DNA of 64,000 bases from Sulfobacillus benefaciens (lineage in GTDB: Bacteria > Bacillota > Sulfobacillia > Sulfobacillales > Sulfobacillaceae). Shown here in pieces: positions 1 through 64,000 of this stretch (its first letter is position 1; each line of letters opens with the position of its first letter). The position numbers were made by a program, and so were the translations under genes. The stretch covers positions 1 to 64,000 of the forward strand of contig PXYT01000010.1 in the NCBI GenBank assembly GCA_003023725.1, read 5' to 3'. The notes below the pieces were generated by a model. That model worked only from the letters and a program-made list of their open reading frames with translations. It had not been told where the DNA came from and made no database searches.

Positions 1-350
1 ACAAAAGAAAAACCCCGGAAGGCGGCCAAGAGGCCGCCACCCGCTTGACCCCCTCCCGGCTTCGCCTGGGAAGGGGAATGCGCGGGCATTATGTTCAAAA
101 ATCCCGTAAATGACAGTGGGTAAGCCCCGTCTGTCATGTTGGCCCACTATGTTGAGCCGTGTGTGTCGGGAACCGGACAATCATCGACACAGAGTCCTCA
201 GGCTGGGTCAGTCATCCCCTGTCGAGTTTGTGTGCGAAACAAAATCACCTGCCGCTGCCTTGGCCATCCGAGCGCAAACCAAGACACCTGCAGGGTCATT
301 TCTCGCTCAGGGGGTTTCAAGCAGGACAGCGGGACAGCTGGCGGATGGTT
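1..350. other. Gene-poor stretch at the window edge
   Basis: No convincing gene is visible here. Open frames exist on the plus strand (for example 110-403), but they lack a ribosome binding site and any recognisable motif. A hairpin lies at 21-38 (GGCGGCC, loop AAGA, GGCCGCC). Read on the minus strand, it is followed a few bases later by a T-rich run, so it may be a weak terminator for transcription leaving the downstream minus-strand gene. The stretch lies beyond the stop codon of the cyclic-di-GMP gene. Confidence 0.4.
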
Positions 351-3300
351 CTAGACCCGCGACAGAATTTCCAAACACCCCGAACCTTTGTGATGCAGCG
401 TAAAATACGCGGTTTTTAGCACAGCCTGAATGGGCACGTCACGGGGATGCGAGACATGGACGGCCGTCCATCGCAAGGGAAGAGGAGCTCCGGAGACGAT
501 TTCATGAATTTCTTCCTCAAGGGCGTGGGCATTCAGTTGGGGATATACCAACATGAATTCATCGCTGCCAATACGGCCTGCGATACCCTCTTGCTTTACC
601 GCGCGCCGAAGATATTGGGATAACTCGATTAGCTTGTGGGTGCCGACACTTTCGCCCAAATCGTGATTGATATTGGCCAAGCCCACGATATCCAGCAGAA
701 CACACCCCACCTCGGCATCTTGTCCGTCGTCGTGGTCCTGGAGTTCGCGGTAGAATTCTTCAATGCCCATATCATTGGGAAGGCGGGTGAGCGGATCCGT
801 GTGCGCCTGGTGTTCCTGTTGCTGGCGCATTTCGATAATCTTATAGATCGACATGCTGAAGGACACCAGAATCTCCATGAGATGCCGCTGATGCTTCGAA
901 AAGCCGTGAATCTGCCGGCTGACCACTAAGAGGAAGCCGTCCTGGTGCACTTCCGGGAAAGTGAGGTGGAAACCCAGCAGGCTTTTGATCCCCTCCTCTC
1001 TCAGGGAAAGGGGAATTTCAGCCTCCGAGAGGATGAAGGGAGTATGCCTTTGACGCAGGGATGTGGGCAAGGAATGGATCTCGCGGGGCACATTACCGAA
1101 AATAAAGCGGGGCATGAGAAGATTTTCAGCATCTAAAATCCATCCTCCCGCGATTCCGATTTGCTCGGTCAAAATCTGCGCCACGCGCTCCCATAGTTTC
1201 CTGGGGTGTTCGATATAGGGAAGATCTTTTAGGACTTCGAGCATGGAGTCCATTTGTTGCTGTTCTTCGGCAATCTGGTTTTGCAGCAAATTCTTGGACA
1301 ATGCTTGCCCCATGGCGCGGGTAAAAGACTCCAGTTCCGGCAACAGCGGGTTCAGAGATTCGTCGTCGCGGGAAAAAAGAACGACAGCCGTGGCGGGAAG
1401 CCCCAAAGGTATCACAGCATAAGACGGGAAACCGTGGGTGGTGGCAAATTGGGTCAAGGAGTCCTGCCGATGATCACCGCACTTGACATAAAGGCTTTGG
1501 CCTGATCTCAAGGCTTTCGTGAAGGCGTGGTCGTCGCAGTACGGGAGGCGCAAGGTCCGGGCGTTGTTGTCGTCAGCCTTCTGAAGCACAGGGACAAACA
1601 ATCCGCCCTCCCGCTTTAGCACCAAAACCAGCGGGAACGGTCCATAACGGGCGAGAGTGGTTGTCAGCAGGGAGAAGATCTCTTGCCGGGATTTGGAATA
1701 ACCCATTTGAGCTAGGGACTGGGCTAGCAAACTTTGGCGACGGATCCGCTCATTGGACTGCAGAAAATGGATAGAGCGTTCAATTAAGGCTGTCGCCAGA
1801 CTACTTAAGGCATAAAGACGGCGCACACGGCCAGGTGTGAATCCGCCAATCTGACTGTGATAGACTTTAAGAATACCCAGGAGATGATTTCCCGAAATCA
1901 GAGGAATTCCGGCAGCGGACTGTATACCGGCCTCCGTCATGTCACTCAGCCATGGACTTAAGGAGGGTTCATTCATGATATTGGGAATAATGCAGGCCGT
2001 GCGGGTTTGCAGCACTTGTCCGACCGGCCCCTTTCCATCGTCGGTTTCGGGATCAAACAAGTCTTGCCGTGGCACATCGAATGATTCGCCATCATGACGC
2101 ACGCAGTGCAGAACATTCTCGTTGAGAATGCCAATCCAGCCTTCGTGCCCTCCGGTCACGGCCAGTGCTGCTGAAGTTGTTTTAGCCAGCAGATGTTCCA
2201 AATCGGCGCTCTCGGCTAAGCTGGAGATGGCCTCAAACAAGGGCTCGCCCAACATGTCCTGATCGCTGATGGCCTCTTCTTTTTGAGAGTACCCGAGGGC
2301 CAGGACGAACAATGCCGTAATGCTCTCCACCAGATGGATAGTGTCAGAACGAATTTGGTTAGGTTCGTGGTAGCCCACATGCAAGAGCCCCCAACATCCT
2401 AGGTTATCGCAGATGGGCGCTGCAATAGCGGATTCCAGATGGAAATGATCCGACCAGGGCCGGGGCTCCGTTAAGGGTTTCTGCTGGCATACGGCAGGCT
2501 GACGGGTCACGATGGCTTGATACAAAGACGGGGTTTGGCGAATGGCAGTGTCTTCGAATATTTGGCGTTCCGATGGCGTTAGGCGTTCACTGGACCCTAC
2601 ATAACGAAAGTGGGATCCCTCTATTTTGAACAACACGGCCACATCGGCACCCGTAAGGCGCTTGGCCAATGCCGTTAACGAGGCGTATGCGCCTTCGCCA
2701 CGGACCAGACCGCGCACCATTTGGCGGGTTGTGGTTAATAAGGTGTCGAGTTGATAGGCCGCCGACGGCTTGTGCGAGGGGTTCTTTTTGAAGTCCGAAG
2801 AAGTTAAACTGCTGTGAAATTGTTGGTTGGGTCTTCCCAGCAGATATCCCTGTCCGAATTCCACCCCAATTTCTTTGAGCGTATACAGTTCAGCAAAGGT
2901 TTCTATGCCTTCCGCGATCAGGGAAGTTGCCGCGGTCTTTTTGGCAAAGCGTGCCGTGCTTTCCAACAGAGCAAATTTGATCGCGTTTTTGTCGACATCG
3001 CGGACTAAGGTTAAGTCAATTTTGGCAAAGTCGGGCTGCAACTCAATGAGGCGAGTCAGTCCCGAGTAACCTGATCCCATGTCGTCCAAGGCAATACGAA
3101 TACCCATGTCGCGAAAAGGGGCGAGATATTCCCTAAGCTTAGCGTCTCCCTCCTGAATGGTTTCACGTTCGGAGATCTCCAAGACAATTTGCTCCGGTTT
3201 CAGCCCTGATTGCTGCAATGCCAGCAAAAACGGCACAGGTGTTAACAGGCTTTTGGGCAGGATATTAATAAAAAGCACGGAAGAGTCAGAGACACGGCTG

Positions 3301-3557
3301 GCACGAAATGCTGCGATGATTTGCTTAAAGGCGAGTAGATCGAAGGTTAACAAGCTGTCATGTTGTTCAGCCGAGGCCATTAAATCTAAAACCGCAATGG
3401 TTTGTCCCTCCGGCAATTGCGGTCGGCTGAGTCCTTCATAAGCCAGGACGACACCGTCCCGGAGCGAGACAATTGGCTGGAAAGCCGCTTCGAGTAAACT
3501 CTGATGATGCCACCGTGGCCACAAATCCTCCCCGCGGAAATTTGCCACCGTACTCAT
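351..3557 (-). CDS. Cyclic-di-GMP protein with EAL, GAF-like and GGDEF domains
   Basis: Cytoplasmic signalling protein of about 1068 residues predicted to act on cyclic di-GMP. An N-terminal EAL phosphodiesterase domain (about 10-245) carries YEGLSR in place of the usual EAL triplet, FINILP, LEISERE, the paired Asp of LDDMGSGYS, FAKID, AEGIET and GQGYL, so the metal-binding residues look retained. Several GAF-like sensor regions follow (about 280-910). The C-terminal GGDEF domain (about 925-1068) reads GSDEF, so its cyclase activity is doubtful. No transmembrane segment is seen. ATG 3557 is chosen because GGAGGGG lies 7 bases upstream. It is a single-gene unit divergent from leuS. The likely role is a sensory phosphodiesterase with a degenerate regulatory GGDEF; the ligand is unknown. 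Confidence 0.9.
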   Translation of the reverse strand: MSTVANFRGEDLWPRWHHQSLLEAAFQPIVSLRDGVVLAYEGLSRPQLPEGQTIAVLDLMASAEQHDSLLTFDLLAFKQIIAAFRASRVSDSSVLFINILPKSLLTPVPFLLALQQSGLKPEQIVLEISERETIQEGDAKLREYLAPFRDMGIRIALDDMGSGYSGLTRLIELQPDFAKIDLTLVRDVDKNAIKFALLESTARFAKKTAATSLIAEGIETFAELYTLKEIGVEFGQGYLLGRPNQQFHSSLTSSDFKKNPSHKPSAAYQLDTLLTTTRQMVRGLVRGEGAYASLTALAKRLTGADVAVLFKIEGSHFRYVGSSERLTPSERQIFEDTAIRQTPSLYQAIVTRQPAVCQQKPLTEPRPWSDHFHLESAIAAPICDNLGCWGLLHVGYHEPNQIRSDTIHLVESITALFVLALGYSQKEEAISDQDMLGEPLFEAISSLAESADLEHLLAKTTSAALAVTGGHEGWIGILNENVLHCVRHDGESFDVPRQDLFDPETDDGKGPVGQVLQTRTACIIPNIMNEPSLSPWLSDMTEAGIQSAAGIPLISGNHLLGILKVYHSQIGGFTPGRVRRLYALSSLATALIERSIHFLQSNERIRRQSLLAQSLAQMGYSKSRQEIFSLLTTTLARYGPFPLVLVLKREGGLFVPVLQKADDNNARTLRLPYCDDHAFTKALRSGQSLYVKCGDHRQDSLTQFATTHGFPSYAVIPLGLPATAVVLFSRDDESLNPLLPELESFTRAMGQALSKNLLQNQIAEEQQQMDSMLEVLKDLPYIEHPRKLWERVAQILTEQIGIAGGWILDAENLLMPRFIFGNVPREIHSLPTSLRQRHTPFILSEAEIPLSLREEGIKSLLGFHLTFPEVHQDGFLLVVSRQIHGFSKHQRHLMEILVSFSMSIYKIIEMRQQQEHQAHTDPLTRLPNDMGIEEFYRELQDHDDGQDAEVGCVLLDIVGLANINHDLGESVGTHKLIELSQYLRRAVKQEGIAGRIGSDEFMLVYPQLNAHALEEEIHEIVSGAPLPLRWTAVHVSHPRDVPIQAVLKTAYFTLHHKGSGCLEILSRV

Positions 3558-3754
3558 ATTCGACCCCTCCAACACACTTTCGACATTCTAACTATTGACA
3601 ATTCGTCATGAACGAGGAAAATCCTCTATCAGCCAACGAGAAAATCGCGGGTTGTTGTTCAACTTTTGATGAAGGACGGGATGCTGCCAGTATTTGCATT
3701 AGAAGAGAATTTCGGGGTAAAATTGAAAACATCTAGTATAGTATCGAGGACGCT

Positions 3755-3957
3755 TAATGATCGCGGTTTCACGGGAATTAAGGGGGTTGCAGAGAGCTAG
3801 CGGCGGGTGCGAGCTAGACCCGACCGATTCCCGGACTCACCGCGTGAAAGAATGGGTCAGCCCGTTATCGCTGAAGAAAGTGAGTGCCGTAATGGCGCTA
3901 AACTGGGTGGTACCGCGGGTTTCGACTCGTCCCTGTTGGAAGACCGGGACTTTTTTT
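3755..3957 (+). promoter_or_regulatory. Leucine T-box riboswitch upstream of leuS
   Basis: The conserved T-box GGGTGGTACCGCG is at 3905-3917. It is followed by CTCGTCCC and a terminator hairpin (GTCCC 3929-3933 with GGGAC 3946-3950) and seven Ts (3951-3957). In Stem I, CGCGG (3762-3766) pairs with CCGCG (3840-3844) and GGGAAT (3773-3778) with ATTCCC (3827-3832). Between these two helices the 3' side of the internal loop is GGACTCA, so CTC at 3836-3838, a leucine codon, is the natural specifier. Uncharged tRNA-Leu should stabilise the antiterminator and allow leuS expression. A -10-like TATAGT is at 3737-3742; no good -35 was found. Confidence 0.92.
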
Positions 3958-3972
3958 ATTGGAGGGAACACC

Positions 3973-6447
3973 ATGACGATCAAGGAAGAACAGCCTTCCA
4001 CGACAATGTCTTCGCTGGACCGCTACAATGTTCGAGCGGTTGAAGAGCGTTGGCAAAAGGTGTGGGAGGAGGAAGGCTTGTACGAGGCCCAGGCATCCCG
4101 CCGTAAGAAATTTTATTGCCTGGAGCAATTCCCATATCCATCGGGGCATTTGCACATGGGACATGTGCGCGTCTATACCCTGGGGGACGTCATTGCCCGC
4201 TATCGGCGGATGGCGGGATACAATGTTCTGCATCCAATGGGTTGGGATGCCTTCGGCATGCCCGCAGAAAATGCCGCCATTAAAAGCGGCATCCCGCCCC
4301 GAACGTCCACACTCGCCAATATCGCGTATATGAAGACGCAGATGAAGCAAATGGGACTGTCCTTTGACTGGTCTCGGGAGATTACTACTTCGGAACCGGA
4401 GTACTACCGATTTACCCAGGAACTGTTCTTGCTATTCTATGAACGGCAATTAGCCTACCAGAAAGAGGGCGCCGTCAACTGGTGCCCGAGTTGCGAGACG
4501 GTTCTGGCCAACGAGCAAGTGGAGGATGGTTTGTGTTGGCGGTGCGATTCCGTTGTCATTAAGAAAGACTTAACACAGTGGTACTTCCGCATTACCGAGT
4601 ACGCCGAACGACTCTTGTCTTCCTTGGACTCCCTGGACTGGCCTCAAGAGATTAAGACTCAGCAGTTCAATTGGATTGGGAAGAGTGTGGGCGCCGAGGT
4701 CATTTTTGATGTGCCACAGATTGACGCGCGTATTGCCGTATTCACCACCCGGCCGGACACGCTGTATGGAGCGACGTACGTGGTTTTGGCTCCCGAGCAT
4801 CCCCTAGTCGAACCGTTAATTGCGTCCTATCCCTACGCGGACGAGGTTCGCCGGTTTATTGCCGCCGAGCGTGTTCACAGTGATATCGAGCGGACCGCGG
4901 AAAATACCGAAAAACGGGGAATTTTTACCGGCAGTTATGCCGTGCACCCCCTAACCGGGGAAGCCCTGCCGATTTGGATTGCCAACTATGTGCTGGTTGA
5001 TTATGGAACCGGAGCGGTGATGGGGGTGCCGGCTCATGATCACCGTGATTTTGCATACGCCAAAAAGTATCGCCTCCCGATGAAAGCGGTAGTACAGCCC
5101 CAAAACCCGGGCAGTGATTTTGGCGAGACAGCTTACACGGGTCCCGGGTTTCTGGTTGAATCCGGCCCATTTACGGGAATGGACAATGAAAAGGCTAAGG
5201 AAGCAATCGCACAGGCATTGAAAACGGAAGGGAAGGGGGGAGCCAGGGTGAGTTATCGAATGCGGGACTGGCTGATTTCGCGGCAGCGTTACTGGGGCGC
5301 TCCCATCCCCATTATTCACTGCCCCAACTGCGGTGCCGTGCCTGTGCCTAGGGACCAGTTGCCTGTCTTGTTGCCTCAGGATGTGGAATTTACCGGTCAA
5401 GGCGCCTCACCGTTGGCTGGGGCCAAGGAGTGGCTGGAAACCCCGTGTCCTCGGTGTCATGGCCGTGCTTCCAGGGAAACCGACACAATGGACACGTTTG
5501 TGGATTCATCGTGGTACTATTACCGCTACACTTCCCCCCGCGCCGTCGAGCCCTTTCTCAAAGCCGATGCGGACTACTGGATGCCGGTGGACGAATATGT
5601 GGGAGGAAAAGAACACGCGGTTTTGCATTTGCTGTATTCGCGGTTTTTCACCAAAGTACTTTACGATGCCGGCTTGGTTCCGGTAGACGAGCCCTTCCAA
5701 CGGCTTTTGGCACAAGGCATGGTGGTCTATGGCGGAGCCAAGATGTCTAAATCCAAGGGTAATACCTTAAGCCCGGAAAACATCATGAAAGAATGGGGTT
5801 CGGACGCTACGCGTCTCTTTATGTTGTTCGCAGCACCTCCGGACAAAGATTTTGAATGGTCGCAGCAAGGCGTGGAGGGAGCCTACCGGTTTCTGCAGCG
5901 CGTCTACCGTTTAGTGGTGAAACCCCGTGCTGCGAATACCGAAACTCTGTCGCAAGAAGGCAGGGAACGTGTGTACAAAGCGGTTCACCGTGCAACCAAG
6001 AAAATTACCGAAGATATTGCTGAACGCCGGGCTTTCAATACTGCGGTGAGTGCTTTGATGGAATTGACCAATGCCTTATATCAAGACATTGACGCTGTCA
6101 CGCGAGACGAACAAACCGAAGTGCTGGGAATTCTTGTTCGCCTTTTGGCACCGTTTGCGCCGCACTTATCCGAAGAGCTGTGGCACCGTCTCCCTCAAGA
6201 GGGCAGTGTGCACCGATCCGACTGGCCTCAGTACGACGAACAGTGGCTGGAAGATGACGAAGTGACAATTGCTTTGCAAATCAACGGGAAAGTGCGCAGT
6301 CGGCTTACAGTGCCCAAGGACATCGATTCTGATCAATTGCGGGAATTAACGCTCGCCGAGGAAAAAATTCAAGCGCTCACTAAGGGACGAACCATCGTCA
6401 AGGTGATTGCTGTTCCCGGTAGTCTGGTTAACGTGGTTGTCCGTTGA
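3973..6447 (+). CDS. leuS: Leucyl-tRNA synthetase
   Basis: Class I aminoacyl-tRNA synthetase that charges tRNA-Leu in the cytoplasm. The product is about 824 residues, usual for the family. The HIGH signature appears as HLHMGH (59-64) and KMSKS is at about 590-594. The CP1 editing domain contains TTRPDTLYGATY and the conserved Asp of VPAHDHRDFA. Zinc-type Cys pairs (CPSC, CWRC) and the catalytic-core segment VDSSWYYYRYT are also present. The frame is open from 3757, but that part is the T-box RNA. ATG 3973 has GGAGGG at 3961-3966. Its stop overlaps the next small gene by four bases. Expression should follow leucine-tRNA charging through the T-box. Confidence 0.98.
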   Translation: MTIKEEQPSTTMSSLDRYNVRAVEERWQKVWEEEGLYEAQASRRKKFYCLEQFPYPSGHLHMGHVRVYTLGDVIARYRRMAGYNVLHPMGWDAFGMPAENAAIKSGIPPRTSTLANIAYMKTQMKQMGLSFDWSREITTSEPEYYRFTQELFLLFYERQLAYQKEGAVNWCPSCETVLANEQVEDGLCWRCDSVVIKKDLTQWYFRITEYAERLLSSLDSLDWPQEIKTQQFNWIGKSVGAEVIFDVPQIDARIAVFTTRPDTLYGATYVVLAPEHPLVEPLIASYPYADEVRRFIAAERVHSDIERTAENTEKRGIFTGSYAVHPLTGEALPIWIANYVLVDYGTGAVMGVPAHDHRDFAYAKKYRLPMKAVVQPQNPGSDFGETAYTGPGFLVESGPFTGMDNEKAKEAIAQALKTEGKGGARVSYRMRDWLISRQRYWGAPIPIIHCPNCGAVPVPRDQLPVLLPQDVEFTGQGASPLAGAKEWLETPCPRCHGRASRETDTMDTFVDSSWYYYRYTSPRAVEPFLKADADYWMPVDEYVGGKEHAVLHLLYSRFFTKVLYDAGLVPVDEPFQRLLAQGMVVYGGAKMSKSKGNTLSPENIMKEWGSDATRLFMLFAAPPDKDFEWSQQGVEGAYRFLQRVYRLVVKPRAANTETLSQEGRERVYKAVHRATKKITEDIAERRAFNTAVSALMELTNALYQDIDAVTRDEQTEVLGILVRLLAPFAPHLSEELWHRLPQEGSVHRSDWPQYDEQWLEDDEVTIALQINGKVRSRLTVPKDIDSDQLRELTLAEEKIQALTKGRTIVKVIAVPGSLVNVVVR

Positions 6448-6713
6448 GAACGGTCCTGGCGTTGGCTATTGCCGCGAGTTCTGCGGTCATTGGAGCGATT
6501 TTAGGCCGATCCCGCCGGCCCAAAGGCCCGATTCACGTAATATGGACGATGATCGTGGCAGCTATCGGTGCAGTTATTGCAGAGACGGCTTCGATTTTGT
6601 GGGTAGGTCCGCCTCCCGAAGGATGGCAGCCTTTGGTGGGCGGCTTGTTCATAGGGGTGATGGCTGGGATTTTCTCCGGCAAAAAACCGAATTCTCCGGA
6701 TAAAGGGAGTTAG
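6444..6713 (+). CDS. Small hydrophobic membrane protein, unknown function
   Basis: A protein of 89 residues that starts at TTG within a TTGA overlap with the leuS stop, so it is probably translationally coupled. It has an Ala/Gly-rich hydrophobic N-terminus (about 3-20), a second hydrophobic segment (about 31-52) and a third (about 63-79), separated by a basic loop (GRSRRPKGP), and ends in a charged tail. This suggests two or three membrane passes. I do not recognise the family. It is the last gene before a strong terminator, so it is probably expressed with leuS. Confidence 0.65.
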   Translation: MRTVLALAIAASSAVIGAILGRSRRPKGPIHVIWTMIVAAIGAVIAETASILWVGPPPEGWQPLVGGLFIGVMAGIFSGKKPNSPDKGS

Positions 6714-6734
6714 GGGCCCTTTAGGCCCCTTTTT
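6713..6734 (+). terminator. Rho-independent terminator after leuS operon
   Basis: GGGGCC (6713-6718), loop CTTTA and GGCCCC (6724-6729) are followed by five Ts. The hairpin overlaps the stop codon of the small membrane protein gene and lies between convergent genes. Confidence 0.88.
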
Positions 6735-6739
6735 AGGAT

Positions 6740-7141
6740 TCAGTGCGCCTTGATCCTGATTTTTTTTCGTCGTGCCATCGATTTGTACACCGTAATCCGA
6801 AGCAGTCCAAAACGATAATCCGCCGTGGCTGTTTCTGGATCGATTTCCGTGGGGAATCCCACGACAGCTTGAAATTCTTCACCCTTGCGCTCATCCTTCT
6901 CCAAGGGAGACGCGGGGAACGCGCCTTTGACGGAGATGGATTCTTCACCGACTTCAATATTGACCTGATCCGGGTCGACTCCGGGCAGTTCGAATTCCGC
7001 CAGGTAGCCGTTTTCGATCTGGTGCAAGTGCGTGCGTGGCTTAGTGTCGTCAAGATTCCAGTCATCACGCATACGGCTCCATACGCGGGACATGTCATTG
7101 CGGAAGTGCTGTATGTCCTCTGGGTCCCATCGCATTAACAT
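6740..7141 (-). CDS. Hsp20/alpha-crystallin family small heat-shock protein
   Basis: A holdase-type chaperone of 133 residues that binds unfolding proteins without ATP. The alpha-crystallin domain spans about 40-125. FELPGVDPDQVNIEV is the typical beta-strand and turn region, and ADYRFGLLRITV corresponds to the family's A-x-x-x-n-G-v-L motif. The C-terminal tail is basic and short, without a clear I-x-I motif except IRI near the end. ATG 7141 follows GGGGAGGTG with 8 bases spacing. It lies 33 bases downstream of the ABC ATPase gene on the same strand and may be co-transcribed with it. No CIRCE element is present near it. Confidence 0.9.
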   Translation of the reverse strand: MLMRWDPEDIQHFRNDMSRVWSRMRDDWNLDDTKPRTHLHQIENGYLAEFELPGVDPDQVNIEVGEESISVKGAFPASPLEKDERKGEEFQAVVGFPTEIDPETATADYRFGLLRITVYKSMARRKKIRIKAH

Positions 7142-7174
7142 TCGGTCTTCACCTCCCCATGGAGTATGCCCCGT

Positions 7175-8551
7175 CTACTCACTTTTCTTGTAAGAATCGG
7201 AACCGTTTTCATCCGGCGTTTTTTGGTCGGGGCTTAGATAGACCAGCTCGCTGTCCGGGTCATAGTGAAAGAGCTCGGCGAAACGCCCCCAGTTTATCGC
7301 CGTGGTCAGCTGGCGTTCGGCCTCAGCGACAGAAAAGTGTTCTTCGAGGATATCATTGAAGAATTCCTTAGGCATGGCGTGGTTCGTTTTATTGCGCAAG
7401 ACGCGTTCGATGAGGTTGAACAGGGGAACGTCTTTCAGTTGTTCACGAATTATCCGCTTGCGCTCGGAGACATCGGCATCGGCAAACTGCTGACCCAAAC
7501 CCGTGAGAGTGAGGTCGCCTTCTTTGACCTCGGCCAAGTGAAAAAGTTCGGCAGTTTCCGTTACCGGAAGTAAATCGTCAACTTCCAAAAACAGCTCGGA
7601 ACCGAGACGATATAAGTCGTCCCGGTTTCCGCGATCGGCGACCAATTCCAGAAGTCCGCTCACCATGGACACGTGGCCGTAGGGAATGGGGGCAAGCCTG
7701 ACTCGATCACGCGGGGCGTTAAGCTCGTCCCCGGTTTTTGGGGGGAGTGCTTCCTGTTCGTCGTTGCGGCCAGTGACGATTTTATAGACGGAATCGACCA
7801 GATCGATAAATTCCTGGGACTTGCGGTTCCGGGGGTAGGGTAAGGGAACTGACAAGTCGGCCGTGATCCGGGCTGGATTTTTTGACAAGATGATAATGCG
7901 GTCGGCCATAAACACGGCCTCCTCAATTCCATGCGTAACCAGCAATATCGCCCGGGTGGGAATTTTTGATTCGAGCCAAAGGTCTAACAGTTCGGAACGC
8001 AAGTTTTCGGCGGTCAGGAAATCGAGGGCTGAAAACGGCTCATCCATACACAGAAGCTCAGGATCGACGGCTAGCGCCCGTGCGAATCCCACGCGCTGGC
8101 GCATGCCCCCCGACAGCTCCTTGGGGAAAGCGTCTTCGTAACCACTCAATCCAATAAGATCCACAAGTTTCAAAGATTTTTCCCGGCGTAAGGACCGTGC
8201 TTCCCCCTTCGCCACCAGACCCAGTTCGACATTCTGCAAAATGGTCAGCCAAGGATAGAGGGCAAACGACTGAAATACCATAGCCGCCTGTGGATTGGGT
8301 CCGGTGACGGGGTGGCCGCGGTATAAAACCGTCCCGTAAGACGGACGGGAGAGACCGGTAATAATGCGCAAAAGGGTGGATTTGCCCGATCCCGAGGGTC
8401 CCAGAAGTGCCACAAACTCTCCCGAATGGATGTCCAAGGTGATATCGTCCAGTATCCGAATGTCGTACTTACCGGGTTGTGTATAAGTCTTGGTCACGCC
8501 CAAGAGACGGATAAGGCGATCTGTTTCCTCATACGGCGGTATGTGTGCCAT
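7175..8551 (-). CDS. NitT/TauT-family ABC transporter ATPase with AAA-associated C-terminal domain
   Basis: Energises the adjacent fused permease at the inner face of the membrane. Residues 1-about 260 form the ABC ATPase: Walker A GPSGSGKST, Q-loop VFQSFALYPW, signature LSGGMRQRVGFARAL, Walker B LLCMDEPFSALD and H-loop LVTHGIEEA. The remaining roughly 170 residues resemble the AAA-associated C-terminal domain found on nitrate/sulfonate/taurine-type ATPases, which explains the length of 458 residues. ATG 8551 has GGGAGG upstream. It starts 20 bases after the permease gene, so the two form an operon. No periplasmic-type substrate-binding protein is encoded nearby, so the substrate is unknown. 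Confidence 0.93.
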   Translation of the reverse strand: MAHIPPYEETDRLIRLLGVTKTYTQPGKYDIRILDDITLDIHSGEFVALLGPSGSGKSTLLRIITGLSRPSYGTVLYRGHPVTGPNPQAAMVFQSFALYPWLTILQNVELGLVAKGEARSLRREKSLKLVDLIGLSGYEDAFPKELSGGMRQRVGFARALAVDPELLCMDEPFSALDFLTAENLRSELLDLWLESKIPTRAILLVTHGIEEAVFMADRIIILSKNPARITADLSVPLPYPRNRKSQEFIDLVDSVYKIVTGRNDEQEALPPKTGDELNAPRDRVRLAPIPYGHVSMVSGLLELVADRGNRDDLYRLGSELFLEVDDLLPVTETAELFHLAEVKEGDLTLTGLGQQFADADVSERKRIIREQLKDVPLFNLIERVLRNKTNHAMPKEFFNDILEEHFSVAEAERQLTTAINWGRFAELFHYDPDSELVYLSPDQKTPDENGSDSYKKSE

Positions 8552-8571
8552 GGATCATAAGCCTCCCTGGA

Positions 8572-10281
8572 TTAAAAGGAATAGCGTTTGGATGCGCGGT
8601 TATAGAGTGATCGCCAAATAAAGCGGTTAATCAGCACGACGATGACGGCCAGGCTTGCTGTAGCCAGCAGCAGAAGCGAAAACTGCCCCTTTTGCGAGCT
8701 CTGGGCAATCAGTGATCCCACGCCGAAGGTCGTATAAGTGTGGTTGTGAAAACTGACATACTCCGCCACGATGCTGGCGTTCCATGCTCCGCCTGATGCG
8801 GTGATGAGACCTGTTATCAAATAAGGATAAATGGCAGGTAAAATTAAGTTTTTCCAGGCATGCCATCCCTTTAATCCGAACATGGTGGCCGCTTCCCGCA
8901 AATCCTCGGGGATGGCAGAAGCGCCCGCAATCACGTTAAACAAGATATACCATTGTGTGCCTAACACCATCAACAAGACGGATGCGGTTTCCAAGCCTCC
9001 GCGTAAACCAATTAACAGGGCAACGAGACCCGGAAACAACGCAGTGGCGGGAACCGAGGCCGCTATTTGGGTCAGAGGGGTGAGCGGTTGAGCCCATTTG
9101 GGATGCAAACCGATAAAAACTCCTGCGGGCACGGTCCAGATTACCGAAATCAATAACGAGAGCAGGACGCGCGTTAAAGTAGCGCCCACGGCCATAAGAA
9201 CCGTCAGTATTTGGAACCCATTCCATTGAGACATGAGATGCACGGAGCCTTGCCAAGCCATAAACACGGCAAAGAGAGAAAAGGTCAAAAGCAGGGCACG
9301 AATGATTCCCCCCAACGTGCTAACCGCTGGCACTTTGTGAATAGAGGGCACGGTGCGGGAAAAAAAATGATCGCTCCATTCCGTTAAAGGAGAGAACACA
9401 TGCTGACCCAGCCACCCTACCAACAGTGATCGCCGCAACAGCATGAGCACTGCCGAACGGGGTACCGACGAGGAACCTTCAACGAACTTCATTTTGAATT
9501 TGTCGGCCCATGCCAATAACGGACGCCAGACGATCTGGTCCATCGCCACAATCACCAAAATTAACACGACGAGACCCCAAATTTCTTTGGCCCAGTTTCC
9601 CTGGTTGGCCGCCGTTTGCAAATAGGATCCCAATCCTTGCAACTGATAGTTGTGGTTGCCTAATGAGAACATTTCCGCAGCCATCAAAAAGAACCAGCCT
9701 CCCGCCCACGACATCATGGAATTCCATACCAGACCGACCATGGAATAGGGCAGTTCCAACAGGCGAAAGCGCTGCCATGCCGACAAATTCAAAGACCGCG
9801 CCGACTCTTTTAAGTCGCTGGGAATGGTAATGAGGCCATTATACAGCCCAAAGACCATGTTCCAGACCTGTCCGGTAAAAATTAACAAAATAGACGCGAG
9901 ATTGACTCCGATCCGGGATTCAGGGAAGAGAGCAATGAAAGCGAGCAGTACCACAGGCAAAAAAGACAACACGGGAATAGACTGCAGAATGTCCAGAAGG
10001 GGAATCAAAATTTTCTCGGCACGCTTATTGTAGGCCGCCAGGTAAGAATACCCAAAGGTAAAGAACAGCGAAATAATATAGGCAGCGAACATGCGCAACC
10101 AGGAATACAAGGCGTAGAGAGGGAGCCTGGCATAGGACAGGGAAATGCCTCCGGTTTCCGGACGGTAGGAGTGTGCGTGGGTCGCCCATGTGATCACAAA
10201 ATACACGATAGCTACCATAAGGCTTCCCACCAAAATGTCGGCATAACTTAGTCCGGTCCGTCGGCTTGTGTTGTTGGACAT
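8572..10281 (-). CDS. ABC transporter permease, two fused transmembrane units (NitT/TauT type)
   Basis: Integral membrane protein of 569 residues with two repeated binding-protein-dependent permease units. The first (about 20-260) carries the EAA-loop segment ARSLNLSAWQRFRLLELP and the second (about 310-560) carries EAATMFGLKGWHAWKNLILP. About twelve hydrophobic segments are visible. The fused arrangement means a single chain could replace a permease dimer. ATG 10281 has AAGGAG at 7 bases. It is the first gene of a permease-ATPase-(hsp20) unit and divergent from the histidine kinase. The family usually imports nitrate, sulfonates, taurine or related anions; specificity cannot be read here. 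Confidence 0.92.
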   Translation of the reverse strand: MSNNTSRRTGLSYADILVGSLMVAIVYFVITWATHAHSYRPETGGISLSYARLPLYALYSWLRMFAAYIISLFFTFGYSYLAAYNKRAEKILIPLLDILQSIPVLSFLPVVLLAFIALFPESRIGVNLASILLIFTGQVWNMVFGLYNGLITIPSDLKESARSLNLSAWQRFRLLELPYSMVGLVWNSMMSWAGGWFFLMAAEMFSLGNHNYQLQGLGSYLQTAANQGNWAKEIWGLVVLILVIVAMDQIVWRPLLAWADKFKMKFVEGSSSVPRSAVLMLLRRSLLVGWLGQHVFSPLTEWSDHFFSRTVPSIHKVPAVSTLGGIIRALLLTFSLFAVFMAWQGSVHLMSQWNGFQILTVLMAVGATLTRVLLSLLISVIWTVPAGVFIGLHPKWAQPLTPLTQIAASVPATALFPGLVALLIGLRGGLETASVLLMVLGTQWYILFNVIAGASAIPEDLREAATMFGLKGWHAWKNLILPAIYPYLITGLITASGGAWNASIVAEYVSFHNHTYTTFGVGSLIAQSSQKGQFSLLLLATASLAVIVVLINRFIWRSLYNRASKRYSF

Positions 10282-10536
10282 TGATTCACTCCTTGGATGG
10301 AGGATGTGATGTTGCCCTGGATGTATTGCGGCACTGACTTGTATAGGCTGTCTTTTCTATCGTACTCTATTTAACAGGCTCCCGGAAGCAAGAGGTCCCG
10401 TTCATGGAGTTTCTTGAGGTAGAAGCAGGGATTTTTAGGGTGTCGAACATCCTTAACAACGCTATCAAAATGCTTTCTTTTTGGTAACTTTCTGATAACG
10501 TAAGATGCATATCACAGGACAGGAGATGCATCAGCC

Positions 10537-11784
10537 GTGCCTCATACGTTTTCTGTTTTGCCCAATATACGCCTCATTAATGATTTTTTAGTGGGCAAAG
10601 AGGTTCTGGACCGTCTTCCTTTACCCATTTTGTTCGTGGCTCCGAGCCGTCATATCATCTGGCGCAACCGTTACGCCGGCTGGTTCCATGCTGGTCGCAA
10701 GTCCGTGCGGGACTTATTGCGGCAAGTGGTCCAAAAAGACGAGTATCAAAGAATCGATTCCGTTGTCCTGTCCTCGGGAGTCCAGGTCACGGTCGAGAGT
10801 CAGCCGGTCCGCAACCTGGCCGGAACCGTAGAAGGATACCTGTTGTGGGTATCCGACAACATTTCAGGCATAGTGGGAGACTTCTTGCAAACCGGTATTG
10901 CGATAGCCCAGGACGCTCACTTCATCTTAGGAAACTACACATCGCGGGTTCTTTTGGGCCAGGGAATGGTGGGCCGGGCCTGGAATTCCGTCGACTGGCT
11001 TCCTTCGTGGCATGTCGTGCTGCGTCGGGGTCAGCAGGCGGTTTTCACTTTGGCCCAGGATCAATATGAGATTCGCATTCACACACATTACCCTTGGGTA
11101 ATCTTTGAGGCGATTCCCCAACGGCTTGTAGAGCACGGCCGTATTTCGGTTCTGTTTGCCTCGGCCATGATGCATGAGGTGCGTAATCCGCTTGCGGCGA
11201 TTTCCGGACATGTGGAACTGGCATGGACGCAAAGCTCGGAGGAAGATGTTAAAAAACAGTTGACTCAGGCCATAGCGGAAATCGATCGTCTAACGCGCTT
11301 AACGTCGGATCTGATGTGGCTGTCCGAAAGCCGCGAGATCCGCAAGGAGTGGTGTGATATTCAACCGCTGGTAGAAAAGGCCTGGTCCGCGATCCAAACA
11401 GAGGCGCAAAAAAACTTAACCCTTGACATGGCGCTGCATGATGACCGAATTTACGCGGATCCGGACAGATTTGAACAAATTCTCATCAACTTATTCAAAA
11501 ACGCTGCTGAGGCCGTGCTTTCTGAAGGCGTCTTGAAAGTGCGGGTTCGGCAAGACGAAAAGGCCCATTGTGTGGTTATTGAGGATGACGGGCCGGGAAT
11601 TCCCGATGAAGTCTTGCGCACTTTGTTTGTGGAAAGACGCACGACTAAATCCAGTGGCCACGGACTGGGCCTGTTTATCGTGAAACAACTGGTCGATGCC
11701 CACGATGCCCGCCTTGAAATTGTGTCTGTTCCGGGCCGGGGAACTTCGGTGACCATTGCCCTGCCCTACCCTGAACCAAATTAA
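10537..11784 (+). CDS. Soluble PAS-domain sensor histidine kinase
   Basis: Two-component kinase of 415 residues with no transmembrane segment. A PAS-like region occupies about 20-115 (DRLPLPILFVAPSRHIIWRN), followed by a second sensory stretch. HisKA has the phospho-acceptor His213 in MMHEVRNPLAAI. The ATPase domain shows the N-box NLFKNAAEAV, the G1 motif EDDGPGIP and the G2 motif GHGLGLFIVKQL. GTG 10537 has AGGAG 11 bases upstream, a rather long spacing; the ATG inside that spacer is out of frame. No response regulator is encoded nearby. Its end overlaps the convergent gerB gene by 4 bases. The cytosolic architecture and neighbouring germination genes allow a KinA/KinE-like sporulation kinase role, which is inference. 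Confidence 0.88.
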   Translation: MPHTFSVLPNIRLINDFLVGKEVLDRLPLPILFVAPSRHIIWRNRYAGWFHAGRKSVRDLLRQVVQKDEYQRIDSVVLSSGVQVTVESQPVRNLAGTVEGYLLWVSDNISGIVGDFLQTGIAIAQDAHFILGNYTSRVLLGQGMVGRAWNSVDWLPSWHVVLRRGQQAVFTLAQDQYEIRIHTHYPWVIFEAIPQRLVEHGRISVLFASAMMHEVRNPLAAISGHVELAWTQSSEEDVKKQLTQAIAEIDRLTRLTSDLMWLSESREIRKEWCDIQPLVEKAWSAIQTEAQKNLTLDMALHDDRIYADPDRFEQILINLFKNAAEAVLSEGVLKVRVRQDEKAHCVVIEDDGPGIPDEVLRTLFVERRTTKSSGHGLGLFIVKQLVDAHDARLEIVSVPGRGTSVTIALPYPEPN

Positions 11785-12944
11785 CCCGTGGTCGGAGGGT
11801 TAGGTTCGGATTGTTGTCGAAGTTTTTGAATTGTGGATTGCCGGAAGTGGGCCACACTGAGAGTGACTACAGGAACCCCGATCAAGTAACCCAGACCCCA
11901 GGGCAACAGGAATCTTTCCATGAAGTAGTCTGCCACCTTGGCGTTCGGAATACTGACGGAGCAGACGATGATAGCCAGTGCTCCGGATATGAGGAAGGTG
12001 GGGTAACTGTAACGCGAATGCCATTGCACCAGGGCAATCAGATCATGAGCAAGACACCACAGACGGATGGCAATAAAAGACACCACGGCGATGGTCCACA
12101 GGACCACCACCAGCATCCCCCACTTGCTTACAAAGAAGCCCGATAGCGACAGCACACGCATGATGCTGACGACCGGCCATCTCAAGAGAGGAATGAAGGC
12201 CGGGCCAAAAGTGGCCATGATCCCTTCGTACAGGATAGTTCCCGAAATCATGATCAGAGCCAGTCCCCAGTATGCGAAGCGTTCTCCTTGCCGTCGGTCT
12301 GTATTGCGGGTGAACGGATAAAGCGTGACGGTGACTTCGAACCCAATGAAAAGAAAATATTCCCGGTAGGCCCCTTGAAGAATGGGTATGGCCCGGATAT
12401 TCACGGGAGGCAGCAATAAGACGGGATGGCGTATAACACTCAAGGCCAGGATCAGCGTCAGAAACGTAAGAATAGCCATAGGAATGTATCCGGCTTGCAG
12501 CGTCCTGGCCAAGGACGAAATACCCAAGGAAGCCATGTAAGTCGCTGTGAGGACCATAGAGGCGATAATAGCCCAAACCGGGGTGTCGGGAAGAAAAATG
12601 TTGCTGAGGACATAACCAAACAAAATGGCAGCCGAGGCGCCTAATGCCAAATGATAGAGCGCGGTGTAAATGCCGAGTATGATCCCCAGGGGCTTGGACA
12701 GAATTTTGGGAGCAAATTCTCCTAAGGTTTCGTTGGGTAGGATCCGGTTTAAGGCAAAAATGAGCCGCATCAGGAGATAAGTGACAGCGCCTTCCAACCA
12801 GAATGCCCATATCCCGTCTCGCCCCGCAGACGTGACCAGTTCCCGCGGAAAGTAAAAGACTCCCATGGCCATATAGCCCGCGGTCACGGTGGTTGCAAAC
12901 TGCAGTCCGGAAATCCGTCCTAAGCGTTGCTTAGCTTGCGCCAT
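11781..12944 (-). CDS. Spore germination permease, GerB subunit
   Basis: B subunit of a nutrient germinant receptor in the inner spore membrane, in the amino acid permease-like GerAB family. It has 387 residues and about ten hydrophobic segments; the N-terminal segment ISGLQFATTVTAGYMAMGVFYFP-like region matches the first helices of the family. ATG 12944 is preceded by GGGAGGAAGC. It is third in the operon A-C-B, 53 bases after the C subunit gene, which differs from the usual A-B-C order. It ends 4 bases inside the convergent kinase gene, with no terminator between them. Confidence 0.92.
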   Translation of the reverse strand: MAQAKQRLGRISGLQFATTVTAGYMAMGVFYFPRELVTSAGRDGIWAFWLEGAVTYLLMRLIFALNRILPNETLGEFAPKILSKPLGIILGIYTALYHLALGASAAILFGYVLSNIFLPDTPVWAIIASMVLTATYMASLGISSLARTLQAGYIPMAILTFLTLILALSVIRHPVLLLPPVNIRAIPILQGAYREYFLFIGFEVTVTLYPFTRNTDRRQGERFAYWGLALIMISGTILYEGIMATFGPAFIPLLRWPVVSIMRVLSLSGFFVSKWGMLVVVLWTIAVVSFIAIRLWCLAHDLIALVQWHSRYSYPTFLISGALAIIVCSVSIPNAKVADYFMERFLLPWGLGYLIGVPVVTLSVAHFRQSTIQKLRQQSEPNPPTTG

Positions 12945-12997
12945 TTAGCTTCCTCCCTGGAATGTGATGGTGTAGGATCCATAACTGAACTATTTCG

Positions 12998-14131
12998 CTA
13001 TTTCAGATCCCCCATTTTATGGATCTTCAATTGCACATGAACCGTCATATGAACCTTGGGATATTCCTTATGCCAATGTTTAATGGCTAGGAAAGACTCA
13101 GGATGGTGCCAGTCCAAATTGCGTCCGACGCCAAAGGGGTCAACGTCCAGTTTTTGTGTCTTCTCCAAAAGAGTAAGGCAGCGGCGGGCCAGGATCTCGG
13201 ATCCCTCGTGTGATAAAAGGGCGAGTTGAGCAGCCGTTTCTGTTTGGGTTCCGATTCCTTCCAGTGTCGAAGAGAGAACAACATGAAACATGGCGGAAAT
13301 GTGACCATGACGGTCTTGAACTTGGAGACGGCTGGATCCGTGAATCGCTCTCAACGTGGCTTGTTGCCTGGGAAGGAACAAGCTCACCTTGTGGGCTAAC
13401 CCTTTTAAAATTCCCAAGGTCATGGTGTTCTGGGGGTTCAGAGTGGAGACATACGTTAGGTGGCGGTATAAGGCAACCCGGTTAACTAAAACATGGTTCG
13501 GCTTGCTGGCGAGACTGACTTGAGGAAGATAGGGGTCCACTCCCGGCGTGGCTACGTCGGAGGCAAATTGCCAGAAGCGGACCCCTAAGGAATCCGTTTG
13601 GCAATGCATACACGAAAAGAGATCGACATAATACAGACTGGGAAAGTTGTTCTGCGTGGTGGGGAATGATGCGACTTTTTTTAGGGATTGCGCCGTAGCA
13701 AACATAAACGGCGTTTTATCGAAGGCGCCGGTGCGGTCCAATGAATTTAAAGACGAGTAAAAGAGGGGTGCGGACAGTTTGGTGGAGACGGCGACAATCT
13801 GAATCTGACCCAGATAGAGATCTCGTGATACTTGTGCCTGTGCTGCATTAAAACATCTGGCGACGCTCGGCCCTTCGCCTGTCACATTTCCAACAGGCGA
13901 AGATCCGCTTGCGCCGCTTCCCTTGGAATACTGAGCCATAGCCGGCGGCGTGGGAAATTGAAAGAGCATTTTTAGTTCCCCAGGTTTCGGACCCGGTGAG
14001 AACCCGATGGTAAAGATCAACGCGCGGTAATCAACGGGACGGTTGTCCCAGCAGCCCCCTAAAGTCAGACCGATGACGAGGAGTGTGACTATTTTCGCCC
14101 ATAATCGTCCTATGCTAGCGAATGTCATCAT
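12998..14131 (-). CDS. Spore germination lipoprotein, GerC subunit
   Basis: C subunit of the germinant receptor, a lipoprotein on the outer face of the inner spore membrane. The signal peptide (about 1-25) ends in the lipobox LTLGGC, followed by WDNRPVDYRALIFTIGFSPG, matching the family's WD-x-R-E/P-type start of the mature protein. The C-terminal part has the usual EGIGTQTE region and ends in VHMTVHVQLKI. The length of 377 residues is normal. The start overlaps the end of the A subunit gene by 17 bases, and AGGAAGA lies upstream of the paired ATGATG start. Confidence 0.93.
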   Translation of the reverse strand: MMTFASIGRLWAKIVTLLVIGLTLGGCWDNRPVDYRALIFTIGFSPGPKPGELKMLFQFPTPPAMAQYSKGSGASGSSPVGNVTGEGPSVARCFNAAQAQVSRDLYLGQIQIVAVSTKLSAPLFYSSLNSLDRTGAFDKTPFMFATAQSLKKVASFPTTQNNFPSLYYVDLFSCMHCQTDSLGVRFWQFASDVATPGVDPYLPQVSLASKPNHVLVNRVALYRHLTYVSTLNPQNTMTLGILKGLAHKVSLFLPRQQATLRAIHGSSRLQVQDRHGHISAMFHVVLSSTLEGIGTQTETAAQLALLSHEGSEILARRCLTLLEKTQKLDVDPFGVGRNLDWHHPESFLAIKHWHKEYPKVHMTVHVQLKIHKMGDLK

Positions 14132-15941
14132 TGAGTTCTTCCTTTTGCGTGCTGTACAACTGCGGATTTTTCATGGGTCTGGGAATGTTTTTGCTCATTT
14201 GTTGAGGTTTCACCGAGCGCAGGTATACTGGCCTTTTGTTGAGAGCTGACGTGGGATACTTCAGCCAGCTGTCCTTTAAGTCCCGGAATCGAATGGGCCC
14301 AAAAGGTGAGAAGTAGGCCACTCCGAAATTCTCCAGACTGGACAAATGCGCGAGAATTATCAGGGTCGTCAGCACGATGCCGTAAAGGCCAAGAAAGTAA
14401 GATGCTGTGATGAGAACCCAGAACAGGATCCGCCATGGCGTCGCCATTTCATAGGAGGGTGAGGTAAAAAGTCCGAGGGCGGTCAGAGTGATAATGATAA
14501 TCATGATACTGTCGACGATACCGGCTTTGACGATGGAGGTTCCGACCACGATAGCGCCGACGGTGCCTAAGGTTGTGGATAGCCCCTTGGGCAGCCGGAT
14601 AGCGGCCTCGCGCAAGATTTCCACGATAATCCACATAATCAAAACTTCCAGCACAGGAGGAAAGGGAACGGCCTCACGTGATCCGGCAATCGTCAAAACC
14701 AGTTTTAAAGGCAGTAAGTCGGGGTCCACGGACACAAAAGCCACGTAAAGGGGAGGCAGCAGCAGGCCTACGAAGAGCCCTACCAGGCGAATTATGCGCT
14801 CTAAAGAAGCATTCCAGTAGCTCCCGGTGTAGTCGTCGGTGGTTTGGTAAAAATCAATGAATGTGGCCGGAACGGTAAGGGTATAGGGGGTATTGTCAAC
14901 CAAAATAGCAACTTTTCCCTGAATCAGGTCGCGCACGACGATGTCGACGCGTTCCGAAGTACGGACTTGGGGAAACAACGACGCGGCATGGGTGGTGAGA
15001 TAGGGCGTTAAGGTGTTGGAATATTGCAAGCCATCTAATTTCACTCTGCGGAGTCGTCTTTTGACCGCCATGACCAGCTCAGGATTTGCAACTCCTTCGA
15101 TGTGGGCAATGATGGTCATGGTCTTGGTATAAGTCCCAATGCTCAGTTTATCGAAATGAAGAGCGGGATTCTTAATGCGCCTTCGGATGAGATTCATTTG
15201 TGTCAACACGACTTCGTTAAAGGATTCCTGGGGCCCTTTGATTGCCCGCTCCGTTTGGGGCGTTTCTATGGCCCGGGCGGGGTATTTCACCGTATCCAGA
15301 ACCAAGACTTCGGCCGCACCTTGGATGAACACCAGGGTATTGCCGCCCATCATTTTGGGGAGAAGTTTTGTCCATTCGTTTTCTACCGTGGCATGACCAA
15401 CCGACACAAGGGAATCGTGGACATATTGGTGAATTTTGGGCCCCTGGTCCCATAGTTCTTCGGCATTTTCATAACGTTGCATTAAGAAAACCGTATCTTG
15501 GTCTATCATTTGGTTGTCGGCCAATCCGTCATTAAAAATCAAAACGGCCGGGATACGGTGCTTGCGCCCCAGGAAGAATCGGCGGATGTTGATATCCGGT
15601 GATTGTCCCACCGTGTTTTTCAACAGGTTGTAGGCATCCTCCACACTTCCGTTGTATTTGTCGATGGACAAGGTGGCGGGGCCTTGTTGTTTTACGGTGT
15701 GTTCCAGGGTTTCGAGAACTTTGTCAAAGGTTTTGGTCTCCGTGATGAGATCCTGAAGCAGTGCCAGGTCCACTCCCGAAATGTTTTCCAGGGTTTGTTC
15801 CGTGGTTAGGAGGTTGTCCATCAGCTCTTTACTGCCATGGGGTGTCTCAGTTTTGGGGGTATGGTCAAGACGATTGTCGATAACGGGGACGCCGGGAGTC
15901 TTGCCGGGTTGAGGGCGGTGTTTCTGAGAAAAGGGCCACAT
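14115..15941 (-). CDS. Spore germination protein, GerA subunit
   Basis: A subunit of the nutrient germinant receptor, 608 residues. A large hydrophilic N-terminal domain (about 60-360) contains the family segments QTERAIKGPQESFNEV and RRRIKNPALHFDKLSIG. About four or five hydrophobic segments follow from roughly 375 to 555, with the conserved PPLYVAF and FPPVLEVLIMWIIVE stretches. ATG 15941 has GAGGAGGT upstream. It is the first gene of the A-C-B operon and divergent from holA, with a 113-base gap to the holA start. The receptor would be made in the forespore and trigger germination on nutrient sensing; the ligand is unknown. Confidence 0.95.
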   Translation of the reverse strand: MWPFSQKHRPQPGKTPGVPVIDNRLDHTPKTETPHGSKELMDNLLTTEQTLENISGVDLALLQDLITETKTFDKVLETLEHTVKQQGPATLSIDKYNGSVEDAYNLLKNTVGQSPDINIRRFFLGRKHRIPAVLIFNDGLADNQMIDQDTVFLMQRYENAEELWDQGPKIHQYVHDSLVSVGHATVENEWTKLLPKMMGGNTLVFIQGAAEVLVLDTVKYPARAIETPQTERAIKGPQESFNEVVLTQMNLIRRRIKNPALHFDKLSIGTYTKTMTIIAHIEGVANPELVMAVKRRLRRVKLDGLQYSNTLTPYLTTHAASLFPQVRTSERVDIVVRDLIQGKVAILVDNTPYTLTVPATFIDFYQTTDDYTGSYWNASLERIIRLVGLFVGLLLPPLYVAFVSVDPDLLPLKLVLTIAGSREAVPFPPVLEVLIMWIIVEILREAAIRLPKGLSTTLGTVGAIVVGTSIVKAGIVDSIMIIIITLTALGLFTSPSYEMATPWRILFWVLITASYFLGLYGIVLTTLIILAHLSSLENFGVAYFSPFGPIRFRDLKDSWLKYPTSALNKRPVYLRSVKPQQMSKNIPRPMKNPQLYSTQKEELNDDIR

Positions 15942-15976
15942 CGCTTTACCTCCTCGCCTTAGAGTGTTATGTTGCC

Positions 15977-16006
15977 TTTCCCTGTTTTCTGCTTCTTTGG
16001 TACAAT
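15977..16006 (+). promoter_or_regulatory. Probable extended -10 promoter for holA
   Basis: TGG-TACAAT (15998-16006) is an extended -10 element with a weak TTTCCC at 15977-15982, spacing 18. Transcription would start about 16013, between this element and the chosen GTG start of holA. This argues against the longer reading frame beginning at 16007. Confidence 0.5.
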
Positions 16007-16054
16007 GTGGCCACTAACAAGCGGGTTTATGCACGAGCACGAGGAGACAAATCT

Positions 16055-17035
16055 GTGAATATTGTCGAGGCTTTGGAAATTCTGGAACATGGGAATCTTG
16101 GCCCCTGTTATTTGTTAAGCGGGGAAAACAGCTATTGGGCACGGCAATGGATCGAGAGGGCGAGAAAACATTTTCTGGAGGATGGTTATGAAGACGGTTT
16201 CATAGTCAAAGAGGCTGTGAATAGTTGGTCTGGGCTGGACATGGAGTTGCGCACCACGGGATTTTTTACCCGCAGGCGTATGGTGGTGATTAAGGATGCA
16301 CAGTGGCCCCAGAAAGACGAGAGTTTAAGTAATTATCTTCAGCACCCGGATCCGGAAGCCTTGTTGGTTATTTGGGACAAGAAGCCCAGCTCGGCCTTGA
16401 GTAAGGTATTTGGGCCGGAACGCTTTGTTGAGTTGAAGCCTTTGCCCCCCCATCTCTACCACCGTTTTGTTCAACGGGAGATTAAAAGCCGGGGTCTAAG
16501 GGTGAGTTCGGCTGCTATGGACTTAATATCGGAATTCGTATTACACGATGAACAGCAGGTTCTTTATGAACTGGACAAGATGATGCTGTATGATCCGGGA
16601 AGAAAATGGGATGAGGAAAGTGTTCGCCGATTCGTGACCCCTATGCCGCATGACACCAAGTTATGGCGCTTAACCGAACCGCTGGCGCAGCGTCATAGGA
16701 GTGAGACGGTGGCCGAGGCCCAGGAACTGTTGCGGGAAGGTAAGGCCCCCTTGCTCATTTTCATCGTTGCCATTCGTCATTTAATTAAATTAAATCATGC
16801 CTTGAAGGCAAAACAGCGGGGAATCTCGTTACAGGAATTTGCGCGCGAGGAAGGAATGAAGGAATTTCCCGCCAAGAAAATTTGGCAACACGCACAATAC
16901 TGGTCACTACAGGAGATTGCGGAACTTCTCCGGCTCGGAGCGTTTGTGGACCGTTCCCTCAAAACAGGATTTGGCGACAGTGAAACCTGGGTCATCATGT
17001 ATATGGCTATGACCGGAAAACAAAAACCCAAGTAA
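16055..17035 (+). CDS. holA: DNA polymerase III delta subunit
   Basis: Clamp-loader subunit that opens the beta sliding clamp during replication (YqeN/HolA family). The product of about 326 residues has the family's N-terminal segment PCYLLSGENSYWARQW, a truncated P-loop-like region, and KLWRLTEPLAQRH, corresponding to the conserved FxLxdal region. GTG 16055 is chosen because GAGGAG is at 16041-16046; upstream in-frame starts fall on the promoter. It sits head-to-head with gerA and tail-to-tail with rpsT, the same holA-rpsT neighbourhood seen in Bacillus. comEA and comEC, often just upstream in other Firmicutes, are absent. Confidence 0.93.
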   Translation: MNIVEALEILEHGNLGPCYLLSGENSYWARQWIERARKHFLEDGYEDGFIVKEAVNSWSGLDMELRTTGFFTRRRMVVIKDAQWPQKDESLSNYLQHPDPEALLVIWDKKPSSALSKVFGPERFVELKPLPPHLYHRFVQREIKSRGLRVSSAAMDLISEFVLHDEQQVLYELDKMMLYDPGRKWDEESVRRFVTPMPHDTKLWRLTEPLAQRHRSETVAEAQELLREGKAPLLIFIVAIRHLIKLNHALKAKQRGISLQEFAREEGMKEFPAKKIWQHAQYWSLQEIAELLRLGAFVDRSLKTGFGDSETWVIMYMAMTGKQKPK

Positions 17036-17060
17036 AAAACCCCGAATCGGCGGGGTTTTT
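17035..17060. terminator. Bidirectional terminator between holA and rpsT
   Basis: AAAAA-CCCCG (17035-17044), a six-base loop and CGGGG-TTTTT (17051-17060). T runs on both strands let it stop holA (plus) and rpsT (minus) transcription. Confidence 0.88.
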
Positions 17061-17068
17061 CTCGCGTG

Positions 17069-17344
17069 TTATGCAGACTGTGACTTCACTTTGTTAAATC
17101 GCTGCGTTAAACGGGACTTTTTACGGGCTGCAGCATTGCGGTGGATGGCACCTTTTTGTGCTGCACGGTCCAAACGCGCATAGCAAAATCGTAAAGCCAT
17201 TTCAGCGGCATCCATATCATTTCGGTTTAAAGCCCCTTCAAAACGCCGCACTGCCGTTCTAACCATAGTTTTACGAATCTTATTTCGCAGAGTTCGAACC
17301 TCGATCTGTTTAATACGTTTTTTCGCAGACTTAATATTCGCCAC
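17069..17344 (-). CDS. rpsT: 30S ribosomal protein S20
   Basis: Small-subunit ribosomal protein that binds the 5' domain of 16S rRNA, 91 residues. It has the typical N-terminus MANIKSAKKRIKQIE, strongly basic helices and the conserved C-terminal KGAIHRNAAARKKSRL segment. GTG 17344 follows AGGAGG. It is a single-gene unit convergent with holA. Confidence 0.98.
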   Translation of the reverse strand: MANIKSAKKRIKQIEVRTLRNKIRKTMVRTAVRRFEGALNRNDMDAAEMALRFCYARLDRAAQKGAIHRNAAARKKSRLTQRFNKVKSQSA

Positions 17345-17486
17345 GATTATACCTCCTGACGGTTGATTATAGCATGGTCGAAGGCCGCGGTAAAGTTTTT
17401 GACCCCGCGTCTATACTGAAACCACGCATAATCATAGTCTAATTCCCCATTATTTACCATATAAATCGGTGAAGGAGGTGAGAATC

Positions 17487-18725
17487 ATGCGTCGATGGGT
17501 TCGCCCACGCTTTCCTACGGTGATTTGGTTTACCTGGTCTCATTCCCGGAAGCACTCAACCGATCACCAAAAAGACGATATTCCGCCAGTCGGCCGTCCT
17601 CAGCAGACTTTTCAACCTTTTTTACCCAAGAGATTTCCTTGGACAAGTCTAGTTCTATATGCGAGTGTACTGAGCATAATCGGTGTCCTCTTTCTCAGCC
17701 AGCCGGGGACAAAAGGGACCGTGTTGCCGGTTACGGGGCATGTTGGGGTTCCGACCAAAAGATCTTGGCTCGCTCTCACATTAAAGCGGTGGCATGCTAC
17801 TCCCGCTACGTTCCTGAACTGGCTGGATCAAGGGTTGCCATTGGTCAAATTGTCGTCTCAACATCGCCAAACGTTCCATGCGCATGTCCGCTCCTTGATT
17901 ATGACGGCATTGACCGATATTTCCGGTGTCGAGCTAAACAGCTTACAAAAGATTTTAGAAATTGAGATTCCGGGTTTAAGCCGGGTCCCCCTGACGAGGG
18001 CCGTTAAGGTATCCACGCCACCCCCGTCCCGCCCACACTCCGGCCAGAACGCCGTCGGCTCGACGTTGCCGGGGGATGGGGGGCGGGTTTGGGCTGAGTT
18101 GGGCACCCGTCCTCTGGTGGGGATTTATCAAACTCACAGCCGCGAGGCGTTCTGGCCGGTTTTACCTAAACATTCTTCCGCAGCTTATTCGATGGACTGG
18201 CCAAAAACGGTGGTACAGGTTGGGTGGTGGCTGGCCCAAGATCTTCACGCCCTGGGAATTTCCGTAATTCAGTCACGGGTTGACAATATGTCTCAGGGAC
18301 TTTTAGCCAGTTACAGCGAATCGTACAACACAGCAAAGGATCTTTTAAAGTGGTATCCGAGTGTCCACATTCTTTTGGATATTCACCGCAGTGACAAGCC
18401 CCTTAATGAAACTACTGCGGTTGTCCGGGGCGTCAAAACCGCCCGCATTCTCTTGGTGGTGGGCAGCAACAAGTTGCTCCCCAACCCCTATTCGCAGCAA
18501 AACCTCCATTTAGCTGTCCGCATTGCGCGGGGTCTCCGAAAAATTTCCCCGGCCATTGTGCAAGGCAATGGCATTGACCAAGTGCCGTACCGTTATAATC
18601 AGCAACTGGCTCCGGGCGATTTGCTCGTCGAAATCGGAGGATCCTATAATACGCTCGGAGAAGAGCGCAATGCCGCGAAAATTTTGGCCCAGGTCCTAAG
18701 CCAGGTGATTAAACGCCAAAAGTGA
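17487..18725 (+). CDS. spoIIP: Stage II sporulation protein P
   Basis: Peptidoglycan amidase/endopeptidase of the engulfment machinery, anchored in the mother-cell membrane. About 412 residues: a basic N-terminus, one transmembrane segment (about 52-70), a linker, then the catalytic domain from about 205. Zinc-site motifs are IYQTHSREAF and DIHRSD; the C-terminal GDLLVEIGGSYNTLGEE matches the family. ATG 17487 has AAGGAGGTG at 6 bases. The gpr protease gene that normally separates rpsT and spoIIP in Bacillus is missing. No convincing sigma-E promoter could be placed upstream. Confidence 0.95.
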   Translation: MRRWVRPRFPTVIWFTWSHSRKHSTDHQKDDIPPVGRPQQTFQPFLPKRFPWTSLVLYASVLSIIGVLFLSQPGTKGTVLPVTGHVGVPTKRSWLALTLKRWHATPATFLNWLDQGLPLVKLSSQHRQTFHAHVRSLIMTALTDISGVELNSLQKILEIEIPGLSRVPLTRAVKVSTPPPSRPHSGQNAVGSTLPGDGGRVWAELGTRPLVGIYQTHSREAFWPVLPKHSSAAYSMDWPKTVVQVGWWLAQDLHALGISVIQSRVDNMSQGLLASYSESYNTAKDLLKWYPSVHILLDIHRSDKPLNETTAVVRGVKTARILLVVGSNKLLPNPYSQQNLHLAVRIARGLRKISPAIVQGNGIDQVPYRYNQQLAPGDLLVEIGGSYNTLGEERNAAKILAQVLSQVIKRQK

Positions 18726-18755
18726 CAACAAAGACCGGCATAAATCGGGAATATT

Positions 18756-19583
18756 TTACTGAGCACTCACGGGTGACAGCCGCTCTTTGTGTGTATAGAC
18801 GCTCATTTCGTTATTCCGAACGAAGCCGATCACGGTAATGCCCAATTGGTCGGCCAAATCCAGCCCCATAGTCGTGGGCGCGGCGTTGGAAATCACGACA
18901 GGAACGCCCATTCGCCCGGTTTTGATGATGACTTCGGCAGACAACCGTCCCGAAAAGACAATCACTTTGTCCTCACGCGATATGTGATGCAGCAGCGTAT
19001 AGCCGTAGAGTTTGTCCAATGCATTATGACGGCCGACATCGAAGCGCACAGCCAACATTTGTCGGCAATCGGCGAGTCCTGCGGCGTGCAGACCTCCCGA
19101 ATGCTGTTGTTGGGTATGATGGCTTAAAATCTCAAACAGCTCTCGAATGCGGTCCGCGTCCAGACTATAGGGGAAAGTCCGGATCCGCAACGCTTCCAGA
19201 TTGACATCATCCGTAAAATAGAACCCAGGCCGTCCGCGTCCGCAGCATCCGCTCAGGTAACGTTTGCCAAATTGGTTGAGCCGTTCGGGTTTCAAGCCCG
19301 GAATACGGACCCAGACTTGGCCGTCCTCGGCGTGATACTGAAACACAGTGACTTCGGCTGCATCTTTGATGAATCCTTCGGCGGCCAAGAATCCAATCAC
19401 GAGTTCTTGGATATCCGTCGGAGTAATCACCATGGTCACGAACTCCTGACCGTTCACAAATAGCGTCAGAGCTTCTTCCACGACAACTTCTGCAGTTTCT
19501 TGTCGCCATTGCCCTTGAGTGTAGTGATGGCGGGGGAACATACGAATAGCATTGTCAAAAAGATGATTGGCCGATTGTGCCAT
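18756..19583 (-). CDS. fdhD: Formate dehydrogenase accessory sulfurtransferase FdhD
   Basis: Transfers sulfur to the molybdenum cofactor so that formate dehydrogenase becomes active; cytoplasmic. The 275-residue protein has the cysteine motif SGCCGRGRPGFYF of the Firmicute-type FdhD and the signature FDVGRHNALDKLYGY. ATG 19583 has GGGAGGA upstream. No formate dehydrogenase or molybdopterin gene lies in the window, so its partner must be elsewhere. It lies on the minus strand downstream of the diiron protein gene, separated by about 490 bases of degraded-looking sequence. Confidence 0.95.
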   Translation of the reverse strand: MAQSANHLFDNAIRMFPRHHYTQGQWRQETAEVVVEEALTLFVNGQEFVTMVITPTDIQELVIGFLAAEGFIKDAAEVTVFQYHAEDGQVWVRIPGLKPERLNQFGKRYLSGCCGRGRPGFYFTDDVNLEALRIRTFPYSLDADRIRELFEILSHHTQQQHSGGLHAAGLADCRQMLAVRFDVGRHNALDKLYGYTLLHHISREDKVIVFSGRLSAEVIIKTGRMGVPVVISNAAPTTMGLDLADQLGITVIGFVRNNEMSVYTHKERLSPVSAQ

Positions 19584-19639
19584 AATAAATCCTCCCGTCT
19601 CATTCTCTCCATATTTTACAGTATACGCAAAATAGGCCG

Positions 19640-20060
19640 GAACCGCATGTGCTCTTTAATGGTAGCAAATACTCTCGTTAGGATAAAATGTGAAGGAATA
19701 CGGGAGACTGATAGCTTGCAGGCGGCCATTCCGACGGGGTAAGCAGTGCCCATTTTTGCACAATGCAGGTCCCTTTTGGAATGACGAAAGCTGAAAATAG
19801 GTTCGCCATAATAAGCGGTGAGCGTGAACCGGTCCCTGTTGTCCTCGAATAGTGGGGAGATCTGGCTCTCGGGTTGATATCCGGTGAGAATGATTGGCTT
19901 AGACGACAGCTCCAAACATGCCGGCGCTGTGGTGTTCCAGCTGTAACAAGATGCGTCCCCAGCCCTGTGCCTCGAAGAACTGAAGGGAGCACCAGATGCA
20001 AGGATGCGAACCGGCTGAAACGAAATGACCGCCTCGCATATCAAATATTCCGGGGCCGAC
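19640..20060 (-). pseudogene. Possible frameshifted remnant, V4R-like
   Basis: Between the diiron gene and fdhD, protein-like stretches appear in different minus-strand frames. One frame gives FFEAQGWGRILLQLEHHSAG before a stop at 19899-19901. Another continues with PLFEDNRDRFTLTAYYGEP and RDLHCAKMG ending near a second Cys (AACKLSV). In this order they loosely resemble a V4R (4-vinyl reductase) domain, whose C-terminus has a GWG segment followed by a C-x-x-x-G...C pattern. No single intact frame with a ribosome binding site exists. The similarity is from memory and weak; noncoding sequence is a real alternative. Confidence 0.3.
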
Positions 20061-20073
20061 GGCTCCTCGGCTT

Positions 20074-20832
20074 CTATGACGGATGTCTGATATTCAGGCG
20101 TGCAACCCAACGTTCGGTGTCCGCAAAAAGCTCGTCCAGAAACGCGGACGGTTCCCAAAGGAGGATGAGCATGGGCTCTTTCAGGCGTTGACCAATGGCC
20201 TCCATAACGCGGAACAAATCATCGCGCAATGCGAAAAGTTGCATTTTGCGCTCGGAATCCATGGTCGGGATACGCTTTTCGAGGTAGCGCTCGGAAAAAG
20301 CTTGGTGACGCGCCTCGTCTTTGAGAGTACGCCGTGCCAGTCTGCCGACCACGGTATCCGGAAACCGTGAGTTCAGTCCGCCGTAGAAATGTTTGGCGAA
20401 CAAATCGCTGATTAAAATGCCCCAGATCCACTCGGTGGAATCTTTATGGCTCAACAACCGCGCGTGATAGCGGAACATTTCCGGAATGCGGTGCCGGGAT
20501 GCCGGTTCTTCCTGAAAAATACGGTAGAGTTGATGGAGGTTGCGAAAATGCCTTCCTTCGTCCAGACCCATGCTGCTCAGACACAGTGCCTCTTCGTGAA
20601 ATCCGTGGTTCAACATATCCGGAAGCACGGCACTGATTCCATACATAGCTGTTTGTTCGCCGAGATACACCGGGGTGAGAATTTGGGCTACAGCATGCCG
20701 CTGTTCGGGTGAGATACGGTCCACATCTCCCCAGTCAATGGCATCCGGTGTCCATTGACCCAATGTTCCCTTATCAAAGAGTCGCAAGAGTTGCTCGTCG
20801 GTCAATTCGGGGTTTACCCGTATCACTCTCAT
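20074..20832 (-). CDS. Ferritin-like/R2-like diiron carboxylate protein
   Basis: About 252 residues, mostly helical. It contains two copies of the diiron signature of ribonucleotide reductase R2 and bacterial multicomponent monooxygenases: a Glu (GEQTAMY), then DEGRH 31 residues on, and an acidic residue (TEWIWGILISD), then DEARH. This predicts an oxygen-activating or redox diiron centre. The reaction is unknown. ATG 20832 has AAAGGAG only three or four bases away, so GTG 20826 may be the real start. It is divergent from the DoxX-like gene and upstream of fdhD on the same strand. Alternatives are an R2-like oxidase, an AurF-like oxygenase or a COQ7/ferritin relative. Confidence 0.8.
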   Translation of the reverse strand: MRVIRVNPELTDEQLLRLFDKGTLGQWTPDAIDWGDVDRISPEQRHAVAQILTPVYLGEQTAMYGISAVLPDMLNHGFHEEALCLSSMGLDEGRHFRNLHQLYRIFQEEPASRHRIPEMFRYHARLLSHKDSTEWIWGILISDLFAKHFYGGLNSRFPDTVVGRLARRTLKDEARHQAFSERYLEKRIPTMDSERKMQLFALRDDLFRVMEAIGQRLKEPMLILLWEPSAFLDELFADTERWVARLNIRHPS

Positions 20833-21003
20833 CCACTCCTTTGATTGCAATAAGAGATAGTATGGATAGTGAGAACCATTCTGTCTTGGTCCGAACGTCG
20901 CTAAAGGTGTAGTCTGTTTGGCCTATTTTTTGTTTATCAGGTTCTCCTATTCACAGAGTACGGTAATATGCAGTCAAGAACCGTTCGGAAAGGAGGCGAA
21001 AAG

Positions 21004-21429
21004 ATGAATCGGTATCAGATCGACATGCGGTGGATTACTCTTTTACGGTGGGTTGACGGACTATATTTCTTTTGGCGTGGAATTTACAAGATGTACACTC
21101 CCACAAGTGTTTGGCTAGTGCCTCGTGTCACCCAAGCTCTTCCAACCACACCACTTGCTTCGATCATCCGCACGTACATCTTTCCTCACGTTGTGGTGTT
21201 CGGTTACGTGGTGGGACTCATTGAGATCGTGTGCGGAGGGTTGTTGGTTCTTGCGCGAGGCGGGCGCATCCCTCCCTTGGCATTATTTGTTCTGAATACG
21301 ATATTTTTCTTGACGCTGGGCTTTAAAGAGCCCCACGATATGGAACTCAATTTGCTTATGGGGATTATGAATCTGATGTTTGCCTTTACCCTTCGCCAAA
21401 AGGCCGAAAAGCATTCTCACGCTGCCTAA
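21004..21429 (+). CDS. DoxX-like small integral membrane protein
   Basis: About 141 residues with four hydrophobic segments (about 12-30, 55-80, 82-105, 112-130). The N-terminal RWVDGLYFFWRGIYKMY and the helix IFPHVVVFGYVVGLIEIVCG match the DoxX/DoxD superfamily layout. Characterised relatives include subunits of thiosulfate:quinone oxidoreductase and DoxX-type redox membrane proteins; the specific role here is not shown. ATG 21004 has AAGGAGGCG at 6-7 bases; the open frame further upstream lacks a start signal. Head-to-head with the diiron protein gene and followed by an anchored protein of unknown function. Confidence 0.8.
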   Translation: MNRYQIDMRWITLLRWVDGLYFFWRGIYKMYTPTSVWLVPRVTQALPTTPLASIIRTYIFPHVVVFGYVVGLIEIVCGGLLVLARGGRIPPLALFVLNTIFFLTLGFKEPHDMELNLLMGIMNLMFAFTLRQKAEKHSHAA

Positions 21430-21447
21430 CATCCCGGCTGGAGGATC

Positions 21448-21609
21448 ATGTCTCCGGAATATGCGGAGGCCTTCTTAGAGGCCTGGTTTCTCAAGGAGAA
21501 TTTGAACATTTCTTCCTGTGAGTTTAGTATTATTGATGTTAAAAGCGGAGGTGAATTGATCCACCCGAGTGGTTGCTTAAATTCAAACGGTCAGATCATA
21601 ATGAACTAA
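21448..21609 (+). CDS. Possible 53-residue ORF, doubtful
   Basis: An ATG-started frame of 53 residues lies between the DoxX-like and anchored-protein genes. GGAGGA is only two bases before the ATG, too close for efficient initiation. The translation has an acidic N-terminal helix-like part and a Cys-containing C-terminal part with no recognisable motif. It could be spurious. Confidence 0.22.
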   Translation: MSPEYAEAFLEAWFLKENLNISSCEFSIIDVKSGGELIHPSGCLNSNGQIIMN

Positions 21610-21633
21610 TCCTGAAGGAAGGGAGGAAGCATT

Positions 21634-22032
21634 GTGAATAAATCCGCTAAAGTGCTTTGGATTGTTGGGGGACTGGTGGTCATTGTTGGTTCGTTTTTTC
21701 TGACCAATGCGATCGATGTTCGCGGGCTATCTCACCGCTACAATCAAGCTTATCTCAACCCCGAAATCGGCTCTGCCTCCAAATATGATGTAAAAGTTCT
21801 TGTTCCGGCGGGACATGGCACCGCACGGTATGATGTGTTTCACGCTAATCACAACACCTATGTCAGTGCAAAAGAGATGTCCAAACCGCATTGGGCAAAT
21901 TTAGGGGTGTTTAGAAGCGATGATAACGGAACATTCAGCGTCACTCCGCTTTATGCCCCTCCCAAACGCAATGACGGTTATCAAAACGGCCACATTGAAA
22001 AAGCACCGGTGAAGTTTTCCCCGGTGGCCTAA
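21634..22032 (+). CDS. N-terminally anchored extracytoplasmic protein, unknown function
   Basis: 132 residues. A single hydrophobic segment (about 7-26) follows a short basic start (MNKSAKV), so the rest (about 27-132) should lie outside the membrane, either anchored or after signal cleavage. The exported part contains DVRGLSHRYNQAYLNPEIG, a beta-rich middle and no Cys. I do not recognise the family. GTG 21634 follows GGGAGGA. It ends before a strong terminator and is probably co-transcribed with the DoxX-like gene. Confidence 0.7.
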   Translation: MNKSAKVLWIVGGLVVIVGSFFLTNAIDVRGLSHRYNQAYLNPEIGSASKYDVKVLVPAGHGTARYDVFHANHNTYVSAKEMSKPHWANLGVFRSDDNGTFSVTPLYAPPKRNDGYQNGHIEKAPVKFSPVA

Positions 22033-22068
22033 ACTGAAATTGGCTTGCCGACAAATCAGGGGAGAAAG

Positions 22069-22118
22069 GGCGGATCGTTCGGCCATGGCATGTCATGGTG
22101 GACGATCCGCCGTTTTTT
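22069..22118 (+). terminator. Rho-independent terminator
   Basis: A perfect 10-bp stem GGCGGATCGT (22069-22078) with ACGATCCGCC (22102-22111), followed by GTTTTTT. It closes the DoxX-like unit ahead of lepA. Confidence 0.9.
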
Positions 22119-22119
22119 C

Positions 22120-22148
22120 TTTTCACCCACATGACAAACCGGTAAAAT
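22120..22148 (+). promoter_or_regulatory. Candidate sigma-A promoter for lepA
   Basis: TTTTCA (22120-22125), 17 bases, TAAAAT (22143-22148), directly after the terminator and 35 bases before the lepA start. Confidence 0.45.
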
Positions 22149-22182
22149 AGATGAGATAACGGGGGACATGTGGAGGGACGAT

Positions 22183-23979
22183 GTGAAGCAGTCGGAAATT
22201 CGGAATTTCTCAATTATCGCCCATATCGATCATGGTAAAAGCACTCTGGCAGACCGCCTTATTGAATACACCGGCACTTTATCTGCCAGGGAAATGGCCC
22301 CTCAGGTTCTTGATTCCATGGAACTGGAACGTGAGCGCGGGATTACGATTAAGGCTCAAGCGGTCCGCCTTGATTATGAACATGAGGGGCGGCACTACGA
22401 ACTCAATCTAATAGATACCCCGGGGCACGTCGATTTCACCTATGAAGTCTCCCGGGCTCTTCAGGCCTGCGAAGGGGCATTACTGGTTATCGATGCCGCC
22501 CAGGGTGTTGAGGCGCAGACCCTGGCTAATTTGTACCTGGCACTGGAACACGATCTCACGGTGATTCCGGTCATTAACAAGATTGACCTCCCCAATGCCA
22601 ACCCTGAAAAGGTGCAGGAAGAGTTAATCGAGATCGGTTTGGATGGCACCGAGGCGATCATGGTGTCGGCAAAACTGGGAATTGGCATTGACGAGACGTT
22701 GGCTTTAGTCGTATCGCGCGTTCCTCCGCCTCATGGCGACGAAAACGCTGTGTTGCGGGCTCTAATCTTTGATTCACGATTCGACAGCTACAAAGGGGTA
22801 CTGGTCTATATTCGAGTCGTGGATGGTTCCCTACGGGTGGGTGATCAGATTCGCTTCATGGCAACGGGAGCCTCGTTCGAAGTCGCTGAAATTGGGGTTT
22901 TTCGTCCGCATCCGACAACGGTATCCTCGTTGACCACCGGGGAAGTTGGATATTTTGCGGCTTCCATCAAAACTGTTCAGGACACCCACGTTGGCGATAC
23001 GGTGACACTGGCAGCCAATCCGGCAGAAGAACCGTTGCCGGGATATCGCCCTGCGCAACCCATGGTATTTTCAGGGCTCTACCCGGTGGAATCCAGTGAC
23101 TACGGGCGTTTACGGGAAGCGTTGGAGAAGCTGCAGCTTAACGATGCGTCCCTTACTTTTGAACCGGAAACTTCGGCGGCTTTGGGATTTGGGTTTCGGG
23201 CCGGATTTTTAGGGCTCTTGCATCTGGATGTGGTTCAGGAACGTTTGGAACGCGAATATAATTTGTCGCTCATTACGACGGCGCCAAACGTGGTCTATCA
23301 GGTTCATTTAACCAACGGAGAAGAAATACGCGTTGATAATCCGGCGTTGATGCCGCCGTCCGGAGAAATTCAGGAAATTCGGGAACCCATGGTCAATGCT
23401 TCCATCATTACCCCGAGCGAATATATTGGCGCCGTGATGGAACTCGCGCAGGAACGCCGGGGGATATATAAAGACTTGTCCTATATCGATAAGCAGCGCG
23501 CAATGCTGAACTACTTACTGCCGCTTGGGGAAATTATGTTTGATTTTTTTGATCAGCTGAAATCGCGGACGCGCGGTTATGCGTCGTTTGATTACCAGTG
23601 GAGCGATTTCGTTCCCGCGGACCTGGTGCGTCTGGACATCCTCATCAACGGCGAAGTAGTCGATGCTTTTTCGATGATTGCCCACCGGGACAAAGCCTAT
23701 CAGCGAGGAAGGAGCCTCGTGGAAAAATTGCGAGACCTGATACCGAGGCAACTGTTTGACGTGCCTCTACAGGCTGCCATCGGAGGACGGGTCATTGCAC
23801 GGGAGACCGTTAAGGCTATGCGCAAGGATGTTCTGGCTAAATGTTACGGGGGAGATATCACCCGTAAGCGAAAACTTTTGGAAAAACAAAAAGAAGGCAA
23901 GAAACGCATGAAATCCGTAGGGAGTGTGGAAATTCCTCAAGAGGCCTTTATGGCCATTTTACGGGTGGATGACAAATGA
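22183..23979 (+). CDS. lepA: Elongation factor 4 (LepA)
   Basis: Ribosome-bound translational GTPase that remodels stalled or misassembled ribosomes; about 598 residues, normal length. G1 [10 protein letters not shown]3 DTPGHVDF and G4 NKID are clear, then EF-G-like domains, and the LepA-specific C-terminal domain with [23 protein letters not shown] 22183 is chosen over the longer frame because GGAGGG is at 22172-22177. It overlaps hemW by 4 bases (ATGA). It opens the conserved lepA-hemW-hrcA block. Confidence 0.98.
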
Positions 23980-25136
23980 CAAACCCGTCTTTGTCTGACT
24001 GGGGTTTATATATTCACATACCGTTTTGCCGATCCCGTTGTACGTATTGCGATTTTAACACGGTAATAGGAATGGGAGAGGAGGATCATCGCCGGTATGT
24101 CGATGCCCTGTTACTGCAATGGCAGAGGATTTCGGCAATACCACGAGGAAACCTGGTCTCCATCTTTATTGGTGGAGGCACTCCGTCCTTGTTGGCGCCA
24201 GATCACATTGACCGGATTCTTGAAGCCGTCCGCCGCAAACTCGGTATTTCCCTTGAGGGCGTGGAAATCACCATGGAAGCCAATCCCGGCACTGTGAACG
24301 AAAGTCGCCTCCACAAATATCGGCTGAGCGGGGTTAACCGCTTATCCCTAGGCGTGCAAGCGTGGCAAAACCATCATTTGCAACGTCTAAAGCGGGCCCA
24401 CAGTGTTCTGGAGGCTGCCCAAGGAGTTGAGGCGGCGCGATTGGCCGGATTCGACAATATCAATCTGGATTTGATTTATGGACTTCCTCAACAGACATTG
24501 GCCGAGTGGGAGGATTCTTTGACCGGTGTTCTCGGGCTCAACCCCGACCACCTGTCCTTGTATCAGTTGCAAGTTGAGGAAGGGACTCCGTTGGCAGTGC
24601 AACTGCAGAGGGGCCGGGCTTCGCTCCCCGCCGGTGATATGAGTGCCGACATGGCTGATAGGGGCCGGGAACGGCTGATTGAGGCAGGATTTGTTCCCTA
24701 CGAAATTTCCAATTATTGTCGACCCAACAAACATTCACGGCACAACCGCTTGTATTGGACAATGAATCCATATCTCGCTTTGGGAGCAGGGGCTCACGGT
24801 TATTGGAACGCGCGCAGATGGTGGATCATCAGGGGAGTGCGAAGGTACATTGAGGATCTGCAGGCCGGCGGGAACGGAATAGCTGGGGAGGAAAGACTCG
24901 AACGATTGGAAGAAATGCGGGAATACATCTGGCTCGGATTAAGAGAAGAGGGAGGATTTTCGCGCAACCGGTTTCGCGATAAATTTTCCATCAATCCCGA
25001 AAGCGCATTTGGAGCCGTTTTGGGCGGACTTCACCGTCGGGGGCTGGTGGAGCGCCAATCCGAGTACATCCGTTTGACAGGACGTGGTCGTGATCTAGCA
25101 AATTACGTATTTAGGGAATTTGTTGGCTCGTCCTAG
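23976..25136 (+). CDS. hemW: Radical SAM heme chaperone HemW
   Basis: 386 residues. The radical SAM cluster motif is [10 protein letters not shown], in which the residue after CxxxCxxC-x is Phe. This is the HemW pattern, not the extra Cys of true coproporphyrinogen III oxidase (HemN). GGGTPSLL is the SAM-binding glycine motif. The C-terminal part has the HemW-type helical domain ([17 protein letters not shown]). It probably inserts heme into respiratory enzymes such as the cytochrome bd encoded at the end of the window; that link is inference. ATG overlaps the lepA stop by 4 bases. Confidence 0.93.
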
Positions 25137-25141
25137 AACGC

Positions 25142-25171
25142 TTGACAGTGACTGGACACCCAGGCTATTTT
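25142..25171 (+). promoter_or_regulatory. Probable sigma-A promoter of the heat-shock operon
   Basis: TTGACA (25142-25147), 18 bases, TATTTT (25166-25171). Predicted transcription starts about 25178, just before the CIRCE element. Confidence 0.75.
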
Positions 25172-25186
25172 ACCTATTAGGGTAAA

Positions 25187-25213
25187 TTAGCACTCTCAAT
25201 CTGAGAGTGCTAA
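25187..25213 (+). promoter_or_regulatory. CIRCE operator (HrcA binding site)
   Basis: TTAGCACTC, nine bases, GAGTGCTAA: an exact match to the CIRCE consensus. It lies between the promoter and hrcA. HrcA should bind here and repress its own operon until heat or unfolded protein titrates GroEL. Confidence 0.98.
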
Positions 25214-25235
25214 CACGGGGCAGGAGGTGATCGGC

Positions 25236-26249
25236 GTGGATACGCGGAAACGGACCATTTTGCAAGCTGTGACCGAAGATTATATTAGTTCGGCAGAGCC
25301 TGTGGGTTCCCGTACCTTGGCTAAGAAATATCATTGGGGTATAAGCCCGGCGACCATACGCAATGAGATGGCGGATCTAGAAGAGGGGGGATTTCTGGAG
25401 CAACCCCATACTTCGTCAGGACGTATCCCCTCCGATAAAGGTTATCGGTTTTATGTGGACGAACTGATGGCCAAAGTTCCCGTCGGGCACAAAGTGCTGG
25501 AGCGCATCCGATTCACTTACCAGTCGCGTATTCGGGAATTAGAGTGGTTTATCCACCAAACTGCCAAATTGGTAAGTGACATCACAGGATATCCATCCAT
25601 CGTTCTCGCTCCGTCATGGGAAGAAGGAATTTTTTCTTCTTTGCGCTTCGTCGAGGTGGATGAGAACAATGCTTTGCTCATTATTCGCACGGCGGATGGA
25701 TTTGCCCAGAACAGAACGGTATCGGTGCCGCAAGAATTGAGTTTGGTTCAGCTCAATGCGCTAGCACAGGATTTTTCTCGCCAATTTGCGGGGATTTCCA
25801 TGCGGGATTTGCAAAATTATATTTTAGACCCATTGTTCACGAGCCTCTTTGAGAATGCCGCCTTGCGGCAGACGGTTTTGGAATGGTTGTTGTCTGAGGG
25901 ACCGGATGATGAGCGGATGACAGTGGCCGGCCCTTTGACCATACTCAATTATCCGGAATTCAAGGATATCAACAAAGTGCGCAGAGTCCTGGGATTTTTT
26001 GAGCAGGATAGAGCCGTTGAACAGATGATTCAGGCACACCCGGCCGACGGTGTGATAGCCTTGATCGGGTCGGAAATGTCAGTCGACGACATTCAAGACT
26101 GCAGTGTGGTGACTGCATCTTACCAAGTGGGGCACAAGGTTGTGGGGCGAGTCATGGTTGTGGGCCCCCGGCGGATGCAATACGCTTACGTAATGAAGGT
26201 TCTGGAAGTGGTGTCGGATGAATTGTCGCAGGCACTAAAATGGGCGTAG
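25236..26249 (+). CDS. hrcA: Heat-inducible transcription repressor HrcA
   Basis: About 337 residues. The N-terminal winged helix (LAKKYHWGISPATIRNEMADL) binds CIRCE; the region HTSSGRIPSDKGYRFYVDEL is the family signature. The remainder is the dimerisation/GAF-like domain, ending VSDELSQALKW. GTG 25236 has AGGAGG at 25222-25227; the earlier in-frame GTG at 25227 overlaps that site. It is first in the hrcA-grpE-dnaJ unit, which is self-regulated through CIRCE. Confidence 0.98.
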   Translation: MDTRKRTILQAVTEDYISSAEPVGSRTLAKKYHWGISPATIRNEMADLEEGGFLEQPHTSSGRIPSDKGYRFYVDELMAKVPVGHKVLERIRFTYQSRIRELEWFIHQTAKLVSDITGYPSIVLAPSWEEGIFSSLRFVEVDENNALLIIRTADGFAQNRTVSVPQELSLVQLNALAQDFSRQFAGISMRDLQNYILDPLFTSLFENAALRQTVLEWLLSEGPDDERMTVAGPLTILNYPEFKDINKVRRVLGFFEQDRAVEQMIQAHPADGVIALIGSEMSVDDIQDCSVVTASYQVGHKVVGRVMVVGPRRMQYAYVMKVLEVVSDELSQALKWA

Positions 26250-26333
26250 GCGACATGTTCCGAACGGGCCCGTAAGGTTGCGAACATTCGAAACGGGCAT
26301 TTGGGAGGACAGACTAATGAGGAGGATTTTTTA

Positions 26334-27023
26334 ATGGGCGACGAGCAGGAAAAGGAACGGGAGATGTCCTCGCCAAACAGCGGGGATGATCAGAAGCCGT
26401 CAGAGGAACAGGCGGAGAAAACGGCAAACAGCGAAGATCTCTCCAAAGAAGATGTGGCGAATGAAGACCTTGAACCGGACGACACTCTCAGGGGAGAGGA
26501 AAATGAACCTTTCACTCCGGAAATCAGTGAGGAAGTCGAGACAGACTGGCAAAAAATGGCGCAGGAGCGCTATGATCAACTCGTGCGGTTGCAAGCGGAT
26601 TTTGACAATTTCCGGAGGCGGGTGGACCGTGAGAGAGAAGAGTTGCGAGGATATGTGACGGGAGCCATTCTCGGTGAGTTTCTTCCTGTGTATGATAATC
26701 TGGAGCGAGCTTTGAAGTATATGCCGGATACCGGGGAAGCCAAGGCGTGGCGAATGGGAGTGGAAATGACTCTGAAGGGATTCAATGAGGTCTTGAACAA
26801 ATTCGGGGTGACTCCTATTCCGTCGGTCGGTACAGCATTTGATCCCCGGGTACATGAGGCGGTTCAGCGGGTTGACAGTGATCATCCCGAGGGGATCATT
26901 GTCGAGGAACTGTTAAAGGGGTTTCAGTGGAAAGACCGTGTACTTCGTGCAAGTATGGTTAAGGTGTCAACTGGACAAGATGCGCAGGACGTTCAGGAGT
27001 CAGGAACAGACTCTCCGTCATAG
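26334..27023 (+). CDS. grpE: GrpE nucleotide exchange factor
   Basis: Releases ADP from DnaK. About 229 residues: an acidic N-terminal extension (to about 75), a long coiled-coil helix (QERYDQLVRLQADFDNFRRR) and the C-terminal beta domain containing GVTPIPSVGTAFDPRVHEAV. ATG 26334 has GGAGGA at 26321-26326; the longer frame starting at 26301 lacks this. It follows hrcA by 84 bases. dnaK, which normally follows, is absent. Confidence 0.96.
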   Translation: MGDEQEKEREMSSPNSGDDQKPSEEQAEKTANSEDLSKEDVANEDLEPDDTLRGEENEPFTPEISEEVETDWQKMAQERYDQLVRLQADFDNFRRRVDREREELRGYVTGAILGEFLPVYDNLERALKYMPDTGEAKAWRMGVEMTLKGFNEVLNKFGVTPIPSVGTAFDPRVHEAVQRVDSDHPEGIIVEELLKGFQWKDRVLRASMVKVSTGQDAQDVQESGTDSPS

Positions 27024-27074
27024 ACCATATGCGACTGGCATGTCACCTGAGATGCAAGGGGAGGGAATAAGACA

Positions 27075-28196
27075 ATGGCAAAACGCGATTATTATGAGGT
27101 TTTGGGTGTCAGCCGCAATGCGAGTCCTGACGAAATTAAACGTGCCTTTAGACGACTTGCAGCGAAATATCATCCCGATGCCAATCCGGGTGACGCGAGC
27201 GCCGAGGAAAGCTTCAAAGAAATTAATGAAGCTTATCAGGTGCTGCAGGATCCGGAAAAACGAGCGCGGTATGACCAATTTGGATCGGAAGGACCGCAAA
27301 TGGGAGGAAACCCGTTTGGCCAGGAGTTTGGATTTGGCGGTTTCGGGGATATCTTCGACATATTTTTTGGAAACGGCTCATCCGGATCGCGACGGAACGG
27401 CCCGAGCAAAGGGCCGGATTTGCGTTATGACTTGACTTTGACGTTGGAAGAAGTGCTTACGGGCGTAACCAAAGAAATCACGGTAGTCCGGGAGGAAATT
27501 TGTCCCAGATGTCACGGCAACCAGGCGGAGCCGGGAACTCGGCTGGAGATGTGTCCGACTTGTCACGGCAATGGTCAGGTGGAACGAATCCGCGAAAGTT
27601 TTTTGGGACGAATCAGGCAAGTAGAGACCTGCCCAAAGTGTCACGGCAGTGGGCGGCTTATAGCAGTGCCTTGTAAGGAGTGTCACGGGCGAGGGCAGGT
27701 TCGAGCAGAAAAAAATCTTAGTGTGACGGTGCCCCCAGGGATAGATGAGGGAACCCGGCTTCGAGTCGCCCGGGAAGGAGGCGCCGGGCAACACGGGGGC
27801 CCTCCTGGCGACTTAATTGTCTTTGTTCATGTAAAACAGCATGAACGGTTTACCCGTGATGGCGACGACTTGTGGATAGAAGAACCGATAGCTTTTGCCC
27901 AGGCTGCACTAGGAGCCGATTTGAAAATCAAAACACTGAATGGCGAAGAGGTGGTTCACATTCCCGGGGGCACTCAGACGGGGGCCGTCTTCAAGTTGGC
28001 GCGGCAGGGTTTGCCCAGGCTGGGTAATGCCCACATTCGGGGATCTCTCAACGTGAAAGTCAAAGTGACGGTACCCACTTCGTTGACGCATAAAGAACGG
28101 GAGCTTTTGCATATGTGGGCGGAAATGCGTAAAGAAGACGTGTCACATGAAGACAAGAGCATCTTCAAGAAGGTGAAAGATGCCCTGGGCCGGTAA
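27075..28196 (+). CDS. dnaJ: Chaperone protein DnaJ
   Basis: 373-residue type I J-protein and co-chaperone of DnaK. The J domain (1-70) contains KYHPDANPG with the HPD motif. A Gly/Phe-rich linker follows. The zinc domain has four C-x-x-C-x-G repeats (CPRCHG, CPTCHG, CPKCHG, CKECHG). The C-terminal substrate-binding region ends VKDALGR. ATG 27075 has GGGGAGGGA upstream. Directly downstream of grpE with no dnaK between them; its end overlaps prmA by 17 bases. Confidence 0.98.
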
Positions 28197-29097
28197 CTTG
28201 TCTTCGGCACCCTCCGATTATCTGGCAATAACGTGTTTCCTAGAGGCAGACGATGCGCCGGGGGCTGCACAGATGTTCTTGGATTTTGGTCTCAATGGAG
28301 TGGAATGGGAGGATGGGTTGCCAATTCACTCCCCGTTTACAGATATTCCTCTGGATCCCAAGAAACCGAGTGCGCCTTTTGTTCGAGGATACTTTCCTCT
28401 TGTCGAAGAATTTGACGGTATCAAGGAAAAAATTGAACAAATAGCGCTTGAGCAGGGATGGACGGTAACGGTTCGCCTGGTTCGTACCGAAGATTGGGAG
28501 CATAACTGGAAAAAGTATTATCAGCCCATCTATTTACGGTCGGGATATGTCGTAATTCCGGAATGGGCTGACTCGCCCGGGGTTGACGCGGACCACGGCA
28601 TTTTCCTTGATCCGGGTATGGCGTTTGGCACCGGATCTCACCCTACGACATTCATGTGCATGAATGAAGTGATCACTTTGAACCCCAAAGGCCTAAAGAT
28701 TTTGGATTTGGGTGCGGGATCAGGCATTTTGACCATTTTGGCTGCGCGAATGCATGCTGGGGAAATCTGGGCAGTGGAACCGGATCCTGTGGCGTACCGG
28801 GCCCTTGAGGCTAATATCCGTAGGAACGGGGCTCAGGTCCATACAGTACTGGGAACTCTACAGGACGTGTCAGCGGATCTCGTATTTGACTTGGCTCTTT
28901 TGAATCTGATAGCCGACATCATCGTCTCGGAATGGCCTCGTTTGCTGACGCACCTGCATCCGGGCAGCCGGGTCTTGTTGTCCGGAATTTTGTGGGAGAG
29001 ACGTTGTGAGGTTACGCACATGGTCGAACAATTCGGAGGTCATGTTGTGACAACAGTCGAACGCGGTGGTTGGGCCATGATGGTGGCAGTCGTATGA
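28180..29097 (+). CDS. prmA: Ribosomal protein L11 methyltransferase
   Basis: Trimethylates ribosomal protein L11 using S-adenosylmethionine. 305 residues: an N-terminal substrate-binding domain, then the methyltransferase domain with [14 protein letters not shown] (family signature) and the SAM-binding [12 protein letters not shown]. The start ATG 28180 lies inside dnaJ, preceded by AAGGTGAAAG. The stop overlaps the rsmE start by 4 bases. The dnaJ-prmA-rsmE order is typical of Firmicutes. Confidence 0.96.
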
Positions 29098-29861
29098 TCC
29101 GGATTGTTGTGGAAGATCACCAATTTCGCGGTAATCGCCTGACTTTGACACCCGAGCAGGAACACTACCTGTTTCGGGTGATGCGTGCCGGACCAGGGAC
29201 ATCCTTCGAGGCTATTGTCAGCGGAACAAAACTTTTCCGCTGCGTGACGGCAGAGATTGGGGGCCTCGTGCAATGTGTGGGCACTCGTGAGGTATCACAA
29301 AGAGTACCTTTATATCTCGCTCAGGCGTTGCTTAAAAAGGATTTGTTCAGTGAAATCGTCGAGAAAGGAACGGAAGCCGGAATTTCTCGATTTTACCCCG
29401 TGCTGACGGAGCGAACTATTGTACGGGAGATTTCTGATACAAAGTGGAAACGCTGGCACTCGATCGCGAAAGAGGCAACGGAACAGTCGCAAGGGGACCG
29501 TGTGCCAAACATTTTTCCGGCCACATCCTTGCGAGACTTACTAACCGTAGAAGCCACCACCAAAGTGATGTTGGATGCGCAGGGGAAAAATATCTGGGAC
29601 TGGGTTAGGAAACAGTCTAAAGCGGAATTTTCCGAATGCTTGTTGGCCGTTGGGCCAGAAGGCGGATTTACGGAATCCGAACGTGAATTTTTGACAAGTC
29701 ATGGATTTGAAGTGGTGTCGCTTGGACCTTATGTATATCGTGCCGAGAACGCGGGAGTTTTCGCGGCGGTCGTTCTGACGGCGTGGCAGGCTTCGGCGGA
29801 AACGACGGGGGAGATTTATGAGATGTCCCCTGGGGTTGCGCGAGATGGTGACGATTTCTAG
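29094..29861 (+). CDS. rsmE: 16S rRNA m3U1498 methyltransferase RsmE
   Basis: SPOUT-type methyltransferase of about 255 residues. An N-terminal PUA-like domain (HYLFRVMRAGPG) precedes the knotted domain with AVGPEGGFTESE and LGPYVYRAENAG, the SAM-binding loops of the family (other members read LG-x-R-I-L-R-x-E-T-A, so this one is slightly divergent). ATG 29094 overlaps the prmA stop (ATGA). The mtaB (yqeV) gene that often follows in Bacillus is replaced by a small CxxC protein gene. Confidence 0.94.
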   Translation: MIRIVVEDHQFRGNRLTLTPEQEHYLFRVMRAGPGTSFEAIVSGTKLFRCVTAEIGGLVQCVGTREVSQRVPLYLAQALLKKDLFSEIVEKGTEAGISRFYPVLTERTIVREISDTKWKRWHSIAKEATEQSQGDRVPNIFPATSLRDLLTVEATTKVMLDAQGKNIWDWVRKQSKAEFSECLLAVGPEGGFTESEREFLTSHGFEVVSLGPYVYRAENAGVFAAVVLTAWQASAETTGEIYEMSPGVARDGDDF

Positions 29862-29906
29862 GGTTTTACCCCCATTTTTCGGCCATGCTAAGTGCAGGAG
29901 GTCGAG

Positions 29907-30059
29907 ATGATGGGAAAAATCGTCGAACTGAAGTTTTGCGATATCTGCCATAAACCTGTGGTCAAACGAGACACGGCCTCTATGTCCGCCGGGTTTTTGG
30001 AAAGCACATTGTGCAAGGAATGTCTTTCAAAATACGGCCATTTATACCGCCCTTGGTAG
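29907..30059 (+). CDS. 50-residue CxxC zinc-finger-like protein
   Basis: Short gene with an excellent ribosome binding site (AGGAGG 29896-29901, five bases before ATG). The product has two Cys pairs, CDIC at about 12-15 and CKEC at about 37-40, separated by about 21 residues, and ends KYGHLYRPW. The spacing suggests a small zinc ribbon or treble clef binding one metal. It sits between rsmE and the rpsU promoter. The family is not recognised; a role in translation or RNA binding is only suggested by neighbours. Confidence 0.72.
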   Translation: MMGKIVELKFCDICHKPVVKRDTASMSAGFLESTLCKECLSKYGHLYRPW

Positions 30060-30090
30060 CCAATCACCTGAGTGACATAGTTCAGCCAAT

Positions 30091-30120
30091 TTGACACACT
30101 TTTCCCTCGAAACATATAAT
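30091..30120 (+). promoter_or_regulatory. Consensus sigma-A promoter for rpsU
   Basis: TTGACA (30091-30096), 18 bases, TATAAT (30115-30120); both hexamers are perfect. It gives a leader of about 40 bases before rpsU. Confidence 0.92.
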
Positions 30121-30167
30121 ATAAGGGAGCGTACCCCGACCCGTTCGGGTGGAGGGGAGGGAGAACT

Positions 30168-30344
30168 ATGTCAGAGGTAAAAGTTGGAAAAAACGAAAGC
30201 TTGGATAGCGCTCTGCGGCGTTTCAAGAGGCAGATCCAAAAGGCTGGAGTCCTTGCGGAGGCCCGCAGGCACGAACATTATGAGAAACCGAGTGTGCGCC
30301 GGAAAAAGAAATCCGAGGCTGCACGAAAGAAGCGTACGAAATAA
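30168..30344 (+). CDS. rpsU: 30S ribosomal protein S21
   Basis: 58-residue small-subunit protein. It begins [20 protein letters not shown], the conserved N-terminus of S21, and ends in a Lys/Arg-rich tail ([15 protein letters not shown]). ATG 30168 has GGGAGGGAG upstream. It is driven by its own consensus promoter and followed by yqeY, as in Bacillus. Confidence 0.97.
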
Positions 30345-30372
30345 TAAAATTGGTTTCTAAGGGGGTTCTCCC

Positions 30373-30822
30373 TTGTCTCTCCGGGAACAACTGAACGAGG
30401 ACCTTAAATCGGCAATGCGGGCTAAGGATCAAGCCCGCCTGTCGGTAATTCGATCCGTAAAAGCGGCAATCCTGGCGCAGGAAACCCGAGGTGAGCGTAT
30501 AAGCCTGGATGAGGCGGGAATTTTACAGGTAATTGCCAAAGAAATTAAGGAGCGAAAAGACGCCAACCGAGAATTCGAAAGAGGCGGGCGGCAGGATCTG
30601 GTAGAGAAGAACCTGAAAGAAATCGAAGTCTTGTCTTCTTATCTTCCCGAGCCTCTTTCAGAAGAAGAGCTGAGGGAAATTATTGAAAATGCGGTACAAG
30701 CTTCTGCGGCCACGTCGGCTAAGGACATGGGAAAGGTCATGGCCATTGTTACCCCTCAAATCCGGGGCCGGGCCGAAGGGCGGCACGTGGCGGAACTGGT
30801 CAAGATCCGGCTAATTCAATAG
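30373..30822 (+). CDS. yqeY: GatB/YqeY-domain protein
   Basis: 149 residues, the stand-alone version of the C-terminal tRNA-binding domain of GatB. The LREQLNEDLKSAMRAKD start, KEIEVLSSYLPEPLSEEEL centre and the ending with KDMGKVMAIVTPQIRGRAEG are typical. The molecular role of stand-alone YqeY is not established; tRNA-related metabolism is assumed. The start is TTG 30373 with AGGGGG upstream. It is the second gene of the rpsU unit. Confidence 0.95.
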   Translation: MSLREQLNEDLKSAMRAKDQARLSVIRSVKAAILAQETRGERISLDEAGILQVIAKEIKERKDANREFERGGRQDLVEKNLKEIEVLSSYLPEPLSEEELREIIENAVQASAATSAKDMGKVMAIVTPQIRGRAEGRHVAELVKIRLIQ

Positions 30823-30825
30823 CCA

Positions 30826-31872
30826 ATGAAGCGAGCACGAAGTCCCTTTGAGTCCCATCGGGTTTGGTTACGGTGGTTCAAAGGGGCTTTGTTGATTTTT
30901 TTCGCTCTTATCCTTGCGGGATGCAGTGCGTTTTCGGGTCGTTCCCGTCCTCCAGGTATAGCGATTTTGTTTGCGAAGCAAAGTAAGAACGGACACGAGA
31001 CGCTTGTGCTAGGTCGCTATAATGCCAAGGGCCAGCGTGAAGGCCCTTGGATATCTATTGGTCGCCTGGGCCTGGTAGCCCAGACACAGATTATGGCCAG
31101 TCATGGCGGCAATCTTTGGATAACCACCGGTTTATCGCTAAAACAGTTCGCGCAGAGCGGCTCAGTGAGAACCTTGTGGTCGGCCCCAGGGCACTCGGCC
31201 ATTTTATCAGTCGACTACATTGCAGGTCATCTTTGGGCGATTGTGGAACCAATAGGCGGTCGCGTCGTGGACATCTATCGTCGGCAGCAAGGGCACTTCG
31301 TGAACATCGCGACAGGGCCTTTGGCGATCACGACGCTCTATCCAGCTCCTTTTGACCAGCTGGGAATATTGCGTGTGTGGCCGGACAAGGCTCAGGTGCA
31401 GTTGTGGCAACCGGACAGAAAGTCTCGACAATGGACAGTCCATGCGGTACCGCAAGGAACCATGGGACTGACCAAAACGAAAGGATATTTGCCGGTAACC
31501 GAAGGGTTGCACAAATTTGGCATGGCTTCTGTTTCGTTAAAGGGCACACACCTGCCCTCCATACGGTTTTATCGTCATGTCAGCCAGGCCGTCATTGAGG
31601 TGATACCGTCCAATCCTCTGTATGGCATAACGGTTCAGGGTGTCGTGGCGTTGCCTGGCTCAAAATCTCGACCCGTTCCGAGGAAGTGGCCTCAGCCTTT
31701 ATTGGCCACGGTAACGACGGCCGTGCAGTCGCCGGCCTCGTGGTTGATTATCCTGGACGGTCCCAGCCAAGGATTGTGGTTTAATCCCCGCTCAGATAGT
31801 TTTGGCCCCGTCTTCCAAGTAACGGCCCCTAAGGGGGCTTTTCCGCGGGCAGTGCAGCCGTGGGGTGGGTAG
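30826..31872 (+). CDS. Lipoprotein of unknown function
   Basis: 348 residues. A basic start (MKRARSPFESHRVWLRWFKG), a hydrophobic core and the lipobox LILAGC give a lipid-anchored extracytoplasmic protein, with the modified Cys near residue 33. The rest is rich in short beta-strand-like stretches with recurring Gly-Trp/Leu-Trp patterns (GNLWITTG, GHLWAIVEP, QGLWFNPRSD), suggesting a beta-propeller fold; that is inference. No good ribosome binding site precedes ATG 30826, three bases after the yqeY stop, so it is likely translationally coupled. It is separated by one base from a convergent minus-strand gene. Confidence 0.72.
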   Translation: MKRARSPFESHRVWLRWFKGALLIFFALILAGCSAFSGRSRPPGIAILFAKQSKNGHETLVLGRYNAKGQREGPWISIGRLGLVAQTQIMASHGGNLWITTGLSLKQFAQSGSVRTLWSAPGHSAILSVDYIAGHLWAIVEPIGGRVVDIYRRQQGHFVNIATGPLAITTLYPAPFDQLGILRVWPDKAQVQLWQPDRKSRQWTVHAVPQGTMGLTKTKGYLPVTEGLHKFGMASVSLKGTHLPSIRFYRHVSQAVIEVIPSNPLYGITVQGVVALPGSKSRPVPRKWPQPLLATVTTAVQSPASWLIILDGPSQGLWFNPRSDSFGPVFQVTAPKGAFPRAVQPWGG

Positions 31873-31873
31873 A

Positions 31874-32536
31874 TTAGACAAATCTAGGATTGATAGGAAC
31901 CCGTCTCCAATGTCGAGCGGGATCGGGAGCGTAGCGGGGCAGGAAAGGGATTTTAATGGGAGGAAGGCCGCTGAAGTCGGCGAGGAAGACCTCACGCTCC
32001 AACTTTTGTCCGATGTTTAACAGCCGATCAAGTTCATCGTCCTGAATCCGAACAGGATGGAGACCGGGAAAGACTGCCAAAAGATAGGCTAAAGCATCCC
32101 AACCCACAGTGGGCTGATCGATCCATAACCCCAGTCCCGGAAACCGGCTACGCATCTTTTCAATCGAGTTGACAAGATTTGCCAGGCGATGATGCGCGGG
32201 GCGTATGAGAATGAAGCGGGTCAGTTTTGGCCCCGGCCAGAGTTGGTCCACCAAATCGAATGGAATGTCATCCGACGGAGCCGTCATTTCGATAAAGCCG
32301 TCAAAAGCGTTAAGGGTCGCCAAATCCGGCACGGTGCCTGGGGTAATGTGCCATGTGCAGCCAGGGATCGGCATGATGGCGGAACATGATGGCGCAGGCC
32401 TTGGGGTTTCCGTTTGAAAGAGGACATGACCCCTTTCCTGGTGGCTTAGGAGAAACAAACGGATCATGCGGTCGGCATACGGTGGGTCGTGGGAATCCAT
32501 CTTTAGACAGGGAACCCATAAAATATCGGCACTCAC
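31874..32536 (-). CDS. Unknown partner protein of the radical SAM enzyme
   Basis: About 220 residues with no recognised family. GTG 32536 is inferred because it overlaps the stop of the upstream radical SAM gene (GTGA); the frame is open further upstream but inside that gene. The sequence is mixed alpha/beta, with WVPCLKMDSHDPPYADRMIR near the start, a Cys-containing central region (PIPGCTWHITPG), hydrophobic strands and helices (FDGFIEM, TRFILIRPA) and a basic C-terminus. There is no cysteine cluster and no signal peptide. Tight coupling suggests it works with the radical SAM enzyme, as partner, carrier or next enzyme. Confidence 0.7.
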   Translation of the reverse strand: MSADILWVPCLKMDSHDPPYADRMIRLFLLSHQERGHVLFQTETPRPAPSCSAIMPIPGCTWHITPGTVPDLATLNAFDGFIEMTAPSDDIPFDLVDQLWPGPKLTRFILIRPAHHRLANLVNSIEKMRSRFPGLGLWIDQPTVGWDALAYLLAVFPGLHPVRIQDDELDRLLNIGQKLEREVFLADFSGLPPIKIPFLPRYAPDPARHWRRVPINPRFV

Positions 32537-33381
32537 GGCTCCAACACCTCTTTGGTAGCCATGGCCCGTGATACGCCGTGCCATTGCAAGAGATCGCAGA
32601 CATCGCCGGACAGATGGTCAATGTTCATGGCCACGATCACATGAGGCAAATTTTTCCGAATAACCTGGATGGTCGCCAGCACTTCAAATAAATGTGGGGA
32701 GCCGAGGATTTCCAAATCGGTTCCTAAGGCCCGCAATGGTTTTATTTCGATGACCGATAAACTTTTCAAATTCCGGATCATTTGAATATGGTCCAGTATT
32801 TGTCGTTCGGTAATACCGGGGAATACCATGAGACTCGCTCCTGCTTTGAGCCCTACACGTTCCGCGATTTGGTGGATACCTAACCACTCCTGGGATGTCA
32901 GACGCAGAGAGGACATTTCCTGCCGCCACGGGTCAATTAGCAACTCGCTGCCTCCAGGACCGAGACTGCTTGCCCCCGCCCAGCGCAATTCTTCCAACAA
33001 TTCCTGCAGGGGTTTTTGTTCAACGCGATGAAAGTGTAACACTTCCACAGCGGAAAGGGCTTGAAGGGAAGCCGGGTTGCGTTCGTGAATGTCCCGGATC
33101 GCCGACCTGAAGTAACTCCACGGTTCGAAGAAACTCAGTCCACCGCGTACCTTGATAAGGTCATAGGCCTGAGACAGAGCCGGATGGGTTCGGGACGTTT
33201 GCAACAAAGTCAATGGCGGGACCGGATGACCATCAATCATCGGCACGAAGTGGCTAAAATCGCAAAAGCGGCACCGCATCCAACAAGAGCGCGTGGTGGT
33301 AATCTTGAGCACGTGGACAACGTGCCATCCGCCTTCCGGGCTGTTGGGCCAAATGGGTTGGTATTGCAGCAAGTCTGTCAT
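32533..33381 (-). CDS. Radical SAM protein resembling MqnE/MqnC/CofH
   Basis: About 282 residues. The iron-sulfur motif is CWMRCRFCDF (C-x3-C-x2-C). Further segments resemble the aminofutalosine synthase / futalosine cyclase / CofH group: VRGGLSFFEPWSYFRSAIRD, LGPGGSELL where relatives have LPGGGAE or LPGTAAE, then WLGIHQIAERVGLKAGASLM. It is about 80-100 residues shorter than those enzymes. ATG 33381 is chosen because AAGGTG lies 6 bases upstream; ATG 33441 would add 20 residues. With its coupled downstream gene it forms a divergent insert inside the yqeY-yqfC region. The substrate is unknown; a menaquinone, deazaflavin or other radical coupling step is possible. Confidence 0.82.
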   Translation of the reverse strand: MTDLLQYQPIWPNSPEGGWHVVHVLKITTTRSCWMRCRFCDFSHFVPMIDGHPVPPLTLLQTSRTHPALSQAYDLIKVRGGLSFFEPWSYFRSAIRDIHERNPASLQALSAVEVLHFHRVEQKPLQELLEELRWAGASSLGPGGSELLIDPWRQEMSSLRLTSQEWLGIHQIAERVGLKAGASLMVFPGITERQILDHIQMIRNLKSLSVIEIKPLRALGTDLEILGSPHLFEVLATIQVIRKNLPHVIVAMNIDHLSGDVCDLLQWHGVSRAMATKEVLEP

Positions 33382-33532
33382 GACGTTCACCTTCATGGGT
33401 TCGTGCCAAATTATCGAATTAAGGCCGGAATTCTCAAACATCTCTTTTGGGACGGCGTCCGTATGTGTTCAGAGTTTTCGGATTCTCTCGAAGAATCCCC
33501 GCGTGTTCGTACAAAGCTCATTATACACAAGT

Positions 33533-33721
33533 ATGATGCCATGTGTTTATGTGTGGTGCCGGCACCAGTCATTGAGCCGTAATATTCCCTATCATGCATT
33601 GGTTAAAAGCATTTCCCCTGATGTGGTCTGGGATGCCCTCATTTCCAATCCGCGGCGCGAAAGGCTTCATTGCATGGCGGATCCACATTCTTATTTGTTG
33701 ATCATGCTCCGCCCGCTTTAG
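33533..33721 (+). CDS. Possible 62-residue small protein upstream of yqfC
   Basis: A plus-strand frame starting at ATGATG (33533) and ending just before yqfC. The C-terminal half (SISPDVVWDALISNPRRERL and on) has protein-like composition. No Shine-Dalgarno sequence precedes it, but TATACA lies at 33522-33527, so a leaderless transcript is conceivable. No family recognised. The same -10-like element could instead simply serve yqfC. Confidence 0.33.
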   Translation: MMPCVYVWCRHQSLSRNIPYHALVKSISPDVVWDALISNPRRERLHCMADPHSYLLIMLRPL

Positions 33722-33760
33722 GCATACCATGAACCAGAGCATGGACGAGGGGGAAACCAG

Positions 33761-34042
33761 ATGAGAAGAGGACGAAACCTGACCCGGGTCGCCCAGTGGC
33801 TTGAAATACCACCCGAAGTGTTGGTGAATGTTCCTCGTATCGAAGTGGTCGGACACCTCCAGTTCCGTGTGGAAAATCATCGAGGGTTAGAGAAATATGG
33901 ACCGGATCTTATCGTGTTGCGGCTGTTTGAAGGGTATCTTGTTGTACGGGGAGAGAAGTTGGTAATCGGGTGGATTGACGCCGGGGAAATTCTCGTCACC
34001 GGAGAAGTTCGTTCACTCATGTTTCAGGAGGGCAAGCATTGA
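33761..34042 (+). CDS. yqfC: Sporulation protein YqfC
   Basis: 93 residues, YabP/YqfC family, needed with YqfD around the forespore in sporulating Firmicutes; biochemical role unknown. PRIEVVGHLQFRVENHRGLEKYGP contains the family's conserved ENHRG segment, and GEILVTGEVRSLMF is the usual C-terminus. ATG 33761 follows GAGGGGGAA. The stop overlaps the yqfD start (TTGA). Confidence 0.93.
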   Translation: MRRGRNLTRVAQWLEIPPEVLVNVPRIEVVGHLQFRVENHRGLEKYGPDLIVLRLFEGYLVVRGEKLVIGWIDAGEILVTGEVRSLMFQEGKH

Positions 34043-35241
34043 TCGATCTTTTCTATCGGTTTCTTTGGGGATGGGTCGAAGTGACAATTTCAGGCCCGCG
34101 TCCGGAACGGATCATCAGTCGGCTGGCCTTATCGGGACAACGGTTATGGGCCGTTTCGAAAACCCGGGCCGGGTACCGCTTTATTACCCCTTTGGCCGGT
34201 GTGCCGGTTCTTCGAGCTATTGTTCGCCACGAACATTACCGTGTTCATTTTGGGCGGCGCGGAGGATGGCCCTTTAGGTGGCGGCAATTTATTACCCGAC
34301 CTTTTCTCGGGATCGGCGCCTTGAGCGCGATAGCCTTGATTTTCTTTACGACTAGCCGTATCTGGATTATCGATGTCCCCGGGACCCAAAACTCCACCCA
34401 GGCAAAAACTCGGATAATCCAGGCCGCTGCATTGGCCGGAATACGTCCGGGAACGCCCCGTTCCACCCTGAATCTGCGTGAATCCCGTTTGCGCATGGAA
34501 CGCTTGTTGCCTCAGTACGCCTTTATTGGCTTATCGATGCATGGGGTGCTTGTTCGTGTTCATGTTTTCCCACGGGTGGACAAACCGGCCAGTGAAACCC
34601 CCTTGAGAATCATTGCCGGTCATAGCGGTAGACTTACCAATATGCTGGTTTATATGGGAGATCCGGAAGTGGCTCCAGGAGAATTTGTGCGGAAAGGGCA
34701 AACTTTAATATCGGGCGCTGTAAGTGCGCCCGTTCCGGTACAGCCGGAAGGGACAACCAAGCCGATGACGGAATCGGTGCGGACAGCAGCCAAGGGAGAG
34801 GTATTTGCCGATGTGCGTTACCGCGTTTTCGTTACTCAACCTTACCGGATAGTGGAATCGTCCGTTACCGGTAATCATTTTACGCAGATGTTTGTTCAGA
34901 TGAACGGTCATGCTCCTATTTTAATCACGGGCTATGGCAAAGTTCCCTTCCGTTTCTACCGCACGGATAAAATTGTGCATCCACTGATGTGGCAGGGTGT
35001 CAACTTGCCGGTAGAGACAGTAAAAATCGTATATAATGAAATACAAAGACGACGTGTCACATTGACGAAAAAACAAGCACTGGCTCGGGCCAGGCAGCTG
35101 GCGGCACGCCGCGTAGATCAAATGGTGCACGAGGGAACCAAGCTAAGGAGACACGAAACTGTTCAGTGGTCAAAAAGGGGAGTATCGGTTCAACTGATTT
35201 CGGTTGTCAATCAAAATATTGCCGTGCCCGTGACAAAATGA
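34039..35241 (+). CDS. yqfD: Sporulation protein YqfD
   Basis: 400 residues. A cytoplasmic N-terminal domain, one transmembrane segment (about 93-112) and a large extracytoplasmic domain (about 113-400), the usual layout of YqfD (also called SpoIV-associated YqfD). RIIQAAALAGIRPGTPRS and the CDS ending VQLISVVNQNIAVP fit the family. It starts at TTG 34039, overlapping the yqfC stop. Probably made in the mother cell; an envelope role is inferred from the family, not shown. Confidence 0.92.
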   Translation: MIDLFYRFLWGWVEVTISGPRPERIISRLALSGQRLWAVSKTRAGYRFITPLAGVPVLRAIVRHEHYRVHFGRRGGWPFRWRQFITRPFLGIGALSAIALIFFTTSRIWIIDVPGTQNSTQAKTRIIQAAALAGIRPGTPRSTLNLRESRLRMERLLPQYAFIGLSMHGVLVRVHVFPRVDKPASETPLRIIAGHSGRLTNMLVYMGDPEVAPGEFVRKGQTLISGAVSAPVPVQPEGTTKPMTESVRTAAKGEVFADVRYRVFVTQPYRIVESSVTGNHFTQMFVQMNGHAPILITGYGKVPFRFYRTDKIVHPLMWQGVNLPVETVKIVYNEIQRRRVTLTKKQALARARQLAARRVDQMVHEGTKLRRHETVQWSKRGVSVQLISVVNQNIAVPVTK

Positions 35242-35281
35242 CGGATATGCGGGCAATCTAAGCATAAAAAGGGGGACGCCT

Positions 35282-36262
35282 TTGCCACTTTCTCAGTGGG
35301 TTATTACCGATAATAATGCTGTCACGACACTTGTCGGCCGCGGTGACGAACATTTAAAGCACATTGAAAGCACTTTAAATGTGAAATTGATTGCCCGGGG
35401 GAATGTGATTGCCATTCAAGGGCCAGACCGCGATCAGGCCCTTGCTCGTCAAGTTCTGGATCTTCTGGCGCAATGGGCTTACGCTGGCCAACCAATACGG
35501 CTCGATACCGTGGACGCGGCCGTAATTGCGGTTCAAGAAGGAACCCAGAATCAATTTCTCCACTTGTTGACAGAGTCAGTGTACACAACCACCCAGGGAC
35601 GGATTATCCGTCCCAAGACCGTTGGACAACAAGTCTACATTGAAGGGATACGGCAAAACACCCTGGTTTTTGGCATTGGTCCGGCCGGAACCGGTAAAAC
35701 CTATTTGGCTATGGCTATGGCGGTTCAGGCTTTAAAGACCCATGAGGTGGAGCGGATTATTTTAACGCGGCCTGCTGTGGAAGCCGGCGAAAAATTGGGA
35801 TTTTTGCCGGGAGCGCTGGAAGATAAAGTCGATCCGTATTTACGGCCATTGTACGATGCCTTGTTTGACTTTCTGGGCCAGGAAGCGGCAGAACGGTATC
35901 GGGAACGGGGGCACATTGAAGTGGCACCGCTGGCGTATATGCGAGGGCGAACCTTGAATTCGAGCTTCATCATTTTGGACGAAGCGCAGAACACCACGTA
36001 TGAGCAAATGAAAATGTTTTTGACTCGGCTGGGATATGGATCAAAAATGGTTGTCACAGGGGACGACACACAGGTTGACTTGCGTGGGGAACCATCTGGT
36101 CTCCGCGAGGCGGAGCGCATTCTTCAAGGAATTCCCGGAATCCGCATTATCCATCTAAGCAAACGGGATGTGGTTCGTCATCCCCTAGTCGGTGAAATTA
36201 TTTCGGCTTATCAGCAGTTTGAGGAGAACCAGGGAGCGAAACGTCATGACCACGCGACGTAA
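35282..36262 (+). CDS. phoH: PhoH-family ATPase/ribonuclease-like protein
   Basis: 326 residues (PhoL/PhoH type). An N-terminal KH-like/R3H-type extension (to about 110) precedes the ATPase: Walker A GPAGTGKTYLAMAMA, the family segment TRPAVEAGEKLGFLPG, Walker B FIILDEAQNTT and GDDTQVDL. The exact role is unsettled; RNA metabolism or ribosome maturation is likely given ybeY nearby. TTG 35282 has AGGGGG upstream. It lies between yqfD and pgpH as in Bacillus; its end overlaps pgpH by 17 bases. Confidence 0.96.
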   Translation: MPLSQWVITDNNAVTTLVGRGDEHLKHIESTLNVKLIARGNVIAIQGPDRDQALARQVLDLLAQWAYAGQPIRLDTVDAAVIAVQEGTQNQFLHLLTESVYTTTQGRIIRPKTVGQQVYIEGIRQNTLVFGIGPAGTGKTYLAMAMAVQALKTHEVERIILTRPAVEAGEKLGFLPGALEDKVDPYLRPLYDALFDFLGQEAAERYRERGHIEVAPLAYMRGRTLNSSFIILDEAQNTTYEQMKMFLTRLGYGSKMVVTGDDTQVDLRGEPSGLREAERILQGIPGIRIIHLSKRDVVRHPLVGEIISAYQQFEENQGAKRHDHAT

Positions 36263-38453
36263 AGTGGGTAAATGGCTATCGAATGTCCGCTATATTAACT
36301 GGGATCTTCAAGGATCCACATCCTTGCGCTGGCCTCAATTGGTCGTGGGGTTATGTGTGTGGCTGATAACCATGGTGACATTTACCGCGACGTTTTTTGC
36401 CCAGCGAGTTGATGTCACGGTTGGAGACCTGGCCCCGAGGACTGTTGTGGCGCCTTATGGGGTAGTGGATTGGGGAGCCACCCAGAAAGCCAGGGAGCAA
36501 GCGGCAAAATCCGTGCCCAGTGTCTATACAGCCAATTCTCAGGTGCTGAAGAATCAAGAAAGTACGATTCACAAGGATTTTTCCCTGATGTTATCGTTGT
36601 CTTTGGATAAAACGGCTCCATTGTCCTTACGTGAACAAACGGCCTCTCAGGCCATTCCCGTGGGATTGCCGAGCAGTGTCTGGGGAGAGGTTTTGAGCCT
36701 TTCCCCATCCAAGCTTTCCCAACTCCAGCAAGATGCTCTGGTCATTGTGTCTTCGGTTATGGGCAATGGAAACGGTGTTCGAAATACGAAAGTGGGGTTG
36801 GCTGAAGCTAAAGGATTTGCAACCCAACTCGCGGCTCAGGAAGAGTCTCAACCGGGTCTGAATCTGTTTTTAAGTGACTTTACCAAAAGCTTGATTGTGC
36901 CTAACACCTTTTTGAATGTGCGGGATACCCAGGCCAAAAAAGAGGCGGCGATGGCTCGTGTGCCCACGGTCAAGATTTTAAAAGGGGAACAGGTCTTGCA
37001 GGCTGGCCAGGTCGTGACGCCAACTGACATCAAAGTTCTGAAGGAATTGGGATTGTTAAATCAAGGATTTGACCCGGCTCCGGTTTTGGGCTCGGCATTG
37101 GTTTCTCTCGTGCTGGTGGCATTGTTGGGAGGATATTTATGGTTTCTCAAGCGGTCTTTGCTTGAGTCCCGAGGGGCAACAATTATCACTGGTATTATCT
37201 TTACCGTCTCACTGATTGCGGCCGACGTGATGAAAGGGCTGCCCGCTCTGAACTATCTGGTAGTTCCTACCGCCGCTATCATGGTGACCGCTTTAGTGGA
37301 TTCTGGTTTGGGGATGGTCATGTCTGGGGTTTTGGCTTTGGGTATGGCCACGCTCACGGGAATGGACTTGAATGTGGCATTAGTGTCGTTTTTTGGGGGG
37401 CTGGCGGGAGTATTTGCTATTAGCAGACTCTCTCAGCGCTACGATATCATTCGAGCTGGGTTTCTGGTGGGTGTTGTCAATCTATTCACCTTGTTAGGGC
37501 TAGATCTCATCCAGGGAGCGGGATTGGCTCAAACCCCAACATGGGAGACATTGCTGTGGGGATTGCTCGACGGGGTACTGGCAGCCATTTTGTCCATGGG
37601 ATCCATTCCATTTTTGGAAGGGCCGTTCGGTATCATTACGTCCATGAAGCTTATTGAACTCAGTAATCCCAATCAGCCCTTGCTGCGAAAATTGTTGATT
37701 GAGGCGCCCGGAACCTACCATCACAGCATTATGGTAGGAAACCTGGCCGAGCAGGCGACAGAAGCGGTGGGAGGGAACTCGCTTTTGGCTCGAGTCGGCG
37801 CATATTATCATGATATTGGGAAGTCCAAACGGCCCTATTTCTTTGTCGACAATCAATTTGGAGCGGACAATCCGCATGACAAACTGGCACCGGCTCTGTC
37901 GGCTTTGATCATTTCGTCACATGTCCGCGATGGGGTGGAGCTTGCGCGTCAGTACCACGTACCGGACGCGATTATCGACTTTATACGCGAACATCACGGG
38001 ACCACCCTCATCAAGTTTTTCTATCATAAGGCGTTGGCGGCGGATACGGGCGAAGGGGTTTTAGAAGAGGATTATCGTTACGATGGGCCCAGGCCGCAAA
38101 GTAAAGAAACGGCGATTGTGATGCTCGCCGACGCATCGGAGGCCACGAGCCGAACGCTAAAACAACCTACGCAGCAAGCCATTGAGCAGGTTGTTCGCAA
38201 GATTATCAAAGAACGTCTGGAGGATGGTCAGCTGGACGAATCCAACCTGACTCTTAAGGAATTGGATATCATTGCCCGGACGTTTGTGCGTGTGTTAACT
38301 GGGGTTTTTCACCAACGTATTGAATATCCAGAGAAAGTATGGAAGGAAATGGAAAGGAGTCGCACTCGTGGAGATTTGGGTGGAAAGTCGTCCCGTTTCA
38401 TCGCCCGGCGAATTGGTGGAGATGGTTCGGCGGGTAGCCGCCACGGCTCTTGA
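36246..38453 (+). CDS. pgpH: 7TM-HD cyclic-di-AMP phosphodiesterase (PgpH/YqfF)
   Basis: About 735 residues. A first transmembrane segment (about 36-56), an extracellular 7TMR-HDED domain (to about 270), a bundle of about seven helices (about 277-470) and a cytoplasmic HD domain. The HD metal-binding residues are in GTYHHSIMVGNLAEQ and AYYHDIGK, with FIREHHGTTL further on. Characterised homologues degrade the second messenger cyclic di-AMP, affecting osmotic and wall homeostasis. ATG 36246 has GGGAG nine bases upstream. It overlaps phoH at its start and ybeY at its end. Confidence 0.95.
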   Translation: MTTRRKVGKWLSNVRYINWDLQGSTSLRWPQLVVGLCVWLITMVTFTATFFAQRVDVTVGDLAPRTVVAPYGVVDWGATQKAREQAAKSVPSVYTANSQVLKNQESTIHKDFSLMLSLSLDKTAPLSLREQTASQAIPVGLPSSVWGEVLSLSPSKLSQLQQDALVIVSSVMGNGNGVRNTKVGLAEAKGFATQLAAQEESQPGLNLFLSDFTKSLIVPNTFLNVRDTQAKKEAAMARVPTVKILKGEQVLQAGQVVTPTDIKVLKELGLLNQGFDPAPVLGSALVSLVLVALLGGYLWFLKRSLLESRGATIITGIIFTVSLIAADVMKGLPALNYLVVPTAAIMVTALVDSGLGMVMSGVLALGMATLTGMDLNVALVSFFGGLAGVFAISRLSQRYDIIRAGFLVGVVNLFTLLGLDLIQGAGLAQTPTWETLLWGLLDGVLAAILSMGSIPFLEGPFGIITSMKLIELSNPNQPLLRKLLIEAPGTYHHSIMVGNLAEQATEAVGGNSLLARVGAYYHDIGKSKRPYFFVDNQFGADNPHDKLAPALSALIISSHVRDGVELARQYHVPDAIIDFIREHHGTTLIKFFYHKALAADTGEGVLEEDYRYDGPRPQSKETAIVMLADASEATSRTLKQPTQQAIEQVVRKIIKERLEDGQLDESNLTLKELDIIARTFVRVLTGVFHQRIEYPEKVWKEMERSRTRGDLGGKSSRFIARRIGGDGSAGSRHGS

Positions 38454-38823
38454 GAATCTGGGTGGATTGGAGGAAGCGGAACTGAGTATCGTTCTAACCG
38501 ACGATTCGGCCATTCGCGAGCTGAACCAGTCATATCGGGGCGTCGACCGACCTACGGATGTGTTGTCTTTTAGTCAGCGGGAAGGGGAGGATGGCAATAT
38601 TAGCCCGGAAATTCTTGGAGATGTCGTCGTTTCCCTCGACCGAGCTCACGAACAGGCCCGGGAATATGGGCATAGTTTTGAGCGGGAACTGGGATTCCTG
38701 GTAGTGCACGGAATTTTGCATCTCCTGGGCTGGGACCATGAGATGCCCGATGACGAGGCGCGGATGATGGCTAAGACCGAAGAAATATTGGAGGGGATTG
38801 GCCTTATCCGTGAAACGCGCTGA
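38368..38823 (+). CDS. ybeY: Endoribonuclease YbeY (rRNA maturation factor)
   Basis: About 151 residues. The zinc motif HGILHLLGWDH is intact, preceded by the TDVLSF segment and GDVVVS. YbeY acts in 16S rRNA 3'-end maturation and ribosome quality control. GTG 38368 has AAGGAG at 38352-38357, so the start lies 86 bases inside pgpH; the longer open frame has no such signal. It is followed closely by the undecaprenol kinase gene. Confidence 0.96.
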   Translation: MEIWVESRPVSSPGELVEMVRRVAATALENLGGLEEAELSIVLTDDSAIRELNQSYRGVDRPTDVLSFSQREGEDGNISPEILGDVVVSLDRAHEQAREYGHSFERELGFLVVHGILHLLGWDHEMPDDEARMMAKTEEILEGIGLIRETR

Positions 38824-39313
38824 AAACCTTCGGGAATCCTTTCGATACGCGTTTTCCGGGTTACGTTACGCATTCGTCACCCAAAGAAATTTGCGTTTGC
38901 ATTTTTCTACGGCGGCGGCGGTGATGATATTGGGATGGATTTTGAATTTGCCGAAACGGGAATTTATTGTAGTGCTGGCCGCCATTATGGTGGTGATGGT
39001 AGCCGAGATGATGAACACGGCCGTCGAAGCCGTTGTGGATTTAGCCAGCCCGGATATTCATCCCCTCGCACAAACGGCAAAAGATGTGGCGGCGGGAGCT
39101 GTTTTATTAGCCGCCATTGGCGCAGCATCCTTAGGCTTATGGGTCTTCGTTCCACGGTTGTCGGCCTTTGGACGTGAATTTATGATACGATGGGACAATG
39201 AGCGTGGGCTAACCATTATACTTTTACTCGTTCTGGCGGGAATACTAGCGGCGGTCATTTGGATTCCCAGGACATGGCACAAAGATGGTTATCCGACGTC
39301 GGAAGATCATTGA
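38798..39313 (+). CDS. dgkA: Undecaprenol/diacylglycerol kinase family membrane protein
   Basis: Phosphorylates undecaprenol (Firmicute homologues) to feed cell-wall lipid carrier pools. Conserved segments are NLRLHFSTAAAVMILG and the signature AEMMNTAVEAVVDLASPD. Three transmembrane helices lie in the first about 125 residues. A fourth hydrophobic segment (about 141-160) extends the protein to 171 residues, against about 125 usual. The start is unclear: TTG 38798 is only three bases from GGAGG, and GTG 38810 is fifteen bases away. It overlaps ybeY. Confidence 0.9.
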   Translation: MALSVKRAENLRESFRYAFSGLRYAFVTQRNLRLHFSTAAAVMILGWILNLPKREFIVVLAAIMVVMVAEMMNTAVEAVVDLASPDIHPLAQTAKDVAAGAVLLAAIGAASLGLWVFVPRLSAFGREFMIRWDNERGLTIILLLVLAGILAAVIWIPRTWHKDGYPTSEDH

Positions 39314-39352
39314 AAACCGACCGGGACGGCGAAAGGGGAAGGTCAAAAACCG

Positions 39353-40645
39353 GTGAGAGCTATACGGTGGGGCCCTATTATCGTACTCATTGTTCTTGTG
39401 GGCCTCTCGGCAATATACTCGATGACAGAAACCGCGATGATGTCGTTGTCGCGGGGCAAAGTTCGAAGTCTCGTCGAGGAGGGTCATAAACAAGGGCGTT
39501 GGTTAGAGCAATTGGTCAAGCAGCCTAATAGATTATTGGGAACGGTATTGTTTGGTAACAATTTAGCGAACATCATGGCTTCGACTATTGCGACGGGGGT
39601 TTTTATCTACTATTTCGGCAATAAAGGTATTGCCATTGCAACTGTTGTCATGACGTTTTTTATCTTATTATTGGCGGAAATTATTCCTAAGACCTATGCT
39701 GCACATAATTCTGAACGTGTGGCCCTTCGGTTTGCTCTGTTTCTTGAAACCTCGGCCCGAATTTTTTATCCTGTCGTGCGTCTGCTCACCTGGTTAGGGG
39801 TGGGCATTATTCGTGTCTTTGGCGGACGGGCAGAGGGAGGCCGGCTTTTGACGGAAGAGGAAATCCGAAATATGGTTGAAATGGGCGAAGAGGAAGGAGT
39901 ATTGGAAGCCGACGAGCGACAAATGATTCAGGGTATTTTTGATTTCGGAGATACTGTAGCCCGCGAGGTTATGGTGCCGCGAATTGACGTGAACGCCTTG
40001 CCAGACACCGCTCCCTTGCGGGACGCATGGGATGCTGTTATTCATTGGGGTCATTCCCGCCTACCGGTGTTTCGTAAAACCATTGATGATGTGATTGGAG
40101 TTATTTACGCACGCGATGTGCTTGCATATTTAAAAGAACGGGATCCGGCCACACCAGTAGGAGATCTAGCCAGACCTGTCCTATACGTTCCGGAAACAAA
40201 AAAAGTCGATGAATTGCTGGCAGAATTCAGGCGGCAGAGGACCCAGATTGCCGTAGTCCTGGACGAGTACGGGGGTACCGCGGGTATCGTCACCATTGAG
40301 GACTTGATCGAAGAAATTGTGGGAGAAATTCAAGATGAATATGACCAGGAGGACCAGCCGATTAAGCAACTCGATGAGGGCCTGATAGATGTGGCGGGCA
40401 TGGTCCAGCTGGAAGAGGTGAATGATATTTTGGATGTTGAACTCCCTCACGAGGACTTTGATACCGTGGGCGGACTAATCCTTCATCTTTTGGGACGAGC
40501 TCCGGTCGAAGGAGAGGTCGTTCGCATTGACAATTTTGAGTTTACCGTATCCAAAGTGGTTGGGCGCCGGGTGGTGCGTGTCATCATCAAGGCGCAAAAG
40601 CCGGTTCAGGTTCGAAACCGTGATGAGGGCGAGGACGATGACTGA
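39353..40645 (+). CDS. CNNM/CorC-type membrane protein with CBS pair
   Basis: 430 residues. An N-terminal DUF21/CNNM transmembrane domain (about 1-180) contains SAIYSMTETAMMSLSRGKV and LLLAEIIPKTYA. A CBS pair follows (about 200-320) with AREVMVPRIDVNALP and YGGTAGIVTIEDLIEEIVGE. The C-terminal CorC/HlyC domain (about 340-420) has DTVGGLILHLLGRAP. Family members are linked to magnesium or cobalt efflux and older annotation as hemolysin. GTG 39353 has a modest GGGGAAGG about ten bases upstream. It sits between dgkA and cdd. Confidence 0.93.
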   Translation: MRAIRWGPIIVLIVLVGLSAIYSMTETAMMSLSRGKVRSLVEEGHKQGRWLEQLVKQPNRLLGTVLFGNNLANIMASTIATGVFIYYFGNKGIAIATVVMTFFILLLAEIIPKTYAAHNSERVALRFALFLETSARIFYPVVRLLTWLGVGIIRVFGGRAEGGRLLTEEEIRNMVEMGEEEGVLEADERQMIQGIFDFGDTVAREVMVPRIDVNALPDTAPLRDAWDAVIHWGHSRLPVFRKTIDDVIGVIYARDVLAYLKERDPATPVGDLARPVLYVPETKKVDELLAEFRRQRTQIAVVLDEYGGTAGIVTIEDLIEEIVGEIQDEYDQEDQPIKQLDEGLIDVAGMVQLEEVNDILDVELPHEDFDTVGGLILHLLGRAPVEGEVVRIDNFEFTVSKVVGRRVVRVIIKAQKPVQVRNRDEGEDDD

Positions 40646-40674
40646 ATGAAGGCCAAAGAAAGAAGGCGGGTTCG

Positions 40675-41103
40675 ATGAGCCATGAGGTATCTTTGATGGA
40701 CGCTCTTCGTATGAGGGCAGTGGCGGTGCGGGGTAACGCGTATGTTCCCTATTCCCGATTTCCCGTGGGAGCGGCCTTGCTGACGCCAGGCGGCGAAATC
40801 TATGAGGGGTGCAATGTGGAAAACGGAAGTTTCCCGCTTAGTCTGTGCGCCGAAAGAGGAGCGGTGGCTGCGGCCGTGGCGCACGGTGACCGCGAATTTG
40901 AAGCTGTATTCATTGTAGGGGACCGAGTTCAGGCCATGCCATGCGGGGGATGCCGTCAGGTGTTGAGCGAGTTCGGGGATATGCATGTCTATGTCTCGTA
41001 TGGTGACGGGCGGTCCGTGAATCATTACTGGTTGCATGAGCTGTTGCCCGAAAGTTTTCACTTCGAGTCCCCCATACAAGATGACTGCGGGCCAGAGAAA
41101 TAA
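40675..41103 (+). CDS. cdd: Cytidine deaminase
   Basis: Converts cytidine and deoxycytidine to uridine in pyrimidine salvage. 142 residues. Zinc and catalytic residues are in CAERGAVAAAV (Cys-Ala-Glu) and PCGGCRQVLSEF; the substrate motif EGCNVENGSF is present. ATG 40675 follows AAGGCGGG. It lies in the dgkA-cdd-era order typical of Firmicutes. Confidence 0.97.
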   Translation: MSHEVSLMDALRMRAVAVRGNAYVPYSRFPVGAALLTPGGEIYEGCNVENGSFPLSLCAERGAVAAAVAHGDREFEAVFIVGDRVQAMPCGGCRQVLSEFGDMHVYVSYGDGRSVNHYWLHELLPESFHFESPIQDDCGPEK

Positions 41104-41114
41104 GGAGCTGAGCT

Positions 41115-42005
41115 ATGGGATTCAAGTCAGGATTTGTGGCCTTGGTAGGGAAGCCGAATGTCGGTAAGTCGACACTGCTCAACGCGTTTTTGGGAAGGAA
41201 AATCGCCATTGCGACGGCCAAGCCCCAAACCACGCGGAACCGGATTCAAGGCGTTCTTCACAGTCCTCAGGGACAAATCGTGTTTGTTGACACCCCGGGG
41301 ATTATCAAACCTCGCCATAAACTAGATGAACGATTGGAAACGAGTGTGCGGCGCGCTTTCAAAGAAGTCGATGTGATCGCTCACGTGGTGGACATTTCCA
41401 AACCACCTCGGGAGGAGGAAATTCGGGTCGCCCGAATGGTGAGCCAGTCCGGGCAGCCCGCTATCTTGATCGGCAACAAGAGTGATTTGGTACTTCATAC
41501 CGATGGCCGTCTTGAGCCTTATCTTTCTTTGGCCCCCTACCGCCACACTTTTGCCGTGTCCGCTCAATTCGAAATAGGTCTCGACTCGGTGGTTGCAACA
41601 CTGTGGGATCTGTTGCCGGAAGGGATGCCGTATTTCCCTGAGGATGTGGTTACCAACCAAACGGAAGATTTTTACATTTCTGAGGTGATTCGGGAAAAAA
41701 TTCTCGAGCAAACCCGGGATGAAGTCCCGCATTCGGTGGCGGTAACCGTTGAAGAAAGGCAAATGCGCTCTGAACAGCTGATGTATATTCGGGCGTCAAT
41801 CTATGTGGAGAGAGACAGTCAAAAGGCTATAATCATTGGGAATCGTGGACAGATGCTGAAACAGGTAGGGCAGCTCGCCAGAAGGGATCTTGAAGAATAT
41901 TATAGTAAGCAGGTCTATTTGGATTTATGGGTTAAGGTGCGAGGTCACTGGCGAGATCAAGATGCGTGGCTGACGCGTCTGGGCTATCCCAAAAGAGAGA
42001 CCTGA
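41115..42005 (+). CDS. era: GTPase Era
   Basis: Essential ribosome-assembly GTPase that binds the 3' end of 16S rRNA. 296 residues. G1 GKPNVGKSTLLN, G3 DTPGI and G4 NKSD are present, and the C-terminal KH domain includes ERDSQKAIIIGNRGQMLK. ATG 41115 has AAGGAG upstream. Stop and the next start (recO) are separated by two bases. Confidence 0.98.
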   Translation: MGFKSGFVALVGKPNVGKSTLLNAFLGRKIAIATAKPQTTRNRIQGVLHSPQGQIVFVDTPGIIKPRHKLDERLETSVRRAFKEVDVIAHVVDISKPPREEEIRVARMVSQSGQPAILIGNKSDLVLHTDGRLEPYLSLAPYRHTFAVSAQFEIGLDSVVATLWDLLPEGMPYFPEDVVTNQTEDFYISEVIREKILEQTRDEVPHSVAVTVEERQMRSEQLMYIRASIYVERDSQKAIIIGNRGQMLKQVGQLARRDLEEYYSKQVYLDLWVKVRGHWRDQDAWLTRLGYPKRET

Positions 42006-42007
42006 AA

Positions 42008-42796
42008 ATGGCTCAATATCAGGATCATATGCTCATTTTAAAATCGAGGCCATATCGTGAGGCCGACATTCTTTTGACTCTGTTCGGGATCAAGTCCGGG
42101 AAAATTGGGGCGGTGGCTAAAGGGGCTAGGCGACCCAAAAGCCGTCTGGCGGGGGTCTATCCGTTGTCGTACGTGATCTGTCAAATCTATCATGGACGTT
42201 CTTCTCTCGATACCCTAAATGGGGTAGATTTGGTTGACGGATTTCCGGGGTTGCAAAAGGATTTGTCGAGGTTGAGCTGGGCTCTCCTTTTGGCGGATTT
42301 GGTTGACGAAATGTTTTCGGAGCGGGATCCCGCCCCCGAAGTGGTTCCGTGGATTATTGCCGCATGGGATCGCGTCGCCGGTGAAGGTCCCGGGCTCACT
42401 ACGGCCCTGAGCGCCGGTTGGCAACTGCTGAAACTGGCCGGATACATTCCGCAATGGGAGACGTGTCATATCTGCGGGGAGATTCCCGTCCAAAATTCAG
42501 TGGGCGTGGACTGGGAACATGACGTGATGTATTGTTCGCGGCATCTGCCTGTTCGTTCCCAGGGAGCATCGGAAGGCATGGCGGTATCCTTGGGGAGCTT
42601 ACGTACCTGGCAACGGTGGATGACGCTGGACGTTACGAAATTGGGGAATTATGAAGCCAAGGGTATTATTGGCGAGGAGCTATTTTTTGTTTTTGGACAG
42701 TATATCGAGCGTCATATTGGACGGATGCCAAGGTCCTGGCAATTTGTTCGTGAAGTCGAGAACATAGCGGGAAAGGAGAGGAATCGGTTATTTTGA
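42008..42796 (+). CDS. recO: DNA repair protein RecO
   Basis: Loads RecA with RecR during recombinational repair. About 262 residues. The N-terminal OB fold ([19 protein letters not shown] and [19 protein letters not shown]) is typical, and the zinc site CHICG...CSRH sits in the middle. ATG 42008 lies right after the era stop; its ribosome binding site is weak (AAAGAGAG), so coupling to era is likely. The end overlaps the TTG start of glyQ. Confidence 0.95.
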
Positions 42797-43668
42797 CGTT
42801 ACAAGATGTTGTGATGACCTTAAAGAACTATTGGAAAGATCAAGGATGTATGATTGCCGAGCCCTACGACATGGAAATGGGGGCGGGGACAATGAGCCCC
42901 CTCACTTTTTTCCGGGCGTTGGGGCCGGACCCATGGCGCGTCGCTTATGTTCAGCCGTCCCGGCGTCCGGTCGATGCACGATACGGAGAAAATCCTAATC
43001 GTGTTTATCAGCATCATCAATTTCAGGTTTTGCTAAAGCCGGCACCGGATGACGTTGTCGAACTCTATCTGAAAAGTTTGGAGTATTTGGGACTGGATCG
43101 CCGCCGGCACGATATACGGTTCGTCGAAGACAACTGGGAGGCACCCAGCCAGGGAGCATGGGGAATCGGATGGGAAGTTTGGCTCGATGGGATGGAAATC
43201 AGCCAGTTTACATACTTCCAGCAAATGGGGGGACAGGAGTGCCGCCCGGTTTCCGCTGAACTGACTTATGGTCTGGAACGGCTGGTGAGTTATTTGGTGG
43301 GTGTCGACGAAATTTGGGCGATTGAATGGGCTCCGGGAGTGAAATACGACAACCTGTTTCGCCGGGTTGAATGGGAACAGGCCGCATACAGTTTCGAATA
43401 TGCCTCGGCTCCCGTGCTGTTTCAGTTGTTCCAGCTGTATGAAACCGAGGCGAGGCGTCTCTTGGAGAAAGGGCTCGTCCGGCCTGGCTACGAATACGTG
43501 CTGAAATGCTCGCACACATTTAACACCCTGGATGCGCTGGGGGCTATCTCCGTCACTGAACGTCAGGCTTATTTGGGACGCATGAGAACTTTGTCTCGAA
43601 TAGCGGCCCAGAAATATCTGGACAACCTGCAGTCGTCCGAGACGTCCGAGGAGGCTCTGTCATTATGA
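42793..43668 (+). CDS. glyQ: Glycyl-tRNA synthetase alpha subunit
   Basis: Catalytic subunit of the heterotetrameric bacterial glycyl-tRNA synthetase, class II. 291 residues with the family segments [36 protein letters not shown] and [17 protein letters not shown]. It starts at TTG 42793, overlapping recO (TTGA), with AAGGAGG about 11 bases upstream. Its stop overlaps glyS by 4 bases. No T-box was found before it. Confidence 0.97.
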
Positions 43669-45722
43669 CGGATGTGAACACATCTCGTGATATGCGCCCG
43701 TTTTTAGTGGAAGTGGGTGTTGAGGAAATTCCCAGCCAGTATTTGCGAGACATCATGGATAATTTTGGCCGTCTTATTCGAGAAGAGCTGAACCACATCC
43801 GAATCCAAGTTGCCAATCTGAAAGCCCAAGCCACCCCACGGCGACTGGTGGTGACGGCAGAGGCTTCTGGAGTCCAGGAAGCGTTACGCGAACGGGTCCG
43901 TGGCCCTCTTTTGGCGAATGCCTATAAAGACGATAAACCAACGCCGGCTCTTTTGGGTTTTTGTCGGCGAGTCGGAATATCATCAGAAGCCGTCGACACC
44001 CTGGTTGAAGGCGACAAAACGTATGTGGCGGCCAATATTGACCAACCCGTTTTACCTCTTGAGCAATTGATTGCCGACGCTGTCGAAAGAGCCTTTGCTG
44101 CAATTCCGCTGGCTCGGAGTATGCGCTGGGGAACGGAAGATTACCGGTTTATCCGACCGGTCCGGTGGTGCAGTCTGTGGGTCGGTAACGCCTTGATTCC
44201 AATGACCATAGCGGGCGTGTCTTCGTCACCTTTGACATACGGAAACCGGACCGACCATCCGGATGCCTTGGATCTTTACGGATTGGAGTCCCACCAAGAG
44301 GCCTTGAGCAAAGGATTAGTCATGTTGGATCCTTATCGACGCAAGCAAGTTATTGAAACGGAAGCCCGTGAACTGGCCCGGAGGGTCTCAGGCCATGTGG
44401 AATATGATGAGACATTGCTTGAGGAAGTGACCCAACTGGTGGAGTGGCCCGTCCCATTTCTTGGCCGTTTTGAGCGCGACCTGCTGGAAATTCCGGCGCC
44501 GATATTGGTCACGTCGATGCGTGTGCATCAGCGGTATTTCCCGGTTCGGGACGAAAACGGCCAACTTCTCCCCTACTTTATTGGGGTCCGTAATGGGATT
44601 GGGGACGATTTGGATACCGTGCGGCGCGGGAATGAAAAAGTTTTGCGTGCCAGACTTCAAGATGCCTTGTATTTTTACCGTAATGACTTGCGCCATCGCC
44701 TAGCGGATTACCGTCCCCAACTGGACCGGATCATCTTCCACCAGAAACTGGGAACATACGGGGACAAGATTGGAAGAGTTCAGGCGTTATTCCTTGCCAC
44801 ACAAAATCTCTGGCCTTTGGATCGTGTGCAGGTAGAGTATCTGAAAACCGCCATCGAGTTGTATAAGGCGGATTTACTGACTCAGGTGGTCCAGGAATTT
44901 CCGGAGTTACAGGGGATCATGGGTGAAGTTTATGCCAGGATGGAAGGCTTAGCGGTTGAGGTATCCACAGCCATCGGTGAACAATATCACCCGGCTTTTC
45001 AGGGAGACGCGATTCCAAGCTCTGTGTTTGGACAGATTCTGGTTCTCCTCGATAGATTGGACACGGTATTGGAAGGGGTAGCACATGGCCTGAAACCCAC
45101 AGGTTCCGAAGATCCCTTTGGTTTGCGGCGGGGAGCTTTGGCCATTGGCCGTATTCTGGCCGAATCCAGTGTATGGAAGAGTTCTGCCAGTGAATTGTTT
45201 CAACTGGCGGGACGAATTCTGAATGTCGGCGAAGCGGCCGTCAGAGAGTCTTACGATTTGGTGGTGTCCCGGCTGCAGCATTATCTTGAGACGGAACAAG
45301 GGATCGGAGTCCAAAAAGCTCAAGCTATTTTCGGTGCCGATTTTCCCTGGTCGACTTATGCTCGCCGCTTAGAGTTTCTGGATCGAATTCTGGATGAGCC
45401 TGAGTGGGAGCATGTCGCCCTGTCGTTTAAACGCATAGACCGTGTGATGAAAGGTGTTGATGTGCCTGACAGGCCTCCCAGGTGGGAACTGGATGTTGAA
45501 GAGCGGGTGTGGGAAGCCGTTCAGACGGCTATGGCCTGTCACGATTCCATGGAGGAGTGGTGGAAGGCCATTCAGCACTTATCTGATGCGATTGATGCCC
45601 TTTTCGAAGCGGTGTTAATTAATGATCCCGATAGCAAAGTGAGAATCAGACGCGGACAATTGCTGGCTTACGCTCGTCAGGCATACAATCTGTTTTTTGA
45701 CATCCGGCAGATTTCGGGATAG
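43665..45722 (+). CDS. glyS: Glycyl-tRNA synthetase beta subunit
   Basis: 685 residues, normal for the beta subunit, which binds tRNA-Gly. The N-terminal [16 protein letters not shown], the central [17 protein letters not shown] and HD-like region, and the C-terminal DALR anticodon-binding domain with NLFFDIRQ are present. ATG 43665 overlaps the glyQ stop. It ends 11 bases before ppsR. Confidence 0.97.
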
Positions 45723-45733
45723 GGGGAACAAAC

Positions 45734-46546
45734 TTGGCCAATTTCGGGAGAATCTATATTGTGTCGGATTCGCTGGGCGAAACCGCCGAGAGGGTGGCCC
45801 ACGGTGCGGCAATACAATTTGAAGAGGCCGATATTCGCATCGAGAGGCTGTCCAACATATTGGACTCCCGCGGAATTGACAGAGTACTAGAAAGAGCTGC
45901 AGGGGAAACGGCCATTGTCGTTTATACGCTGGTTCGCCCTGATCTGAGTGAACACTTAAAGCGCCGGGCCCAGGAACTGGGGGTTGGAACGGTTGACGTC
46001 ATGGGACCGGTGATTCGGGCTCTCCAAGAGACACTGAGTATGGAGCCGCGGCTGATCCCGGGCCTGTCACACCGCCTTGATCGCGAGTATTTTGACCGCG
46101 TGGAGGCGGTTGAATTTGCGGTCAAGTATGATGACGGCAAAGATCCCCGGGGCATACGAGACGCAGACATTGTTCTGCTCGGGGTGTCCCGCACCAGTAA
46201 AACGCCGGTAAGTTTGTATTTGGCCAATCACCGTCTCAAAGTGGCTAATGTTCCCTTGGTCCCGGAAGTTCCTGTGCCCCAGGAAGTTTTTCAAGAGGCT
46301 AGGAATAAGAGTATCGGATTAATCATCGATGCCGAACTGCTGATGAGTATTAGACGGCAGCGCCTAAAATCCTTAGGACTGGGTTCATCGGCCCAATATG
46401 CCACAATGGAGCGAATTATGGCAGAATTAGACTACGCATGGGACATCTTCAACCGGCTTAAATGCCCGGTACTCGATGTCAGTAATCATGCCGTCGAAGA
46501 AACGGCTACACGAGTATTGGAGATCATACAAGGAGGACATCATTAA
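45734..46546 (+). CDS. PPDK regulatory protein (bifunctional kinase/pyrophosphorylase)
   Basis: DUF299 family (PpsR/YqfL). It switches pyruvate phosphate dikinase off by ADP-dependent phosphorylation of an active-site Thr and on again by phosphate-dependent removal. 270 residues with IYIVSDSLGETAERV at the N-terminus and the P-loop-like GVSRTSKTPVSLYLA. TTG 45734 has AGGGGGAA upstream. The gene lies two bases before ppdK, its predicted target, which strengthens the assignment. In Bacillus the neighbouring transcription factor gene ccpN sits here; it is absent. Confidence 0.94.
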   Translation: MANFGRIYIVSDSLGETAERVAHGAAIQFEEADIRIERLSNILDSRGIDRVLERAAGETAIVVYTLVRPDLSEHLKRRAQELGVGTVDVMGPVIRALQETLSMEPRLIPGLSHRLDREYFDRVEAVEFAVKYDDGKDPRGIRDADIVLLGVSRTSKTPVSLYLANHRLKVANVPLVPEVPVPQEVFQEARNKSIGLIIDAELLMSIRRQRLKSLGLGSSAQYATMERIMAELDYAWDIFNRLKCPVLDVSNHAVEETATRVLEIIQGGHH

Positions 46547-46548
46547 AT

Positions 46549-49182
46549 ATGCCTCGATATGTATTTGAGTTCGAGCAAGGGCGGGCTAGTCAGCGTGAAT
46601 TATTGGGAGGAAAGGGTGCCGGATTGGCAGAAATGAGTCATATCGGTCTACCGGTTCCTCCCGGATTTACGATTACCACAGAAGCCTGCAATTTCTATCA
46701 GGAATTCAGCCGATTTCCCGAAGGAATGATGGAAGAAGTATGGGAAAATTTGCGGATATTGGAAGCGAAAGTTTCCCGTACCCTGGGTGATCCGGCAAAA
46801 CCCCTGTTGGTTTCTGTACGTTCGGGCGCACCGATATCAATGCCCGGAATGATGGATACCGTTCTGAACTTAGGTCTCAATACCCAAACGACGGAAGGTC
46901 TGGCAAAATTAACTGAAAACCGGCGGTTTGCCCTAGACAGCTACCGCCGGTTTATTCAAATGTTTGGTAATGTGGTCATGCACATAGAGCATTATCGCTT
47001 TGAGGGCATTTTGGAGGAAGTGAAACAGGCTGCGGGAGTGAAATTGGATCCGGAGCTGGGAGAAAGGGAACTCGAAACGATGATCGGCCGGTACAAGGCG
47101 CTGGTCCTCGAAGTCACCGGAAGAGAATTTCCTGAAGATACTCAGGAGCAACTGGAAATGGCTATTAAGGCTGTTTTCGACTCTTGGAAGAATCCCCGGG
47201 CTGTCGTGTATCGGCGGTTAAACAAGATTTCGGAGACGCTGGGGACAGCAGTTAATGTGCAGACCATGGTTTTTGGCAATATGGGTCCCACCTCGGCAAC
47301 CGGGGTTCTGTTTACCCGCAACCCCAATACTGGAGAACCGGGAATGTACGGGGAGTACTTGACCAACGCCCAGGGAGAGGACGTGGTCGCGGGACTCCGG
47401 ACACCCAAGGCGATTTCGGAGATGGCCCGGGAAATGCCCCAGACGTTTCAGGAACTTACCGAAGTCTGTGCGCTTTTGGAAAAGCATTACCGCGATATGC
47501 AGGATATTGAATTCACCGTAGAGCGAGAGAAACTGTATGTGCTGCAAACCCGAACCGGCAAACGCACTGCCCGCGCCGCCGTCAAAGTTGCCGTGGATCT
47601 TGTCGAGGACGGTGTCATCACCCGGGAAGAGGCCATTTTGCGCCAAGATCTAGAACAGGTCTCGCGTCTTCTTTACCGGCAAATCGACCCCGCGGTTGAA
47701 TTGGATGTTGTGGCTCAAGGACTTCCTGCATCTCCAGGAGCCGCATCGGGGAAGGTTGTTTTCACGGCGGATGAAGCGGAAGTACGGGGCACCCAAGGGG
47801 AACGAGTGATTTTGGTCCGGCCCGAAACCACTCCGGACGATATTCACGGAATTGTGGCCGCTCAAGGGGTCTTAACAAGCCGCGGCGGCATGACGTCGCA
47901 TGCCGCCATTGTTGCCCGGGGCATGGGAAAACCGGCTGTAACCGGATGCGAGGCCATTCGTATTGACCTTGACAAAGAGCTGTTTTACGTCGGTGAGGTA
48001 AAAGTTTCCCACGATGATGTCTTGACGATTGATGGTGGAACCGGACGCGTGGTCCTCGGCGAGGTCCCGACGGTGGAACCGGGTTTGTCGGATGATTTCA
48101 GCACCCTGTTGCACTGGGCTGACGAAATGAAAAAACTGGGCGTGGAAGCCAACGCCGATACTCCGGAAGATGCGAGAATAGCTCGTAATTTTGGGGCGCA
48201 AGGAGTCGGATTGTGCCGAACCGAGCACATGTTTATGGGTCAGGATCGGTTGCCGGTGATGCAAAAGATGATTCTGGCAGAGTCTTTGGCGGAAAGACAA
48301 AGGGCATTGGATCAGCTCCTGCCTATGCAGCAGAGCGATTTTTACGGGATTCTCCAGGCTATGGACGGTTATGCTGTGACGATCCGTTTACTGGATCCTC
48401 CTTTGCATGAATTTCTCCCTCACATTCCCGAAACGGAAAAAGAGCTGGCACTAGCGCGCGAAGAACAACGCATCGATGACGTTATCCGTTTGGAAGCCGT
48501 TTTACGCCGGGCGCGGACATTGTTTGAGTTCAACCCCATGCTGGGTTTCCGCGGAGTGCGCCTTGGCATTGTTTATCCGGAAATTTATGCAATGCAAGCC
48601 CAGGCAATTTTCCAGGCCCAGGCCCAATTATTGCGCGAAGGATATCATCCCTCCGTCGAGGTCATGATACCTCTGGTGGGCACGGTGGCCGAACTTACGA
48701 AGATGAAAGATCTTATTGCTGAGGTAAATCGAAAGACTCAAGAGGCGGAGAAGATCTCTTTGCCTTACAAAATTGGTACGATGATAGAAATTCCTCGTGC
48801 CGCTCTTATCGCAGGAGACATTGCCAAAGAAGCGGAGTTTTTCTCGTTTGGAACCAATGACCTTACACAAACGACGTTTGGATTTAGCCGAGATGATGCC
48901 GAGAGCAAGTTTTTACCGCATTATCTGGCCGAGAAAATTCTGGCGGATAATCCTTTCATGGTCTTGGATAAAGAAGGGGTAGGGCGGCTGATAGAAATTG
49001 CGATGGTTGACGGACGGAAAACCCGTCCGGACTTAAAAGTGGGGATTTGTGGCGAGCATGGAGGCGACCCCGCGTCTATCGAATTTTGCCACACTGTGGG
49101 TCTGAGCTATGTGAGTGCTTCCCCGTACCGAGTTCCGATTGCACGTCTGGCGGCAGCCCAGGCCAATCTCCGCACTCGCTAG
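46549..49182 (+). CDS. ppdK: Pyruvate, phosphate dikinase
   Basis: Interconverts pyruvate + ATP + phosphate and PEP + AMP + pyrophosphate. 877 residues, typical. The N-terminal nucleotide domain includes VSVRSGAPISMPGMMDTVLN. The swivelling domain carries the phospho-His451 in GGMTSHAAIVARGMGKPAV, with Thr449 as the expected target of the regulator. The C-terminal PEP domain has CRTEHMFMG, GFRGVRLG and CGEHGGDP. AGGAGG lies about 12 bases before ATG 46549. It is coupled to its regulator gene. Confidence 0.97.
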   Translation: MPRYVFEFEQGRASQRELLGGKGAGLAEMSHIGLPVPPGFTITTEACNFYQEFSRFPEGMMEEVWENLRILEAKVSRTLGDPAKPLLVSVRSGAPISMPGMMDTVLNLGLNTQTTEGLAKLTENRRFALDSYRRFIQMFGNVVMHIEHYRFEGILEEVKQAAGVKLDPELGERELETMIGRYKALVLEVTGREFPEDTQEQLEMAIKAVFDSWKNPRAVVYRRLNKISETLGTAVNVQTMVFGNMGPTSATGVLFTRNPNTGEPGMYGEYLTNAQGEDVVAGLRTPKAISEMAREMPQTFQELTEVCALLEKHYRDMQDIEFTVEREKLYVLQTRTGKRTARAAVKVAVDLVEDGVITREEAILRQDLEQVSRLLYRQIDPAVELDVVAQGLPASPGAASGKVVFTADEAEVRGTQGERVILVRPETTPDDIHGIVAAQGVLTSRGGMTSHAAIVARGMGKPAVTGCEAIRIDLDKELFYVGEVKVSHDDVLTIDGGTGRVVLGEVPTVEPGLSDDFSTLLHWADEMKKLGVEANADTPEDARIARNFGAQGVGLCRTEHMFMGQDRLPVMQKMILAESLAERQRALDQLLPMQQSDFYGILQAMDGYAVTIRLLDPPLHEFLPHIPETEKELALAREEQRIDDVIRLEAVLRRARTLFEFNPMLGFRGVRLGIVYPEIYAMQAQAIFQAQAQLLREGYHPSVEVMIPLVGTVAELTKMKDLIAEVNRKTQEAEKISLPYKIGTMIEIPRAALIAGDIAKEAEFFSFGTNDLTQTTFGFSRDDAESKFLPHYLAEKILADNPFMVLDKEGVGRLIEIAMVDGRKTRPDLKVGICGEHGGDPASIEFCHTVGLSYVSASPYRVPIARLAAAQANLRTR

Positions 49183-49268
49183 AGTTATTATTCTTCGAAT
49201 CCTGAACGGGGGACGGGACGAGATTCCTGGTACCAATGCGTTCTTGAAGGCAATACTCAGTGGTTTAG

Positions 49269-49312
49269 GGCGGTGGCGAAATATTGAAGTGTTCCCCACC
49301 GCCTCTGGTTTG
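49269..49312 (+). terminator. Weak terminator-like hairpin after ppdK
   Basis: GGCGGTGG (49269-49276) pairs with CCACCGCC (49296-49303), followed by a mixed T-rich stretch (TCTGGTTTGT). The tail is poor, so termination strength is uncertain. The gap 49183-49579 otherwise holds the dnaG promoter and leader listed separately. Confidence 0.45.
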
Positions 49313-49418
49313 TTTCAGGTCCCCAAGCCCCCATTGCGCACCCGGGGGATTATCCTATCAACTTCGGGGAGAATAGATTTCTCGATTTTGCCAAAGGTCT
49401 ATTCAGGCGTCAATCTTA

Positions 49419-49427
49419 TGATATAAT
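49419..49427 (+). promoter_or_regulatory. Extended -10 promoter for dnaG-sigA
   Basis: TGA-TATAAT (49419-49427): a perfect -10 with the TG extension; the matching -35 region (about 49399-49404) is poor. Transcription is expected to start near 49434, about 145 bases before dnaG. Confidence 0.7.
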
Positions 49428-49433
49428 CATAAC

Positions 49434-49495
49434 AAGCAAACTACAAATGGCTCACCGGTCAGGTTTTGATGTCCCAGCGACCGGGGATTTTTTTT
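49434..49495 (+). ncRNA. Short leader RNA ending in an intrinsic terminator (possible attenuator)
   Basis: Between the dnaG promoter and start codon is a complete terminator: CCGGTC (49455-49460), an 18-base loop, GACCGG (49479-49484), GGA and eight Ts (49488-49495). Transcripts from the promoter at 49427 would be cut to about 60 nucleotides unless read through. It could be a small RNA or an attenuator controlling dnaG-sigA. It does not match a riboswitch class I can name, and there is no visible leader peptide. Confidence 0.5.
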
Positions 49496-49579
49496 CTTCA
49501 TTTCTCGTCATTGTGAAAAAAGAAGCAGGAATATTTGCTTCGGCGGCGAATTTCTCCTCATGGACTGGAGTGATTCCTG

Positions 49580-51367
49580 ATGGTTGATCCCACATATGAG
49601 ACTTGGGCCAACGCAGTGAGAGAGGCTGCCGATATTGTTGAAGTGATAGGACGAAATGTCAGTCTGAAGCAAAAAGGTAAGAAATTTTGGGGATTATGTC
49701 CCTTTCATCAAGAAAAGACACCGTCGTTTAGTGTGGATTCCCAACAGCAGCTATTTTATTGTTTTGGATGCCATAAGGGAGGAACTGTCTATACCTTTCT
49801 AATGGAACACGACGGCTTAACTTTTGGTGAAGCAGTGGACATGTTGGCCACTGAGGTCGGAATACCCAGAGTGCAAAAGCAGGAGAAGTCCGGTGTCCGC
49901 CGCCATTTTAGCCGGCTTCAGGCTGTGATGGAGTGGGCGCAAGAATTTTTTCAGCTTAGCACTAATCAATACGATGACCTATTTTGGCAGTATCTTAAGG
50001 GCCGTCAAGTCAGTTCGGAAGCTCAGCGCCGATTTGAACTGGGGTATGCTCCGAAGTCATGGAATGCTCTCAGCCAATTCTTATCCAGGCACGGTGTGAG
50101 TGAAGCGGAAATGCTGGAGTCAGGGGTCGTGACTTCCCGGGAACGGGGCGGAATTTATGATCGCTGGCGGAACCGTATTATGTTTCCTATTCGGAATCAC
50201 CGTGGCCAACTCATCGCCTTTGGAGGACGGGCCATTGAACCCGATCAGGAACCAAAATATCTTAATTCACCGGAGACACCATTATTTCACAAGAGCACGA
50301 TACTTTACGGGGAACATTTGGCACGAAAATTTTGGCGCCAGGGCCGGCGGCCATTATTGGTCGAAGGATATTTCGATGTCATTGCATGTCATCAAGCAGG
50401 TTTGGAGCAGACTGTCGCAAGTTTGGGAACGGCGCTGAGCAAGGAACACGCGAGAACCTTAGCCCGCTACACCAAGGAAACGGATTTGCTTTATGACAAC
50501 GACCACGCGGGACAAGAGGCGATGGCCCGGGCTTTTTTGGTTCTTTCCCAAGAGGGCATTAAAGTCAATCGTGTGCTTTTGACGAGCGGCAAAGACCCCG
50601 ATGAATTTTTACGGGAAAAGGGCCCATCTGCCTTAGCCGAAAGCGTGGAAAGTCGCATACCCTATTTTGAGGCTGTGTTGCGAGAACACCTGGCAGATGC
50701 CGCTAACGTATCGGCTCGGGAAAAATCAGAACTGGTCGATATGCTCAAGCCGTTCTGGAAAGCCTTAACCGATCCGGTGGAAAAGTCCGGCTATCTTGAG
50801 ACGATGGCGAGAATGTTGCAGGTTGATCAAAATATTTTAGCACAGAGTTTTGGGTTTAAGCAAGGAAGCCAGCATATAACGCCGAAAAACAGGCATAATA
50901 TGGAGAGGATTATTTCTAAGATCAACAGACCGTCGTACGATGTGTATTTGCTGGCCCTTTTAGTTCGTCATCCCGAATATGTGGGAAAGGTACGGGAAAC
51001 ATTGCCGGAGTGGATCACGGAGCATGCTTTGACTCAAATTTTGGATGAGCTGGAACATGGTCGGTCAACAGCGGAAATGGCCGGTCAGATCGACACGATG
51101 GACACCAATGTTCGCTCTCTGGTTCTGGAGGCATTGGCCTATGACGGTCCCGATGGGGGTTCAAGAGTCTTTGATGATGTACTGAAGGCCATCAAAAAGC
51201 AACGGGATACGGCTAGGTGGAACGCATTGATTGTGCGGCTAAAACAAGGAGAGAATTCCCCGGAACTTTTCCGCGAAATTCAGGCATTGCAGAGCAGTCT
51301 GGTTCAGGATCACCTGAGTCGCGCATCAGATCCATGGGATGCTGTTCGCATAGGAAAGGAGGGATAG
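49580..51367 (+). CDS. dnaG: DNA primase
   Basis: Synthesises RNA primers for replication; 595 residues. The N-terminal zinc domain has [13 protein letters not shown] and CFGCHKGG. The RNA polymerase domain contains FGGRAIE and the TOPRIM segment [15 protein letters not shown], with the acidic DNDHAGQEA. The C-terminal helicase-binding domain is present. ATG 49580 follows GGAGTG at 8 bases. It ends one base before sigA, forming the conserved dnaG-sigA pair. Confidence 0.97.
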
Positions 51368-51368
51368 C

Positions 51369-52481
51369 ATGGCTCAGGGAAAGAAAGCTGTGGCACAAAT
51401 TGATGAGGTGAAGACCCTGATTCGTCGTGGTCAAGAGCGGGGTAAACTGTCTTATGGCGAAATTGTGGATACTCTGCAGTCTGTTGACCTTCCTCCGGAC
51501 CAGATTGACAGCATATATGAAATGTTTGGCGAGTTAGGAATTGAGCTGATTGGAGAACAGGCAGCCGAAGAAGACCAGGAACCCGAGGCGGACGAAGTAG
51601 AGGCCGAAGAGGCCGAGGATGCTGGCCGGGAATTAAGTGTCCCCGATGGAGTGGCTATTGATGATCCGGTCCGGATGTATCTAAAAGAAATCGGGCGTGT
51701 GTCATTGCTGACGGCGGATGAGGAGGTCGAGTTAGCTAAACGGATCGAACAGGGGGATGAGGAAGCTAAGCGTAAATTGGCAGAAGCCAACTTGCGGTTA
51801 GTTGTCTCGATTGCCAAGCGTTATGTCGGCCGTGGAATGCTATTCCTGGACTTGATACAGGAAGGGAATCTGGGACTTATCAAGGCCGTGGAGAAGTTTG
51901 ACTACCGCAAAGGGTATAAGTTTAGCACCTACGCCACCTGGTGGATTCGGCAGGCGATTACCCGGGCGATAGCAGACCAGGCTCGCACCATCCGAATTCC
52001 CGTGCACATGGTTGAAACTATCAACAAACTGATTCGGGTTCAGCGTCAACTATTACAAGAGCTGGGGCGGGATCCGACACCTGAAGAAATTGCAAAGGAA
52101 ATGGGCATCACCGAGGAGCGTGTCCGTGAGATTTTGAAAGTGGCTCAGGAACCGGTATCACTGGAAACTCCTATCGGAGAAGAGGAAGATTCACACTTAG
52201 GAGATTTCATCGAGGACGAAGACGCGCCGGCACCTGCCGAAGCGGCGGGGTATCAGCTTTTGAAAGAACAACTGGAAGAAGTTCTGGACACGCTGACCAA
52301 TCGGGAAGAGAAAGTCTTGCGGTTACGTTTTGGTCTCAGCGATGGCCGGGCGCGCACTCTGGAGGAAGTCGGACAGGTCTTTGGCGTGACCCGTGAACGG
52401 ATTCGGCAAATCGAAGCCAAAGCATTGCGGAAATTGCGCCACCCTACTCGTAGCAAAAAACTGAAAGACTATTTGGATTGA
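51369..52481 (+). CDS. sigA: Primary RNA polymerase sigma factor SigA (RpoD)
   Basis: Housekeeping sigma-70 factor of 370 residues. An acidic region 1.1 (to about 95) is followed by region 1.2 ([16 protein letters not shown]), region 2 with the -10-recognition segment [17 protein letters not shown], region 3 and region 4.2 with the helix-turn-helix [21 protein letters not shown] 51369 has GGAGGG at 5 bases. The strong terminator at 52485 ends the operon. Confidence 0.98.
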
Positions 52482-52484
52482 GTG

Positions 52485-52514
52485 AAAGAAGACCGCCTAG
52501 GCGGTCTTCTTTCC
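52485..52514 (+). terminator. Strong terminator after sigA
   Basis: A perfect 12-bp stem AAAGAAGACCGC (52485-52496) with GCGGTCTTCTTT (52501-52512) and tetraloop CTAG; the T-rich side forms the tail. Confidence 0.92.
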
Positions 52515-52539
52515 TCTCCGAAACCTTTATTTTCCTCCA

Positions 52540-52564
52540 CCGTCTCCCCCATTGGGGGAGACGG
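52540..52564. repeat. Perfect 11-bp hairpin between sigA and asnB
   Basis: CCGTCTCCCCC (52540-52550) with GGGGGAGACGG (52554-52564), loop ATT. Flanking CCAC and GTGG could extend the structure with a bulge. No T tract follows on the plus strand, so it is not an obvious second terminator. The rest of the gap to asnB (to about 52760) shows no other element. Confidence 0.7.
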
Positions 52565-52784
52565 TTATGAGTGGAAAGAGGAGAAACCGTGTGTTCCCGA
52601 CGGCTGGGCGGTCATGGAATCTGGACTCGATAGAGATGGGCATTTCCAATCGTCGTCAAGTTGGGTATCATAGGGACGAGTTGACTGAGGAACGACTAAG
52701 GACAATAAATGAGAATCTTTCACCTTAGATTCACAGGCTTTTGGTTTCGATGGCGTAGACTGGATGGGAAATGAGGTGGTTGCG

Positions 52785-54674
52785 ATCTGCGGAATAGCAG
52801 GGATATGGCATCGGGAACGTCCTGTACAAGCCGGGGATCTGACGGGTATGCTCAACGCAATGATCCATCGCGGCCCTGATGATGAGGGGCGATTTACCGA
52901 CCGCAACATGGGATTCGGTATGCGGCGTCTGGCTGTCATCGATGTTCTTCACGGGAAGCAGCCCTATTTTTCGGAAGACGGCAAAATTGTTGCGGTGTAT
53001 AACGGTGAGCTATACAATTATCCGGAACTGAAAACGGTTGTCGAATCCATGGGTCACCGCTTGAACAGTCATGCGGACGGAGAAGTTCTTGTACACTTGT
53101 ATGAGGAATTCGGGATGAAGTTTTTGGAACATTTGTCTGGAATGTATGCTTTTGCTCTGTGGGATCGAAAAGCGCACCGTCTGATTATAGCTCGGGACCG
53201 TATTGGACAGAAGCCTTTGTATCTGTACGAAACAGCCGATATGTTGGCCTTTTCTTCGGAATTGAAATCTTTTACCTATTTGAACGGTTTTCACTTTGAA
53301 GTCGACCCCAAAATGATTCCCAGTTATTTAGGGCATCGTTTTGTGCCGGCTCCCCATACGCTGGTCAAGAATGTGACCAAACTGCGGCCCGGGGAAGTGA
53401 TGGTGATTCACCATGATGGGCGGAAACAGCGATGGCAATACTGGACCCCGGCGATCAAGGAACCGGAATCCATGCTGCAGATGACGTATTGGGCTGATCG
53501 ACTTCATGGTTTATTGGTCGACGTGGTTCGGGGGCATATGGCATCCGATGTCCCGTTGGGCGTTTTTCTGTCGGGAGGTTTGGATTCCAGCATCCTCACC
53601 GCAATTCAGGCGGGCTCCCTCAAGCGTCCGGTTGAGGCATGGTCGGCTACATTTCCCGCCAAATATCCGGGATACGACGAATTTTCGTGGGCCGAAAAAG
53701 TCGCACAGGCTTATGGAGTGAAATTGCACCGGGTGAATGTGGATTTGGCGATTACACCGGAACGCGTGCGGGAATTGGCGTATGTTTTGGATGAACCTAT
53801 GGCGGATCCTACCGTACTTCCTCTCGATGGCGTGGCCAAGGCGGCAGCAGAACAGGAAACGGTGATGATATCCGGCGAAGGAGCCGACGAAATTTTTGCC
53901 GGCTATGCAGGATATGGTGAGGCACAAAGTATGGCCTGGTTGAGGCGAGTCCCCTTTTGGGCGCGAAAATTCTGGGTTCGCAACGCCTGGCCCGGGGCCA
54001 ATGCCTTTCGCCGGGCTGCCGAGCCAATTTCAGCTCGTTACCGCGGGGTCGGATTTACTTTTAGTCCCGAGGAACAGCGCGGCATTCTGAAACCGGAGTG
54101 GGCCCAGCCGGATCGTCCGGGAGCCGTAGAGGAATATTGGGAAACTCACGCACACCTTCCCGATCTGCAGGTGATGCAAGGCTTTGATGTGCAGTGGTTT
54201 CTTCCGGACGATGTTCTCTTGAAAGCAGACCGTATTGGCATGCACCACAATTTAGAAATTCGTGTGCCATTTTGTGACCATGAGGTCGTCGAGTTAGCAC
54301 TGAGCCTGCCCTTGGCTTTTCGCCGTTACGGGAAAAACGATAAGCGGGTGCTGCGCGAAGTCGCCAAACGGGTATTGCCTGCCGATATCGTCAAGAGACC
54401 CAAGCAAGGGTTTCCTACACCCTTGACGGATCTGTTGGCGGGACCCCTGCATGATATCGCCTGGGAAACTCTGACCGGTGACACAGCCTTGACTCAAGAA
54501 TGGTTCAACCTCAAGGCGGTTCATCGGTTATTGGCCGATATGGGACCTGGCCGTGGGACCACGTCAAGGCAAATTTATTCATTGCTGATGCTCGAATTGT
54601 GGGCAGAGGAAATGAACGCGAAGGTACGGGAAGCTCAGCAACGGGGTTATTCATCCTCAGCCTTTTGGTCATGA
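52785..54674 (+). CDS. asnB: Asparagine synthetase (glutamine-hydrolysing)
   Basis: Makes asparagine from aspartate, glutamine and ATP. An N-terminal class II glutaminase domain (about 1-200) carries CGIAG, RGPDDEG and YNGELYN. The synthetase domain has the ATP pyrophosphatase loop FLSGGLDSSILTA and ISGEGADEIFAGY. The nucleophilic Cys must be at position 2 after Met removal, so initiation is placed at ATC 52785, directly before the Cys codon, with TGAGGTGG five bases upstream. The alternative is ATG 52764 with a seven-residue extension to be processed. About 629 residues. The 3' end overlaps a convergent gene by 28 bases. Confidence 0.93.
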   Translation: MCGIAGIWHRERPVQAGDLTGMLNAMIHRGPDDEGRFTDRNMGFGMRRLAVIDVLHGKQPYFSEDGKIVAVYNGELYNYPELKTVVESMGHRLNSHADGEVLVHLYEEFGMKFLEHLSGMYAFALWDRKAHRLIIARDRIGQKPLYLYETADMLAFSSELKSFTYLNGFHFEVDPKMIPSYLGHRFVPAPHTLVKNVTKLRPGEVMVIHHDGRKQRWQYWTPAIKEPESMLQMTYWADRLHGLLVDVVRGHMASDVPLGVFLSGGLDSSILTAIQAGSLKRPVEAWSATFPAKYPGYDEFSWAEKVAQAYGVKLHRVNVDLAITPERVRELAYVLDEPMADPTVLPLDGVAKAAAEQETVMISGEGADEIFAGYAGYGEAQSMAWLRRVPFWARKFWVRNAWPGANAFRRAAEPISARYRGVGFTFSPEEQRGILKPEWAQPDRPGAVEEYWETHAHLPDLQVMQGFDVQWFLPDDVLLKADRIGMHHNLEIRVPFCDHEVVELALSLPLAFRRYGKNDKRVLREVAKRVLPADIVKRPKQGFPTPLTDLLAGPLHDIAWETLTGDTALTQEWFNLKAVHRLLADMGPGRGTTSRQIYSLLMLELWAEEMNAKVREAQQRGYSSSAFWS

Positions 54675-54928
54675 TTCTGACCGGAGAGCGAAATCAGGCT
54701 CTGCAATTGACGGACCGGGGATTTGGGAGGACCCAGGCGCCTGTTGGTTTCATAGCCCATGGCTGACCGGGCTTCACGCAGTATCATGCGAACTTTTTCC
54801 TCTGCAGCCTGAAGGCGATAGATGTGAAAGTCGCAGTATTCGATCGACGCGTGGACAAATGCCTGTTCCGCGAGATTTCGTTCCCTTACTGCTTCTTCGA
54901 GCGCTTCCTTCCATGCTTTCCAGGTCAT
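54647..54928 (-). CDS. DUF2508-like small helical protein
   Basis: 93 residues, largely one or two amphipathic helices (AFVHASIEYCDFHIYRLQ, then KVRMILREARSAM). This resembles the DUF2508 (YaaL-like) family, whose function is unknown, from memory. ATG 54928 has AAGGAGG. The C-terminal tail is polar and charged and overlaps asnB on the opposite strand. Confidence 0.68.
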   Translation of the reverse strand: MTWKAWKEALEEAVRERNLAEQAFVHASIEYCDFHIYRLQAAEEKVRMILREARSAMGYETNRRLGPPKSPVRQLQSLISLSGQNHDQKAEDE

Positions 54929-55386
54929 AATCTTGTCCTCCTTACATTGACTAATCGCCGCGTGCCCCGGCTGTGGGCAGGCGGCGTATCTGATTTCTGT
55001 TATATCCTATGCAAGCAATTCCCAAAGAAGACCTGGGAATTTGGGCATAAAACTTTGGGGCCTCAAAAGCTTCCCGGGAGACATCGGCCCGCCTCGCAGG
55101 GACTCGCCCATATTGCTCGCTCTGAACGAAGGAATGGTGGCTCGTAAAGACACGTGGGGAAGAAGGAGGAACATTGTTTCTGGGAAAGGGGTGGACCTCC
55201 TATGTCGGGACTTTTCCGGTGCACGGGGTGGCGAGAGATTGGCACTAGCACTTGTCTTAAAAGAGCATCTCGATATCTGGGAAGAAGGGCTGGAATACCG
55301 GCTATTTATCTCTAGGGCGGAACCACTTTTCAAGTGGAAGCCCCGGGGACGACTGTCCCCGGGGGATAAGTCACAGGATGGCAAAC
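54929..55386. other. 458-base gap with two tandem hairpins
   Basis: No convincing gene. Long open frames exist on both strands (55041-55397 plus, 55007-55384 minus), but they have no start signals or recognisable motif. Two adjacent hairpins lie at its right end: CCACTT-TTC-AAGTGG (55324-55338) and a perfect 10-bp stem CCCCGGGGAC-GACT-GTCCCCGGGG (55341-55364). The second is just beyond the stop of the minus-strand DsrE-family gene and may stabilise or end its transcript, although no T tract follows. AAGGAGG near 55163 precedes a 24-codon frame of doubtful meaning. Confidence 0.5.
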
Positions 55387-55728
55387 TTAGGGCTTAATGT
55401 ACGCCATACCTTGTTTCTGGCGCCTGACTAGCTCTCCTACAGCCGAGGGGACAATTTCTACACCTAAAATGAGTTGTTCGCTGCTAATCCCTTTGCCTCT
55501 CATGGTATTACGGCATACGGCGACTGTAACTCCCTCTTGCAGCAGTGTTTCCAATTCCGGTTTTAGAGCGGTTTCCCGGTCTACCACCATGGTGATGGCT
55601 TCGCCTTGAACAACAAGTTCAATAGGAATATCTGGCATTTCAGCGCGAAGATTCTCAATATTTTTGAGTGCACTGCGCTGTTTGTTCACTGACGCATCGT
55701 TGATGTGAAAAACGGCGCCCTGCTCCAT
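55387..55728 (-). CDS. DsrE-family protein
   Basis: About 113 residues of the DsrE/DsrF-like family. The segments IELVVQGEAITMV, GVTVAVCRNTMRGKGI and LGVEIVPSAVGELVRRQKQG match the family's conserved order, with a single Cys after the second strand as in many DsrE-like proteins. Family members include sulfur-transfer or thiol-binding proteins; this one could act in sulfur relay, which is inference. ATG 55728 is chosen over the longer frame; GGGGAGG is about 11 bases upstream. It is a single-gene unit. Confidence 0.85.
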   Translation of the reverse strand: MEQGAVFHINDASVNKQRSALKNIENLRAEMPDIPIELVVQGEAITMVVDRETALKPELETLLQEGVTVAVCRNTMRGKGISSEQLILGVEIVPSAVGELVRRQKQGMAYIKP

Positions 55729-55958
55729 GATGGTATTCGCCTCCCCATTTTTTGCTGTCAATGACTCTCCCAAGGCACACTCCAGGAAATTTTTTGTTCC
55801 GTCTTTAGCATATCATGGGGAAAAGGTGAGCCAGTCGTCTCCTGCCAATCCCATTGATTGGGGCCGAAAGACGGATCGGGGCACAAAAACCGATCCTGAC
55901 CAAACCGTGGTATAGTTTATTATAGAGCCATATAAATATTATGAGGTGAGGCCCATCC

Positions 55959-56444
55959 ATGCAAGAGCCGGATTTAACGCTAATTCGCCATTTAAAAAAT
56001 CATGGCAAGTTTGAAGAGGCCCGGGAACAATTGGCCCAATGGATGGAGGCAGAAGCCGATAACCCGTATCTTGAATTTGAAATGGGTTTGATTTTGGACG
56101 GGTTGGAAAGTCTTACTGACGCGATTGACTTTTATAACCGAGCCATGGAACACGACCCGCCTAACGCCTTAAAGCGGCGTATCTTCATTAGTCTTGCCAA
56201 TGATTTGCGCCTCAAGGGGAAAATCTATGACTCCCGCCAGTGGTTGGAACAGGCGCGCAAGGAATTCCCCCATGATATGGCCATTGACTTATTCTATGCG
56301 CTGTCTCTGTGGAAGGATGATGATCGCGGCAGCGCATTTCGTTTGGTATGGACTATGATTCTCAATGAGCCGACATTTAAGGATTTGGACCCGTACCGCA
56401 CGACATTGCGGCATTACAGCCGCCACTTTAACGACCGCCCGTAA
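55959..56444 (+). CDS. TPR-repeat protein
   Basis: 161 residues of tetratricopeptide-like helical repeats. Repeat units include GKFEEAREQLAQWMEAEADN, SLTDAIDFYNRAMEHDPPN and GKIYDSRQWLEQARKEFPHD. There is no signal peptide or membrane segment, so it is cytoplasmic. Probably a protein-interaction scaffold; the partner is unknown. ATG 55959 follows GAGGTGAG. Divergent from the DsrE-family gene. Confidence 0.8.
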   Translation: MQEPDLTLIRHLKNHGKFEEAREQLAQWMEAEADNPYLEFEMGLILDGLESLTDAIDFYNRAMEHDPPNALKRRIFISLANDLRLKGKIYDSRQWLEQARKEFPHDMAIDLFYALSLWKDDDRGSAFRLVWTMILNEPTFKDLDPYRTTLRHYSRHFNDRP

Positions 56445-56496
56445 TTGACGGAAGGGATAGATAATGGGGACAGACTCCCATGGTGGTGTGTTCCGC

Positions 56497-56539
56497 ATTC
56501 CCTATCCCCCGTATTGTTGAGATTCCCTACCCCGTATTG
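56497..56539. repeat. Near-duplicate at the 3' end of ppc
   Basis: ATTCCCTATCCCCCGTATTG (56497-56516) and ATTCCCTACCCCGTATTG (56522-56539) are nearly identical; the second contains the ppc stop codon. A further partial copy (GCATTCCC) follows inside the gene. This looks like a local tandem duplication of the gene end. Confidence 0.6.
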
Positions 56540-59139
56540 CGCATTCCCAGCGCAATGCCTTCCATGGTTTTTGCAATGAGCGGAAGCAATCCCTCATTTT
56601 GGGTTTCGCGATATTGCGCCAATAATTCTATTTGAACATAGTTCAGGGGATCGACATGCGGGTTGCGCCATCGGATAACGTCTTGCAACCGGGGCTGATC
56701 GTCCAGCAACTGTGAATGGCCGGTGATTGTGAGCAAGGCATCGTGCAGACGATTGTATTCGTCTTGAATGAGCGGCCAGAACTCTGCGGTTAATTTGGCG
56801 GGAACCAGGTCATGATACGCCATCGCGACATGGAGGTCAGATTTGACCAGAGCCAGTTCAAAATTGTGTATGCTTGTGGTCCAAAACGGCCACGTGTGAT
56901 ACCAATGCTTCAAAATCTCTGCTTTGCCTTCGTGTAATATTGCATGGAGAGCATGTCCCGCCCCATACCACCCGGGCAATAACATGCGGTTTTGTGTCCA
57001 CGAAAATACCCAGGGAATGGCGCGCAAGTCTTCCCAACGAAATTGTTCCCGCCACGACGGCCGAGATCCCCAGTTGAGGGCACTCATTTCCCGAATCGGG
57101 GTCACAGCCATAAAATATTCCCAAAAATCGGGATGGTTAATTAACTGACGATATCGCTGGAAAGCCATATTGGCTAACTGGTTCATCTCATCTACGGTGT
57201 TCGTGTCGGGATCGGCACTCGGAAACATGACCGCTCTGGCATGAGACACAACCATCAGTTCAAGGCTGCGGTAGGCAATCTTGGGCAGCAAAAATTTTTG
57301 GGAGAGCACTTCTCCTTGCTGAGTAATACGCAAGAAGCTTCTGACACTCGCGCTGGGCTGCCCGGTAATGGCATAGGATGTGGGGCCGCCTCCCCGTCCT
57401 AGCGCGCCTCCGCGTCCATGAAAAAAGCCCACGCGAAGTCGGTTTTCTCGAGCCCACTGGGTCAGAACGAGTTGGGCCTGGAATATGGCCCATGATGCCG
57501 TCAGGCTTCCCGCGTCCTTGGTGCTGTCCGAATAGCCCAACATCACTTCCTGATAGCTTTGACGTTTGGAGATATGATCTTTCCACAGACTGTCGTGATT
57601 CACCTTGTCCATTACGTTGCGGACGCCGTGCAAATCGTCCAGGGTTTCGACGACGGGAATAATATTGACAGACAGATAGGGATCGGTCAGGTGAATGAGA
57701 AAAAGCACGGCGAGAAGATCGCTCGCCTGATGCGCCATACTGACTAAATAATTGCGGATGCCTTCATTTCCCGAGACCCGCTGATAATGGGCCATGAGGT
57801 CCAATACGTCTTTCAGATCCTGAGTCACGGGGCTTTGGGGAACGAAGCGGGGCGGGTTGTTCCACGTCTCGTGAATCGCTGCAATACGTTCATCGTCGCT
57901 CCATTCCAGGTATTCCGGTCCGATAATTTCAGCCAGGGCTTGAGCATGCACCCGGCTGTGCTGGCGAATGTCCAAAGCAGCCAAATGCAAACCAAAGACG
58001 GAAATTTGCCGCAACAACACTCGGAGCTCGCGCGGCCAGCGGTTGGGATTCGGATCCCAATGATCGGCCAACTGCCGGATATCTTGCAAAAAGCTGTCGG
58101 TTGAGACGTATCCTCCGAGCCGATAGGCGAGCGTGACTTTAAGTTTTTCCGAAATTAATCCAATCATTTGGCGTAAAGGTTCTTGGGGATAGCGTTGTCG
58201 AAGATCTTCCGCCCGATCCAGGAATAAGCGTCCCGTAGAACTCAGCCACCGTTCTAAGAGTTCAGGATGATGAATGTACCGCGGATCCGCCGTGAGAGTC
58301 CGTTCCAATTCCGCCAGCGAATGCAGGTACAGTTCGATGGCCACTTCGTGATGCCTCTGCAGAGTTTTTTGTGTTACAGCCACGTCGACGAAAGGGTGAC
58401 CGTCTCGATCCCCGCCGACCCAAGAGTCAATAGCCCATGATACTGGTGTTCTCTGATTCAGTGCTGCGTCGAGGTCATCAAAAATCGTGGGAAGAGTATG
58501 AAAAAGTGACTGCCGAATATAATAGAGGCCCAGTTCCACTTCGTCCATTACGGTGGGACGTGCGGCACGCTGGTTCGGTGTGCGCCACAAAACACGCAAG
58601 AGCTCGGTTAGATCATGACGCCAACGGACATCAGAGGCGTTGAATTCAGGATGTTCCAGCAAATCCGCAATCTTGCGAATGTGTTGAAGGATGGTCCGTC
58701 TGGTGCTTTCCGTAGGATGCGAGGTCAGAACTAGGCGTCCTTCAACCTGTTCGGGGAAATGAGACGGCTGTTGCTCTCGAACCCGTTCCGCCAGCTCCCG
58801 GACGGACCCCCTTAAGGGGGTCGAGGCGGTGTGGCGGCGACGCTCCACCAGATTAATGCGGTGAAGATCTTCGGTCAAATTTTGCAAGCGAATTTGCTCG
58901 CTCAACAGACGTATGGTGCGATCAAGCACGTCGAACGTGGCGGGATTGATGTTGCCTCGCAGACGGTAAGGCACCTGTTCAACTCGTAATCGTTCGGCTA
59001 AGGCAAATGCTTCCTGCGACCTTTGGACCACGGGAGTCGTTTCTTCTTCCTGCACTACGTCATACAAAATGTCCCACAGCATTTGAACCGTGTTTTGCCA
59101 GCCTGGTAACTGAGAAGACGTTGACATCGGCATAACCAT
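56527..59139 (-). CDS. ppc: Phosphoenolpyruvate carboxylase
   Basis: Fixes bicarbonate onto PEP to form oxaloacetate. About 870 residues, in the short part of the bacterial range. Catalytic motifs are VLTSHPTESTRR, GYSDSTKDAGSLTASW and FFHGRGGALGRGGGP, and MLLPGWYGAGHAL is near the C-terminus. The frame extends to 59232, but ATG 59139 has AAGGGA at 8 bases, and the residues upstream of it are hydrophobic leader-like translation of the AT-rich gap. The likely promoter -10 is TATAAT at 59182-59177. It supplies oxaloacetate alongside ppdK. Confidence 0.95.
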   Translation of the reverse strand: MVMPMSTSSQLPGWQNTVQMLWDILYDVVQEEETTPVVQRSQEAFALAERLRVEQVPYRLRGNINPATFDVLDRTIRLLSEQIRLQNLTEDLHRINLVERRRHTASTPLRGSVRELAERVREQQPSHFPEQVEGRLVLTSHPTESTRRTILQHIRKIADLLEHPEFNASDVRWRHDLTELLRVLWRTPNQRAARPTVMDEVELGLYYIRQSLFHTLPTIFDDLDAALNQRTPVSWAIDSWVGGDRDGHPFVDVAVTQKTLQRHHEVAIELYLHSLAELERTLTADPRYIHHPELLERWLSSTGRLFLDRAEDLRQRYPQEPLRQMIGLISEKLKVTLAYRLGGYVSTDSFLQDIRQLADHWDPNPNRWPRELRVLLRQISVFGLHLAALDIRQHSRVHAQALAEIIGPEYLEWSDDERIAAIHETWNNPPRFVPQSPVTQDLKDVLDLMAHYQRVSGNEGIRNYLVSMAHQASDLLAVLFLIHLTDPYLSVNIIPVVETLDDLHGVRNVMDKVNHDSLWKDHISKRQSYQEVMLGYSDSTKDAGSLTASWAIFQAQLVLTQWARENRLRVGFFHGRGGALGRGGGPTSYAITGQPSASVRSFLRITQQGEVLSQKFLLPKIAYRSLELMVVSHARAVMFPSADPDTNTVDEMNQLANMAFQRYRQLINHPDFWEYFMAVTPIREMSALNWGSRPSWREQFRWEDLRAIPWVFSWTQNRMLLPGWYGAGHALHAILHEGKAEILKHWYHTWPFWTTSIHNFELALVKSDLHVAMAYHDLVPAKLTAEFWPLIQDEYNRLHDALLTITGHSQLLDDQPRLQDVIRWRNPHVDPLNYVQIELLAQYRETQNEGLLPLIAKTMEGIALGMRNTG

Positions 59140-59200
59140 GAACCACATCCCTTCGGTATGCGCTTTCGGGTGAATAATTATAAATAAATATAACATAAAT

Positions 59201-59248
59201 TTGCGGGAAACCCGCAACCGGGAGCGAGACAATTCCTGGTTGCGGGTT
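59201..59248. repeat. Three-arm inverted repeat between folE and ppc
   Basis: TTGCGGG (59201-59207), CCCGCAACC (59211-59219) and GGTTGCGGG (59238-59246) can form two mutually exclusive hairpins; the larger is extended to 11 bp (59209-59219 with 59238-59248). It lies just past the folE stop and before the ppc promoter. It may terminate folE or act on ppc. Confidence 0.6.
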
Positions 59249-59259
59249 GTGCAGTGCGG

Positions 59260-59919
59260 CTAACTCAAATTGAGCATGCGCAGGATTTCCTGCTGACGCG
59301 CACTGTCTTCGTATGCTCCGCGGGACGCCATGGTCACGGTTTTGCTTCCCGGTTTTTTAATGCCCCGCATGGTCATGCACAAGTGTTCCGCCTCAATCAC
59401 GACCATGACCCCTACCGCATCAAGATCATTTTCCAGGGTGTCGGCGATAATGTTGGTCATCCGTTCTTGGATCTGCGGGCGTTTGGCGACAATATCAACG
59501 AGTCGTGCTAATTTCGACAAGCCAGTGACAACGCCGTGACGAGGGAGATATGCCACATGTGCCTCGCCGAAAAAGGGAAGAAGATGATGCTCGCAGGAGG
59601 AATAAAAGGGGATATCCTTAACTAATACCACTTCATCGTGATCCACGTGAAAGCGGGCGGAGAGAACCTCAGACGGATCACGGTGAAGTCCGGAAAAAAT
59701 TTCTTCGTACATTCTTGCCACGCGGGCCGGGGTATCGTGCAAGCCTTCCCGGTCTGGGTTTTCCCCTATAGCTTCCAAAATCATCCGAACGGCCTGTTCA
59801 ACCTTTTCCCGGTTGACCAGCGATTCTTCAGAGTCGTCCTTCACCTCGGCTGCAGTCATGGCCAGGATAGTCTCTTTCGTTTCCGTAGTTGCTTTTTTCG
59901 GGCGCAAGGATTGTGACAT
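59260..59919 (-). CDS. folE: GTP cyclohydrolase I
   Basis: Converts GTP to dihydroneopterin triphosphate, the first step of folate and pterin synthesis. 219 residues. Zinc ligands and catalytic residues are in [12 protein letters not shown] and [29 protein letters not shown] and the RGAYEDS ending are also typical. ATG 59919 has GAAGGAA upstream. It has a polar N-terminal extension of about 35 residues. No other folate genes are adjacent. Confidence 0.97.
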
Positions 59920-60732
59920 TGCCTATTCCTTCTCTCTTCTGAACTGTTCATCTCCGGGAGACCTAAAACCTTGGTAAAATTCAATGCCCCTGAACTTTCA
60001 GGGACCTTCTCCATATCATTCTCTATGGTACCGCAAAATGGTTCTGGGAATCACCTGAAATCCAACCGTTTGTGATGAACGTCACGAAGAGGCTGGTAAG
60101 GAAGAGTGTTGAGCGAAAGTCAAGGAACAATAGTAAAGAGGCTGCGGAAATAGGCCGCGAAATACTTTGCTTCATCTGTCTTTTGTCGTCGAAGCGCGAT
60201 CTACGGCGAAAGAAATGGGAAAGGAATTGCAGGGATCGCAAGTGGTGTAGGAGCGAAATTTTTGGAACGAGAGAATGGAAAGTCACTACTGGCGCTCAAT
60301 GGTTCTTTCCTGCCATCATGCCGCTCATAAGTGTTGACCAAGTAGAGCATCCAGATTATCGGAACGGGTGAGGGCACTGGCATAGGAAAAAAATTAACGA
60401 AATAAAGTTGCGATCTCGCCGGATAAGGTGATTTGACGGGTAGAAGAGGGAGAATTACCTTGCATTGTGGTGCCTTGAAGTGTTCGATGGTCGGTATTGG
60501 CAATACGAGATGATTCGGACTGGCGTGGCATCCGGCGGTTTATACGAAGGCACCGGAGGCAGAGGAATACCGCATTGCCTCCGAAGAAATTTCCGCAGGG
60601 TTTTGAGGGGCGGTGGTAGTTCACGGCAGGGCTTCGCCACGGTATCCCCAAACAGCCCGGCACACGGGCCTTCTCTAGAAGAAAGAGCAAGGGAGGGAGC
60701 TTCTTCGGAAGCGATCAGCCGAACCGGGCTCT
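59920..60732. other. 813-base gap without a convincing gene
   Basis: Short frames on both strands lack ribosome binding sites and recognisable motifs. One perfect 8-bp hairpin occurs (CGGAGGCA 60554-60561 with TGCCTCCG 60576-60583), and a GCCCG/CGGGC pair lies near 60655-60670. Composition is ordinary. No tRNA-like cloverleaf or promoter of quality was seen; a degraded gene is possible. Confidence 0.4.
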
Positions 60733-61446
60733 TTAGGCGGTCTTGGGGCCTGTGTCACGGCTAATCGTCCGGACGACACCATCAATAGTGAGGGCGCCTT
60801 CGTGAAGGGCGCGGCTAAGCAGGGCTCCTCGGCATCCCGCTCGTGCCATCGTTAAGAGGTCTTGGTATTCACGTATCTGACCCGATGCCCAAATCGAAAT
60901 ACCATCACGAGTCCTGTCCTCAATGAAACGCAGAATATCGCCTGTGGCAAGAATGTCGGGACTGCGTGCGGTTAAAACCAATGTGTTAAGCCCCGCGTTA
61001 ATGGCGTTATGCAGACGCGCCCAAGGTAATCTGCCCCGGGTGACGTCTATGCTTCCCCATACATTCTGCGTTCCTAATGAACTCACGACCTTTTCCAGTA
61101 TCGCAGGAGAATCCAGCAACGAACCGACAACAAGGGGCGATATGCCGTAAGACAGGCGCTCTTTCGCAACGCCCAGAGAGTGGATGCCTCCGGCAAGGGA
61201 CATCCGGACTGGGAAGTTTTTCAATGCCAGCATTAATGCCGGAACGGCAGAGACCCGGTTGTTGACGGCGTCCAGATCGACGACATGAATTTGCGTCGCA
61301 CCTTGGCCTACCCAATGTAGGGCCAGGGACAAAGGATTTGACTCGATTCCGTGGCAGCGGACAAAGTGATCGCCCTCCCAACGAATTACCCGTCCTGAAG
61401 AAATATGGATGACGGGGATCACTTCGAATGTAATCTGACGGGACAT
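60733..61446 (-). CDS. HisA-like TIM-barrel protein with altered catalytic residue
   Basis: About 237 residues of the HisA/HisF family. Phosphate-binding and barrel segments are clear: HVVDLDAVN, SLAGGIHSLG, VGSLLDSP, ASGQIREYQDLL and SRALHEGALTID. In HisA the first catalytic Asp sits in PAIDL near the N-terminus; here the sequence is IPVIHISSGRV, so that Asp is His. The second Asp (GSIDVTRGR) is kept. It is therefore probably not a normal ProFAR isomerase. No histidine genes are nearby; folE is downstream on the same strand. ATG 61446 has GGAGGTG at 5 bases. Confidence 0.85.
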   Translation of the reverse strand: MSRQITFEVIPVIHISSGRVIRWEGDHFVRCHGIESNPLSLALHWVGQGATQIHVVDLDAVNNRVSAVPALMLALKNFPVRMSLAGGIHSLGVAKERLSYGISPLVVGSLLDSPAILEKVVSSLGTQNVWGSIDVTRGRLPWARLHNAINAGLNTLVLTARSPDILATGDILRFIEDRTRDGISIWASGQIREYQDLLTMARAGCRGALLSRALHEGALTIDGVVRTISRDTGPKTA

Positions 61447-61494
61447 CTTCACACCTCCAGAAAAAACTTCGGCTTGATATCCACTATATGTTAG

Positions 61495-61525
61495 ATTATA
61501 GCAAAATGCAAATAAATAATGTCAT
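61495..61525 (-). promoter_or_regulatory. Candidate promoter of the HisA-like gene
   Basis: On the minus strand: ATGACA (61525-61520), 19 bases, TATAAT (61500-61495), about 50 bases before the start. The AT-rich gap to the divergent lipid-kinase gene (61447-61775) also contains TATAAT on the plus strand at 61744-61749 without a clear -35. Confidence 0.55.
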
Positions 61526-61775
61526 GTTTTTACTAAAATATCGGCAAAATATTACCCTAATGATTCAATAAATGTCAGATTAGTGCTGCCAGGGAACAGT
61601 CTTAGCTTCTGCTGCCATCGACTGCCCAAGGGTGGTCGTTTGTGACTCGATTAAATTTACCTTTATTCGGAAAGGCTAGCACGGGGTAAAGTTCTGGGAT
61701 TTTTAAATAAGGATGCCAAGCATGTGTGGCATTTTCCGGGTAATATAATACTCACAATCCAGCATTTGATGGGCG

Positions 61776-62732
61776 GTGAAGTTCGTCGACATCTTAACAC
61801 AGACCTCGCCGGATGATCCCACGGTATTGGTCGTTAACCCCCATTCGCGCACCGGACGGGAACGATTCGAGGACGTGAAGCAGGCGTTGGAAGGCGCGAT
61901 GAACGTGGTCGACGCCGTTTTACCTGATAACGAGGCCGAATTTCGGGATGTCATCGAATCTTATTGCCATCAGCGAATTCGCCGCTTTATCATCGGGGGT
62001 GGCGACGGAACGCTATCGGCGGCAGCGAATATATTGGCATACCGACCAGTGGTTGTGGGGGTATTGCCACTGGGAACTGGGAATACCTTCTTTTCCGGCT
62101 TGAACTTGCCGACATCCTTGCCCCGCCTTATTGACGTGTTGGCTTCGGGGCCAGTGGTTCCTATAGACCTGGGGCTCGCCGAAACCGACACGACGCACCG
62201 GTACTTTTTAAATACGGCGACTTTAGGGGTCAGCGAACGTCTAACGCAGCTATTAACGGGGGAGTCGAAGCGGAAACTGGGTTGGCTGGCGTGGCCCAAA
62301 GGGGTGCGCAAGGCCATCATGCAAACCCCGGTTTTCCAGGTACGTCTTGAATACTGGAACCGTGTCGACATCTTTCGGACTCGTCAACTCATCATAGCCA
62401 AGGGCCGAAATCTGGCGGGACCGGTATTCATGCTGGACCACGCATCGTATCAGGACGGACACGTGCATGTGTTTAGCCTGGGAGGCAAGGACTGGTGGTC
62501 ATTGTTCAAGGTAGCAGGGCGGCTGGTATTGGGAAGGCAGATCAGCGATCGTTCCGCGCATTACTGTGCCGTGAAAGAAGTCCATGTGACGACCGATCCG
62601 CCAATGGCGATAGATATCGATGGCGATGTTTGGGGAAGGACTCCATGCCGCTTTACGGCGCATCCCCGGGGGTTGTGGGTGGTGGCGCGGTTCAATGTGA
62701 AAACCTCTTACGGGATTCAGGGCGTCTCATAG
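61776..62732 (+). CDS. Diacylglycerol/lipid kinase family protein
   Basis: 318 residues of the DAGK catalytic-domain (DgkB/YegS-like) family, which phosphorylates lipids or related alcohols. GGGDGTLSAAANIL and LPLGTGNTF are the two ATP-binding signatures. VNPHSRTGRERF marks the N-terminal strand, and the C-terminal beta domain ends ITTPEG-like IDGDVWGRTPC. GTG 61776 has only a weak purine run upstream. The specific substrate is not identifiable. Divergent from the HisA-like gene. Confidence 0.88.
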   Translation: MKFVDILTQTSPDDPTVLVVNPHSRTGRERFEDVKQALEGAMNVVDAVLPDNEAEFRDVIESYCHQRIRRFIIGGGDGTLSAAANILAYRPVVVGVLPLGTGNTFFSGLNLPTSLPRLIDVLASGPVVPIDLGLAETDTTHRYFLNTATLGVSERLTQLLTGESKRKLGWLAWPKGVRKAIMQTPVFQVRLEYWNRVDIFRTRQLIIAKGRNLAGPVFMLDHASYQDGHVHVFSLGGKDWWSLFKVAGRLVLGRQISDRSAHYCAVKEVHVTTDPPMAIDIDGDVWGRTPCRFTAHPRGLWVVARFNVKTSYGIQGVS

Positions 62733-62786
62733 AGAGGAGAGGCAAGTTATGTGCGTTATCGGCACACTGTTCTTTCGTTTTAGGGT

Positions 62787-62804
62787 TTGTGAATTAGTTC
62801 ACAA
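62787..62804. promoter_or_regulatory. Rex-type redox operator upstream of cydA
   Basis: TTGTGAATTAGTTCACAA is a perfect palindrome (7-4-7) matching the Rex consensus of Bacillus-type regulators. Rex senses NADH/NAD+ and represses cytochrome bd genes in known species. The site overlaps a possible -35 (TTGTGA) with TAAAGT 16 bases on at 62809-62814. Confidence 0.85.
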
Positions 62805-62980
62805 CAACTAAAGTGAGTACATTTTCTTCCCCAAAAATCGAACAGATCTAGCACTCATAGGCTCTGAACCCGCGAGTTTATGTGTGTTATACCTGTTATA
62901 GCCGTTTCGGTTTGAACTCTATAGTCTCCCCGTGTGGAAGGCCAATCCATATGGGATTGACAGGCAAAGGAGGGAAAAAG

Positions 62981-64000
62981 ATGACCCAATTGGGTTGGGC
63001 CGAATTGCAGTTCGGAGTAACAACCATATTTCACTTTTTTTTCGTGCCGGTAACGATCGGATTGTCATTCCTTATCGCGATTTTGGAAACGATTTATGTG
63101 CGGACAAAAAATCAAGTCTATCGGGATTTGGCGAAGTTTTGGGGTCATTTGTTTCTCATTAACTTTGCCGTTGGGGTTGTCACGGGACTTCTTCAGGAAT
63201 TCCAATTTGGCTTGGACTGGGCCACCTATTCCAAGTTCGTGGGAGCGGTTTTTGGCGCGCCACTGGCTGTGGAAGCGCTGGCCGCGTTTTTCCTGGAATC
63301 AACCTTTATCGGAGCGTGGGCTTTCGGTTGGGACCGCCTCTCTGCCAGAGCGCACGCTGTGGCCATCTGGCTAGTGGTGCTGGGCACGAGTTTGTCGGCA
63401 TTTTGGATTCTCACGGCCAATTCGTGGATGCAGGAGCCTGTTGGCTACGCGATTTCTCATGGCAGAGCCGTCATGACTAGCTTTGGGGACATTTTAACGA
63501 ACCCTCAGTTATGGGTGGAATTTCCGCATACGGAACTGGCGGCCCTGTTGACCGGTTCGTTTTTTATGCTGGCCATCAGCGCGTATCAGATTTGGCGAAA
63601 GAAGAACGTCGAGGCTTTTTCGCGTTCTTTCAGGGTGTCTACCATTGTCGCGGCGATTACGAGTGTTTTGGTTATTTTTGTCGGAGACGCTCAAGCGGCA
63701 CACTTGGTTAAGGCACAGCCCATGAAGCTGGCTGCGGCGGAAGCATTGTGGAATACGAGTTCAAAGCATGCTCCCTGGAGTGTGGTCGCGACAATTAATG
63801 CAAAGAATCACACGGACCCTTTTCAGATTCAAATTCCCGAGTTGTTGACTTTGTTAGCCTATAAAAGACTGTCCGGAGCCGTTGAAGGAATTAACCAAGT
63901 CCAGGCTCAGATGGTGCATCGTTACGGACCCGGAAATTACATCCCGCCTGTGGCGGTGACCTTTTACTCGTTCCGGACCATGATTTTCGCCGGAACGGCA
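62981..64000 (+). CDS. cydA: Cytochrome bd ubiquinol oxidase subunit I (partial, runs off window)
   Basis: Respiratory quinol oxidase subunit; the first 340 residues are present, and the gene continues past the edge. Several transmembrane segments are visible. His18 (TIFHFFFVPVTIG) and His183 (EFPHTELAALL) are the expected heme ligands; EALAAFFLESTFIGAWAFG and FWILTANSWMQEPVGY are family hallmarks. The quinone-binding loop region appears short, ending NYIPPVAVTFYSFR. ATG 62981 has AAAGGAGGG upstream. A Rex operator 177 bases upstream suggests redox control. Confidence 0.96.
   Translation, partial: MTQLGWAELQFGVTTIFHFFFVPVTIGLSFLIAILETIYVRTKNQVYRDLAKFWGHLFLINFAVGVVTGLLQEFQFGLDWATYSKFVGAVFGAPLAVEALAAFFLESTFIGAWAFGWDRLSARAHAVAIWLVVLGTSLSAFWILTANSWMQEPVGYAISHGRAVMTSFGDILTNPQLWVEFPHTELAALLTGSFFMLAISAYQIWRKKNVEAFSRSFRVSTIVAAITSVLVIFVGDAQAAHLVKAQPMKLAAAEALWNTSSKHAPWSVVATINAKNHTDPFQIQIPELLTLLAYKRLSGAVEGINQVQAQMVHRYGPGNYIPPVAVTFYSFRTMIFAGTA

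Follow-up and report, generated by a model that had tools for sequence, protein, structure and literature searches.

The stretch of DNA analyzed here (the window, 64,000 nucleotides of Sulfobacillus benefaciens contig PXYT01000010.1) carries two overlapping minus-strand genes in a slot between yqeY and yqfC. The first encodes a radical SAM protein of 282 amino acids, with its ATG at 33381 and its stop codon ending at 32533, in which the sequence CWMRCRFCDF makes up residues 33–42. The second encodes a partner protein of 220 amino acids and runs from a GTG at 32536 to 31874. The features of the locus are as follows.

30373..30822, plus strand: YqeY, the upstream flank of the slot
30826..31872, plus strand: conserved lipoprotein gene, 348 amino acids, convergent to the pair
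31874..32536, minus strand: orphan partner, 220 amino acids, with residues invariant in 27 members
32533..32536, minus strand: GTGA overlap of the radical SAM stop and the partner start, kept in all genera except g7
32545..32551, minus strand: AGAGGTG, ribosome-binding-like sequence for the partner, within the final codons of the radical SAM gene
32533..33381, minus strand: radical SAM protein, 282 amino acids (E=1.6e-27 to the MqnC model; all model matches below curated cut-offs)
33256..33285, minus strand: CWMRCRFCDF, the CX3CX2C motif for a [4Fe-4S] cluster, invariant in 30 family members
33387..33393, minus strand: AAGGTGA, ribosome-binding-like by reading of the sequence, 5 nt before the radical SAM ATG (33381)
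33410..33549, minus strand: two matches to a sigma-70-like promoter (33549-33520 and 33437-33410), both upstream of the pair
33761..34042, plus strand: YqfC, which bounds the slot on its other side and is divergent from the pair

The flanking genes, which code for DnaJ, PrmA, RsmE, YqeY and the lipoprotein on one side and for YqfC, YqfD, PhoH, YqfF and YbeY on the other, are all on the plus strand, and the pair stands opposite to this conserved operon, as an earlier, sequence-only reading of the window had proposed. That reading had also described a radical SAM gene resembling MqnE, MqnC and CofH that is translationally coupled through GTGA to the 220-residue gene. Both points held, with a model match at residues 27–206 of the ORF at 32533-33381 and with the GTG at 32536 overlapping its stop codon. 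In family genera other than g7, the stop/start overlap often reads GGAGGT...CCATGA, which means that the final codons of the radical SAM gene contain the ribosome-binding site of the partner; most relatives have GGAGGT at the position of AGAGGTG in the window. The number of sigma-70-like matches upstream of the pair equals the chance expectation, and no pathway genes were seen near the pair. The lipoprotein gene at 30826-31872, which is without a known family, has the same location in Ca. Hydrogenisulfobacillus and in most members of the family.

Comparison with curated family models revealed that the MqnC, MqnE and CofH models match the radical SAM protein over about residues 22–207 (E values of 1.6e-27, 1.8e-25 and 1.9e-18, respectively), with scores that are roughly a quarter or less of the cut-offs. 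Neither the MqnC equivalog TIGR03699 (96.3 bits against a cut-off of 428.1), the MqnE equivalog TIGR03700 (89.6 against 434.55) nor the CofH model TIGR03551 (66.4 against 374.1) was reached, and the 80 bits obtained with TIGR00423 are far below its cut-off. The Pfam radical SAM match, at 26.9 bits, lies just under the cut-off of 29.5. A profile of the family matched MqnE in the PDB (6xi9, E=3.5e-25), and profile-profile comparison with 30 MqnC/MqnE-type references extended over the entire barrel (E=1.6e-36). The best PDB match of an AlphaFold model was likewise MqnE, lipoyl synthase being only a weak fold match; this model, with a mean pLDDT of 62, and that of the partner were built from sequences of the window and related loci, which gave shallow alignments. 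Prokaryotic viperin was not matched in PADLOC, and its profile matches in the PDB were weak (E ~0.003).

Residues C33, C37, C40, G81, L82, S110, E113, G143, G144, R160 and D260 are invariant in the family, in which all 30 proteins, drawn from 10 genera, keep the three cysteines and the active-site core unchanged. With the 30 MqnC/MqnE-type references, the family has in common these cysteines, GGL, E113, GGxE (E146), R153, W166 and, mostly, H198. Missing relative to the references are the N-terminal part, the YGHxE and QDxTGGFxxFIP motifs, the C-terminal GADDLxGTxxEE motif and the final 40–50 residues, while R31, W34, K77, E86, R160 (lysine in the references), E212 and D260 are newly conserved. 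The shortfall in length noted in the sequence-only reading was thus substantiated at ~80–90 amino acids against references that are mostly 343–373 amino acids long (extremes 420 and 450). In a maximum-likelihood tree that took in MqnC and MqnE sequences and left out those of CofH, the family branched as a separate clade (support 99), apart from those of MqnC and of MqnE. The CX3CX2C motif in an MqnE-like barrel, together with clear MqnE profile and fold matches, makes the protein a member of the radical SAM superfamily, and whole-barrel homology and common core motifs place it in the MqnC/MqnE/CofH group in the wide sense. Judged from these motifs, it probably acts like the enzymes of this group, but by none of the criteria applied does it qualify as MqnE, MqnC or CofH.

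The partner has no recognized family, as the sequence-only reading had stated. Searches with its sequence in Pfam, NCBIfam, PHROGs, PADLOC, plasmids and the PDB gave no match, and the result was the same when the members of its family were scanned against Pfam and NCBIfam and when its profile was compared with the PDB. Seven residues (P9, H37, S50, R112, G145, R181 and D187) are invariant among 27 members. The model of the partner (mean pLDDT 59, shallow alignment) is confident only for approximately residues 50–165, which consist of alternating strands and helices, and a fold search with it returned nothing significant (best E 0.065). The possibility that the partner is a degenerate radical SAM half was rejected, as the profile-profile comparison with the radical SAM family gave P=0.057, which is no better than the controls (P=0.01 for the best of them).

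The assembly of the window (G000) belongs to one genus with G019, and G020 is a member of the same family. The radical SAM gene occurs in 30 of the 34 family genomes and the partner in those same 30, contrary to the possibility, raised with the sequence-only reading, that the partner might be absent from all relatives that carry the radical SAM gene. Wherever the contig reveals the place, the pair lies in the yqeY/yqfC slot in the same order. Values of dN/dS are ~0.08–0.13 for the radical SAM gene and 0.15–0.20 for the partner, so that both genes are under purifying selection; this recurrence, together with the low dN/dS, shows that the pair is not due to chance. The four genomes without the pair are two incomplete assemblies and two g2 genomes that are nearly complete and have lost it, so that the pair is dispensable. 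Lack of respiration was rejected as the cause of this loss, since the g2 genomes have several COX1 genes. A LysR-type gene is found in (G001, L115:8678-9592) or near (G002, L116:11955-12863) the yqfC/yqeY slot of the g2 genomes.

Outside the family, the partner was not found in a 398-genome sample of the phylum. Within the class (154 genomes), it was seen only in the family and one further genome, G514, and matches in three other class genomes (E ~0.009) were taken as chance. The radical SAM profile detected only weaker, ~360-amino-acid proteins of MqnC/MqnE type beyond the family, and a Chthonomonadales match (L033) was rejected as a relative because it is an ordinary MqnE/MqnC-type pair. A defence or phage origin was also rejected, there being no match in PADLOC, PHROGs, plasmids or viral contigs (the latter without the profile of the partner). 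The pair is real, conserved and lineage-restricted and, within the libraries and papers that were searched, undescribed.

In 17 family genomes outside the genus of the window, representing most of the other genera, a third gene follows the partner on the same strand, mostly after a gap of ~10–30 nt (L040:8976-9572, L047:8983-9669, L053:8953-9636 and 14 more loci); this gene is missing from the slot in the genus of the window. The product is a tandem rhodanese-fold protein of ~200–230 amino acids. Alignment found no cysteine at either active-site loop, and the protein is thus probably not a sulfurtransferase.

The one genome outside the family, G514, which is taken to be the genome published for Ca. 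Hydrogenisulfobacillus filiaventi R50 (PMC10080006), has a syntenic pair (L146:7223-8071 and 8068-8718), again with a GTGA overlap. Of its two proteins, the second is homologous to the partner (hhalign probability 97), and the first resembles the barrel from residue 71 onward (E 1.3e-5 in a single-sequence comparison). No CX3CX2C motif was present in any frame of this region, and the GC pattern by codon position is that of a real gene. Synteny and a modest profile score suggest that the first protein is a barrel homologue, and this homologue without the cysteine motif would mean that radical chemistry is not required for the pair to be retained.

By a slight balance of probability, the pair constitutes a radical SAM enzyme that is specific to this lineage and has a second subunit of its own, a reading supported by translational coupling, constant co-occurrence in the family, purifying selection, and the kept cysteines and acidic/glycine core. 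The low confidence of both models, the Ca. Hydrogenisulfobacillus homologue without the cysteine motif and the loss of the pair in g2 weigh against it. The first protein would bind a [4Fe-4S] cluster and reductively cleave SAM to yield a 5'-deoxyadenosyl radical, which would act on a small, probably polar metabolite, either by abstracting hydrogen or by radical addition. As the motifs on the substrate side are gone and the newly conserved charged residues K77, E86, E212 and D260 are found instead, futalosine and the tyrosine/ribityl-uracil pair would both be excluded as this metabolite. The partner, with predicted beta-alpha repeats in its middle, may bind the barrel and stand in for the N- and C-terminal segments of MqnC/MqnE (~60–70 and 40–50 amino acids). 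In most other genera, the rhodanese-fold protein, devoid of catalytic cysteine, joins the operon, probably in a binding or scaffold role. It is possible, though on the unlikely side, that the pair represents a new radical SAM pathway which only the Sulfobacillus family and one relative have; the missing terminal segments of the enzyme would have passed to the orphan, and Ca. Hydrogenisulfobacillus would have kept the complex and dropped the cluster.

The sequence-only reading had also suggested an uncharacterized two-protein radical SAM pathway, perhaps related to quinones or cofactors. Its first part stands, in that the protein is distinct and has an obligate orphan partner; the quinone or deazaflavin role is not supported. 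The 34 family genomes contain no MqnA/MqnD (PF02621; positive controls matched), no true MqnC or MqnE and no CofH-group protein above the TIGR00423 cut-off, and orthology to MqnC or MqnE accompanied by futalosine genes, the outcome that this reading had named as contrary to it, was not found. MenD scores above its cut-off in 29 of the 34, in agreement with the menaquinone and demethylmenaquinone published for Sulfobacillus, which respires with them (PMC4378227; PMC8489842), and the menaquinone of the family is made via the classical MenD route. Membership in futalosine or F420 synthesis was rejected on the basis of the sub-cut-off scores, the missing MqnA/MqnD and CofH, the separate clade and the lost motifs. 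The same evidence, along with the missing ~80–90 amino acids, contradicts a diverged MqnE/MqnC/CofH ortholog in these pathways, which we regard as highly improbable even though the best matches by model and by structure are MqnC and MqnE. That the pair is what remains of a decaying futalosine operon is just as improbable: the protein is shortened, the pair was lost in g2 and one relative lacks the cysteine motif, yet within the family this idea is contradicted by strong purifying selection, intact coupling and motifs conserved in 10 genera. A part for the pair in the classical Men pathway, where it would tailor or make a respiratory quinone, is improbable but deserves slightly more credence, as the nearest characterized relatives are menaquinone makers, Sulfobacillus respires with menaquinone and demethylmenaquinone, and the g2 genomes have neither the pair nor MenD above the cut-off. 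This correlation is broken by the sister family f141, all seven genomes of which are MenD-positive and without both genes, and G006 has the pair with no MenD match above the cut-off, so that a quinone link is not supported. In addition, other bacteria complete the MenD route without such a pair. G001, G002 and G006 have no MenD above the cut-off and no MqnA/MqnD, yet they carry terminal oxidase genes; for G006, this may reflect incompleteness.

The main rival to a two-subunit enzyme is a complex that is non-catalytic or sensing, whose functions would be mainly binding, sensing or regulatory and whose barrel and rhodanese domains would be ligand-binding scaffolds instead of catalysts. The Ca. 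Hydrogenisulfobacillus barrel homologue lacking CX3CX2C, the rhodanese fold without catalytic cysteine encoded by the third gene of 17 relatives and the absence of pathway genes close by are consistent with such a complex. It is nevertheless unlikely, because the invariant cysteines and active-site core would be needless for a pure scaffold. The rhodanese fold in the third operon gene and the sulfur-oxidizing hosts (PMC4378227) would also fit a sulfur-linked enzyme, e.g., one acting at a lipoyl- or thio-cofactor step in the oxidation of sulfur. The chance of this is slim, given that the rhodanese domains have no catalytic cysteine, that the genus of the window has no rhodanese-fold gene in the slot, and that the strongest resemblance is to MqnC and MqnE, lipoyl synthase being a weak match by fold.

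Cofactor synthesis through unusual chemistry characterizes the MqnE/CofH group of radical SAM enzymes, of which, to our knowledge, few members are known. The present pair is conserved across biomining acidophiles that have neither the futalosine nor the F420 pathway, and it must therefore act on another substrate. Its syntenic homologue without the cysteine motif offers a natural test of what radical chemistry contributes, and the genetic context, the conserved residues and cultured, sequenced hosts (S. acidophilus, S. thermotolerans) make a two-subunit enzyme open to experiment.

Among known systems, MqnE (TIGR03700; PDB 6xi9/6xig) shares with the radical SAM protein the barrel, CX3CX2C, the glutamate of an AFSxVE-type motif, GGxE, and the arginine and tryptophan positions. 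Unlike the protein described here, it has ~60–70 additional N-terminal and 40–50 additional C-terminal residues and the YGHxE, QDxTGGFxxFIP and GADDLxGTxxEE motifs, and the genome of the window is without MqnA/MqnD. MqnC (TIGR03699) is the best family-model match and has the same core motifs, but it falls in a separate clade and differs by the same missing motifs. CofH, or the corresponding half of FbiC (TIGR03551, TIGR00423), resembles the protein in the superfamily core, whereas its models score far below their cut-offs and no CofH-group protein above the cut-off occurs in the family genomes. LipS1/LipS2 are two radical SAM proteins with a lipoate-protein context, whereas the pair has one radical SAM protein. 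The two-protein systems CofG-CofH and PqqE-PqqD likewise combine an enzyme with a second encoded protein; in contrast to these, no peptide substrate gene was seen at the locus, and the partner is without similarity to known partners in family and PDB searches.
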